In this document: positions 1 through 64,000 of the stretch, piece after piece
Layout: every line of letters starts with the position of its first letter
How positions within the stretch are numbered: position 1 is the stretch's first letter
Origin: Rugalucina vietnamica
Lineage: Eukaryota; Mollusca; Bivalvia; Lucinida; Lucinidae
Direction of reading: 5' to 3'
Assembly (NCBI GenBank): GCA_964017185.1
Contig: OZ024870.1
Location: 57,166,312 to 57,230,311 of the forward strand
Length of the DNA stretch: 64,000 bases
Program-made: the position numbers and the translations under genes
Notes under the pieces: model-generated
What the model saw: the letters and a program-made list of their open reading frames with translations, nothing else
What the model was told of the DNA's origin: nothing
Database searches by the model: none

Positions 1-479
1 CCAACTTTTATCTACATTTCATTCAAACACGGGTTCTAAATGTTTTGCAGCTTATGCCATGGTGCACCATTTTCAACAAAAATTACATACCGGAGATAAA
101 CCTTATAAACTGCGAAACGTTCAAGCATTTTCATGATCTGATACGGTCATGACTGATCAAATTAGAGTTTTAAAAGACAAACAGTATGCTTCAACTTCAC
201 TAGTTTAAATACAGCAGAGAATATTATTATTACAGCTTCAAGTTTGCCAATTACAGGCATAATTACAACTGACATTTGCAGCTTTCATCTGACGACACAT
301 TTCTAGAAATGTGCCCCTAAGGACCTACATTGTAATATGTGATTTTAGAAACTGAACCAACTATTAATTTGATTGTTCTGATTGCAAGAAAATGCATGAT
401 TTTTCTTGGGACCCATTGAGCATTTGTCTTAGCAATGATAAAGTTACATGTATGCAAATGGGCCAACCCGTGATATTAA

Positions 480-698
480 CCTATTAATGACGAATGGATT
501 CTCCCATCACTATCATTGGGGTGAGCCCATTTTAATTTTAGGGGATTCAGGTGTGATCTTAAGATTTTAATCCATTTTCCGATGAACGTCCTCTAATCAA
601 ACAGAATAGCCCTTGATGGGAAGCCGCGTTCTGCGGCGTCAGATCTGGGGTTATACTGTTTACCTTTGTTCGATAAAAATGACAGTTGACTTAATGAC
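480..698. mobile_element. TTAA-flanked MITE, copy 1
   Basis: It is bounded by TTAA at 476-479 and 699-702. The paralogous third block has the empty site near 46270 (GTGATATTAAAGTCTAAAAC), which proves insertion with a TTAA duplication. Inside is a diverged hairpin around GCCGCGTTCTGCGGCGTC (623-640), shared with copies near 32270, 49465 and 56140. TTAA targeting suggests piggyBac- or Kolobok-type mobilisation; no coding capacity is present. Confidence 0.75.
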
Positions 699-1238
699 TT
701 AAAGACTAATACATAGCACCGTTACTGTTTGATCAGTATTTTATTGATGTTGACCATCCTCTGCCCTTCTTTCAACATCATGTTTATATGAATACACATA
801 TGTACCAGTATATTAAGTTTTAAGTTGTATACATATGGAAGCTTGTCCTACGCTTGCTCCAAACTTCTAAGCCGATAACTAGTACTCAGGCGGGTGGAAA
901 TCCTGTTGCAATTAGGACGGAAGCATCAAGCAGATCATTTTTTAAAGCCACAATAGGTGGGAGACATTAATTATAACCATTAAAATATAGTGAAGTATGA
1001 CCAATAACAACAAATGTTATTTGCTGTATAACTACATGTACCAGACGGAATATTGCCATCGGTATTTTGTTAAACCTCTCCATACCGACGAAAATGGGAT
1101 ATATTCAGCCCTTGAAAACACAAAACTGCAAAACTGTGTTATCGTACCTCATGTTAGATATTTTCTTACATATATGACATAAATTATACATAGTTTATAT
1201 ATATTCTAGTTGTTAAAGCACGCAGAATCATAAAATGC

Positions 1239-1825
1239 TTTGTCTGTTGCTTGGCCCACCGGGGTCCAACTGGTGTTTTTCTTTTGCTCCGGAGTTAGTA
1301 GGTTATTCGGCGCCCAGGGATCTCCATCGTCGGGCAGCTTACTCAGTCTGTGAGTCCTGGTTTTTGATTCATCAGGATGTTTATCATGATTTATTTGTTT
1401 GTTCTTGATGATTCATTGACTAGTTAGAGATTCACCACGAGGACCGAATAGGTAACTAAATGTTATGAACCACTGCAGAAGCTGAGGGTGAGGTTATGGC
1501 CATGTAAAACCGGTTTAAGCCCGCCAGTAACTTTGTGTTACTGATCGTTCCAAGTCGATACTTCTGTGGTGGTTCTTTTTGTTTTATGTCTTGGTGTTTA
1601 AAAAATTTTTTGTGCTGTTGGCGCCTTATGTATGTTTTCATATTTTTAGTTAAGTTAAGGTAACTGAGTGGCCACCTATTGGGAAAATAGCTGCCCATTC
1701 GGCTTACGATTGTTTCATGGTATAAGTACCTGATTGTTAGTTTGGTTTTTTCCCACCTCGGTTTTTGGAGTGGGAATCTTTTTCTGATTGCGCCTTTTCC
1801 TGATCTTTGCCTACTTGTACCTTTT
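1239..1825 (+). repeat. Upstream pseudo-LTR of the Naiad element
   Basis: This matches 5461-6046 almost base for base, from the TGTCTGTTGC block to the terminal CTACTTGTACCTTT. It starts inside the SECIS-like hairpin region and so represents a 5'-truncated tandem copy. Its 3' end joins directly to the 5' leader of the full copy. Short ORFs readable here on either strand recur identically in the other copies and are not genes. Confidence 0.88.
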
Positions 1826-2187
1826 TATATCAGAGTTCTTGTGGTTGTGCCGTGTGGCGGCCCTAAAAAGTCTCCCCGTACATCCATTTAATGCTCTTAT
1901 TTTTCCAATCTTCAGGGATTGCTTGCAATTAGTTTGTATTTTCCTATCTCTAACTACCACAACTCTTCGATACCGTATTGAAGGTCATTAGTTGACCGTC
2001 ACTCGTATCTCGTTGTATAAGCGATTCTTACGTTTCTATCCATGAACTTGTATTAGACATGGACCTGAAGTGTGGGTTTCGGTTATACCTTTTTCTTTCA
2101 TTCGAAAGATTTTTGCATTACGATTAAGTGCATTATTTATTCTATAACCGGTATGAGTGTCGCGCTCCTTTTGGCAGTATCAACACA

Positions 2188-5100
2188 ATGCTCCCAACTA
2201 TGACTATCACAAAAAGATTAGGAATTACATTAACTCCCCTTAGGTTGCATGCCGCGTCTACTGTACGGATTCCTCATTCAACTAACAATTTTCAAAATTT
2301 ATTACCTACTGTAAGGGTGACACCTCTTAATTTATTTTCGGCATCTACTGTTAATCTACACGGAGCTTCTAATTCTAATATGTTTCGTAATAATCTTCAG
2401 ATTAGGTTATCTCCACTCAAATCACCAATTTTACGTAAATATATTAATCCGTTCAAGAGACCTGGAATGTACCCTAGTATTTCTAAGTGCAATGCCAAGA
2501 AGTGCAACTGTTGCAATCATTTATGCTCTAAGACTACTATCACTTCATCTGTGAATGGTAGGACATTTTCAGTGGTTAATGATTCTGATTTAGACTGAAA
2601 ATCAATGGATCTTGTATATGTTCTTACTTGAAATACAAACAATTGTAGGATGCAATATGTTGGACAAACTTGTCGAACTTTGCAAAAACGATTTGGTGAG
2701 CACTATCGTAGAATCAGAAAACCCAAAAATAATGATACCTTTCTGTACCAGCATTTTAAGCGCACTGGTCATTCTCCCAATGATGTTAAAGTTCAACCAG
2801 TGGAGAAAATCTCATATGATGAAAATTCTTCAGTTAGATTCAAAAACATTAAACGATTTGAAACTGAACTTAAATGGATAAAATTACTGCAAACACCCTT
2901 TCCACTGGGATTTAACGACAACATTTACCATGAAGGCAATATTTCCAAAATGCCCGATTTTGATGTACTTACACTTTCGGACTCTCGTAAACGTAAATCT
3001 AGATCTCATGGTATACGGAAAAGGGGTAATGACAAACGTAAACGGTGTGCTGCATTGAAATTGAATATTTCTCTTAATGATTTAGCTGTTAAACTAAGGA
3101 TTCACGGTCGACATCCAATGCTGTCGTATCTTAGTTCTCTACCTATTGCTGCATTACGTTCCTTGGACACAGAGGCTAATAGATTTTACGATAGAAATCA
3201 TCAAATGTATGACGCTGCACTGTTAACAAGATGTTATACTCAGCATGCTCTTCGTCCATTTATCGATTCCGAATCCAGTCACATTAGAAGTTTTATTAAA
3301 ATTCCTTTCATCAATAAAGGAATTGACTTTATTGATTTACCAAGCATATTCCAGGATAAATCAGTGATACAGTCTATACCTACCTACTTCCAAAATTCAG
3401 AACCTCCTATTATTTGTTACAAATATAACAAACCAATCAGAAATACAATTTTTAATTTCAATAAACTTGTTTCTGATCTTGATATCCATGCTAATACTCC
3501 TAAGTCTTGAGATTGTAAAGATTCAAAATATGTTTATCAACCCGCTGGACATATTGTTACTGGAAATTTAAAAATAATTTCGGATTCTAGAATTCGCAAA
3601 ATTGTTTCTAAAGGTCCGAAATATAGATTCCCTTCCTACATTAATTTCGACAAATGTAGAGAGGAGATTTCATCTGCATTAAATGATTTCGGTAATCGAT
3701 GGTGTAAACGAGAGGGTGTTGAGGATAATGCTCTTAAAGAATGGAAAAGAAGTATCTTCACTATCGTGGATAAACGTATTAAGTTTTATTCACAAAATAC
3801 TAATCTTTTACCTCCTAAACCCAAATCGTCATTTAGGCATTTGAAGCAGGGTATCCAAGAATTTCATAGAAAGTATGTCTTGGTTCCGGCAGATAAAGCC
3901 GCAAACAATGTTGTTGTCGTTTGTAGGCTTCACTACGTTAACACCTTAAAACAGGAGCTTGATGGTACCAGGGCTTATCTGGAGACAGATACTGATGAGG
4001 TGTCTGTAGTTAATGCCCACTTAAACGATTTACCTGTTAAGTTTTCTGTTTGTGTCAATGAAGGCCAAGACAAACTTCCTACGATGTATTGGTTACCTAA
4101 GCTTCACAAAAGACCATACAAAGCTAGATTTATCGCAAATTCTAGCTCTTGTACTACCACTGAACTTTCTAAATTATTAACTTCCTGTCTTACTGCTATC
4201 AAATCTCATGTTATAAGATACTGTGAGACAGTGTATGAAACTTCAAATAAAAATTGGTTTTGGTCAATTAAAAATTCTGGTGAGGTGCTCAGTAAATTGA
4301 AGTGTAGAGGGTTCCGTGCGACAAGCTTGTCCACATATGATTTTTCTACTCTGTATACAACATTACCACATAATCTAATTAAAGAAAAACTTCTGGATTT
4401 GATAGAGTGGACCTTCAAAAGGGCATTAAAAAACTATGGTTCACTTTATTTGGCATGTAATGACAGAAAGGCTTTTTTCACTTCCTCTGACCAAAGTCGG
4501 TATACACTTTGGTCATGTCAGAATGTATGCGACGCCTTATCCTATCTCCTTGATAATATTTATATTAGATTTGGGACCAAGTTATACAGACAAATTGTTG
4601 GAATTCCGATGGGTACAAATTGCGCACCTCTCGTAGCTGATTTATTTTTATACTGCTACGAAAGAGATTTCATGGATTCTCTTAACCATGATAATCAAGC
4701 TGATGTTATCGAGGCTTTTAATTCCACATCTAGGTACCTCGATGACCTATTGAACATTGACAACCCTTATTTTGAAGGAATGGTCAATCAAATTTATCCA
4801 CCTGAACTTCAGTTGAACAAAGCCAATATCTCAGATACTGAAGCCCCCTTTTTAGATCTACATCTTTCTGTTGCAAATGGATTTGTTTCTTCTAAAATTT
4901 ATGATAAGCGCGATGACTTTGATTTTGATATAGTAAATTTTCCTTTTTTGGATGGTGACGTTCCTCGTCGTGCTTCTTATGGTGTATACATTTCGCAACT
5001 TATTAGGTTTGCTAGAGTCTGCAATCATGTTACAGACTTCAACGCTCGAAATAAATGTTTAACGGCAAAACTTCTCCAACAGGGCTATCGGTATCATAAA

Positions 5101-5295
5101 CTTCGAAAAACATTTTCTAAATTTTATCGTAGACACTATGAATTGATTTCCAAATATAATGTTGGGTTAAAGACGCTTTTAAGTGAGGGCCTTTCGGAAC
5201 CTGAATTTTATGGTGACTTGGTTTACAAATTTAAGAAACTTAAAGGAATTAATGATTTTTCTTTTCAGTTCAGAAAAATCATTACAAACGTATAG
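2188..5295 (+). CDS. Naiad polyprotein: GIY-YIG endonuclease plus reverse transcriptase, with three in-frame TGA (putative Sec) codons
   Basis: One frame runs from ATG 2188 to TAG 5293-5295 (1035 codons), interrupted only by TGA at 2596, 2629 and 3508 (residues 137, 148, 441). GIY-YIG features are LVYVLT at 142-147, QYVGQT at 156-161, R168, E171, H172 and a candidate catalytic E225/E227. The linker has the Naiad CxC motif as TGA-D-C at 441-443, followed by GHIVTG and a KGPKYR block. RT motifs are D718 (YDFSTLYT), GIPMG at 805-809 and YLDD at 850-853. All three TGA codons sit at expected cysteines, and residue 148 would be a zinc ligand of the endonuclease (inference). Selenoprotein-coding Naiads are known from clams and spiders. 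In-frame GTG at 2128 opens the frame further, but ATG 2188 is the natural start. The C-terminus is shortened by a small deletion near 5287 compared with the copy at 30.9-32.2 kb. Role: target-primed retrotransposition. Confidence 0.88.
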
Positions 5296-5400
5296 GTTAT
5301 AACTTGAATGTTATGCGACAGTCTGCATGCTTAGTTTTTAACCCAATCATGGTTGATAACTATGCTGCCTTCTTTAATTGCACGCCGGTGGGTCGGGCGT

Positions 5401-5468
5401 CAGACTCTATGATGGCCCCGACATAAAGCTATTCATTTTAGTTGGTTGGGGCCGGAGCTTCTTGTCTG
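5401..5468 (+). promoter_or_regulatory. Putative form-2 SECIS element of the Naiad selenoprotein
   Basis: Helix I pairs CAGAC 5401-5405 with GTCTG 5464-5468. The quartet is ATGA 5409-5412 opposite GGAG 5454-5457, which contains the required GA. Helix II pairs GGCCCC 5414-5419 with GGGGCC 5448-5453 and extends through GAC 5420-5422 with GTT 5445-5447. The unpaired AAA is at 5425-5427, 12 nt after ATGA, which is the canonical spacing. A mini-helix CTA 5429-5431 with TAG 5439-5441 makes it form 2. It lies about 110 bases after the TAG stop. The copy at 31571-31642 keeps the same helices. Folding was done by eye. Confidence 0.72.
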
Positions 5469-6046
5469 TTGCTTGGCCCACCGGGGTCCAACTGGTGTTT
5501 TTCTTTTGCTCCGGAGTTAGTAGGTTATTCGGCGCCCAGGGATCTCCATCGTCGGGCAGCTTACTCAGTCTGTGAGTCCTGGTTTTTGATTCATCAGGAT
5601 GTTTATCATGATTTATTTGTTTGTTCTTGATGATTCATTGACTAGTTAGAGATTCACCACGAGGACCGAATAGGTAACTAAATGTTATGAACCACTGCAG
5701 AAGCTGAGGGTGAGGTTATGGCCATGTAAAACCGGTTTAAGCCCGCCAGTAACTTTGTGTTACTGATCGTTCCAAGTCGATACTTCTGTGGTGGTTCTTT
5801 TTGTTTTATGTCTTGGTGTTTAAAAAAATTTTTGTGCTGTTGGCGCCTTATGTATGTTTTCATATTTTTAGTTAAGTTAAGGTAACTGAGTGGCCACCTA
5901 TTGGGAAAATAGCTGCCCATTCGGCTTACGATTGTTTCATGGTATAAGTACCTGATTGTTAGTTTGGTTTTTTCCCACCTCGGTTTTTGGAGTGGGAATC
6001 TTTTTCTGATTGCGCCTTTTCCTGATCTTTGCCTACTTGTACCTTT
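5461..6046 (+). repeat. Downstream pseudo-LTR and 3' untranslated region of the Naiad element
   Basis: Second copy of the 1239-1825 sequence, lying downstream of the ORF. It ends at CTACTTGTACCTTTT; beyond that the two flanks diverge, which marks the 3' end of the element. The same 3' terminus is shared by the copies ending near 32219, 42853 and 45404. Confidence 0.87.
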
Positions 6047-7094
6047 TCATTTTCTCTATGGAAAATTTCAAAGATGTCTGTAAATACATCAGGGGAGACT
6101 ACTGTAGAATTAGAAACTCAAAGTCGAAAATCGTTTGTTTTTCTGCATCAATTTTATCGCTTTATGGAAATTTTATGTGTTTACTGGAAGATCTTCGGTA
6201 CTGGTACAAATACATAACAAACATCATACGATAAAATAGCAAAATAACCTAGGTGCAAGTCACTTACAAAATCCGCAATCAGTTCGGCATTGGTTTAAAT
6301 GCAACCTATGCTAAGCTGTCAGGGAAGTGGAACGAGGTACCGAAGTGGAGCGGAATGACAGTTAGCCAGCTGATCTATATAACTACGAATGACAAAGGCG
6401 TCACATGATTTCAGAATGTACACAGCATTGCCATTTTTGTATAATACACCTTCAAAAACTTAATAATAATCTCCCTTTAGGCTAATTTTATCACTTGCAT
6501 TTCGTGCTGTTTGTAGATGTTTCAATGTCCTTTCTTTCCGGAATACTTAAGCATGAAATCAAAGTTGTTTACCGAATCACCCTACCCTGCACATATTTGA
6601 CCACGTACATATACATGCTATGAAAGCTAGAAGAACAAAATGGAAAACAAATTGTGATTTTAACAGAACGGGCAAAAATTTAGCTTGACCTGCCTATTTC
6701 TATCGTCATGGACATATCGCAGGTGTCCTAGAGAGAATTTCAAATGACATCGCGCAGATGTTTCTGAATTGGATTTTTCTGTTATTCAATTATGGGTTTC
6801 AATAGAGTGTCCTGCTACAATAGTGTAGGCTAATCTCTTTATAGACTGATATGGTTTTACAATAGGTATAGCGACATCGACTCTCTTGCAAAAGAGAATC
6901 CATCGTATCAGTACGTTCAAACATCAAGAATTAATTTTGGCCATTGCTTTGTCACGTGTAATTATGGCATTTCAAACTAGCTAGTAACCGAAACTGCAAT
7001 CTAGCCCAACCCTTTCTCCAAAATACTGACAGTTGTATGGTCTAAAACCAACTTACCAGTCGCTTTTGTAAGAAACGTCGAACAAGCGACTTCA

Positions 7095-7337
7095 TGTTTT
7101 ATGTTTTGGTGTTGATTTTTTATGCTGTTTGCACCTTATGTGTGTTTCATATTTTATTTAAATTTGGGCAAACGAGTGGCAGCCTATTGGAAAATAGCTG
7201 CCTATTCAGCTTACGATATGTTTTCTTTGTATAAGTACAATGTACCTGATTGTTAATTTATGTTTTACCCACATCGGTTTTTGGAAAGAGTTTTCTTTCT
7301 GATTGTGTCATTTCCTGATCATTGCCTACTTTTACCG
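7095..7337 (+). mobile_element. Old Naiad 3'-end fragment
   Basis: A diverged version of the Naiad 3' terminus, from the TTTTATGTTTTGGTG block to GCCTACTTTTACC. The same fragment sits at the orthologous place in block copy 2 (38553-38787). Block copy 3 (about 50630) has the uninterrupted flank. The insertion therefore predates the split of copies 1 and 2. Confidence 0.65.
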
Positions 7338-7824
7338 TATTTCATCATGTTTGCTGTTTAATAGATGAGGCTTTTGCATGAGAAACAGTAAGTTTGGTTT
7401 CCGACCAGGTCCGTCCCGTCACTAACCCGCAGACTGCACGGTCACAGAATGCAGGCTAGAAGCTTGGAGAGATATTGTATAATCTAAGTATGTACCGAGA
7501 ACAAAGGCGATAATCAGCTGTGTAGTTACTCCAAACGTAGTTTAATTGGGCGACCTCGCAGATCAAAGTTTTGCATGTGTTGCACATTTCGGTTCACTTA
7601 TTTTAGGAATTCTGATTTGATTACCTCAGAGATTCTCTGACATAAACCGAGATATAAAACGATAATTAATCAGTCAACAAACAGAGAGTGTTCAAGACAG
7701 GTTTGTGCCAAACATGAATAAGCAGCTGCTTCGAAATAAGTTCAAGTCGTCAGATAGTGTATACACCAACATAAGCGTAATGTACAATATTTGCCAGACC
7801 ACTTTTCCACACATTGCAATTATA

Positions 7825-8757
7825 CACATGGAAATAAGTAAGGGAACACCTGTAATAATGTGACTACCACCTTTGGACTGTATATATCCTTTTTTGTAAA
7901 AATATGAAGAATGTTTCGACAACTTGTCAGAATCTGTAATATCCAAAGTTGCTTCTATGTGAAAATGGTTAGCATCAAACATTATCTGTGGCAGACAGCG
8001 GCCATCTTTGATTCAGATTTTTTTTTGCTAAATTTAAGAAACGCACTGTTAGTCGTTGCGATAACTTCATTATTTGAACTCGCATTGTCGTAATTTTTCG
8101 CAAGCATAAAGCTGAGACATTGCTTGTTGAACTTTGATCACAAATTCTTTATTTTCTGACCGACTGTTGACGGTAGGTCCATACTTTCCCGGGGGTAGGT
8201 TTCTTGATCACGTTTTGTTCTTTGGGTATACATTTTGAAGGTTGTAAATGTTGGATCAGATATTCGATATGACCCTTTAGGAATCTAAACATGCACGTTC
8301 TGGTTATAGTGTCCTAGCGGAATTATTCTTTTACGGCTTTATTTGCAAAATATCCAAGAATTTTGCTTTCCATAGAAATCAATGCAAACAGTAGATTTTG
8401 TATGATTCCCTGGTTTAGAGATGACGCATGAATTTTTATGTCCGAAGTCGTTTATTCATTCAGAACGATCAGATTCAAAATTTTATTCCTGTTTTGCTTT
8501 CAAAAATGGAGTTTTGCGGAGTGCAGAAGCCAAAAGGCAAACTTGTGTTCCGTAAAAGTGAAGTTTTTCACATATGGCACATTGTATCCTCCGTAGTACA
8601 AAGGCAAAATGTTGTGAAATTCCATAAATTGGTCTGTAGCTAGGCCAAGGTATGAAATATATGTGATAAAAATTTCCGTATCGCCAGAAAAAAGGAAAAC
8701 GGATTTTTTTTAACTTTTCCAAAGAGCTAAAAGTGTTCCCTAACTTATTTCCATGTG
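7825..8757. mobile_element. TA-flanked 0.93-kb non-autonomous Tc1/mariner-like element
   Basis: The TIRs begin CACATGGAAATAAGT and are inverted at 8730-8757 (ACTTATTTCCATGTG). A TA dinucleotide flanks both ends. Block copy 2 has the empty site near 39228 (CAATTATATGAACG in copy 1 flanks, AATTATATGAACG in copy 2). No transposase ORF is present. Confidence 0.7.
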
Positions 8758-9377
8758 TACATGTATATATGAACGAATGGAAGGTAGTTCTCCGGCTTTT
8801 TGCAACGATACGAAATATATTTCGTGGAATTAGAATTTTTGTGTTGTTTGTGAGTGTCAGGAAAATTATCATGCATTGCAAAATGTGACTGCAATTTATT
8901 TAAAGCATACTGTAATTGAACTGTAATACCTAGTCATTGCAATCAGAAATCAATTGTCTTTGAAAAACTAAAGTTGTTTCCAGATATAACCAAAATTAAA
9001 AGATAAACGGAAACAATAAGGGTCGATTTTCGAAAATAGATAAGGAAAACATGTCTTTGTCATGTTACAATATGTGTTTGCGTAAATGTGCAAGACTGAA
9101 CTATAAATGGGTGGTATGATGCTAAAGTGAACCAACCCACTATTCTAATCAATATTGAGTTATCTCCCTTGTCACCTCTCCATTATTAGAGCTATCAAAT
9201 GGTCTATCCAATGTTTCAATAGAGTACTTATGGCGGGAAATATAAAGTGGTTGAACTAACCCACATCTATTGAGTATATAATAAGCATGTCCTGCCACAT
9301 TGTTCTAACCAAGTATAGTGTGTTTGGTACTAAGCACTGTTGGTGCTAAAGTGAACTATTATATATCTCAATCCAAG

Positions 9378-10244
9378 ATGGCTGCCGTCAAAGAGCAGCT
9401 GCGGTTGCAAATGGAGAAAATTTCAGAATCTTTGCCAGAAAAGATATTTTCAGACAGCAGCGACGCGGAAGACCTTGACGACACTGACAAAGACCCGAAT
9501 TATGAACCAGGGGGTCAGTATATTTGCATATTTATGGTGTTTCAGCTTTCATTTCAGGAATAGAAGCACATGGTTGTTTTGTTTATTTTGTCAGACCCAC
9601 AGAACTTGCTTTTGAAGTCAATTTAGGAAATACTTGTAACAAATCAAATTATGTGAAACCAAAGTCCCTGTTTGCGATATCTGGTAATGTAAATTAATAT
9701 TTTTTTCTGCAGAAAATGATAAAACAATTAAGTATTCGGTTAGTTCACTTTAGACAAAACATAGGCTATGGTTAGTTCACAACATCAGGAAAACATGTCC
9801 GTGAAATGTATACCCCCTTAACCCCCAATTTTAATAGTAAAACTGGATTTTGCAGTGGTATACCTAGTTTTTGTATTTTTGCTCCAAAACATAGATTGTG
9901 AGTACTCGTTAGAACCATCTCGGCATAACCGCCTCGGTGAGGCGGTTCTAACATGTACTCACAATCAATGTTTTGTCCAATAATATTAAAAAAATCATTT
10001 TTTCTAATGATAAAGTTTCATATCAATACAACCGTGAACGAGGTATCCAGGATTTCTGGAAATGGGGTTCAAGTATATAACATTAATAAAACACGACTAT
10101 GGAACATGAAACTTTATCATGTCATTACGAAAGCATGCCCATAAAATATACAGAGATTTTTTCAGGTGTTTTTTTTTTTAATTTTAGAGGACCATATGTG
10201 AGATTAGTCAATGTACTAAATATGTCATTCTCTTTAAATAAAGA

Positions 10245-10304
<60 letters not shown>

Positions 10305-13300
10305 TAATATACAGAGATTTTTACAGCCATAGAAAAATGGACGAAAGTTCGACCCGGGTGCTGGGGGATACTCAAATAATTATAAAATGGGTGTGTATGT
10401 GCCCCGGTATGTTAAAGGGGACTTATACAGTGTAAGATGATTTAAAATGTACAGATGATTTAAAATTGGATAAGAATCGCTATAAACAATACAAATAAAC
10501 TAATTCGCATTTTGGGTATCATAGGTAGTAGTTCCTACAAAGGTCAAAAATCATAGTTTGTATCAGTGGGCAATGTTTGAATCACGTTATCCAAGATGTT
10601 AGGGAATATTGGTACCGAATAAACTACCAATTACTGTTACCCACTACTGTTCTGCTGATCGTGCGAAAACTTATTTAGACTTCTAACACACCTCGCCTAT
10701 ATAGCCAATGGTAAAAAAACGTGTTATATTGTGCAACAATTTCACTGGGCGAATAAGCGTGACGTTACTTTGCGGCATTTGTGACGTCAGCTATCCCACA
10801 AAGCAGCGTTAGACGGTGAAACGTCGTTCTAGCGCACAACAAACGTAATAAGTGTGTGTAAATACCAGCAATACAGTCAAATATTTGGCGGGATGTCGGC
10901 AATGCAATGGCGGAAAGCTGAACGATATCGACGGTTTCAGCAACATTTATTCCGTTTATTGTGTGTTAGAATCGAAATAGATCAGCTCAAGTGCGTGAAT
11001 TGTTGAGTAATAATTCACTGTTTGTCGGTCAGTTGTAAGAAGATAAATCACTCGCGCTACGCGCTCGTGATTTGATCTTCTTTACAACTGACCTCCAAAC
11101 AGTGAATTATTACTCAACAATTCACTGCTAGAGCTGATCTATTTCTTAATTATAATCATTAAAACAACAACAACAACAGCAACAACAGCAAAACAAAACA
11201 AAAAATCCTGACCTGCCTTTTAGTCAGAATCAGCTCATTTTGTGGAGTTATGTCCCTTTTTAAAGGGTTGGAATGCAATTTTGTAGTATAATCATTTTGA
11301 AAACACTTATTTAACAAGCTTCGAACTAGGTCAGCAAATAAGAGGACCATAAATGGAAAAATAAACTGCTATGTTTTCTAACTATTCCAATGATATCATT
11401 CTTTCAGAAAATGAGAAAGATACTGATAGTGATGGTGAAAGTCAAATTAGTGCGTTCCAAACTGAAACTCAGCCAACAACCGCATCTGGTCAACACGAAA
11501 ATGACACAACTTTAGATCCAAATGCCGATGATGAGAGTCACAACAGTAATGATGGTCAGAAGGATGAAAATAACAATGTCACTGATGAGAAAACTAGTAG
11601 CAAAAGAAAGCGGAGAGCCCCAGAAAACTGGAAGAAGAATATTAGGAAAAAGAAAAGGAACAGTGGTGAACAATATGTAACAGCAAGAGGCGAAACAAAA
11701 GCCGCTAAAACGTTTACTGATTTCAGTTGCTTCTGTCCATTAAAATGTAGTGAAACTGTACCCGTTGAAAGCAGAAAGAAATGCTTTGATACCTTTTATT
11801 CAAGCGGAAGCTGGGAAATACAGACAATGTATATAGCTGGACATGTGAAATCACAAGAAGTTTATAGAAGATATGGCAAAGGAAGCCCAAGTAAATCAAG
11901 GCGACAGAATACCAGATATTATTATCTAGATAACACTGATGGAAGACCAAGAAGGGTATGCAAGACTATGTTTTTGAAGACTCTAAGTATTGATAGTGCA
12001 CGTGTACACAGAGCCTTACTGAAAGCTGAAAGTGGAAACCTTATTGATCAGAGGGGTAGACATACCGCATGGAACAAGCGAGAGGAATCAGATACAGAAT
12101 ATGTGAAAGAGCATATCACAAGTTTTCCAACATATAAATCTCACTACAGTAGAAAAGATACAGAAAAAGATTACTTATCACCAGATCTTAATCTATCACT
12201 TATGTACAGACTTTACAAAACGAAATGTGAAGAGGAAGAAAGAAATCCAGTTAGCCAGTCATCTTATAATGACATCTTCTACAAGAATTATAACTACAGC
12301 TTCAAGCCACCAAGCAAAGATACATGTAAAACTTGTGATATGTTACACACCCAGATCAAAGCTGAGAGAGAAAAGCCTGAAACAAGTAAAAATATAGAAA
12401 AACTCAGAGCTGATGAAGAGAAGCATGAAAAGCACATCGCCGAAAGCAATAAGGCACGTCAGACATTGCAAAGTGATCAAACTGATCCTAAAGCTGATCA
12501 GTCTAAAGTAACAATTACTTTTGATCTACAGAAAACGCTCCCAACCCCAAAGCTTACAACTGGAATTGCCTATTATAAACGCCAATTATGGGTGTATAAT
12601 CTTGGAATTCATGTATTTCAGAATGAGGATGACAAAGCCTACATGTTTATGTGGCATGAAGGACTGGCATCTCGTGGTGCTCAGGAAGTATCATCTTGTT
12701 TGAGATATTTTGTTCAACGCCAAATGCAGACAGGGGTTCGACATTTGACTGCTTGGTCCGATTCTTGCGGAGGTCAAAATAGAAATATTAAGGTTTGCTG
12801 TATGTGGATGCACTTACTATCTATATCTGATCTTGAAACTGTAAACCACAAATTCCTTGAGAGTGGCCATTCTTATTTGCCATGCGATAGCGACTTTGGC
12901 GATATAGAAAAATATGCGAAATCACAACAACTAGTCTATGAGCCAGAAGAGTGGTATAAAATTGTACGTGACGCACGCATCAAACATCCATTTAATGTTG
13001 TCAAAATGAAGATTGAAGACTTTGTGTCCACTTCTGAGTTAGAAACTGCTGTAGTAAACAGAAAGAAAACAGAAGACAACGAAAAGGTTGAGTGGCTGAA
13101 AATGAAACATATTCAATTTCGGAAGTCGTCACCATTGGTTCTGTACTACAAATACAGTCATTCTGATGAGAATTTTAAGAGCGTTAGTCTTGCTCCCAAA
13201 AGGAAAAGTAAAAGTGGAGAAATATCTTCAGATCCCTCTCTCCTCAACCCAAAAGGCAGAACCATAACTAAGGAAAAAATGAAGGATCTGAAAGATTTGC

Positions 13301-13416
13301 TTCCATACATCCCGCCAGTGCATCACAAGTTTTATAAATCCTTGAAAGGTGATGGTAGAGTGGTGCTAGATGATATATGCGGAAACAATATTGATTATGA
13401 GTTGGAGGAAGATTAA
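9378..13416 (+). CDS. Two-exon DUF7869-type (transposase-like) protein; exons 9378-9513 and 11408-13416
   Basis: Exon 1 starts at ATG 9378 in a good context (CAAGATGG). It encodes 45 residues ending DKDPNYEPG and stops at a GT donor (9514). Exon 2 follows the pyrimidine tract and AG at 11406-11407. The phase-1 junction restores glutamate, and the spliced CDS is 2145 nt (714 aa). An acidic N-terminus is followed by a basic patch, a cysteine-bearing region (CKTCDML), a predicted coiled coil, and a core with three candidate acidic positions: TFDLQ (D418), WSDSCGGQNRN (D497) and GHSYLPCDSDFGDIE (H533, D539, D541, E546). The DSCGGQNRN signature is typical of the widespread DUF7869 family in invertebrates, often regarded as transposon-derived. 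Its place inside TIRs supports a transposase role (inference). The frame is intact, so the element may be recent. Confidence 0.82.
9781..9985 (-). repeat. Hairpin MITE (AACATAGATTGTG family), partial
   Basis: It contains ACATGTCCGTG at its left end and a central inverted repeat pairing GATTGTGAGTAC with GTACTCACAATC, plus GAGGCGGTTCTAAC. It is related to 15021-15290, 39648-39880, 46612-46766, 57990-58252 and 58932-59212. It is nested in the intron of the DUF7869-type gene. A separate left terminus (CATTACGAAAGC) is at 10123. Confidence 0.6.
10249..10302. repeat. (ATT)n microsatellite
   Basis: Uninterrupted ATT repeat of about 18 units within the intron. Confidence 0.95.
10974..11145. repeat. 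Long foldback (hairpin) element
   Basis: GAAATAGATCAGCTC at the left is the inverse of GAGCTGATCTATTTC at the right, and most of the arms pair. The centre reads CTCGCGCTACGCGCTCG. It is a non-coding foldback MITE nested in the intron. Confidence 0.8.
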
Positions 13417-13458
13417 TTGGGATTATGGTATATTGTGTTATTTGTCATTTCAGTTCTT

Positions 13459-14265
13459 ATGCTACCTGATGAGGTTTTGTTGGTGATTATGAAGCTGTTG
13501 AGTGTTGAAGATACAATCAGTTTGTCAGCCGTCAATAAGAGATTTTACCGTCTGGCCCATGACAGAGAACTGTGGAAAGAGTTCTGTTTAAACAAAGATC
13601 CACACGAGAATGAGTCCCTTCGCAACATCATTGCAAGACACTGTCTTCATTTTGAGAAACTTCAGTATGAAAATCAACGGGGAACACTTTGGAATTATTT
13701 TGCACTGTTATGTATTCAATCACAGTTGATGTTGTGTAAGAATGTAACAGAAATCATTTTAACTGATAATTTAATGATACAATCCTTGAAATTTGCAACT
13801 TGCATGCCAAAGCTCAAAACTATTGATCTAAGTGGGTGCAATTTATTAAGCAGTCATGAGCTACAGTACTTATATGGACATCCAGGGCTAAAAGTGGTTC
13901 ATTTAAGAGAGTTTCATGAACTAAGACATTTCCGAGGCTTTCACTTTGTTGTTGAGCTAACACAGAAAGCCAATATTGAAGAGCTTGACATAGAGAGAAG
14001 TACGTACATAACCCCCAAAACTTGTAAGGCCATTATCAATGGCAGTCATTTAAAAGTACTGCACTTTTCTCCAAAGTGGAAACGACCACCTGCCTGGAAA
14101 ATTTTCAATGACACTTGTCAAGGTATTGAATTTGGATTAGACTTCAAGGCAGTCCTTGAATTCAATGTATCGGGGTTTAGATCATCAAGATTGCTTGAGC
14201 TGTATAATAAAGCACCGTTCTGGGCTACATTTGACTCTGAGGAGTCTGAAGATGGCGAAAATTAG
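13459..14265 (+). CDS. F-box protein with LRR-like C-terminal region, inside the DNA transposon
   Basis: From ATG 13459 to TAG gives 268 residues. An F-box begins at once (MLPDEVLLVIMKLL, then LSAVNKRFYRLAHDRELWKEFC), the Skp1-binding domain of SCF ubiquitin ligases. Residues from about 95 on contain leucine-rich segments (LKTIDLSGCNLLSS, LKVVHLRE, IEELDIE, LKVLHFS), a likely substrate-binding part. The tail is acidic (DSEESEDGEN). An AG acceptor with a pyrimidine tract ends at 13453, only 37 bases after the DUF7869 stop, so this could be a spliced 3' exon or a separate unit starting at the ATG. It lies inside the TIRs, so it is cargo or an accessory gene of the element. The substrate is unknown. 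Confidence 0.75.
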   Translation: MLPDEVLLVIMKLLSVEDTISLSAVNKRFYRLAHDRELWKEFCLNKDPHENESLRNIIARHCLHFEKLQYENQRGTLWNYFALLCIQSQLMLCKNVTEIILTDNLMIQSLKFATCMPKLKTIDLSGCNLLSSHELQYLYGHPGLKVVHLREFHELRHFRGFHFVVELTQKANIEELDIERSTYITPKTCKAIINGSHLKVLHFSPKWKRPPAWKIFNDTCQGIEFGLDFKAVLEFNVSGFRSSRLLELYNKAPFWATFDSEESEDGEN

Positions 14266-14882
14266 TTTATGAACATGGTGTTGGGAAAGTAACGATTCAA
14301 AAGCCTGATTTAACATAATGGTAGATCTACGTTATATGTGCCTTCGCGTTAACAAAGCCAACAATTTGGGTTTCCGACCAGGTACGACAAAATCCGGGCT
14401 GCACGGTGAAAGAAGATGGCTAGTACCTTAAAATTTTGTATTTACGAAGTAGATGGAATGTACTATCTGTGTAGCGAAACAAAAGCGCTGATCAGCTTCG
14501 CGGTTACTAACAAAAAGCTGATCAGCGCCTATGTTTTCACATATGCAATTTGTTGGTGTTCTTGTTAACGGCTAAAATTACATTTTTGTTCAAGTTCACA
14601 GGTTTGTTTGAGAGTTCTTTTTTAAAATTATATTTGTGAAGGATAGTTCAGTGTGGCTCAATCACCTGAGATAATAGCAAAGAATCAATGCTTAAGTGAA
14701 CTATCCCACAAAATCATTGTTTTAAAAATACTCATGGGATGTATAAAACTCTGCAAATGCACAAATTTATACACAACGAATGTCCAATCACTAGAACCTA
14801 AAACCTTTTCAAGGAATTTATGTTTGTCTGTTGGGGGAATAAAAAATGATAAATCGTGAGTTTCTCAATAGCAACTGTTAAG
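14266..14882 (+). other. 3' region of the DNA transposon
   Basis: Apart from the nested MITE, it contains subterminal motifs (14641 inverted, 14695) and AATAAA at 14838. No further gene is seen. Confidence 0.5.
14360..14580. repeat. GATCAGC-hairpin MITE inside the DNA transposon
   Basis: It carries a central pair AAAAGCGCTGATCAGC / GCTGATCAGCGCCT and the flank GGTTTCCGACCAGGT. Relatives are at 16510-16610, 49890-50110 and 58660-58870. It lies 3' of the F-box gene and probably inserted later. Confidence 0.6.
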
Positions 14883-15020
14883 GGGTTGGTTCTCTCTAGC
14901 ACAACACCACCCAAATATCTGGCTTCAAATGAAGTTTTCTAATGAAAACTGATATCTTCTATATGCAAATACACAAAACTATGTGATTTATACATGGTCA
15001 GATCAGAGAAGTCGTATTTC

Positions 15021-15290
15021 CATTACGAAGACTTGCCCGTGCAATCAATATACAGCGATTTTTTTCAACTGTAAAAAAATTTAAAGTTACATTGGAAAAA
15101 ATCTTCGATATTTTTTCATATTTTTGCTTAAAACATTGATTGTGGATACGCGTTAGAACCATACTCACAATCAATGTTTTGGATCATAAAATTTAATAAC
15201 AAAATAGGTATATCTCCTGTAAACCCCAGTTTTAAGAATATAAAGTGGTGTTCAATGGGGAATACTTTTCACGGACATGTTTACCTTGTA
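15021..15290. repeat. Hairpin MITE (CATTACGAAAAC family)
   Basis: It runs from CATTACGAAGACTTGCCC to ACGGACATGTTTACC, with a central pair ATTGATTGTGGATAC / ACTCACAATCAAT. An equivalent copy is at 39648-39880 in block 2. Confidence 0.7.
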
Positions 15291-16289
15291 ATATACTTTG
15301 TGTCGTATCGTATACTTCCAAACATGATGCCAACAGCTACGAAAAAACTGAAAGCAGCTTAAAACTACTAGAAGTCAGCACGAAAAGGTTGCTTTAAGTC
15401 TCTTGAGAAAAAGTATGGAATCATCTAGAGGCATCTTGCTATATTGGTATTATTAAAAAGTAAAATGTCTCTGCATATCTTTCGATGCAAGGCATATAAC
15501 AGAATGAACATATATTCCAATGAAGGACGTTTCGTCTTGGTATAAATCAAATGTGAGACACATAATCAAATTTGTGCGAACAGTAAAACACATATGTCAT
15601 AAACTGGGATTGGAAATATGACTTATCCATATACAATAAAATAATCTTCAGTCTTTTGTTTCCCCATAGAGCCCTGAAAACACAGTCAAAAGAAACAAAT
15701 GTCGTCACGAAGAATTAAGGGGCATTCGAGAGGATCGGTCAACTATTCACTCTTGACTGCATTGTTAATTGTAAGAATTAAAATCCAGGAAATGACATCA
15801 AAGTCATAATCATATAGCATACACCAAGCGGGAATGGAATAGGCATTATGAATGATCAACGTATAAATTTGAATATACATACAAGAGTATGAAGAGGAAA
15901 GTAACCATCTATTTTCCAATTAGGTTGTAATTAAGGTGGCTTCATTGAAAGAAACAAAAAACATCATGCACAACAACGAAGCAGTAAACCCGTACATCAT
16001 AGTTGTGGACCCGCATTGTAATGGTCAGTGTAGCTTAAAACATCGGTAAATCAAAATCATACAATATGACATTATGAGTATATAAAGGGTATGAGTTAAC
16101 ATACGAAAATAAATAAACAAGGTAATTAATTCTATGCGATTGTACAAACCCAATAATTTCACGCATCCAATTGTTGTTTGTGGATTTGTGAAATTACGCA
16201 AAATATTGCGTTTATCAGTGTCTCTCAGCAAATAAAATAAAAATGAAACTGAGATCCTTTAAGAGCAGTGGGCATATTCATGAGAAAGG

Positions 16290-16337
16290 TAATGGGCCAT
16301 ACCGCTGTTTCGGCTATTCATGCCTCTTCAGTGACCC
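16290..16337 (-). ncRNA. Hammerhead ribozyme motif, type I with minimal stem III
   Basis: The minus strand reads CTGAAGA (16325-16331), stem II of GGC/GCC with a small loop, GAAA (16308-16311), and a very short stem III ending in GUA. Stem I pairs GGGTCA with TGGCCC. All invariant core bases are present. It lies in a repeat shared with 40085-40290 and 45735-45870. Hammerheads of this shape occur in Penelope-like elements and metazoan retrozymes. Confidence 0.7.
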
Positions 16338-17583
16338 TTTAGATTTGGCAACATGGAGCCAAAGAGAGTTACTGTAATGTTGCAAAATTCAACATGGTAG
16401 TCGATACAAAGACTAGCATAATCAAAATGAGGCCAAATAGATTAAACGTTGGCATAATTTTCTGATTTCTCAAAATACCAGAAGCTTGAAATTTCGGATT
16501 TAAGTAGGAGAGGAATTGTACTATCCGAGTAGCGAAAACAAAGGCGCTGATCTGCGCCTTTGTTTTCGCCTATGCAGATTGTTGGTTTTCCCATGAGGCG
16601 GCTCAAATCAAATGAAAAAGACATAATGGACATAGATTGTCTTATTGTATTACTGGAAATTGGATAACGAAATTCCGACGCCAAAATAAAGGAGAGTGTC
16701 CGAAAATGGAGCAAAGACCTGTAGTTACTGGACATTGATATGTAGAATACAGAATGATCTAAATATAATGAGCACCCCAGGAGTAAATATTATTTAAAGT
16801 CATATCTAACATGATATAAAATATTATAATTGTGACACTGTTTCCGTTCCTCTACCTTAATATGTGTATGCAAAAGCCAGATATTGCATTTCTATTAAAG
16901 AGCTGCAATATACATTCATTTTATCTGCTTTATCTCAAAAGACTAAACTTCAGATTCGCAGGTTGGCAATCGCCTTTATTCCTGGATATTGTTTACCAAA
17001 GCCGTCGATTCTTTTGTTTCGTGAGTCCACATTCAAGAAACTAGATTAGGTTCACCTATCTTCATCGAAGTCAACAGTTGAAAATTGGATTCTGTATAGA
17101 AATTGTCTAAGAGCTACTGCATGAAACATTGAGTGTTTATGGCATAATGTGAGTGTTGTAAAACAGTGTTACTGAACTATTCTATTCCTTAGTTGTACCT
17201 TTACATGTTGTTTCTGTTCAATTCATAGAAGTCAACCGTTCAAAGCAGGCCTACGGGCAACGATGTTAGTACGCAATTGTGATTATACTTATGCATTGAC
17301 CTATCGATTCCGATGGAAATATTTTCTCGTGTTAGGATTCCAAATTGAAGATTTTGCTTTTAGATGGCTTAATCCATCAATATTTACGATAAGATGATAC
17401 CAGAATAAAATAGACAGGACTTGCACAGGTTCTTGATTGCATCTACATTCTTCATTATTATTTCAGTTAAGAAGCATGTACCTTAAAAACTACGAGTCCT
17501 GGTCCATTGAAAAAAACGAAGTATTGTTCTAATAAAAATTCTTATATACCCGACAAAATAAGAAACACAAGAGTATCATTCTG

Positions 17584-17678
17584 AAATGAATTTGTGACAT
17601 TAGGTATGATCTTTATGAAGACATGATGAAATTCATCATGTCTTCATAAAGATCATACCTAATGTCACAAATTCATTT
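17584..17678. repeat. Perfect 47-bp palindrome
   Basis: Arms 17584-17630 and 17632-17678 are exact reverse complements with a one-base spacer. No coding sequence is present. It may be a foldback MITE or a recent fold-back duplication. Confidence 0.9.
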
Positions 17679-17993
17679 ATATAGTTTCATATTATTCGGT
17701 ATGCATTGTATATTTTTTAAAAGTAGATGTCAAAGTTCGGTTCCAGAAAATTTGCTATAAACCATGTGGTGGACAAATCGTCACGGTCGCATTAACATTT
17801 CACCATTTTTTAATTAATTTTACAGCCATTAATGCAGGTGTATGTAATCCTTTGAGTACACTTGATGATACACAGATACATTTTCTTTCCAACTTTTATC
17901 TGCATTTTATTCAAACACGGGTTCTAAAGGCTTGACAGCTTATGTCATGTTACACCATTTCCAAGAACAATTGCATACCGGAATAAATCTTAA

Positions 17994-20380
17994 CCAGAGG
18001 ACCAATGGTCCTGTAAACGCTCACCTGAGACCTGAGATATATACCAATAAACTTGCTTGACTAGAATGGTAATATACATGTATATAACCCCAGGGCAGGG
18101 TCAGTGCAAACTCTGGAGTCAATAATGTCTTTTTTAAATCATAAAGATTCAATCGTATTGCCAATTACTGCAAGTTTTGCCCTTCAAATGACATTGTAAC
18201 AATTTTCCCTATTTAGATGTGTGGGCAAACTTAAGTTGACCTTGCCGTAAAAAGGTCAAGGTCATCCCAGGGTCATGATTTATACAAACTTTAATAGTGC
18301 TTCATGCTAAGTTTCAAAATCATAGGCCTTCTGGTTCTTGAGAAGATTTTTAAAGGTTTTTGCTATTTATAGCCATGGCTGCCATCTTGGTCATGTGACC
18401 TTGGCCAGTTATACAAACTTTCATTCACTCTTCCTAAGAATGCTCCACATAAAGTTTGGCTTTGATTGGCCAAGCGGTTTCAGAGAAGAAGATCTTTGAA
18501 TATCACTGTAATATACATGTATATTGCCCCGGGGTGGGGGCAGACAGACCCCTGGGGTCCAATTTTTTTCAGAATCATCAATCTTAAGTCCATTTGCCCA
18601 TTTCCTGCAAGTTTTTTCTACAAATGACATTTTAACACTTTTCCACATTCAAATGCATGAGCGGCCTATGTTGACCTTGCCGTAAAATAGGTCAAGGTCA
18701 TCCCAGGGTCATGATTTATATAAACTTTGTAGAGTTCCAGTCACTGATGCTTCACACCAAGTTTCAAAATCATTGGCCTTCTGGTTCTGGAGAAGAAGAT
18801 TTTTATTTTTTTTTTCTATTTATAGCCATGGCGGCCATCTTGGTCATGTGACCTTGACCATTTATATAAACTTTCTTTTCCCCTTCCCAAGGATGCTCCA
18901 TATGTAGTTTGGCTTTGATTGGCCAAGCGGTTTTAGGGGAGAAGATGTTTCACTATTATGGAAATATACATGTATATAGCCCTGGGGCAGGGGCAGACAA
19001 CCCCCAGGGGCTAAACTATTCCATTAACATTAATCGTCTGTCCATTTGCTGTAAGCTGTACCCATTAAATAACATTTTACCATTTTTTTCCCATTCAAAT
19101 GCATTGGCGACCTAAGTTGACCTTGCCGTTAAATAGGTCAAGGTCATCCTAGGGTCATGATTTATAGAAACTATGATGGGCCCACGCCCCAATGCTACAT
19201 ACCAAGTTTCGTGGAAATCGGCCCACTTGTTCTGGAGAAGAAGATTTTTAAAGGTTTTTGCTATTTATAGCCATGGCGGCCATCTTGGTCATGTGACCTT
19301 GACCATTTATATAAACTTCCTTTCCACCTTCCCAAGGATGCTCCATATGACGTTTGGCTTCGATTGGCCAAGTGGTTTCAGGGGAGAAGATGTTTCATTA
19401 TTATGGAAATATACATGTATATAGCCCCGGGGCAGGGGCAGACAAACCCCCAGGGGCTAAAATTTTCCATTGACATTAATCTTCTGTCCATTTGCTGTAA
19501 GTTTTACCCATTAAATAGCACTTTACCATTTTTTCCCATTCAAATGCATTGGCGACCTAAGTTGACCTTGCCGTTAAATAGGTCAAGGTCATCCTAGGGT
19601 CATGATTTATATAAACTATAATAGGCCCACGTCCCCGATGCTACATACCAAGTTTCGTGGAAATCGGCCCACTGGTTCTGGAGAAGAAGATTTTTAAAGG
19701 TTTTTGCTATTTATAGCCATGGCGGCCATCTTGGTCATGTGACCTTGACCATTTATATAACCTTTCTTTCCCCCTTCCCAAGGATGCTCCATATGAAGTT
19801 TGGCTTTGATTTGCCAAGCGGTTTCAGGGGAGAAGATGTTTCATTATTATGAAAATATACATGTATATAGCCCCGGGGCAGGGGCAGACAACCCCCAAGG
19901 GCTAACATTTTCCATTAACATTAATCTTCTGTCCATTTGCCTATTCCCAGTAAGTTTTACACATTAAATAGCATTTTACCATTTTTCCCATTCAAATGCA
20001 TTGGCAACCTAAGTTGACCTTGCCGTTAAATAGGTCAAGGTCATCCTAGGGTCATGATTTATATAAACTATGATGGGCCTACATCCCCGATGCTACATAC
20101 CAACTTTCGTGGAAATTGGCCCACTGGTTCTGGAGAAGAAAATTTTTTAAGGTTTTTGCTATTTATAGCCATGGCGGCCATCTTGGTCATGTGACCTGGA
20201 CCATTTATATAAACTTTCGTTCCCCCTTCCTAAGGATACTCCACATGAAGTTTGGCTTTGATTGGCTAAGCGGTTTCAGAGGAGAAGCTCTTTGAAATTG
20301 TGAACGACGTACGACGGACGGACGCCGGAGCATGGGCATACTATAAGCTCACCTGTGAGCCTTCGGCTCAGGTGAGCTAA
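17994..20380 (+). mobile_element. Tandem-unit element with CCAGAGG start and hairpin-CTAA end, copy A
   Basis: It starts CCAGAGGACCAATGGTCC and ends with a GAGCCTTCGGCTC hairpin followed by AGGTGAGCTAA. It interrupts a repeat whose uninterrupted form is at 1-260. Inside are about five units of roughly 445 bp, each with CATGTATATAGCCC, AGGTCAAGGTCATCC and TTCTGGAGAAGAAG. Copies B and C are at 36450 and 40434. Open frames inside only reflect the repeat units. It is non-coding. Confidence 0.8.
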
Positions 20381-20739
20381 AAACCGCGAAACGTTCAAGC
20401 ATTATTTCAATGATCTGATACAGTCATGATCGATCAAATTATAGCTTAAAAGACAAATACCAGTGCTCCAACTTCACTGGCTTCGAAATACTTCAAAGGA
20501 TACCATTATTACAGCTTCAAGATTTAAGCACATACCCGAATCTTGAATTGATGATACCGTTGAATAATCACATTCAAAACATGTTTGCTACTGTAGTTGC
20601 ATTGATGTTTGTCTTGCATACAGCTGTACAAGCAGCCATTCCAACACTTACAAGGTGAATTTTATCAATATTTGATCAGCAATTAGAAATTAATAACTTT
20701 TCAAGTTTTATCAATCGATGAAGAACTTAATGGGACATT

Positions 20740-21160
20740 GCGTTTCTTTTTTCCCGTTTGTAGATTCTCCGCACGAAACTCCATTTTCCGCATATTTATG
20801 CGGATATTCTCATGCGGACTATTGGAACAATATTTCCCCATCGTGCGGACATCAAACTTTAAAAAATAAAAAAAGAAGAAGGATGTTGCATGCGGAGAAT
20901 GTTCCGCTTATCCCGCATGATGCAGAAAATTTGTTCCAATACTCGGCATCACGCGGAATTTGAATGCGGAATTCCGCACTGATGCGGAGTATTGGAACAT
21001 ATTTTCCGCATCTTGCGGAAAAGTAACAGGGAATTTTCCGTTTGATGTGGAATTCCAGAAGGCAAATTGATATGGAATATATTCCGCATCATGCGGAACA
21101 TATTCCGCATGATCCGGAACATATTCTGCATGATGCAGATCTCCGCATCCTGGGGAATTC
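20740..21160. repeat. Cluster of GCGGAATTCCGC-type palindromes
   Basis: Many copies of TTCCGCAT.ATGCGGAA variants follow one another, each self-complementary. Similar clusters are at 24195-24250 and 29985-30330. Apparent ORFs on both strands are by-products of the repeat. Confidence 0.75.
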
Positions 21161-21184
21161 AATATTGGACTTTCTGTTCCAGAG

Positions 21185-21300
21185 AAGGTTTTTACCATAT
21201 ATGGGTGTGGCGACCACCTTGGTCATGTGACCTGAACCATTTTCTGCATTTATACAAACGTTCGAATCAGCATTCCCAAGGCTTCATATGACTTTTATTT
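21185..21300 (+). repeat. Fragment of the hairpin-CTAA tandem-unit element
   Basis: It shares the GGTTTTTACCATATATGGG and CTTGGTCATGTGACC blocks with the elements at 36450 and 40434. Confidence 0.6.
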
Positions 21301-21619
21301 GGTTTTTAAGGGTTGAATGGTGAGGATTGTGGGCACATACAATTTATTTAAGACCTACAGTAATTTCTTCACTGACAGTTCCAAGGTGGTTTTGATGTGA
21401 TTTTTCTTTATGTTTTCTGTATATTCTGTCTGCTTTTCTGTTGTACTTGTCACTTTTATATTTGGTAGATGCAAGCCAGATGGCTGTCTTTTTTGCTCTT
21501 CATGGGTGTTGTAACATTTTCATGTTGTATTGTGCTGTACTTAAACACTCGCCTGGTATCTGATGTGGGATTTTGAATTTGATTGTACAATCTCTATTCT
21601 TACTATTCTTACTTAGCTC

Positions 21620-22430
21620 CCAAGTTTGCCCCGGTTTGATAAACCTGGGTAAATCAAACCGTGGTAAACCGTAACGAACCGTGATAGAACCATAGTGCTA
21701 CTGTGGCAAACTGGCAAGAACCGGGATAAACCGGGAAGCCTTCACTGTTGTATAAAAATGTTTAATACAACCGGGGCAAACCCGGGTACTGTTGTATAAA
21801 AATGGTTAATACAACCGGGGTAGGCCTGGGTGAACCGTGAGAGATGTAAAAACTGGGGGGACACAGTGACAAACAGTGATGACACCAGGACTTGACCGTG
21901 ATAAACAGGGACGATCCGGCACAAACCAGTCAACCAGGCTATTCCAGCACAAACCAGGGCTTCACCGGGACTCTACCGGGGTGAACCAAAACGCCACAGG
22001 GGCAAACTGGCTTTAATAATTTGGTCAGGGTGTACCCCGGTTTGCCCCGCTGGCTTCCCGGTTTACACAGTTGGCATCCTGGTTCACCCTGGTGCCATCC
22101 CAGTTGTTATCATTTTCAATACCAGCAAACACCGAGGCATAATCGGGATGCCACCGGGGTGAACCAGGATGCCACTGCGGTGAACCGGGACAGCACTGGG
22201 TTGAACCCAGACGCTACCGGGCTTTAAAGTAGTATAACCGAGGCACACCGGCCTGCACCATGACGTCACTATGGTAGAACCGGGAACAAGTCCGGGGCTA
22301 CACTGGGGTAACACCATGACTGAGAACAGGATCAATTTTGGTAGAAACAGTTACTCGGTGTATCACGGTATATCAGCTTGTCTTCACCGGGGTAGAACCG
22401 GGACAATGAAAACGGGGCTAAATGCCAAAC
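21620..22430. repeat. Degenerate CCGGG-rich minisatellite
   Basis: Irregular repeats of short units such as AACCGGGAT and CACCGGGGTGAACC fill about 0.8 kb, locally richer in G and C. Open frames on both strands are repeat artefacts. Confidence 0.7.
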
Positions 22431-22508
22431 TGTTTCAGAGAATAGAAAGGAAACACATTTTAATCTGGAGAAAGTTATGTCTTAATTGCCTTGAGAAATA
22501 ATATTGTA

Positions 22509-23468
22509 CGAGGGGGGTTCAAAAAGTTCGAGGAAAAGTGCTGCCAAATTTGTAATTGTCAAGAAAAATTTACGTTCTCTGTGCATCTTGTAAATTAACA
22601 TATAATTAACATATGCACAAAATTTGAATAAAATCGGATGACAATTAGGCATTAAATCACGTGCGTTTCTAAGGTAACAACAGTAAAACCGGCCCAACGT
22701 CATAACAACGTCATGCTATACGCACTCATGCCGCTGTTGGCTTGCTCTTAAGCATTTTTGGAATCTACCTGTCATACGGGCGTCTAATTGTCAGTTCTGT
22801 GTGTATAATGCGGTGAATTGTGCCGAAACTACAGTTCGATATGTTGTGTATTTCACGAATTCTAGTCTTTTCTATCACGACGATCATTTTCGACAGTATG
22901 ACGTTATTTGACGTTACACTGCGAGTCGACATGGACGCCTGTCTAGTCGTGTAGAAAGCATGCATACTACTTGTTGATTGTCGTTTTCTTAATTTCTTTG
23001 TTGTCATATGTGCTTTCTGCTCTTAGCAGTGTTTCTTTCTTTAATAGTCCGTTCCAAACACACAAATCGAATACCGTTGTTCCCTTCGCATTTTAGGCAT
23101 ACCCACATAACAAAAAATGGCCGCTTGATGCCCAAATGACGTCATACACTTATATGACGTCATGTGCTCACCGCAAACATATTGAACTTTGCTCATACCA
23201 AGTTTGTTGAAAAAAGCACGGTAAACTATCAATTGCAACGTCATCATTTAACATCGACTTTTTGCAAAAATGAACAAAAGTGGGACGGTAATCATGGTGT
23301 ACGGTTTCCATAGCAACCACTGTTAACGTTGTATTCATGCCAGAGCAGCAAAATTTGCTGTATAAGTACAAATCATATTTGTCTATATAACTGTAATAGT
23401 TTAATTCAGCTGATTTACAAAATAAGAATATGGTGGCACTTTTCCGCGAACTTTTTGAACGCCCTTCG
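22509..23468 (-). mobile_element. Mariner-like element, deletion derivative
   Basis: The TIR is CGAGGGGGGTTCAAAAAGTT with its inverse ending CCCTTCG, flanked by TA. On the minus strand a broken transposase N-terminus starts at about 23113 (MPKMRREQRYS). It is followed by a helix-turn-helix-like stretch near 22780-22880 (REIHNISNCSFGTIHRIIH), interrupted by stops. At 960 bp it is shorter than a complete mariner (about 1.3 kb), and the catalytic half is missing. Confidence 0.7.
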
Positions 23469-23574
23469 TATATGAAGACCTGTAATTTTGTATTGCGGTT
23501 GAACATCCCGTTCAATAATATTTCAGTCATATTTGGATTAATACTGTTTGTATTGCCTAACAGTTGGTCAAGGA

Positions 23575-23655
23575 CAACCCAACACCAGTAGGGTTGGTAC
23601 CCAGAACCCCTTGATTCGAGCCCGATGCTCTTCCCACTAGGCCAGCAGCTAAAAT
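23575..23655 (-). repeat. Possible tRNA-derived SINE head
   Basis: The minus strand has TGGCCTAGTGGGAAGAGC, similar to an A box, and GGGTACCAACCC as a weak B box. No clear SINE body was recognised. Confidence 0.3.
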
Positions 23656-24194
23656 AAAAATAATATGACTATCATAAAATAGTAAAGGAATAATAAACCA
23701 ATAGGCAACCATAATCCCGGTCCTGTTCTAGCAGATTTACAAGTTCCTTATAGTTTGTTTTTCATGCAAAATAGTTTAATTAGAACAAAGCATATATCAT
23801 AAAATTCTTTCATTAAAATACTTTTAAGTCTGCTCAGTTCTTTTCTTTAAATCTAACAATGTTCCTGAATCATTGTTTTCCAGTCTGTTTGTTGAATTAA
23901 ATTCATGGCTCTGAGACAAAATCTATTGAAGCAATCTGCAGTAGCAAATTTCAACACAGAGAAGGCATAGAGCAACATACAAAAACAATTCATATCAATG
24001 AATAAAATACTGGCTATTACAATGCTAAAGAACTAAACTCCTTAACTGCATTTTCATAATAAAACCATTTTAAAAATGGCACATGTTAGAACACTTCCTT
24101 TCAAACACTTCTCCCTCTAAAATTTGAAAACAGGAAGTGAGCCAGTACTTGAAATTCTGATTTCCCATTGGTCAGCAATAATATATTCAAAATG

Positions 24195-24250
24195 GTCTGA
24201 TGCGGAATTCCGCATGTGGTGCGGAAAAAATTCCGCATGTGATGCGGAGT
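24195..24250. repeat. Small GCGGAATTCCGC palindrome cluster
   Basis: ATGCGGAATTCCGCAT and related palindromes, as at 20740-21160. Confidence 0.6.
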
Positions 24251-24555
24251 TCTGCTCTGTGTGACTGTAGAGGTTTGAGGTGCTGGTTTAAAGTCAAAAG
24301 AGTCAAAGGAAATGTATATTATTACATTATCTCCCCATGTAGTCAACAGCTAAGATCATATCTGGACAGTCAGCTATCCTAACCACTCTGTTCCTAGACA
24401 AGCATGTTTGGGGCAGATTACTAGTACTTAGGGCACATTTCTTTTGTCAGTTGAAACTAACTAGTGATCTTGAATCAGTGGAAGCGAAAATGGGATTAGA
24501 AATATTTTCAAGTGTGGACATGCTAACTTTTAAGCCATCTTCTGGTACATATATA

Positions 24556-27500
24556 CGAAGGGCGTTCAAAAAGTTCGCGGAAAAGTGCCATCATATTCTT
24601 ATTTTGTAAATCAGCCAGATTTGTACTTAAACAGCAAATTTTGCTGCTTTTGCATGAATAACAGTGGTTGCTATGGAAACCGTACATCACGATTACCGGC
24701 CCACTTTTGTTCATTTTTGCAAAAAGTCGAAGTTGAATGATGACGTTGCATTTGATAGTTTACCGTGCTTTTTTCACCAAACTTTCGATGAGTAAAGTTC
24801 AATATGTTTGCGGTGAGCATATGACGTCATATAAGCGTGTGACGTCATCTGGGCGTAATGCGGCCATATTGTTTAGTGGGTATGCCTAAAATGCGATGGG
24901 AAGAACGGTATTCGATAAATTGTGTGTTTGGAACGGACTATAAAAGAAAGGAACACTGCTAAGAGCAGAAAGCGCATATGGCAACAAGGAAATTAAGAAA
25001 CGGCAATCAACAAGCAGTATGCATGATTTCTACACGACTAGAAAAGCGTCCATGTCGACTCGCGCAGCGTAACGCCAAATAACGTCATACTGTCGAAAAT
25101 GATCGTCGTGATAGAAAAGTGTAGAACTCGTGAAATATAGTCTATGTCGAATGGGAATCTCGTGCGATTTTTTTGACGATTTATGACGACCTATATAAAA
25201 CTTACCTATGGGGTATATGTAAAACATTAAACCTGTTCGTCGCACTTACATCCGCGTGAGAGTCGATTTATGACGTCATAAAAATAGCGGCTATCTGCCT
25301 ATATATGGATAATTCGTATTTCCATCAAAATCAATTGAAAACATCGCATTACAACTTATTTTGCAAAGAAAATGTATGAAATGAATCTTATTATACCCAC
25401 GATAGACGAATTAAATCGATGGGTCAACGAATATTGCTTTATCCGGCCGTCCGTCCGTTCGTGCATACGTTGGATATACGTTTTTTCTTCTAAAACCTAG
25501 GTACACCGGGAGCTAATTTGACCTACCTTGCACCCCCTAGGACAATTTTTCACGGGTGCCAAATCATTTATTGGAACCACAGAAATGCAAAGAATTTTTG
25601 TCCGCAAAGATATACTCAATTACACTATGAAAAATCGGATGGTTTCCATGGCAACCGTTAACGTGATTCTTAAGCATGGGGGTGTACATACAAAAATGAT
25701 CATATCTTCACTGTTACTTATCGTATTCTACTGAGCATGGTCTCATTTTAAAGCATAGACATATGTTTTTCTTTCGATGGTGTTAATGCAAATGATCTTA
25801 TTTGCATATTCATTAATTTTCATGAAAAATGGCAAAACAATCTTTAAAATTTCATAAAAGAACTAGTTATAGGCCCAAACTGTCATTGTGACACTTTGTT
25901 ATTGAACCAGTAACATTATATGATAAATCTATTGATGACCTGGTTCTATATGAAAAATATCTCATTTGCATATCCATGAAAATTAATAAAAATGTCAAAA
26001 AGTGAGGAAAAATGAGGAAAAACTATATTCATTGCAAGGTATTGCATATGTTGTAAGCCCTCTCTTGCATTCCCGGGACAAAGTCTCAAGGTTGTAAGTG
26101 TTGTCAGAGGGACCTTCATAATCCATAAAATATTGTCATCAGCAATTAAAAACATTTGCATGATGTGAAATTATTTAGTTTCCGCCCCTCATGCGATTCT
26201 AAAGAACAGGATGTACTTACAAAAATACTATCCCACCAACAGATTACTCTAGAATACTATAATTGGTCTCTGATAAGGATGCATGTACTTAACAATTTAA
26301 CCTTGATGCCTAATATTTAAATCATTGAATTTACTTATTCATGAACATTAATATAAAAAACATGACAAATGGAGAAGAATTGTAGAAAAATAGGGGGCAA
26401 ACGAGCAAAATTGCTTGCATCAGAGCTATTAATCAATCCAGGATGCTAAAAGAGGTGTCTAATGTATGTTTTGGCAATGTACTAGGGTTCTGAAGTATGA
26501 TATAAGAAAACTCTGATTTTCAATTTCATGAATTTTAATGAAAACCAAAGAAATTTTAGAAAAAGGAAAATGTAAAAAAATAATTGAGTAAACCTACAAA
26601 ATGACTTGTATGTCGACAATCAAAAGTCCTATAGTGCTGATAAAAGCATCAAATGGTGTCTAGGGCAATATTGTATCATCCTGTACTACAATTTATGAGT
26701 CATTTGGTTTTAAGTTTTAAGAGTATTAGCACAACCTTTTGAATTTAGAGAAACATACGGAACAATTAAGGGTGTATACGTAGAAAAACGCATGTATCTT
26801 GGCTACTGAAAGACCTAGAGTACTTTAACTTGCATCAAATGATTATAAGAACAATGTTCTATAACCATATAATCAGCTTTTTTGTTGACATTACTGAGAT
26901 CTTCATTAATGAGAGAAAACTCAACGAAAAATGAATGGGTACACCAAACAAAATCGTTCAGATCTCAGCTGCCAAAATCCTTAAAGTGCTGAAAATGGTA
27001 CCAACAGAATGATAGAAGAATGCACTACTGCCATGTTGTCTGATAGCATAACCACATGTTATTAAATTTTTTGAACGTTACATAAAGTTTCGAAAAAAAT
27101 AACAGAAGCTTCACCAAAATTTATTAAATCTTGCTTGCCAGAAAGCATGATTTATATATCTGAGCACATGACAATAAAACTGTCCTAGCAATAAAGTAAT
27201 GCCATTTTGAGTTCTCTTCGACTATTGGCCTCTGAGATATAAGCGATTTTGTAGGTGGACCCCGTCATTTTTCATTGATTTTGCCCTTATTCATTTTAAA
27301 AGATCTCAGTAATATCCGTACAACAAACTTGAGTAGCCGAAACGGCGGCATGACCCAAATATTTTCTCATCCATATGTTCACTGCTCTCAAAGGATCTCA
27401 GTTTTACTATTTTTACTTTATATCTCTGATTATATGGTTACAGAACATTGTCCTAGCAATCACTCATTAACAATTACAGCTCCTTAGGTCTTTCAGTAGC

Positions 27501-29543
27501 CAAAATAGGTGCGATTTTCTACGAATGCACCTTATTTGTCCGTATTGTTTTCTCTAAATTCAAAAGGCTTTGTTAATATTCTTAAACCTTTAAACAAATG
27601 ACCCAACAGTTGTAGTACAGGATGGTATAATAATGCCCTAGACACCATTTTCAGCACCATATGACTATTGATTGCCGAGATACAAGTCCTTTTGTAGGTT
27701 TACTCATTTATCTTTATTTTTTTCTCTTAAGTTTTCATTAAAATTCATGAAATGGAAAATCAGATTATTCTTATACAATACTTCAGGGTCATAGTACAAT
27801 GACATAGTATTCATTTGATACCTCTTTCAGCATCCTGGGTTGATTAACAGCTCTTGTACAAGCGATTTGGTACACATACACTCTATTTTTTTCTACATTT
27901 CTTTCTCCAATTTTTATGTTTTGTTTTATTAATTTTCATGAATATGTAAAGTTAGTGATTTAATATTTAACATTTTAATATTTAGTATCAAGGTTAAATC
28001 GTTAGATTCATGCATCATTATCAGACCAATTATAGTATTTGGTGAGATATAAATATTTTTGTAAGTACATCCTATTCTTTAGAATCGCATGAGGGGCGGT
28101 GTGGAAACAATGTAATTTTACATCATGTAAATGTTTTTGTTTTGTTTTGTTTTTTTCATTGCTAAGGAAAATATTTTATGACATTCAAGGTTGTCTATCT
28201 GACAACACTGACAGTCTTGAGAATTTGTCCCTGGGATGCAGGAAAGATTAGCTCTTATAACCTATCCAATACCTTACAATGGATATATTTTTTCCCTCTT
28301 TTGTCCTCACTCTTTGACAGCTTTATTAATATTCATGAATATGCAATGAGATAATTTTTAATATAGGACCAGGTCATCAACAAATTCATCATATGATATT
28401 ACTGGCTCAATAACAAAGTGTCACAACGACAGCTTGGACCTGAAGTTAGTTCATTTATGGATTTTTAAAGATTTTCTGCCATTTTTCATGTTTTCATGAA
28501 AATTAATAAATATGCTAATTATATAATTTTATTATTACCATAGGAAAAAAGGGCTATGTCTTAGCTTTGAGATGAGACCATTTTCAATAGTCTAGGATAA
28601 GTAATAGTGGAGATATGGTCAATTTTGTATGTACACCCCCGATCCTCAGGAATCACGTTAACAGTTGCCATGGGAACCGTGCCATATTCTCATAGTGTAA
28701 CTGAGTTTATCTTTGGAACAAACAAAATGTATTTCTAGGGTCCCAATAAATGATATGACACCCATGAAAGATTGTCTTGGGGGATGCAAGGTAGGTAAAA
28801 TTACCTACTGGTGTATTATGCATAGTTTAGCGCTTTGTATGGAGATTTTGTCGTGACGTGGCTCATATTTTCAGTGCTTTTCTCCTTGTGAGAGATATTT
28901 TCGTGCTAAAATAGCTTTTATAAATACAAATGGTAAAATCCATCCATTTAAAATCAGCCAGAAGCTGAAAATTAAATTTTATCTATCAAGCATAGTATGA
29001 AAATGGTTGTTCAAAACGCATATTATGAGTGCGCTGGTCGCCATTTTGATGACGTCATAGTTCAGCCCATACGCGGGTCTCAGGGCGACGAACTGGTTTA
29101 AATTGTTGCATATGCCCCAAAGTTTAATTTAAGGTAGGTCGTCATAAATCGTCACGAAATTCCCACGGCACGACATTTTTGGCCCATTCGACATTGACTA
29201 ATACACAACATATCGAATTGTAGTTTTCGCACAATTAACCGCATTATACACACAGGACTGACAATCAGACGCCTGTATGCCAAATAGATTCCACAAATGC
29301 TTAAGAGCTAGCCAACAACGGCATGAATGCGTATAGCATGACCTTGTTATGACGTTGGGCCGGTTTTACTGTTGTTACCTTAGAAACGCACGTGATTTAA
29401 TGACTAATTTTCATCCGATTTTATTCAAATTTTGTGCATATGTTAACAATATGTTTATATATAATATGCCCAGAGATCGTGAATTTCCCATGAAAACTAA
29501 CAATTTGGCAGCACTTTGCCTCGAACTTTTTGAATCCCCCTCG
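24556..29543. mobile_element. Mariner-like element interrupted by a 4-kb palindromic transposon
   Basis: TIRs CGAAGGGCGTTCAAAAAGTT and its inverse ending at 29543, flanked by TA on both sides. Removing the insert at 25138-29203 leaves about 0.92 kb, collinear with 22509-23468 in the opposite orientation. The transposase remnant is broken. Confidence 0.72.
25138..29200. mobile_element. Giant palindromic DNA transposon with 3-bp target duplication, copy 1
   Basis: The ends are TAGTCTATGTCGAATGGG and its inverse CCCATTCGACATTGACTA. The target duplication is ATA at 25135-25137 and 29201-29203. The empty mariner copy (near 22845) has a single ATA at this point. The two halves are long imperfect inverted repeats (about 25.5-27.1 kb against 27.25-28.8 kb). 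No ORF long enough for a transposase is present, so it is non-autonomous. Confidence 0.82.
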
Positions 29544-29984
29544 TATAATTCCTAATATTATAAAGTTTGCCATAACGAATTGCGTAAGTTATAAAAATTC
29601 AATAAACTAAATTGTTTCCATGAAATGGTCTACATTTCTTTTATTCATCTATGTCAGAATTATCAAATAGCTAAAACAGTAGAGTCTATGGAGTATTTGA
29701 ATGGACCTCCAAGAAAGGGTCGCCACTCTCGGGCGGAAGCAATATTACCTGACATTTCCCTGACTATTCCCTGACATAATTTCAAATTTTCCTGATATCG
29801 ATATCCTTTGCACATGGTCTCTAACATTTGACAGTCCAGAAATACATGACAGCAATAATTTGGTAATTTTTTATGAAATTATTTGTTTGTAAAAAGTCTA
29901 AATTTCTGCACTATAATTTTCCTAGGATACAATGGGACACTGACACTAAGAAAAGCCCCATATACAAAAATTGTCCATGTAAAA

Positions 29985-30330
29985 TTTTCCGCATGTAAAA
30001 AAAATCTAAGTCCAAAACGTCTGCTTAAAAAATTTCTAAGATATTTTCCGCTTCAAAAATTGTCTGTGTCTACATTTTCCGCATTGTTTCCGCACTAAAA
30101 CAGTATTAAGTCTGATTTTTCCGCTGCTGGTGCGGAAAAGTTTCCGCTAGGAGATGCGGAAAACATTCCGCATATTGTGAAACCTTTGCGGAGTTCCGCA
30201 TGTTCATGCGGAATTCCGCACAAAAAAACTGCAGAAATTCCGCATGTTTTTGCGGAATTCCGCATCTTTGACTCGGAACTCCGCAGATGTTGTGCGGAGT
30301 TCCGCATGGTCGATGCGGAGATTTGGGGTG
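29985..30330. repeat. GCGGAATTCCGC palindrome cluster
   Basis: Dense TGCGGAATTCCGCAT palindromes, as at 20740-21160. It lies just left of block copy 2. Confidence 0.7.
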
Positions 30331-30880
30331 CGGGTTGTCAGGTATATAATTTTGTGTGTCATTTTCTGACAACAAATGACCTCTGAATTGTTTCTTACCT
30401 GGGTTTGGATTTCACATATATAATTGTGTAAATTTCTTACCAGACCACGTTCGTTATCATTTCATCAAAACGTAATCAAGCTCGTATCCTACCCACCTGT
30501 AGCATTCTCGTCAGTTTTCATAGAGTTCATATTTAACTAACAGTTTTGACAATTACAGGCATAATTACAACTGACATTTGCAGCTTTCATCTGAAGACAC
30601 ATTTCTAGAAATGTGCCCCTAAGGACCTACAATGTAATATGTGATGTAAGAAACTGAACCAACTAATTGATTGTTCCGATTTGCAAGAAAATGCATGATT
30701 TCTCTTGGGATCCATTCAGCATTTGTCTCAGCAATAGATAAATTTATGCAAATGGGCCAACCCGTGATATTAACCTATTAATGGCGAATATATTCTCCCT
30801 TCACCATCATTTGGGTGAGTCCACTTTTATTTAAGGGGCGTCAGGTGTTATCTTTAAAATTTAATCCAGTTTTCCAATTT

Positions 30881-31600
30881 TACCCATGATAATCAAGCTG
30901 ATGTTATCGAGGCTTTCAATTCCACATGTAGGTACCTCGATGACCTTTTGAACATTGACAACCCTTATTTTGAAGGTATGGTCAATCAAATTCATCCACC
31001 TGAACTACAGTTGAACAAAGCCAATATCTCAGATACCGAAGCCCCCTTTTTAGATCTACATCTTTCTGTTGCAAATGGATTTGTTTCTTCTAAAATTTAT
31101 GATAAACGCGATGACTTTGATTTTGATATAGTAAATTTTCCTTTTTTGGATGGTGACGTTCCTCGTCGTGCTTCTTATGATGTATACATTTCGCAACTTA
31201 TTAGGTTTGCTAGAGTCTGCAATCATGTTACAGACTTCAACGCTCGAAATAAATGTTTAACGGCAAAACTTCTTTAACAGGGTTATCGGTATCATAAACT
31301 TCGAAAAAAAACTTTTCTAAATTTTATCGTAGACACTATGAATTGATTTCCAAATATAATGTTGCGTTAAAGGCGCTTTTAAGTGAGGGCCTTTCGGAAC
31401 CTGAATTTTATGGGTTTTTTTTTCTTTTCAATTCAGAAAAATCATAACACGTTACAGACGTTTAGGTTATAACTTGAATGTTATGCGACAGTCTGCATGC
31501 TTAGTTTTTAACCCAATCATGGTTGATAACTATGCTGCCTTCTTTAATTGCACGCCGGTGGGTCGGGCGTCAGACTCTATGATGGCCCCGACTTTTAAAA
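30881..31600 (+). pseudogene. Naiad RT C-terminal fragment, broken
   Basis: It keeps the YLDD region and the following conserved stretch to about 31276. CAA has become TAA at 31276-31278, and there are extra A residues near 31308 and an internal deletion near 31412. Further on, the frame FSFQFRKIITRYRR continues past the point where the full-length copy stops, into GYNLNVMRQSACLVF and beyond. This shows the ancestral C-terminus was longer than in the 2188-5295 copy. Confidence 0.8.
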
Positions 31601-32219
31601 AGCTATTCATTTTAGTTGGTTGGGGCCGGAGCTTCTTGTCTGTTGCTTGGCCCACCGGGGTCCAACTGGTGTTTTTCTTTTGCTCCGGAGTTAGTAGGTT
31701 ATTAGGCGCCCAGTGATCTCCATCGTCGGGCAGCTTACTTAATCTGTGAGTCCTGGGTTTTGATTCATCAGGATGTTTATCTTGATTTATATGTTTGTTC
31801 TTGATGAATCATTGACTAGTTAGAGATTAACCACGAGGACCGAAGAACTAACTAAATGTTATGAACAGCTGCAGAAGCTGAGGGTGAGGTTAGGCGCCTG
31901 TAAAACCGGTTTAAGCCCACCAGTAACTTAATGTTACTGATCGTTCCAAGGCGATACTTCTGTGGCGGTTCTTTTTGTTTTATGTTTTGGTGTTTAATTT
32001 TTTTTGTGCTGTTGGCGCCTTTTGTGTGTTTTCATAGTTTTAGTTAAGTTAAGGTAACTGAGTAGCCACCTATTGGGAAAATAGCTGCTCATTCGACTTA
32101 CGATATGTTTCATGGTATAAGTACCTGATTGTTAGTTTGGTTTTTTCCCACCTCGGTTTTTGGAGTGGGAATCTTTTTCTGATTGCGCCTTTTCCTGATC
32201 TTTGCCTACTTGTACCTTT
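30881..32219 (+). mobile_element. 5'-truncated Naiad copy
   Basis: It starts at the position equivalent to 4685, within the RT region, and runs through the SECIS-like region (31571-31642) to the shared 3' terminus. It is inserted in the TTAA MITE. Confidence 0.85.
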
Positions 32220-34494
32220 CGATGAACATCCTTTTATCAAACAGACTAGCCCCAGGTGGGACGCCGCATTCTGCGCCGTCCGATCTGGGGTTATACAGTT
32301 TCCCTTTGTTCGAGAAAAGACACCAGACTTAAACGAGTAAAAGTCTAAAACATAGCACCGTTACTGTTTGATCAGTATTTTATTAGTGTTGACCATCCTA
32401 TGCCCTTTTATCAACATTATGTTCATATGAATACACACATGTATAGGTAAAATATGTTGACCGTGCCGCTTGAACTCACGTGATGAAGTTTGTAACCACG
32501 GTATAAGGAGACCTATTTGTTTCACACGAACTTGAATCTTGTTTGTTAGCGTAAACAGCATTGACATTTTTGTATAACACCTTCAAGAAAATAACAATTA
32601 TAATCTCCCTCTAGGCTAATTTTATCACTTTCATTTCGAGCTATTTGTAAATGTTTAGTCAATGTCGAATGGGCCAAAAAAGTCGTCCCGTGGGAATTTC
32701 ATGACGATTTATGACGACCTACCTAAAATCAAACTTTGGTACATATGCAACAATTTAAACCAGTTCGTCGCCCTGAGATCCGCGTATGGGCTGAACTATG
32801 ACGTCATCAAAATGGCGACCAGGGCACTTATTATATGCATTTTGAACAACCATTTTCATACTATGCTTGATAGATAAAATTTGATTTCCAGCATCTCGCT
32901 GTTTTTAAATGGATGAATTTTACTAATTGTATTTACAAAAGCTATTTTAGCACAAAACTATCTGTCACAATGGGCACAACATTGAAAATATGAGCCACGA
33001 CACGACGAAATCTGCATACAAAGTGCTAAACTATGCATAGTACTTCAGTAGCTAATTTGACCTACCTTGCATCACCAAGACAATTTTTCATGGGTGCCAA
33101 ATCATTTATTGGGACCCTAGAAATGCAAATAATGTTTGTCCCAAAAGATAAACTTAATTGCACTATGAGAAAATGCACGGTTTCCATGGCAACCGTTAAC
33201 GTGATTCTTGAGGATGGGGATGTACATACAAACTTGACCATATCTCGTCTGTTACTTATGCTAGATTATTGAACATGGTCTTATTTTAAAGCTTAGACAC
33301 AGCCCTCCTTTCCTATGGTAAGTAATGCAAATTATCTAATTAGCATATTTATTAATTTTCATGAAAACATGAAAATGGCATTTTTTTTAAATCCATAAAT
33401 GAACTAATTTCAGGCACAAACTGTCATTATGACACTTTGTTATTTAACCAGTAATATTATATGACAAACCTATTGATGACCTTGTCATATAAGAAAATTA
33501 TATCATTATCATATTCATGAATATTAATTAAACTCTCAAAAGTGAGGAAAATCGAGGGGAAAACTATATCCATTGCAAGGCATTGGATAGGTTATATGAT
33601 CTAATCTATCTTGCATCCCTGGGACGTATTCTCAAGACTGTCAGTGTTGTCAGAGATACCACCTTAAGGCCATAAAATATTGTCACCAGCAATGAAAAAA
33701 AAACATTTGCATGATGTAAAATTACCTATTATCTATACCACTCCTCATGCGATTCTATAGAATAGAATGTACTTGCAAAAATACTTATACATGCATTACG
33801 CCAATAGAATGCTCTAGAATACTATAATTGGTCTGATAGTGATACATGAATCTAACAATTTAACCTTGATACCTAATATTATATTACTGACTTTACTTAT
33901 TCATGAAAATTAATAAAACAAACATAAAGAATTGGAGAAAAAATGTGGAAAAAATAGAGGGTTTATGTACAAAATCGCTAGTACCAGAGCTGTTAATCAA
34001 CACAGGATGCTGAAAGAGGTATCATATGAATGCTTTGACATTGTACTATGACCCTGAAGTATGGTATAAGAATAATCTGATTTTCCATTTCATGAATATT
34101 AAAGGAAAACTCAAGAAATTTGTGAGAGAAAAAAACAATAAATGAGTAAAGCTACAAAATGACTTGTACCTCGGCAATCAAAAATCATATGGTGCTGAAA
34201 ATGACATAAAATGGTGTCTAGGGCATTGTTATACAATCATGTACTACAATTTATGCGTTATTTGTTTTTAAGGTTTAATTATATTAATAAAACCTTTTGA
34301 ATTGAGAGAAAACAATACGGAAAAATAAGGGGCATACGTAGAAAAGCGCTACTGAAAGACCTAGGGAGCTATAATTGTTAATGAGTGATTGCTAGGACAA
34401 TGTTCTGTAACCATATAATCAGATATTCAAAGTAAAAAAAATAGTAAAACAGATATCTTTCAAGAGCAGTGAACATATAAATAAGAAAGTACAT

Positions 34495-34540
34495 GGGTCA
34501 TGCCGCGGTTTCGGCTACTCAAGCTTCAGGTATTTTTGTT
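34495..34540 (-). ncRNA. Degenerate hammerhead-like motif
   Basis: The minus strand has CTGAAG, then CTTGAGTAGCC and GAAACCGCGGC. Compared with the intact motifs it has lost three bases at the start of stem II, so it is unlikely to cleave. A similar remnant is on the plus strand at 27325-27355. Confidence 0.5.
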
Positions 34541-36449
34541 GTATGGATATTAATGAGATCTTAATAAATAAGAGCAAAGTCAATGAAAATTGAAGGGGTC
34601 CACCAACAAAATCGCTTATATCTCAGTGGCCAATAGCCGAAGAGAACTCAAAATGGCTTCACTTTATTGTTATTGCCATGTTCTCCGATACATAAATCAT
34701 GCTTTCTGGCAAGAAAAATTTAGTAAACTTTGGTGTAGCACAGCCTTCAATTTTCTGTTATTTTCACATTTTTTCGAAACATCACGTAATGTTCAGAAAA
34801 TTTAATAACATCTGGTTAAGCTATCGGACTACATGACAGTAGTGCATTCTCCTATTGGTACCATTTTCAGCACTCTAAGAATATTGGCAGCTGAGATATG
34901 AATGAATTTGTTTGGTGTACCCGCCCATTTTTCGTTGAGTTTTCTCTTATTAATAAAGATCTTAGTAGTAATGTTCCGTACAACAAAAATAGCTGATTAT
35001 GTCCAAGTAATCAATTGATGCCAATTATAGCTCGCTATGTCTTTCAGTAGCCAAGATGCATGCGTTTTTCTACGTATACCCCCTTAATTGATCCGTATTT
35101 TTCTCTAAATTCAAAAAGTTTTTTAATATTCTTAAAACTAAAAACCAAATGACTCATACATTGTAGTACAGGATTGTATGATATTGCCCTGGTCACAATT
35201 TTATGCCCTTTTCAGCACTATAGATTTCCGAGATACAAATCATTTTGTAGGTTTACTAAATTTTTACTTTTTTTTTTCTCTCTAAAATTTCTTTAGTTTC
35301 ATTAAAATTCATGAAATCGAAAATCAGATTATTCTTATATCATACTCCAGGGCCATAGTACAAATGCCATAGCATTCATTTGATACCTCTTTCAGCATCT
35401 TGGGTCTTAATTCTTGCCATATGTGTTTGTACATGTACGCTAACTATGCTCTTTCATTTACTGTTTCTCTATGTATATTTGTCTATGTGTGTTCACTATA
35501 TATTTTGTGCTTTCCTTTATGGAGGAAATAAAGTAACAATCAATCCATTTATTACGATTCGTTTCATTAATTGTCATGAATAAGTAAATTTAATGATTTA
35601 AATATTATGTAACAAGGTTTAATTGTTAAGTACATGCATCACTATCAGACCAATTATAGTATTCTAGAGCATTCTTTTGGTGGGATATGAGTGTTTTTGT
35701 AAGTGCACCCTATTCTTTTGAATCGCATGAGAGGTGGGTGTGGAAACTATGTAATTTTCCATCATGCAAATGACTTAATTGCTGAGGACAATAGTTTACG
35801 GCATTAAGAAGGTCCCTCTGACAACACTAACAGTATTGAGCCTTTGTCCCAGGGATGCAAGATAGGTCTTATAACATATGCAATACCTTGCAATGGATAT
35901 AGATTTCCCCTCGTTTTTTCTCACTTCTGTCATTTTTATTAATTTGCATGAATATGCAAATGAGATAATTCTTATATTGGACCAGGTCATCAATAGATTT
36001 GTCATATGACATTACTGGTTCGTTAACAAAGTGTCACAATGACAGTTTTGGCCTGAAATTAGTTCATTTATGGATTTTAAAGATTATTTTGTCATTTTTC
36101 ATTCAATTAAATGAATATGCAAATAAGGTTATTGCATTACTTACCATCGAGAGAAAGGGCTATGTCCATGCTTTAAAATGAGACCATGTTCAGTAATCTA
36201 AGATATTAAGTAACAGTGACTATATGATCAGTTTTGTATGTACACCCGCATGCTTAAGAGTCACGTTAACGGTTGCCATAGAAACCATGCATTTTTTCAT
36301 GGTGTAATTGGTTTTATCGTTGAGGACAAAATTCTTTGCATTTCTGTGGTTCCAATGAATGATTTGGCACCCATGAAAAATTGTCCTGGGGGTGCAAGGT
36401 AGGTCAAATTAGCTCCCGGGGTACCTAGGTTGTGGGCCGTTTTAGAAGA

Positions 36450-37636
36450 CCAGAGGACCATTGGTCCTGAGAACGCTCACCTGAAGCCTGATCTTGGAGT
36501 ATTAAGTCATCATGAAATGACCTTGACCTTGAATACTCACACACCTTTATTGACTTCACAAGTTGTCTGCATCTGTAAAGTTTCAGGTCTCAGGCTGCAA
36601 TAGTTTCCAAACCCAGTGATTTCTGAGAAAACCATAATTTTAATTTTGATATTTAAATGACCTTGGGTCAATGTCAACAAATGACATTGGCCTTCATTAA
36701 TTACTTACCTTCATTGACTCCATTTGCTGTCTGCATCTAGCAACTTTCAGGTCTCAGACTGCAACAGTTCGGGTCACATGCATGACCAAGATGGCCGCCA
36801 TGCCCAAATATCCATTGTTTTCGCCTTTTCCCATGTAAAAGCCTATGTTTCCAAAATTGACCTTGCCGTAAAATAGGTCAAGGTCATCCTAGGGTCATCA
36901 TTTCAACAAACAATGATGGGCTGGAGTCCCAAATGCTACATACCAAGTTTCGCGTAAATCGGCCAGCTGGTTCTGGAGAAGAAGATTTTTGAGTGGTTTT
37001 TATCATAGTTGGGCATGGCGGCCATCTTGGTCATGCATGTGACCCGAATTTCGCGATCACACTTTCGTTCCCCCTGCCCATGGACGCTCCACATAAAATT
37101 TCACTTTGATTGGCCAAGCAGTTTCAGAGAAGAAGATCTTTGAAAAGTGTGTATGGACGACAGACTGGCAAAGGTCAAGAGATGACCTTAACTTAAATTA
37201 ATCACATACCTTCATCTACTCCATTAGTTGTTTGCAGGTCTCAGGCTGCAATAGTTTTCAAAAAATCTATAGTTTTTTACATTTTCCCACGTAAAAGCCT
37301 ATGTTTCCAAAATTGACCTTGCCGTAAAATAGGTCAAGGTCATCCTATGGTCATCATTTGATCAAACTATGATGGGCTGGAGTCCCAAATGCTACATACG
37401 AAGTGTTTTACCATATATGGGCGTGGCGGCCATCTTGGTCATGTGACCCGAATCTCGCGATCAAACTTCAGTTCCCCCTACCCATGGATGCTCCACATAA
37501 AATTTCACTTTGATTGGCCAAGCGGTTTCAGAGAAGAAGATCTTTGAAATTGTGGACGACGGACGGACGACGGACGGACGCCGGATCATGGCCATCCTAT
37601 AAGCTCACCTTGTGAGCCTTCGGCTCAGGTGACCTA
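36450..37636 (+). mobile_element. Hairpin-CTAA tandem-unit element, copy B
   Basis: It starts CCAGAGGACCATTGGTCC and ends with the GAGCCTTCGGCTC hairpin then AGGTGACCTAT. It interrupts a site whose uninterrupted form is on the opposite strand at 25470-25510 in the sister palindromic transposon. Confidence 0.78.
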
Positions 37637-38500
37637 TAAAAAACGTATGTCCAACGTATGCACGAACGGGGACGTACGACCGGATAAAGCAATATCCTTT
37701 GACCCATCGACTTAAATCGTCTATCATGTGTATAATCAGATGCATTTCAAACATTTTCTTTGCAAAACAAGCAATAACGCGATGTTTTCAATTGATTTTG
37801 ATGGAAATACGAATAATTCATATATAGGCAGATAGCCGCCATATTGATGGCGTCATAAATCGACTCCCTACGCAGATGTAACTGCGACGAACAGGTTTAC
37901 CCCATAGATAAGTTTTATATAGGTCGTCATAAATCGTCAAAAAAAAATCGCACGAGATTCCCATTCGACATGGACTAGTTTCAATTTCCTTACTTTCCGG
38001 AATACATAAGCATGAAAGGAAAAAGTGGTTTACCGAATCACCCTGCACATCTCTGATCACGCCGTGTTATGAAAGCTAGAAAAACAAAATGGAAAACATA
38101 TTGTGATTTAAACAGAATGGGCAGATCTAAGAGCTTTGATTTTGATTGGGCAACACTTTAGATTGACCTGCGTATTTTTATTGCATCCCATACACATCGT
38201 ATGGTTTCTACAGAAAATTTCAAATGACAGCGCGCAGATGTTTCTGAATTGGATTTTCATGTTATTCAATTATGGGTTCTAATGGAGTGTCCTGCTACAA
38301 TAGTGTCGGCTAATCTCTTTATGGGAAGATACAGTTTTATAATATATATAGCGACACCGACTCTCTTGCAAAAGAGAACCCAATAATTATGTCAGTACGA
38401 ATAAACACCAACACGAATTTTGGCCATTGCTTTGTCACGTGTAATAATGGCATTTCAAATTACCTACTAACCGAAACTGCGATCTAGCCCGAATACTGAC

Positions 38501-38502
<2 letters not shown>

Positions 38503-38552
<50 letters not shown>
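38503..38552. repeat. Poly(T) run of 50 bases
   Basis: An uninterrupted T tract directly before the old Naiad fragment. It is absent from the other block copies. Confidence 0.95.
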
Positions 38553-38553
<1 letters not shown>

Positions 38554-38787
38554 TGTGTTGAATTTTTATGCTGTTTGCACCTTATGTGTGTTTTCAGATT
38601 TTGAGTTAAGTTTGGGCAAACGAGTGGCAGCTTATTGGGAAATAGCTGCCTATTCAGTTTACGATATGTTTTCTTAGTATAAGTACAATGTGTCTGATTG
38701 TTAATTTATGTTTTTACCCACGTCGGTTTTTGGAAAGAGGTTTCTTTCTGATTGTGTCTTTTCCTGATCATTGCCTACTTTTACCGT
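38553..38787 (+). mobile_element. Old Naiad 3'-end fragment (block 2)
   Basis: Orthologous to 7095-7337. Confidence 0.62.
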
Positions 38788-39647
38788 ATTCAATCACGTT
38801 GGCTGTTTAAAAGATGAGGCGTTTGCATGAGAAAAACAGTGATTTTGGTTTGCGACCAGGTCCGTCCCGTCACTAACCAGACTGCACAGTCACAGAATGC
38901 AGGCTAGACAAAGGCGAAAATCAGCTGTGCAGTTACTCCAAACGTTGTCTAATTGGGCGACCTCGCAGATCAAAGTTTTGCTTTGCGTTGCACATTGCGG
39001 TTCACTTATTTTAGGAATTCTGATTTGATTACCTCAGAGATTCTCTGACATAAACCGAGATATAAAACGATAATTAATCAGTCAACAGACAGAGAGTGTT
39101 TAAGACAGGTTTGTATATAAGATGAATAAGCAGCTGCTTCGAAATAAGTTGAAGTCGCCAGATAGTTTTTACAACAACATAAGCGTAATGTGCAATATTT
39201 GCCAGACCACTTTTCCACACATTGTAATTATATGAACGAATAAAAGGTAATTCTCCGGCTTTTTTCACCGATAGGAAATATATTTCCTGGAATAAGACTT
39301 TTGAGTGTCAGGAAAATTATCATGCGTTGCAAAATGTGACTGCAGTTTACGTACAGCATACTGTAATTGAACTGCTTTACTGTAATTCAATTGTCTTTGA
39401 AAACTAAAATTGTTTCCATATATAATCAAAATTAAAAGATGAACGGAAATAATTAGGGTCGATTTTCGAAAATAGATAAGGAAAACATGTCGTTGTCATG
39501 TAATGATATGTGTTTGCATAATTGTGTAAGACTGAACTAAAAATATCTGGCTTCAAATGAAGTCTCTAATGAAAACCGATATCTTCTATATGCAAATACA
39601 CAAAACTATGTGACTTACACATGGTCAGATCAGAGAAGTCGCATTTC

Positions 39648-39880
39648 CATTACGAAAACTTGCCCATGCAATCTAAAAATTTAAATTTACATTGGAGATG
39701 GCTTCGATATTTTAATATTTTTGCTCAAAACATTGATTGTGGATACACGTTAGAGCCGTACTCAGAATCTATGTTTTGGATCATAAATGAGAAAATAGGT
39801 ATATCCCCTGTAAACCCCAATTTTAAGACTATAAAGTGGTGTTCAATGGGGTATACATTTCACGGACATGTTTACCTGAT
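39648..39880. repeat. Hairpin MITE (CATTACGAAAAC family, block 2)
   Basis: Counterpart of 15021-15290, with the same ends and central inverted repeat. Confidence 0.68.
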
Positions 39881-40137
39881 GATATACTTTGTGTCGTATC
39901 GTATACTTCCAAACATGATGCCAACAGCTACGAAAAAGCTGGAATGCAGCTTAAAACTACTAGAAATCAGCATGAGAAGGTTGCTTTAAATCGCTTGAGA
40001 AAAATAAGGACTCACCCGGAGACATCTTACTATATCAGTATTATTAAAACGTAAAATGTCTCTGCATATCTTTCAGTGTAAATAAAAATAAAACTGAGAT
40101 CCTTTAAGAGCAGTGAGCATATTTTCGAGAAAGGTGA

Positions 40138-40182
40138 TGGGCCATACCGCGGTTTCGGCTATTCAAGCCTCGTCAGTGACCC
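40138..40182 (-). ncRNA. Hammerhead ribozyme motif, type I with minimal stem III
   Basis: On the minus strand: CTGACGA (40170-40176), stem II GGCT/AGCC (40157-40160 with 40166-40169), GAAA (40153-40156), and a stem III of a few pairs ending GUA. Stem I pairs GGGTCA with TGGCCC over six pairs. The core is complete; this is the best-paired copy of this family. Confidence 0.78.
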
Positions 40183-40433
40183 TTTGGATTTGGCAATATG
40201 GAGCCAAAGAGAGTTACAGTAATTTTTCAACTTTCAGCAGGCTAGTCGATACAAAGACTAGTATAATCAAAATGGGGCCAAATATATTATAACAGAATGA
40301 ACATATTTTCCAATGAAGAACGTTTCGTCTTTGTATAAATCAAATTTGTGAGACACACAATCAAATTTTTGCGAGCAATAAAACACATAAGTCACAAACT
40401 GAAATTAGAAATGTGAAGTTTCCATATACAACA

Positions 40434-42131
40434 CCAGAGGACCAATGGTCCTGAGAACGCTCACCTGAAGCCTGATCCTGGAGTATTAAGTCATCATGAA
40501 ATGACCTTGACCTTGAATACTCACACACCTTTATTGAATTCATAAGTTGTCTGCATCTGCAAAGATTCAGGTCTCAGGCTGCAATAGTTTCCAAACCCAG
40601 TGATTTCTGAGAAAACTATAATTTTAATTTTGATATTCAAATGACCTTGGGTCAAGGTCAAGAAATGACCTTGGCCTTCATTAATTACTTACCTTCATTG
40701 ACTCCATCGGTTGTCTGCATCTAGCAACTTTCAGGTCTCAGACTGCAACTGTTTCCAAAATATCCATTGTTTTCGCCTTTTCCCATGTAAAAGCCTATGT
40801 TTCCAAAATTGACCTTGCCGTAAAAAAGGTCAAGGTCATCCTATGGTCATCATTTGATCAAACTATGATCGGCTGGAGTCCCAAATGCTACATACCAAGT
40901 TTCGCGAAAATTGGCCTGCCGGTTCTGGAGAAGAAGATTTTTCAGTGGTTTTTACCATATATGGGCGTGGCAGCCATCTTGGTCATGTGACCTGGATTTC
41001 ACGATCAAACTTTCGTCTCCCCTACCCATGGATGCTCCACATAAAATTTCACTTTGATTGGCCCAGCAGATTCAGAGAAGAAGATCTGTGAAAAGTGTGT
41101 ATGGACGACAGACTGGCCAAGGTCAAGAGATGACATTGACCTAAATTAATCACATACCTTCATCTACTCCATTAGTTGTTTGCATCCACCACTTTTCAGG
41201 CATCAGGCTGCAATAGTTTTCAAAAAATCCATAGTTTTCACTTTTTCCCATGTAAAAGCCTATGTTTCCAAAATTGACCTTGCCGTAAAATATGTCAAGG
41301 TCATCCTAGGGTCATCATTTTATCAAACTATGATGGGCTGGAGTCCCAAATGCTACATACCAAGTTTCATGAAAATCGGCCTGCCGGTTCTGGAGAAGAA
41401 GATTTTTGAGTGGTTTTTACCATATATGGGCGTGGCGGCCATCTTGGTCATGTGACCTGGATTTTGCGATCAAACTTTCGTCTCCCCTACCCATGGATGC
41501 TCCACATAAAATTTCACTTTGATTGGCCCAGCAGTTTCAGAGAAGAAGATCTTTGAAAAGTGTGTATGGACGACAGACTGGCCAAGGTCAAGAGATGACC
41601 TTGACCTAAATTAATTACATACCTTCATCTACTCCATTAGTTGTTTGCATCTACCACTTTTCAGGCCTCAGGCTGCAATAGTTTTCAAAAAAATCCATAG
41701 TTTTCACTTTTTCCCATGTAAAAGCCTATGTTTCCAAATTTGACCTTGCCGTAAAATAGGTCAAGGTCATCCAAGGGTCATCATTTTATCAAACTATGAT
41801 GGGCTGAAGTCCCCGATGCTACATACTAAGTTTCGTGGAAATCGGCCCACCGGTTCTGGAGAAGAAGATTTTTGAGCGGTTTTTAACATATATGGGCGTG
41901 GCGGCCATCTTGGTCATGTGACCTGGATTTCGCGATCAAACTTGAAATGCCACTACCCAAGGAGGCTCCACATAAAATTTCAACTAGATCGGCCAAGCGG
42001 TTTCAGAGAAGAAGATCTTTGAAATTGTGGACGACGGACGGACGACGGACGACGGACGGACGGACGGACGGACGCCGGATCATGGCCATCCTATAAGCTC
42101 ACCTTGTGAGCCTTCGGCTCAGGTGAGCTAA
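40434..42131 (+). mobile_element. Hairpin-CTAA tandem-unit element, copy C
   Basis: It starts CCAGAGGACCAATGG and ends with the GAGCCTTCGGCTC hairpin and AGGTGAGCTAA, preceded by an ACGG-rich simple repeat. The uninterrupted paralogous site is near 15630 (ATATACAATAAAATAAT). Open frames inside are repeat by-products. Confidence 0.8.
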
Positions 42132-42200
42132 AAATAATATGTCGTTTTTTTCCACAAAGTGTCCTGAAAACACAGTCGAGAGAAACAAATATCGTCACAA

Positions 42201-42290
42201 AGAATTAAGAAGCCTTAATTAGAATTAAGAATTAATTAGAATTAAGAATTAATTAGAATTAAGAATTAATTAGAATTAAGAATTAATTAG
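42201..42290. repeat. 17-bp tandem repeat at a Naiad 5' junction
   Basis: About four copies of AGAATTAAGAATTAATT abut the truncated Naiad at 42291. The paralogous site at 15709 has only a single AAGAATTAAG. Confidence 0.85.
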
Positions 42291-42853
42291 CCCACCGGGG
42301 TCCAACTGGTGTTTTTCTTTTGCTCCGGAGTTAGTAGGTTATTCGGCGCCCAGGGATCTCCATCGTCGGGCAGCTTATTCAATCTGTGAGTCCTTGTTTT
42401 TGATTCATCAGGATGTTTATCATGATTTATTTGTTTGTTCTTGATGATTCATTGACTAGTTAGAGATTCACCACGAGGACCGAAGAACTTACTAAATGTT
42501 ATGAACCACTGCAGAAGCTGAGGGTGAGGTTAGGATCCTGTAAAACCGGTTTAAGCCCGCCAGTAACTTTGTGTTACTGATCGTTCCAAGGCGATTCTTC
42601 TGTGGTGGTTCTTTTTGTTTTATGTCTTGGTGTTTAAAATTTTTTTGTGCTGTTGGCGCCTTATGTATGTTTTCATATTAAGTTAAGGTAACTGAATGGC
42701 CACCTATTGGGAAAATAGCTGCTCATTCGGCTTACGATATGTTTCATGGTATAAGTGCCTGATTGTTAGTTTGGTTTTTTCCCACCTCGGTTTTTGGAGT
42801 GGGAATCTCTTTCTGATTGCGCCTTTTCCTGATCTTTGCCTACTTTTACCTTT
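42291..42853 (+). mobile_element. Truncated Naiad copy (3' region only)
   Basis: It matches 5478-6046 and is inserted next to the 17-bp repeat. The empty paralogous site is near 15715-15735. Confidence 0.82.
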
Positions 42854-43420
42854 CTAGAGGGTCGGTCGACCATTCAGATTTGACTGTATTGTTAATTGTA
42901 AGAATTAAAATCTAGGAAATGAAATCACAGTCACAATCATAAGGCCGACACAAAGCGGGAATGAAATAGACGTTATGAATGGTCAAAGTATGAATTTAAA
43001 TATATCAATACATACTGGAGTATGAAGACAATGGCTTTTTCCCAATTAGGTGGCCACCAGCGTAGCTTCAACGAAATAAAATAAATCATGCACAACAAAA
43101 AAGCAATAAACCCGTACATTATAGATGGGATAAAATTCACAGCAAACCCGCATTGGAATGGTCAGTAAGGGTTGATAAAACATGGCAACTCGATGTCATA
43201 AAATATTCTACATATCTATGAGTAATGGTTAAAGAATCTGCCAAAAATGGTCAAATTTAAAAATATGGCAATTTAAAAATATGACAACTGCGTTAAACAT
43301 TAAACCTAAAAATCAAAACGCTTCCAATGTTTGCTTTTGGCTTTGTGACATTAAGCAAAATATTGCGTTTATCAACGTTATTTACAATTAGGTGGTCATT
43401 GCAAGGCATTCATTCCATAT

Positions 43421-43702
43421 GATCGTTCCAAATCGATACTTCTGTTGTGATTTTATATGTTTTATGATTTGGAGTCGATTTTTGTGCTGTTTGAACCTTA
43501 TGTACGTTTTAATATTTTAGTTAAATTCGGGTAACTGAGTGACCACCAATTTGGAAATACTAGTAGCTGATCACTCGGCTTACAATATGTTTTCTTAGTA
43601 TAAGAACCTAAATGCCAATTTAGTTTTTTCTCATCTAGAATTTTGGAGAGGATTTTTTTTCTGATTGCGCCTTTTCCTGATTATTGCCTACTCGAACCTT
43701 TC
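43421..43702 (+). mobile_element. Old Naiad 3'-end fragment
   Basis: It matches the GATCGTTCCAAATCGATAC to GCCTACT...ACCTTT part of the Naiad 3' region with many differences. Confidence 0.62.
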
Positions 43703-44808
43703 TATCTTAGCTAGCCTTCTATCTGGTAAATGTTTTGCAAGATAACCAGAAACACTTTACATATTCTAAGAATCCATGGTGTTTGGGCTGATTAATTATA
43801 TTGTCTGTACAAGAGCACATCTAGGGCGGTAGGTAAATCATTACAAAACATATCATAAGAAACATAGCCATTCACACTTTCTTAAGTCTTAAATGCTTTT
43901 CAACCAGCCGCATTCAATACGACTCAAAAATTGTATTTGTTATGAATGAATTAGTCTTTTGTCTCCATAAACGTTTAGTTTATGCAAATGGGTATTTGCT
44001 TGACATAACTTACATAAACTTTGTCAATCAAAAACGACATTGATTTGGCTCGATTCAGTCTTCTAAGAATTCTCAATGTCCGCATGTACTGGTAGCCCTC
44101 ATCTTACTTTCTGGTAAGCGCTCATCGGATACTCTGATTCGAACCGGATAGGCTCGTGCTGTGCTTAGCTTCCAGACATAAGTACCTATCATTATATTGT
44201 GTTTTGTTGAATAATGTGACAAATTAAATGAAAAAGACATAATGGACACAGATTGTCTTATTGTATTACTGGAAATTGAATAACGAAATTCCGACTCCAA
44301 AATAAATCGGACTGGCCGAAAATGAAGCAAAGACTTTACTATCCATTGATAAGACTTTACTATCCATTGATATGTAGAATGTAGAGTGCTGTAAATATAA
44401 TGAACATCCTCGGAGGACATATTATATAAAGCCACATTTACATGATATAAAATATATCCTGACAATTCATCCGAAATTTTATGACGCTTGAACCTTAATA
44501 TGTCTATGCTTAAGCAAAATAATGCATTTGCATTAAAGTGCTGCTACATTCAATGACGTTGGAGCATTTTATCTCTATAATGATAAAAGCTTTATCTCTA
44601 GATTTCCTGGGTTGGATTGTTTATCAAAGGCGTTGATTCTTTTGTTTCGTGCCTCCACATTCAAGATATTAGATTAGGATGACCTTATCTTCATCGAAGT
44701 CAACAACAGTAAATTGGATTCTGTATAGATATGGTCTTAGAACTATTTCATGAAACATTGAGTGTTTATAATATAAGAGCGTAATATGTGCGTTGTAAAA
44801 CAGTGTTA

Positions 44809-45404
44809 AAGCTATTCATTTTAGTTGATTGGGACCTGAGCTTCTTGTCTGTTGCTTGGCCCACGGGGGTTCAACTGGTGTTTTTCTTTTGCTCCGGAGT
44901 TAGTAAGTTATTTGGCGCACAGGGATCTCCATCGTCGGTTACCTTACTCAATCTGCGAGTCCTCGTTTTTGATTCATCATGGTGATTATCATGATTTATT
45001 TGTTTGCCCATGATGATTCATTGACTAGTTGGAGATTCACGAGGACCGAACTATTAACTAAATGTTGTGAACCACTGCTGCAGCAGAAGCTGAGGGTGAT
45101 GTAAGGGCCCTGTAAAATCCATTTAAGCCCGCCCTTAATCTTATATTACTGATCGTTCCAAGGCGATACTTCTGTGATGCTGTTTGCGCCTTGTGTATGT
45201 TTTCATATTTTAGTTAAGTTCTGGAAACTGAGTGGCCACCTATTGGGAAAATAGCTGCTCATTCGGCTTACGATGTGTTTTCATGGTATAAGTACCTGAT
45301 TGTTAATTTAGTTTCTTTTCGCACCTCGGTTTTTGGAGTGGGAATCTCTTTCTGCTTGCGTGTTTTCCTGATCGTTGCCTACTTGTACCTTAATTACTAC
45401 AGTG
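44809..45404 (+). mobile_element. Truncated Naiad copy with target-site duplication
   Basis: It begins at AAAGCTATTC inside the SECIS-like region and ends after CTTGTACCTT. ACAGTGTTA is present on both sides; the paralogous empty site near 17165 has it once. Confidence 0.8.
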
Positions 45405-45770
45405 TTACATTGCTTACTTGTACCTTTTCATATTGTTCATGTTCGTGTCATACATGGTGTAGTGGACAGTTCAAAACAGTCAAAAATGCAAACATGATTT
45501 TGTGATTATTCGGATGCACTTACATATCGATTCCGAATGAAATCCTTTCTCGTGTTCGGATTCCAATTTGAAGTTTATGCTTTTAGATGGCTTAATACAT
45601 CAGTAGTTCCGATTGGATTATAACAAAGTAAAATTAAGACGTTTTAGGGTTTTTCATTTCACGTAAAATTAAAAACTATGCCTCATCGGAGTTAAAGTCT
45701 TGAAATGGGATTTGTTAAATAAATAAAAATTAAAATTTAAGAGCAGTGAACATATTAATGAGAAAGGGGG

Positions 45771-45815
45771 TGAACCATACCGCGGTTTCGGCTACAAAAG
45801 CCTCATCAGTGACCC
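45771..45815 (-). ncRNA. Hammerhead ribozyme motif, type I with minimal stem III
   Basis: On the minus strand: CTGATGA (45803-45809), stem II GGCT/AGCC (45799-45802 with 45790-45793), GAAA (45786-45789), then CCGCGGTA. Stem I has an internal loop: GGGT pairs with ACCC, and the proximal pairs are CA with TG. The core is intact. Confidence 0.73.
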
Positions 45816-46611
45816 TTTAGACTTGGCAACATGCAGCCAAAGTGAATTGCTGCTGTAATTATACAGCTTTCAACATGCATGCATTTAGGCGTTCTGGACA
45901 TTATTTCATTCATTTCAAAAGTAAAGTATGGTTTAAATAATTCTCATAATTTTCGTGTGTCATTTCCTGCAAACAAATGATCTCTGAGTCAAACCCACCA
46001 GAATCATTTTCGTTAGTTGCCGTATAGCTCCAACAGTTTTGCCAATTACAGGCACAGTTACAACTGACATTTGCAGCTTTCACCTGAAGACATATTTCTA
46101 TAAATGTGCCTCTAAGGACCTATAATGTATATGATGTAAAAAAAACTGAACCAACTAATATTTTGATTGTTCATATTGCGTTTTATCCAAGAAATGCATG
46201 ATTTCTCTTGGGACCCATTGAGCGTCTCAACAACATATGAAAATTGTGCAAATTGGCCAACCCGTGATATTAAAGTCTAAAACATAACGCCGTTGCTGTT
46301 TAATCAGTATTTTATTATTGTTGACCATCCTTTGCCTTTCTATCAACATTATGTTCAAATGAATTTGTTTTCACCCTCATACTAAAACTAACGACAGAAA
46401 TGTCTTATCCAGCTGCAGCTTTATCAAAAAACGTCATGGAAACGAGTTAAAATCTCGTGCAATCCGCACAAGTTGCAAGCCGCACAAACAGATAGGAATT
46501 ATATTGGTACGCCTCTTACATGAACCCAACATTAAAATTTCATAAAAGCGCCAAGATGCTGCACCGTAGCATAGTTCAAATTAAGCAATGATCGCGGACT
46601 GGTGCAATCAG

Positions 46612-46766
46612 CATTACGAAAACTTGCCCATGCAATAAACAGAGTACCCACAATCTATGTTATGGAGCAAAAATAAGAAAAATAGGTATACCCCTGCATA
46701 CCCTATTTTGATATATAAAAGTGGGGATCAAAAGGGTTTACATTACACGGACATGTTTTCGTAATG
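46612..46766. repeat. Hairpin MITE (CATTACGAAAAC family), short
   Basis: The ends CATTACGAAAACTTGCCCAT and ACGGACATGTTTTCGTAATG are partly inverse. The central left arm is missing. Confidence 0.6.
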
Positions 46767-46916
46767 GAACCGAAGTCCGACCCTAAACACCCATGTGAAA
46801 GACAAGACGAACGTACTTATAAACAAAAATAATGTTGGGTAGGCAAAGTGAGCAGTTTTTTCTCTTACGGTAGTCAATCTGTCACCTGAACTAAAGTAAA
46901 CAATGGAATATGTAAT

Positions 46917-47060
46917 AGTTAGAGTATGGAGGAGAGGTCAATACGAAAATTATAGACCCGGCACGTGAACTTAAAGCCGACCGAGCGCAGCGAGGGAGGC
47001 TTTATGTTCACGTGCCGGGTCTATAATTTTTGTATTGACCGATACCGACATACTCTAACT
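46917..47060. repeat. Foldback MITE with GACCGAGCGCAGCGAGG loop
   Basis: The ends AGTTAGAGTATG and CATACTCTAACT are inverse, as are ATTATAGACCCGGCACGTGA and its complement around 47000-47030. The loop is GC-rich. Confidence 0.82.
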
Positions 47061-49390
47061 GACTTATATACTGCCTGCTTTGTTTCGTTATAACAACTGC
47101 TATTAATCTTAAGACAGCAAGCATGTTGACCAAACCTTGCGCAGCATATTTAGACCAATTATATTCCGCTTAACTTGCTTTTCTCGCGACATGGCATATT
47201 AGCCAAACTATCCCACGGACTTATCGAGGTAACTAACTGTGAACGATATTTTACATTTCCTCGTGCAATCATGAACAAACTGAACCTTCATAGTAATTTC
47301 CCTTTTAAACGTCGTTAAACGTATTGCTTATGATTAACGCAAATAATTCAATACCATCTAAGTATGATTTTACATAACTACATAACGTGCTTAAATTGAT
47401 GAGCTAGTGTATGTGGATCTGTCTAGGGCTAATCTCCTTGCTGGAAAGACAGAGGACATTTTATGCCCGGCTGTTTTGGGGGAAAATAGCTGGTCAAAAA
47501 TAACTGTGTGAAGCTCGTTCCTACTGCCAGGTTTCTCATTCAACTCACACTAACGCTAACCTTCTACTAACAATGGAACCAGGGAGCAAGAGCTAGTTTC
47601 ACACAGATGTATGCGACGATTCGTTTAATATAACGTTTTGGGGAATTGTAAATAAATGAAACCGGAAATTTCTTTCACCGAAAAGGATTTTAAATACTCT
47701 GTTGAAAGAAACTGCATTTAACGTTACAAAGATTCTTAACCACGATTTGCTAAAAAAAACACTTCCAATCAGCCTTGGCAATATTTAATGTCTTTGAACA
47801 CGGCGAAAACATTATTTTTGCTGTGCATCTGACCAATACTTAACCTTTCATTGAGTCTAATATAAAAATCACAGCATATATCTACAGGAGGACTGATAAG
47901 TTTCCCGCCTGATATTAGAGACCGGTGTATAAGTTTCCCGCCGGATATTATACACCGGTGTATAACAAACGGCGGGAAACTTATACACCTCCCGCCAAAA
48001 CTTCCTTTGTTGAGTAGGTGTATATGTTTGTTAGAGACCTGCTCGAAACAAAGGAGCCAGTATATAAGCATATATACTAGTTTCACGTTTTATACATGCG
48101 GAAGGTTATCCTACGATTGCTCTAACCATCTAAGCCGATAACTAGTCCTCGGGTGGGTGGAAAGCCTGGTGCAATTTTGAGAGGAAGCATCAAGTATTCA
48201 ATCTATACTCATGTCCAATGAAAACGTACCACTCATTGGATGCTCATAGTTGCGGGATATCAAAACCTTTGTGCACATATGATGTTTCCTTATGTTATAA
48301 AGGTTGAATACAATGTTTCTACGCCAAAGTTTATCCCCCGCGACGGTTTGTAAGCGACGTTACGTCGGACTACAAATTACGTTTATTCAATTTTACGTAA
48401 GCTATGACTGATCCAAAAATCCCGGAAATGATTTTCCCGTATGCGATTAGCTCAACAAACTATTCGCCGCCTAGTCAACCACTACATCGCATCACAACAC
48501 ACGGTAAAAGCGCTCTACGCGTCACCATGCACGCCTCAAAAACGTAAAGTCTTGCAAAATCGGTCAAAAAACGTTCACAAACGGTTTCTTTCATACAGAT
48601 ATCCCAAAACAGTTTATTTTGGGAATACAAATCTTAACATATGCAAAACGTAACCGAAATCATTTTCTAGAATGACGTTCGATGACTGACGTCAATTTTA
48701 AGCTTCTCTCCAGCCGCTTCCGGAAACGCTATCGAGTCAGAATTTCTGAAAATCGATTTTGTTTGTCGAGATGAATATAAGCGTACAATAAATGATGTAC
48801 AGGTCATTTAGGTTCAACGTGTTTGCGATTTTAACGCTTTACGTTAGCCATTAAACGTCAAAATCCTAAGCCTTTATGATGTAATGGGCAAGATTCCTGG
48901 ACAAAACGGCTCACATTTGTGATTTAATCGCAATTTTGCTGCAGACATTTGATTGCCTTTTTAATGTCTCTGTTTTTGTGCAGTGGTCAAAATGTTGCTT
49001 ATGACGTCAAGAATTCCACGTTGACGTTTTCGAAGCACACTGACTGTCGAATTCTTCATGTTTCGACGTTATGCATCTTCTAGGCGCGAGTCGATGAGTG
49101 ATTGAAAATTTCTTCACATCTGGCGCATTCGAATACAGGTTTTGTGATTTTCTTTTTGACGGTTAACGTCTTGGTTGCTTTATCCTCGGAGCATCACTTA
49201 TCAGACAGATTTGCGAACGTGCCATGATTTGGACAGGTTAGCACAGTACTGAAATATCAAATAGACAAACTGAAATGTTCAGTCAAAAACATATTTTTTA
49301 CACCGTTGTAGGTGGTACGTTTTCATTGGACATTAGTATATTTTTCCAAGCCTTGATAGACATTCGCCATATGGCAGCTATATGTTCGAC
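47061..49390. other. Non-coding stretch
   Basis: No convincing gene. A small inverted repeat at 47928-47972 (AGTTTCCCGCCGG / GGCGGGAAACT) and its flanks suggest a short foldback element. The open frames seen are short and without family features. Confidence 0.5.
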
Positions 49391-49395
49391 ATTAA

Positions 49396-49612
49396 CTCAT
49401 TTAAGCCTGGCGTCCCTTTTATGGGTAATAGGCAAACAGAATAGCCCCAGATGTGACGCCGCAAAATGCGGCGTCCCATCTGGGGCTTTTCTGTTTGCTC
49501 AGAGAATTTTCATCAAAAAATCGAATAAAATTTTAAACTCCTGACTCCCCTAAAAATGAAAGTGGACTCACCCAATTGATAATGATGGGAGAATCCATTC
49601 GTCAAATATGGG
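49396..49612. mobile_element. TTAA-flanked MITE, copy 3
   Basis: TTAA at 49392-49395 and 49613-49616. The central hairpin pairs AGCCCCAGATG / CATCTGGGGCT around GCCGCAAAATGCGGCG. Confidence 0.78.
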
Positions 49613-49889
49613 TTAAAGGAGAGTAAAGTATGGCCAAAATCTACATTGTATATTTGCTGTGTACCTACGAATGACAAAGGCATCACATGGTGTCAGAATG
49701 TTGCTCGTAAGCCTACGCAGAGTTGTTATTTTGTATAATACACCTTAAAGAGAATAATAATATTCTCCCTTCAGACAAACTGTATCTTTTCGACCTATTT
49801 GTAGATGTTTCAATTTCCTTATTTCTTTCCGGAATACATTAGCATGAAAAGAAAAAAAAATACCAACGTGGTTTCCCAAAGGAGCCGCG

Positions 49890-50110
49890 TCATGAGAAAA
49901 CGGGATATTTGTCTATGAGAAAACAAAGGCGCAGATCAGCAATAACTGCGAAGCTGATCAGCGCCTTTGATAGTACAATTTCTTTTCTACCTCTATCCAA
50001 AATTTCAAGATTCTAACTTTGTTCTGAGACTGTACAGGTCGGTTTGTATTGCACCTGGTCGGAACTCCCGAAGACCGGTTTTCTCGCGTCGCGGCTCAAA
50101 TCATCCTTAC
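49890..50110. repeat. GATCAGC-hairpin MITE
   Basis: AACAAAGGCGCAGATCAGC and GCTGATCAGCGCCTTTG form the hairpin, followed by the CACCTGGTCGGAA flank shared with 14360 and 58660. Confidence 0.6.
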
Positions 50111-51090
50111 ATACGTGCTATGACAGCTAGAAAAACAAAAAGGACAACATAATGAGCTTTAACAGAACGGGCGGAAAGGCGTTGATTTGACTGGACAAAC
50201 ATTTAAATTTGATTTGCGTATTTTATTCCCATAGACATATCGCAGGTCTTCTAAAGAGAATTTCAAATGAGTGCGTGCAGATGTTTCTGAAATGGATTTT
50301 AATTTTATTCAATTACATGTATGGGTTCTAATAAAAGTTTTCTGCAACAATGGTGTCAGATAATTTCTTTAGGGGCTGATATAGATTTATAAGCGACTCT
50401 CTTGCAAAAGAGGACCCATTAATTATGTTCACGTGCCAGTGTGAATAAACGTCAACATAGAAGATAAGCCATTACTTTGTCACATGTAATTATGGTTATT
50501 TCAAACTAGCTAATAAACGAAACTACGATCTAGCCCAACCTCTGTCTCCATGATAATGCTGCCAGTTGTATGGTTTTCACCCAAATTAATAGTGGGTTGG
50601 GTACATGTAACACACATTGAACAAACGACCTTTCTCGATATCACGTTGACTATTTAATAAAGCACAAACAGATCTTTAGTGATTATTATACCAAAGCTTA
50701 CAGTATCAGAGTTCCATTTTTCTGGAAGTATCATGTTAATATTGATGGCTTTGTGATTGACACACTAAGCTTGTCGGCATTAACAATTTGTCTGAAGACA
50801 TATTTTTCTAAATGCCCCCCTAAGGACTTACCAACTTAGATTTTGACAGTTATTATTACTTTTCTTCCAAGAAGAAATGCCTGATTTCTCTTGGGATGGC
50901 TTTGTCTTGTTTTATATTAGCTTTGTCCAAAGCATGCCAATCTTTTGATTATGATGCAAACCTAGCTGTACAGTCATTGAAAAGCGCCCAGAAACTTGAA
51001 AATACTGATTGAGGAAGTTGATGCATCGTTCCGTATATCGATAACAAAATTAGGCTGATGAGCTGTGCAGCTAATCTATTTTTTGTAAGC

Positions 51091-51240
51091 AAGGTACAAG
51101 TAGGCAATGATCAGGAAATGGCGCAATCAGAGAGAAAATCCCTTCCAAAAAACCGAGGTGGGAAAAACTAAATTGACAATTATGTACTTATACTAAGAAA
51201 ACATATCGTAAGCCGAGTGAACAGCTGCCTCCCAAATGGT
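51091..51240 (-). mobile_element. Old Naiad 3'-end fragment, inverted
   Basis: AAGGTACAAGTAGGCAATGA is the inverse of the Naiad 3' terminus. Similarity continues to about 51240. Confidence 0.62.
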
Positions 51241-51459
51241 GGCTTCTCAGCCACCCAAACCCAACCCAAACCACAAGGTTTTTTTTTCCTTTTTCTTTCA
51301 TGGTGCTCATGATAAATAGTTCGCAAGTTACGTAATTGTCAAGTTGAATTTATCTTCTAGGAGTATGGACTAGGACTAATGACCCAACTCATTCAGCAGA
51401 TGAAAGAACGCCCCAGGCCGTATGCAAGTGCAGCAAAGAATCCAAGGACAGATTTTTCT

Positions 51460-53230
51460 GTGTTTAGGGGCACCCCAAAATCGCTCAACAATGAAAAATG
51501 GTTGTTCAAAAATCACTACATCTGCAATTTAGCCATTGTATAAGACCAGAAGCTGATTAAATCACACAATGGAGCAAAATAATCAATAATGGTGACGTTA
51601 TCATATGATATAGACGGATGATAGAGATACTCGTTTATGACCAAGCGTAGGTAGCCTTACATCTTAAAGGTTTTCGGAAGATTTATAGGTCTGAGTGTTT
51701 CTGGCAGCTTCTGTGTGATTTGTATAGAGAATATGTTGCCTTCTCCGTAAAATGCAACATTTGGTCAATGCAACAACATGGTGGAAACCTCTTGATGTTA
51801 CATACATGCAGCATAAATCTATGTCAAATGGGGGAGGGGGTCATATTTTTTCAAAACATTATTTTGTCAGAAAACATATTTTTTGCCATTGATTATCAAG
51901 AAAATACTACAAAATGCTAATTGCGACCCAAAATTTTGGGTAGAAACTATTTATCCATGAATAACAGGTACATCATCTTTATCAGATTTATAACTATAGA
52001 TAACACTGTCCATCACTTATGCACAAACCTGTACCTTAAATATACTATACAAAATAAATTAAGCAACTTTTACTTTGAACAGTGGCTGCACATGTTTTGA
52101 AGACATTAGGGAAGTTTTCTGACAATGGTTTGCATGCATCGAATTATGGTAAAAAGTGGCATTAGATTTTAAGTCCACGGAGGCATATCTCAAGTAAAAC
52201 ATAAACCATCAAATATTGATATACATATTTTGCACAGTATATCTATATACAATATAGGCCTACGTGTACACTTTGTGTAAACCTGTTAAAATAGGACAGA
52301 CAGTCTGTTCATTCAGGTAGAACATACATATACAGTATATTTCCATGGCCTTGGTGAAGTACAAATAATAGAGCTGAGCCCATTTATCGGTTTGGGGGCT
52401 TTTTAACAGCCTCCCCCCCCCCTTGCCCAAACATATGGACATAATATGTCATTTACAAAAGTACAGTTGTTTTCAAAATATTTTGGTTGTGCAAGGGGGA
52501 ACATGGTCTTATAAAAGGTTTCCTATTTCCTAGATGATGCTATATTAAATTCAAAGATTTTGTCCAATTTTTAAAGAAGTCACTACTTGAGTTACACAAA
52601 ACATGACATGCCAAAATACAATAGAAACTAATTTTTCGACTGCAATAAACGTCATTTCAGTGCCTGGAACGTGAGATTTTGAACATTTCTTGGGCATTTC
52701 ACAAAAGATATCTTCCGAAAACCTTTACTGCGGTAGCTCTGCCCACACTTTGGGCCAATCGCTTGCAGGTTTGTGGCCAGCAATCAAGAGATTTTACTTA
52801 AGATGGTGCCATACGGAAATGCTTACTTGTTATTTGACAGTGCATTGATACAGGTGATTTTGTGCGCTCTTACAGAAGCAAAAACGCCTTACGTAGTAGA
52901 AACTTGCTGTCAAAACTTGCTTAATTGATCATCGCCTGCTAGTCAGTTTTCTATACGGCTAACGACTGAAATGACTCGGTAAAACACGATAATAAAGCAA
53001 CTGGTAAAGAATAAGAAGACACAGACCCCTAAACACAAAATTGTAAACGATTGGCTCAAAGTGTTGTCAAAGCTACCGCAGTAAATTTAGACCGTATGAT
53101 AGCGTAACCATTCTTGAATATTTTGCTCATTTGTGTGATTTAATCAGAAGCTGTTTGTCATGCAATGACCAAATTGCGAATAGAGGGATACTTTCATTGC
53201 TGATCCATTTGGGGTGTCCATTAGCAGCGA
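51460..53230. repeat. Degenerate inverted-repeat element
   Basis: 51470-51610 is an imperfect inverse of 53095-53230 (AGAAGCTGATTAAATCACAC against GTGTGATTTAATCAGAAGCT). A further inner pair is at 52728/53068 (TACTGCGGTAGCT). It is probably a decayed transposon; no transposase was recognised. Confidence 0.5.
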
Positions 53231-53515
53231 AGAAACCAAAAGGATATTTAGAGTATCGATACCGAACAGTGACAATTTCAAATCCATCCCAATAAGCTGG
53301 TGCGCCGTGCTAATTACAAACTAAAAGTGTTATTGAGATCGTCTAATCGAGATCCACAAAACTTCAACCAGATTCAAGCCCAACAGTCTGCAGGTAGGAC
53401 TGTAGCGATACTTGTCTCACGATTCGATACGTAGCACAATACGCGTATTGGGCACTTACATGTATAAATAAAGAAAACCTACGGATAACTAGTTGCAAAC
53501 AAGACAAGAGATATA

Positions 53516-54511
53516 CAGCTCCGTTTCAAAAGTTTAGTACCTACTGATTTGTTTCATAAGTATTGGCATAGCAGTACCTTTACTTGAAGCTTGGCAAAAT
53601 TTTATTGGATGTTTGCAGATTTGAACGGATTTCGCTAAGCCAATCCTAATACATAGAATTATTCAATGATTGTAACACTTCAGATTTTAATCGATTTTTA
53701 AATAGATAATAAAGCACATAAAATACGATAAACGAAATAACATAACCTCTGTGACACAGATGTCAATGTCAACATTGATTTCTCACACTACAGGAAAGTT
53801 TGAACTAAAATTTATTATTTCAATGAAATAACAGAGCGTCCAGTAGACTACGCCTTACATAATATTTGGTCTACCCTATGTTCAGTTGAGGTTATCGAAG
53901 CTTGAAATCTTGCATCTTACGAGACAGCCGTACCTTGTTTGGACTGTCTTTTCGCCATTTTGTATCACAGCACCTTTTCGAGCGCCGTCCTTGGGATTAA
54001 ATATTTACATGCAACTGTTTGACCAGTGTTATTTGTAAATACAAACAATCGTATGTGTTATTACGTATCAAACGCTGATTTATTGTATACTATGGTGTAC
54101 CGCGGCTAGTAGGCTTTAATAGTTCAAGCTTCAATAAACTTGAATATACCAAGGGTAGGCCAAATATTATGGTAGGTGTAGACTTCCGGGTGATATGCCA
54201 ATGTAACAATATAATCTGTTTTTGGTTAAACATTTCTTGAAGTGTATGAAATCAATGTTAAAGTTGATATTTGTATCCCAGAAGTTATGATATTTTGCCT
54301 GCCATTTTAATGTGTTACTATTTATAAATTGATCAATCAAAATCTAAAATGTTACAATCAGTGAATAGTTCTATGTATTAGGTGAAACATAGCGAAATCC
54401 GTTCAAATCTGCAAACACTCAATAAAAATTTTGCCAAGATTCAAAACTTGTACTGCTATGCTAATACTTATGAAACAAATCGCTATGTACTAAACTTATG
54501 AAAAGGAGCTG
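53516..54511. mobile_element. TA-flanked Tc1-like non-autonomous element
   Basis: It begins CAGCTCCGTTTCAAAAGTTT and ends with the near-inverse AAACTTATGAAAAGGAGCTG, with TA on both sides. The inverted arms reach about 200 bp (53516-53720 / 54310-54511). No transposase. Confidence 0.75.
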
Positions 54512-54519
54512 TACTAATA

Positions 54520-55340
54520 TGGTATAAATCAATTAATAGCAGCAGCATAAAAATTGTCAATTCAAAACAAATTCCAAATTTCTAAAGTAATGCTTGGGTA
54601 AAATATGTTTTAACACCTCCTAAATATACCATAGAGACTCACGCCAAGAGTTTGAAAAAGTGGGCGGGATTTTCCCTATACTTCATATTGTATTTTTACT
54701 AGATGCTAGTAACTGATAAGCCGTCAGTCCTATAGGTAAATAACTAATTACCTATTTTGTCGTATCATAACGGTATATATCTTGAAACCGCCTAGGGATA
54801 CGATAGATGTATCAGCAGAAAAAGTATTGCGCTACGATACAAGTTCAATGTCATTTCATCGCTATCTGCAAGTCAAATAGCAGAACACGATCAGTCCAGC
54901 AGTAGAGAGAGATCCATAAAGTGGTGCGATAAAATTAAAAAAAAAAGAATATTTGCAAGCAAATGATAAGTGAAACAGAGAGTACAGCAGTAAAATAAAA
55001 AGTCCCACACAGAAGTCAAAATTTAAGTCAAAAACACATAATAAAACAACAACAGAAACCGTGAGGGAAAACTGGAGGACTAGAAAGAGAGAACGGAGAG
55101 AAAATATGACTCCACCCCCACCCCCAAAGAAAAAGAAGGATAAATGTAAAAAGACTGGAACAGTATAAGCTGAGAAAATCTAAGAAGACAAACTCAGTGC
55201 CTACAGAAATTGAGACAAAAAACGAATTTAATGTTCTTACCACGGGTGTGGGCTACACAACAGAAGAGGTCAAACGAAAAGCAATATACAGAGCAGCTCA
55301 GGCTTAGCCATCCTCACCTACTGAATTTGAAAAAGATTAA
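54520..55340. other. Stretch without recognised gene
   Basis: AT-rich sequence; no gene or repeat family was identified. Confidence 0.4.
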
Positions 55341-55344
55341 ATTT

Positions 55345-55562
55345 AAATTCAGTTTTACGTCCCTTTAAAGATTATTTCAGCTCATATGAGACGGGCCGAT
55401 CAGCAGGTGGGCGAAAACGGGAGAACCCGGAGAAAGAAACACCTGGCACACCCGCAAGCAGAACTTGACTTCTCTCAAATGTTGCCAGTGCGGGGCTTGA
55501 TCCCGCGTCAGGAACAGCGGTAAGAAACAGCGCTCTTAACCGCTCGGCCACGGGGGCCGCAA
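55345..55562 (-). repeat. tRNA-derived SINE
   Basis: The minus strand starts GCGGCCCCCGTGGCCGAGCG, with an A box (TGGCCGAGCGGTT) and a mutated B box (GGGATCAAGCCCC), as in a Leu/Ser-type tRNA. The tRNA-unrelated body contains GGTTCTCCCGTTTTCGCCC and ends near GGGACGTAAAACTG. The body resembles conserved central SINE domains seen across invertebrates; which one is not certain. Confidence 0.68.
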
Positions 55563-56073
55563 TTTGCAAAGGTGATAACTGGTATCGCACGTATGTGTAC
55601 CCCAAAGAAACGGAAAAACCATCAAGACGAAAATGTAGTGCTGACGCCGAATAAGTAGGCAACACTGAAGAGTGTGGACAAAATTGAAGAAAAAACAAAA
55701 AAAAAATAAATAAATAAAAATGCGACGGCTGCGCTTTATAAATATACATGTACATGTATTTCTCAAAGAATATTGTAAGACATTATCAAAAAGCCAAAGT
55801 TAAGCCAAGCCATTGCCAAAGACACACGGATATTTTGTAAACAATGTGTATGTCTTATCCAGATATATAAATCCTGTGCTGAATTGTACAGCGTTCAAAG
55901 ATCCTCTCAGACAACATTTTAGTTGTCGTTTTATATGTTTCAGGCAACGTTTTGATACATTTTGTCGCCACTTGACTGCATTAAATATTTTTAAAATGCA
56001 TGACAGTAAAATATAGAAAAAATATATTAACATAGATTCGGACTGAATGCATTTTGCCAAACAGCTAAATTAA

Positions 56074-56294
56074 CTCATTTAAGCCTGGCGTCCCTTTTAT
56101 GGGACATAGGTAAACAGAATAGCCCCAGATGTGACGCCGCAGAACGCGGCGTCCCATCTGGGGCTATTCTGTTTGCTTAGAGAATTTTCATCGAAAAATT
56201 GAATAAAACTTAAAAATCACTCCTGACGCCCCTAAAAATGAAAGTGGACTCACCCTAATGATAATGATTGGAAAATCCATTCGTCAAATAAGGG
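56074..56294. mobile_element. TTAA-flanked MITE, copy 4
   Basis: TTAA at 56070-56073 and 56295-56298. The hairpin AACAGAATAGCCCCAGATG / CATCTGGGGCTATTCTGTT is perfect, around GCCGCAGAACGCGGC. It is the best-preserved copy. Confidence 0.82.
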
Positions 56295-56299
56295 TTAAA

Positions 56300-57980
56300 T
56301 GTTTTTGTAGTAGAGACTGCTGATCTGACATGTTACTAGCCCTGTTTGCTCGTTAGCTGGCTCAGCTTCGCGCCATTGAAGACACGAGAACAGTTTAGGC
56401 CTAGGTTTATGAAAATATCAAACCTTTCATCAGGCAGTTGTACTCTTAATGAGATTGTGTTTACAAAATGTTCGAACACCCCGCATTATAGAAATAAAGC
56501 TGGCCATTCTCATTTGTAAGGTTCGTGCGACCACAACAGATTTAGAACACTATAGGCCCCGACTAGTGGGGCTTAGAGAAAAAGATGTGCTGCTCGTGTG
56601 TCTCCAGGCAAAGCGTATTAACTTCTGACTGACCACCTGATTACTAGTTAACCGCTCAGAATAGATCTGAGCATGCCCAGGAAAAGTAGACTAAGTCAAA
56701 CCATAATAATTTATATAAGCCTTTTGGGTTTATTTGGGTGGTTATATTTTCAAGCACATTTTGAAGATATCATGAAGTCCTTTTGTTGGGTAGAAGCCCC
56801 ATAAAATGGAGACAACGTCCCGACATGACCATTCCTGTTGACTAGGGCGTAAAGTATCATTGCAAATAAACAAATACAGCGTTTTCTTTGAAATGCGATT
56901 TTTAAAATCAATGGACTGAAAAAAGAGTCGTTAGCAATAATATTGATTAAAGGCTAGCAAATGTTACATTGTCTCTTGATTGTTCCGTCGGATTGCGTTC
57001 CCTTGTAAAAACATTTTGAATACAGCGGCCCGGATTCGCAACATTTTCATCGACAAACAAAATTTTAAGAGGCAAGTTTCTGTGCTGCAGACCTCCTTAT
57101 TTGTCTTGATAACATCCTGTCTAAAACTGATCTCTTCATTTGATCGAATGGTAGGTGGTGTTGTGTTGTGTTGTGTTTACCAAGATGTGAAACGTTTGTA
57201 AGAAATAAAATACAATTATTAGATCCTTTGGAAGCAGTAAAACATTCAAAGAGAGAAGGTGGGTCGGGTCGTATTGTATAATTTCGGGTAGTGAACCCTT
57301 ATCAGCCACCTTTCACAAACTGGCAATGAAAGCCAGACACTCGTTCTGCAATAATTTCAAAAATTTACTTCAATGCAATCTAAATAAAATACTTAAGAAC
57401 AATTCTGGTTATGTCGCTTCTGTTTCTAGCTTTAATCTTGGTGGTTATACTTGTTTGAGTTCCCTTTTCTCACCCATCAGACAAGAACATCCCTTTGTGT
57501 GTCTGTCAGACATTTTTCTATCCCAGTACCAGTACTTTTCATATGTTTCAAAATGTCAATTATTTCTTCATTAAGCTAAAAAAAAAGAACGGCGAGAAAA
57601 TAACCATTGGTGGAGTTGAGTTCTCAAGAAGGAAATATCAGGCTTGTTTTAAGATTATTTATATCTTGAATAATCTGAAAACTTGCCTGAGATTCAATTT
57701 CCTCGGCCTCAACCCCGTCATTGATTATTTTAATTCTTTAGAAAAAAAAAATCTATACATACATTAAAATATAATTTTGCCCCGTACTTTATTGCAATGT
57801 GAACCATTTCATAAAAAGTAAAAGTGGCATTCTTTGGCTATAATTTGCACTTATTTTGCAATCATTTTAACAAAGTAAGGGGTCACAACAATGAGCAAGC
57901 AAATGCAGCACCAAGTGTATTCAAACCCACCAACATGAGCATACAATATAAGCGGCGCTTTGAAACAACCATTACCAATA
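56300..57980. other. Stretch without recognised gene
   Basis: Only short open frames without family features. Nothing could be assigned. Confidence 0.4.
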
Positions 57981-57989
57981 AATGCCCAT

Positions 57990-58252
57990 GTAATTTATAG
58001 CTTTTGTTGAAGTTGAAAAAATGAAAAATGAATGTATATAGATAAATTTCATATTTTTTCTTAGTTTTGCTCAAAACATAGATTGTGGGTACACGTTAGA
58101 ACCGCCTCAGCGGGGCGGTTCTAACGAATACCCACAATCTATGTTTTGGATCAAAAAATAAAAAAAAAAAGTATACCCCTCCATAACCCAGTTTTGCTTT
58201 ATAACAGTGGGATATGAGAGGTATACATTTCATGGACATGTTTTCCTGATGG
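57990..58252. repeat. Hairpin MITE (AACATAGATTGTG family)
   Basis: AAAACATAGATTGTGGGTAC and GTACCC-type inverse around 58070-58150 form a strong hairpin with GAACCGCC / GGCGGTTC. It ends at ACGGACATGTTTTCCTGATG. An inverted terminus piece follows at 58410-58475. Confidence 0.68.
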
Positions 58253-58659
58253 CCACAGTTAGGAAGTTAGCTCACCGAAGCTAGTTGTTTACAGCGTTGA
58301 CGAACTGTGTACGAGTACATGTCGCCCTGAACGCATTCATCAGACGCATTTTGGATGACATGCAAACAGAAATTGTCTGCGGATGGAGGGCGTTGATATT
58401 GTATCATTGCAACATTACGAAAACAATCCCATCCAATATTCAGATTCTGTAGAAATTGAAAATTTTCATTCGAAAAATGGACAGTTGGTTCTGTCATGCT
58501 GTGTATCGTCCTCTTGTTTGCTGCCCGAATTTCAATAACTCTTTGTCTTTGCATGATGGCAACGAAACCCAGAACGAATCTAGCCTTTTAGGTGGACATG
58601 CTGCAAATACTGGCAAAGAGCTGCTCCACACATATGATACGAGCCGTCGCATCAGCAAA

Positions 58660-58870
58660 CCAACCATTTGCATATGCGAAAACAAAGACGCAGATCAGCT
58701 GTGCAGTAACTGCACAGCTGATCAGTGCCTTTGTTTTCGCTACACGTATAGTACCATTCCTCTGCTTCTTATTATCTAAAGTTTCAAGCCTCTAGCGTTC
58801 TTCTGTGACGGTACAGACCGGCCTGTGTCGGACCTGGTCGGAAACCCAAATTGTTGGTTTTCTCACTCGA
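58660..58870. repeat. GATCAGC-hairpin MITE
   Basis: GCAGATCAGCTGTGCAGT / ACTGCACAGCTGATCAG is an almost perfect hairpin, followed by the GGACCTGGTCGGAAACC flank. Confidence 0.65.
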
Positions 58871-58931
58871 TGGCTCAATTATATAAGATACACAAACTGA
58901 TGAACAGACCACTATAGGTCATTAAACTTTT

Positions 58932-59212
58932 CATTACGAAAACTTGCCCATGCAATATACAAAGATTTTTTGTGCTTTAAAAATTGAAAATTTTCAGAAG
59001 AAAAAAAATGATATTTTTTTTTTGTTTTTGCTAAAAACATAGATTGTGGGTACAAGTGGTTCTTACGCCTCGCCGAGGTGGTTCTTACGAGTACCCACAA
59101 TCTATGTTTTGGAGCAAAAATAAGAAAAATAGGTATACCCCTGCATGCCCCAGTTTTACTATATAAAAGTGGGGTTTGAGGGGGTATACATTACACGGAC
59201 ATGTTTTCATGG
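58932..59212. repeat. Hairpin MITE (CATTACGAAAAC family), complete
   Basis: From CATTACGAAAACTTGCCCAT to ACGGACATGTTTTCATGG. The central pair is ACATAGATTGTGGGTAC / GTACCCACAATCTATGT. Confidence 0.72.
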
Positions 59213-59496
59213 TGTGTATTTGAAATGTTATAAGCGGCAAACGAATTTCATGAATATCTTCCTCTCCACTTGTCATGTTTGTTTCATAATTTGATTCGAA
59301 TGGTAAAACATGTTTTCGTCAAAAAGATCATCTGCTGAGGAACTGTGATAAGAATACAAATGCTTGCTCTCCTCCGGCTTTTGCAGTGTTAAACTATGTT
59401 GTCAAACTCTTGCGGCAGAGGAGCCATGACAGTATTAAATCCTCTTCTCACTCTTACTTATTCCTGACCGTGACACTTTTGCTAAAAAATACCTCC

Positions 59497-60482
59497 TCAT
59501 TTGACATGTTTGAAGCACGGCCAGGAATTCCATAATTTGAATACGTAATTACGGTATATCGTGAAGCCTGCAAGGAGGAGAAGGTAGTAGAAAAATGCGA
59601 GTTTCATGTAACCGAGTGACAAAAGGATTAACGCTGTTAGTAATAAAACTACCAAAACAACGGAATATGCAATTTTGTCCCTGTTTAAATATTCCTCCAA
59701 TTTGTGCCCGGTTTCCAAAATCTGCTTGCTCTGTTTACGATTCTTATCTCTAATGCGTTCATTTTCGTATGTTAAAAGTGATATCCTATCTTCTAACTGA
59801 AGCCGTTCGTCCTCTTTAGCTTGTAACCAATGTCGAAAGTGCTGAATAGTATCTGATTTTCCATTAGCTTTTGTGTGAGTTCAGTGTCTCGAGACTGATA
59901 TTCGGCAAGTATCTCATCCATTTCTGTTATTACATCCTTTTGCTCCTGAATCAAATTTCGTCCGTCCGTCAGTTCATCGCTAAGTTCAGTTATACGCTCT
60001 TTTAGAAGTTGATTTTGACTCGCTGCTTCGTTTACCTTCCGCCTTAGTTCTTCACAAAATGCATTTAATTTTTGTATAATTTCTGCTTGTTCATTTATCG
60101 TTTTCTCACTTAATGGGATCTGATCAATGGACTTCAATGCCGTATCATGTTGTTGAAGTGTTTTAATTTTGTCGCCAATGTCAGCTTTGAGACCTATCAG
60201 CTTTGCAGTCCTTAGATTCTCATCAGTCTCCAAGTATGTAGAATATATTTCCACTTGTACTTTTTTCCCCAACAGCGTAATTGGTCGCTTTTTTAAAACT
60301 TCATTAACAGAGTTAGCATCACAAAATTGAATAACTGCCCTCTGGTTGTCCTTTCTAAGCTTTATATTGGTCACTGTTCCTTTGGATATCTTTTCGAAGA
60401 CTTTTTTCAGATTGTGTTCACTGATAAATTCTTTCGGTGGTAAATCCTTTGCAATTATCTGTTTTGGTTCATCATACTGCAT
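59497..60482 (-). pseudogene. RRM, coiled-coil and membrane-hairpin protein with a single-base frameshift
   Basis: From ATG 60482 the frame encodes an RRM-like fold (residues 1-80: IIAKDLPP start, TNIKLRKDNQRAVIQF as RNP1-like, KKVQVEIYS end). A long coiled coil with heptads follows (about 100-255). The frame shifts at the A-run (T-run 59857-59860 on the plus strand). One extra A would join it to a frame that continues the coiled coil and ends in two hydrophobic segments (about 271-312, VVLVVLLLTALILLSLGY and LAFFYYLLLLAGFTIY), for 328 residues in all. The RRM is reminiscent of those in PARP14 and RBM43-like proteins. An AG acceptor candidate lies near 60500, so an upstream exon is possible. 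It may be a pseudogene, an allele or an assembly error. Confidence 0.62.
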
Positions 60483-60637
60483 GGAAGAAGTTTGCCTCTC
60501 TGTAATTAGTTTTGGAACATTTCAATTAGTATTTTGTAAAACAAAATTGCATGTGCAAATTCTCAAAACAAACATCGCAATATAAAATGACATGTTCACA
60601 TAAATGAACTGACTGACATATATATAGAGGGTATTCA

Positions 60638-60770
60638 AATGTTTCTGTTGGATATGGCCTTTATTTCACGAATGATGTGAAAAATACATATATTTCATAT
60701 ACATAAATAAAAACTGTCATATTTTTACTTCACGAGTGAAATTAATTAGTCATATTCAACAGAAACATTT
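60638..60770. repeat. Short TIR element (MITE)
   Basis: AAATGTTTCTGTTGGATATG is the inverse of CATATTCAACAGAAACATTT, and the interior is partly self-complementary (CACGAATGATGTGAA / CTTCACGAGTGAAA). It lies upstream of the RRM gene. Confidence 0.7.
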
Positions 60771-61678
60771 TCTTTTTATTATATAAATGTTTAGTACATC
60801 TATATACAAATGTTTAGTGTTCTAACTAAGTAAATGAATACCCACACTGTATGTTTCGTGCACAAATGAGAACGTTATAAGCGTTTGAAAGTCTGAAGAA
60901 GTGGGAAGTATGTAAATGGAAAAGGCAGAGGCAATCCAAAAATATTATATTTTCACATGTGAAAATATAATCATTTTTCACATGTAAAATATAACATTTC
61001 AAATAGGTGATACATTTGTTAAATGTTTCTCTATATGTCTTTTCTATGCTTCGGCAACAAATCAAAACAACACGTTTGACGCATTTTGGCGCACTTTATT
61101 GAAGTGAACAATGAACATGAGAAATTGACAGCAGTAAAGCGTTTGGTTTGACGTAAAGGGTAGATAAAGCAGAAGTTGCTCCTGGAGAAAACAGGCCAAA
61201 TTGAAGGCACTTGATGTAGCCCGAGTTGCTTACGTTAATTGGTCGGTCACTTTCAGAGGTCTACTGTGGATGATCTTGACCCCGTACAGAATACCCGCCG
61301 CCCAGCAAAAACATCCAACTAGCCCTTATTTTTTCTAGCTGGTAAAAAGGCTGTAGATTACATGCAATGCAGTATACTCCTTCTATAGGGAAGGTGGCAA
61401 TCTAACACCTTAAGATCATCTAATCTATACAAATTTTGGTTCAAAACTGTCCACTTTGAGAGCCGCCTAGAAACTGACCTTATAAACTACATTAAAATCG
61501 CTCACTCATGAAATCACCCGTGATAAATAACCAATACATCCTGCAAAAGGCAAGTACACTACAATTTTGGTGCGCTCCCGTAGCGAAAAGACAAATATTT
61601 CGTACTATTCGTTGAAACGTACGAAATTTTAATTCTTGACTTAGTATATAATATACAGTTTTATTTGTCATTTACTGC

Positions 61679-61728
61679 GGCTGGTGTTGTGCCGTGTAAC
61701 GGCCCTAAAAGTCTCTCCGTACATCATC
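61679..61728 (+). repeat. Short match to the Naiad 5' leader
   Basis: GTTGTGCCGTGTAACGGCCC and TCTCTCCGTACATC match GTTGTGCCGTGTGGCGGCCC and TCTCCCCGTACATC at 1844-1890. No further Naiad sequence follows, so it may be a 5' fragment or a shared functional RNA motif. Confidence 0.5.
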
Positions 61729-61905
61729 CACTGTGCAGATTATATCTTTATTCAGGTCCTTTGAGATCATTAAAGATTTTCAGTGTTCCAAACACTCACA
61801 TTTAGAAACATACTTCAAAGCAATGTTTAAGACAATGATTTAGACTTTGATTTAGACTTCTCAAGTAACAGTACAAAATTCTGGCTTTCGTTGCCTGTTA
61901 TAATA

Positions 61906-61951
61906 GGGCTACTGATGAGGGTTCATGACCCGAAATTGCGCTATATAGCCC
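61906..61951 (+). ncRNA. Hammerhead ribozyme motif, distinct family, minimal stem III
   Basis: Stem I GGGCTA (61906-61911) pairs perfectly with TAGCCC (61946-61951). CTGATGA is at 61912-61918. Stem II GGGT/ACCC (61919-61922 with 61928-61931) has loop TCATG. GAAA is at 61932-61935. Stem III has two pairs, followed by AUA; the predicted cut is after 61945. All invariant bases are present. It is about 180 bases downstream of the Naiad-like leader match. Confidence 0.82.
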
Positions 61952-62055
61952 ACAAATCTTCCTTTGAATGTTTTTACCGCTTCCAAAGGATCAAACCTTT
62001 ATATTTTATCAGTCGAGAAAATAGCAACCCTTTGTTTACAGGGTCATGAAGGAAC

Positions 62056-62110
62056 AGAGAGAGAGAGAGAGTGGGAGAGAGAGAGAGAGGAGAGAGAGAC
62101 AGACAGAGCA
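62056..62110. repeat. (GA)n microsatellite
   Basis: Imperfect GA repeat with minor interruptions. Confidence 0.93.
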
Positions 62111-62880
62111 AGGAAAAAAGAAAACAAACATAATTAAAAAACGAACTAGAAATAAAAAAGCAAGCAAAATGAAAGTAAAAACATAATGGACAAAAGTGTT
62201 TAAGAAATTAGCAAACACGATACCATGCGTGCGCATCGAAGTTTTATACTAACTAACCACAAGATGTGGTTTCTAGTCAGAGTTTTGACTGCTTATACGA
62301 TGCTACATAGAATAAATAAAATCAAACGCAAATAAGATTTCAAATTTATTTGTTTTATAATAAACATCTGTCACTAAGTTGAGGGTAGGTCGAGTGACCA
62401 TTGTGCATACCAAATCTATACTCCTCTCACATTCAAGTTAATCCCACTTGTTCTCCAACCATAGTTTTTCGAGTAGAGTTCGAGTTTGAGTGAGGTTGAG
62501 AATTTAACCATTAATCTAAACTAAAGCACAAGTATCATTTCATGTTGGACTATTATCCATCACGTGTATTTTATTAACGGAACATGCATGTGAGCAATTT
62601 TAAAAATTCAGAGAAAGCCTGTTTGAAATAGAATGCATGCAAGATATCGTGAAGAAATTTTCTATTGTTTATAAAATACATGGGGGTTAGTTACCCCACC
62701 CATTTCTTGAAAATAGGATGTCGTGTCTTACAGAATCATATTTATAGGAACTGAGCAAGATAACACGACATATTTGCATGACGAAATTTTCAGTGTACAT
62801 TGTTCACGACGAATAAAGCAAAATATACTGAAAATCAAAATCTTGCACCACCCTGCTTTTGTTATTTATTATGATTAAGT
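62111..62880. other. Stretch without recognised gene
   Basis: No gene or known repeat was identified. Confidence 0.4.
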
Positions 62881-62889
62881 AGAATTATT

Positions 62890-64000
62890 TTTATTTCTAA
62901 CATTATTTTTGGTTAATTCCAATATCAAATCTTTGACTTTGCAGCAAATTCAATAATGCGGACAATAATGCAAAACACTAGTTTGGGACAAAAAGTGTAA
63001 AATTGCAATTTTTGCAAAAAATGATTACAAATGAAACTTTTCAATGAGTTTTCATTGTACATGTGACAGCATGACAGTAGCAGAAAAGCAACAAAACATT
63101 TTGAATTTAAGGGAAATTGGAGTTGTTACACAATTTTGAAAATTGCCATTTTCGGAAAATTAACCGGTGGTTTTGAAAATTTCCTTAAAACAGCAAGGAA
63201 TACAAACAAAAATGTATTCTTATGCTATGACAAGCACATGCCAAACTTTACTGTTTTTTCAAGTTTTATGAACAGAAATCGTATCCGTTTGCTGTACTTC
63301 CGGTTTGTATGCAGGATTTTTTAATTTTGATTTTACAACTATCGTTTAGTAATTTTTTCGGATTTTTATGTGCCATTGTAATTTTTTGAGATTGAAAAAT
63401 TGCCCTGTGTACTTATTTGTTGGAAACAAAACAAACCATCACAGCAAAGCAGCGTAAAGTTGGAGCTTTATTTGGAACAGTTTTAAAACAAAAGAAAAGC
63501 GCACCAAATAAAGCACTAACTTTACGCTGTTACAATGGCACATAAAAATTTAAAAAAAATGGTAGTTGTGAAATCAAAATTAAAAATTCTAGCATACAGA
63601 CCGGACGTCTGTTTATGAAACTCGTCAGAACAGTCATGTGGGGCATATGCTTACATAGCCTAAGAATGCACTTTTATTCGTATTATTTGCTGTTTAAAGG
63701 AAATTTTGAAAACCACCGGTTAATTTTCCGAAAATGCTAATTTTCAAAAACATTTTGTAAAAACTTCAAATTCCTTAACGTTCAAAATGTTTTGTTGCTT
63801 TTCTGCTACTGTCATGATGCAGATCACATGTACAATGAAAACTCATTGCTAATTTTCATTGATAATCAATTTTTCCCAACAATGGCAATTTTACACTTTT
63901 TGCCCCAAAAATTTTGCATTATCATCCACATTATTAAATTTGCTAAAAAGTCAAAGATTTGATATTGAAATTAACCAAAAAAATGTTGAAAATAAAATAG
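62890..64000. repeat. Large inverted repeat running off the window
   Basis: The left arm (about 62890-63480) is an imperfect inverse of the right arm (about 63490-64000). Examples: AAATTAACCGGTGG at 63157 against CCACCGGTTAATTTTCC at 63712; AAAGTTGGAGCTTTATTTGG at 63456 against CCAAATAAAGCACTAACTTT at 63504. The centre is near 63490. No coding frame. The outer end is not reached. Confidence 0.75.

Follow-up and report, generated by a model that had tools for sequence, protein, structure and literature searches.

A probably Sola2-like DNA transposon with a DUF7869-type gene and an F-box gene in the bivalve Rugalucina vietnamica

Structure of the element and its insertion site

Within the window (the whole stretch of 64,000 nucleotides of R. 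vietnamica DNA that we analysed), a complete DNA transposon occupies positions 9109-14912 (Table 1). Its only frames of more than 100 codons belong to a DUF7869-type gene and a gene for an F-box protein.

The first-pass annotation had delimited the unit by terminal inverted repeats (TIRs) and a target site duplication (TSD) of AAAT, and its coordinates proved exact. The left TIR agrees with the right one at 25 of 30 bases, against 18 of 30 for the runner-up inverted match within the window. A paralogous empty site had also been proposed at 39531-39555. When the flanks of the element were joined with a single copy of the TSD kept, they aligned with the window's own paralogous copy of the flanking repeat at 268 of 292 identical columns and without a gap at the junction, so the empty site, with AAAT as the target, is real.

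Five of the 12 matches to GTGAACYA in the window fall within the transposon, and these motifs may be transposase binding sites. Other repeats are present as well. The putative intron of the larger gene contains a 44-bp inverted repeat (window 10995-11125; 95% complementary, 43-nt loop) which may be a small nested element. A 29-bp unit, AACATWGATTGTGAGTACTCGTTAGAACC, occurs six times, with up to three mismatches, at window positions 9888-9972, 15132-15160, 58075-58145 and 59080-59108, both within and beyond the transposon and partly as inverted pairs, with an expectation of 0 after shuffling.

Table 1. Features of the transposon and of related insertions (positions without a contig name refer to the window)
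Feature	Position	Strand	Length	Remarks
Complete DNA transposon	9109..14912		5804 bp	TIRs, TSD and empty paralogous site
Left TSD, AAAT	9105..9108	.		Read directly; same letters as 14913-14916
Left TIR, GGGTGGT...	9109..9138	+		25/30 against right TIR
GTGAACYA motifs, putative transposase binding sites	9127..9780			At 9127 (within TIR), 9351, 9741(-) and 9773(-)
Exon 1 of the probable transposase gene	9378..9513	+	45 codons + 1 base	ATG-opened frame ending at GT donor; putative splice
Putative intron, GT..AG	9514..11407	+		Inferred from sequence
Exon 2, DUF7869-type probable transposase	11408..13416	+	683-codon open frame	Stop included
Predicted RNase H-like catalytic core	12442..13014	+		AlphaFold2 models, VIA-align, conservation
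Predicted triad codons	D418 12523-12525, D497 12760-12762, D539 12886-12888	+
Candidate 3' splice acceptor before the F-box ORF	13441..13453	+		In phase with exon 1 donor
F-box and leucine-rich-repeat gene	13459..14265	+	268 aa	Intact ORF
Right subterminal GTGAACTA motif	14696..14703	+
Right TIR	14883..14912	-		25/30 against left TIR; genome-wide TIR pattern matches
Right TSD, AAAT	14913..14916	.		Matches left TSD
AAAT of paralogous empty site	39541..39544	.		Ungapped junction in alignment of joined flanks
Second full-length copy	C7:10204248-10210030		5783 bp	TSD ATTT, perfect
Family A	C14		7605 bp	TSD ATAT; complete unit
Family B	C1		5197 bp	TSD ATAG; complete unit
Family C	C17		4653 bp	TSD AACC; complete unit
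Family C	C12		4654 bp	TSD AAAT; complete unit
Family D	C11		4826 bp	TSD ATTT; complete unit
Family E copy	C12		5303 bp between TIRs	AAAT on both sides

A second insertion and two relics

The annotation had proposed a search for TIR-bounded copies, deleted derivatives included. In the animal's own genome (1.09 Gb in 47 contigs) this search revealed one further full-length copy, on contig C7, and two decayed relics. A TIR pattern with up to three mismatches matched at least six times, four matches being the ends of the two full copies and two belonging to the relics; the reversed pattern, used as a control, gave 0 matches. The first 192 bases of the transposon occur at a minimum of two places, both 100% identical, and its right 353 bp match at least five stretches at no fewer than four places. 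Searches with these left and right ends found neither many copies nor miniature derivatives of the window family in the genome.

The C7 copy is 99.4% identical to that of the window (5772 of 5805 columns, with 10 mismatches and the remainder indels) and its flanks are unrelated. A 2-bp difference breaks its transposase frame early in exon 2, whereas the frame of the window copy is open throughout. The relic at 8.07 Mb of C7 consists of the F-box gene in broken pieces and the right end, and the one at 27.28 Mb of C11 is a right end alone of about 290 bp. The concern that TIRs might stand without genes in all other copies proved unfounded: the second copy is full-length, and one of the relics retains F-box remains.

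The C7 insertion, with its different flanks and its own TSD, is independent proof that the unit is mobile, as the annotation had supposed. Because the window and C7 copies are nearly identical, this mobility appears to be recent. It is worth stressing that the complete unit, the second insertion, the duplications and the gene content are all read from the DNA itself.

The larger gene and its predicted fold

Exons 1 and 2, joined in silico at a putative 9513/11408 splice, encode 714 amino acids without an internal stop, in line with the intact two-exon gene of the annotation. Against the Pfam family DUF7869 (PF25273), the window protein scores 17.4 bits (E 0.0034), under the gathering cut-off of 26 bits. 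Within this genome, the family-E protein does exceed the threshold for DUF7869 (66.4 bits, cut-off 26), and hhalign aligns the window protein strongly with it (97.8%, E value 8.2e-13).

AlphaFold2 models of the core adopt an RNase H/integrase fold with three aspartates at RNase H positions, and VIA-align matched the models to integrase, mariner, Argonaute and Prp8 RNase H-like folds. No hAT or piggyBac structure stands among the best 50 fold matches listed, which excludes nothing. The analysis used two alignments, one (A1) of 15 rows selected out of 57 genomic matches and the other (A2) of 13 rows, including the above-threshold DUF7869 protein and several near-identical copies. The first-pass annotation had expected an RNase H-like fold around D418, D497 and E546. 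The fold and the two aspartates agree with the models, but E546 gives way to D539. In alignment A2 all 12 rows that extend to the D539 column, several of them near-identical, have D there, and the position of E546 holds K in the family-E protein, so E546 is rejected as the third catalytic acid and a DDD triad (D418/D497/D539) is supported by the models.

The large gene is very probably a transposase gene, and its DUF7869-like product looks like the cut-and-paste enzyme of the transposon. None of the 15 proteins scanned (2 + 10 + 3) matched a Pfam transposase family, and the scan of the transposon's two proteins gave no integrase or piggyBac domain. An NCBIfam scan of three proteins gave no match, and no relatives were found in viral contigs, prokaryote genomes or PDB sequences.

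Related genes lie in units of the same kind

A tblastn search with exon 2 gave 57 matches in the genome, itself included, and the Pfam DUF7869 profile gave 144. The latter include 21 very short matches clustered at C10:43977133-44020383, which may be a tandem repeat similar to a portion of the domain.

Once neighbouring loci were joined, the best relatives proved to lie in complete units. Five such units of families A to D (Table 1) have TIRs that agree at 22-24 of 24 over the first bases and 4-bp duplications identical on both sides; where the flanks agree, the first base was set by hand. The TIRs differ strongly between families. The two flanks of one family-A copy on C13, which adjoins another copy, differ (CGAT/ATAT). 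At this place (C13:28430911-28442968; L008, L048, L007) two family-A elements, 98-99% identical, lie head to tail, their ends parted by AT alone (CCCCACG-AT-CGTGGGG) instead of the usual ATAT duplication.

A scan of 10 related proteins gave an OTU-like cysteine protease domain above the cut-off in 4 (families B, C twice and D). In these proteins (L005 on C11, L010 on C1, L011 on C17 and L012 on C12) it lies N-terminal to the DUF7869-type transposase in a single open frame.

The genome contains 74 occurrences of the family-E TIR, against 0 for the reversed control, and 21 inverted pairs of it lie within 12 kb, two of which share one end. We compared these with 12 E-like genes, namely those of the 144 profile matches in which the profile is mostly covered in one stretch and which are family-E-like; further matches with comparable coverage were set aside. 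Six of the 12 genes lie inside a TIR pair, 2 have one end nearby and 4 have no end within 8 kb. Of the 21 pairs, 6 hold one of these genes and 15 hold none of them, as expected if family E has non-autonomous members. Eight pairs of similar length (3243-3608 bp), e.g. C3:48019988-48023286 and C6:5038827-5042163, hold none of the 12 genes and may represent a subfamily that is non-autonomous or has a different coding content.

For families F and G the ends were not found, the similarity of the copies nearly reaching the limits of the stretches compared. In six families, the window family and five others, DUF7869-type genes were read inside TIR/TSD units. The possibility, raised beforehand, that such genes are never flanked by TIRs is untrue, as the other families have TIRs of their own, and the mobility context that the annotation saw for the DUF7869-type protein, likely a transposase, is borne out.

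Insertion occurs mostly at AWWT

Among the 22 insertions whose ends were determined (families F and G and most DUF7869 matches are left out), 17 lie at AWWT over six families, against 4.7% of window positions, and none lies at TTAA. Where both ends were read, again over six families, 8 of 9 insertions have the same 4-bp duplication at either side; the ninth adjoins another copy. In the window family, the full copies lie at AAAT and ATTT, and ATAT adjoins both relics. With the boundary of family E set on the C12 copy, the right ends of six further copies are all at AWWT, and the left end of one further copy is at ATGT.

The F-box gene

The second intact ORF, which the annotation had called an F-box protein, exceeds the Pfam cut-offs for F-box-like (E 6.4e-12; 45.5 bits, cut-off 24.3) and F-box (E 7.5e-8; 32.4 bits, cut-off 20.5); its leucine-rich-repeat matches are below cut-off. 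The gene is present in both full copies, with 267 of 268 amino acids identical, and as fragments in the relic at 8.07 Mb of C7. It evidently joined the family before that older relic decayed. In the whole genome the protein matches at four places only.

The ORF starts 42 bases 3' of the transposase stop. Splicing 9513/13454 in silico gives an open frame, the match of phase being a one-in-three event. Since a good acceptor precedes the ORF and agrees in phase with the donor of exon 1, an exon 1-F-box product of alternative splicing is possible.

Elsewhere, at 21.77 Mb of C11 (L043), an open frame shares 28% identity with the C-terminal part of the F-box protein and a similar acidic tail. The scanned stretch has no F-box match there, and the neighbour is a 322-aa open frame of unknown kind.

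Discussion

We consider it likely that the window holds a recently mobile cut-and-paste transposon of Sola type, most likely Sola2-like, with a DDD transposase and an F-box/LRR gene on board. The two-exon gene would encode the transposase with its RNase H-like core, which would bind the TIRs and subterminal repeats, excise the element and reinsert it with a 4-bp stagger at AT-rich AWWT sites. The F-box/LRR protein, judged by its domains, would serve an SCF ubiquitin ligase as its adaptor. As the domains point to such an adaptor, its likeliest role would be to make the transposase, or host factors that hold the transposase in check, more or less stable, and its gene may use exon 1 of the transposase through alternative splicing. 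A function in transposition or host interaction is plausible.

The main rival on this last point is that the F-box gene is a mere passenger, a captured fragment of a host gene with no role in either process. We regard this as a serious contender, at somewhat under an even chance. Captured Fanzor1 genes are reported in Sola2 elements (PMC3627910, in the text available), the F-box protein matches few places in the genome, and two copies at 99.4% identity are too young for selection to show. Nevertheless, both full copies keep the gene intact, the older relic already had it, the phase of its acceptor fits exon 1, and the OTU domain of related proteins makes a recurrent theme. It is far less probable that the whole unit was moved in trans by another transposase, with both proteins as cargo. 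The transposon has no further frame above 100 codons. The DUF7869-type protein, a predicted transposase, has a modelled fold of integrase type with conserved aspartates, and genes of its kind recur between TIRs and TSDs in six families whose ends differ.

With regard to classification, a 4-bp duplication is also made by other known groups, to which we give almost no credence here. Kolobok elements insert specifically at TTAA. The same specificity is described for piggyBac (PMC7351741), and no site of the 22 is TTAA. The targets of Ginger1 are CCGG or CCGT/ACGG and its ends TGTNR, according to the available text of PMC2836005; the window family has AAAT and ATTT as targets and GGGTGGT ends, and the Pfam scan was without an integrase or piggyBac domain. 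TTAA- and CCGG-targeting groups are rejected on their target sites. The proposal that the DUF7869-type transposases are an independent DDD superfamily, apart from Sola1-3, with a merely shared AWWT duplication and the same cut-and-paste mechanism, carries more weight, though we hold it to be unlikely. The absence of matches to Pfam transposase families, the very different TIRs and the lack of any mention of DUF7869 or its motif in the literature searched speak for it. Against it, each trait open to comparison agrees with the published traits of Sola, and PMC10294476 reports curated elements from bivalves, 14 of Sola2 and 8 of Sola1.

Tentatively, DUF7869 may be the catalytic domain of a DDD transposase, in a lineage that repeatedly gained parts of the host ubiquitin system (the F-box adaptor here, an OTU deubiquitinase-type domain in the sister families) and may use them to steer how stable the transposase or host restriction factors are; the window element would then be a transposon that brings its own ubiquitin-ligase adaptor. 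We rate this broader proposal as possible but doubtful. On the main reading, DUF7869, an uncharacterized Pfam family, would gain a job as the transposase of AWWT-targeting DDD transposons, the evidence being six families with complete units, all in a single genome. The value of the element lies in this link to transposition and in its F-box gene. The window copy lends itself well to a transposition assay, since its ends are complete, its frames are open and its sister insertion is nearly identical.

Comparison with known systems

Sola elements have a DDD transposase, 4-bp duplications, lengths of mostly 2-9 kb and TIRs of 11-1124 bp, as described in the accessible part of PMC10741241. Dictyostelid Sola2 elements, in the available account (PMC3627910), have AT-rich AWWT duplications (ATAT, AAAT, ATTT) and TIRs of 12-21 bp. 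The window family agrees in its 4-bp duplications (both copies), in its AWWT targets, which also prevail over the six families, in a DDD triad that the models and alignment A2 point to, in its length (5804 and 5783 bp; 4.7-7.6 kb over the measured copies) and in its short TIRs. Because these are published traits of Sola/Sola2, the annotation's "possibly undescribed" and "superfamily unclear" are probably too strong. As the likeness is drawn from such traits, with the defining similarity to Sola transposase sequences outside the comparison, we call the transposon Sola-like, probably Sola2, and do not file it as a member.

With respect to PF25273, the window protein stays under the cut-off, but its likeness to the above-threshold member extends over 379 profile-alignment columns and the three aspartates are common to both. 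Ginger1 elements with OTU or Ulp1 likewise combine 4-bp duplications with a ubiquitin/SUMO-type protease on the transposase; they differ from the window family also by a Gypsy-type integrase and a C-terminal protease, and an F-box is not mentioned in the part of PMC2836005 at hand. The same text records transposons that contain OTU, Ulp1 and ubiquitin hydrolases, and proposes a part for the ubiquitin pathway in transposition. With the F-box gene of the window and the OTU domains of the sister families, this theme is carried further and the proposal becomes directly testable.

Sola joined with an F-box or OTU was not found among the literature matches listed. A second, unrelated gene is carried by dictyostelid Sola2 too, there Fanzor1, whereas it is F-box/LRR in the window element, and related families have an OTU protease domain. 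In Caenorhabditis, F-box genes with a mariner HTH similarly combine an F-box with transposon parts, but there, in the available text of PMC12062965, a host F-box gene gained a transposase domain, while the transposon of the window carries a separate F-box gene. The transposon probably represents a novel variant within a known superfamily, in which the F-box/LRR gene of both full copies and one relic, and the OTU fusion in related families, appear to be new.
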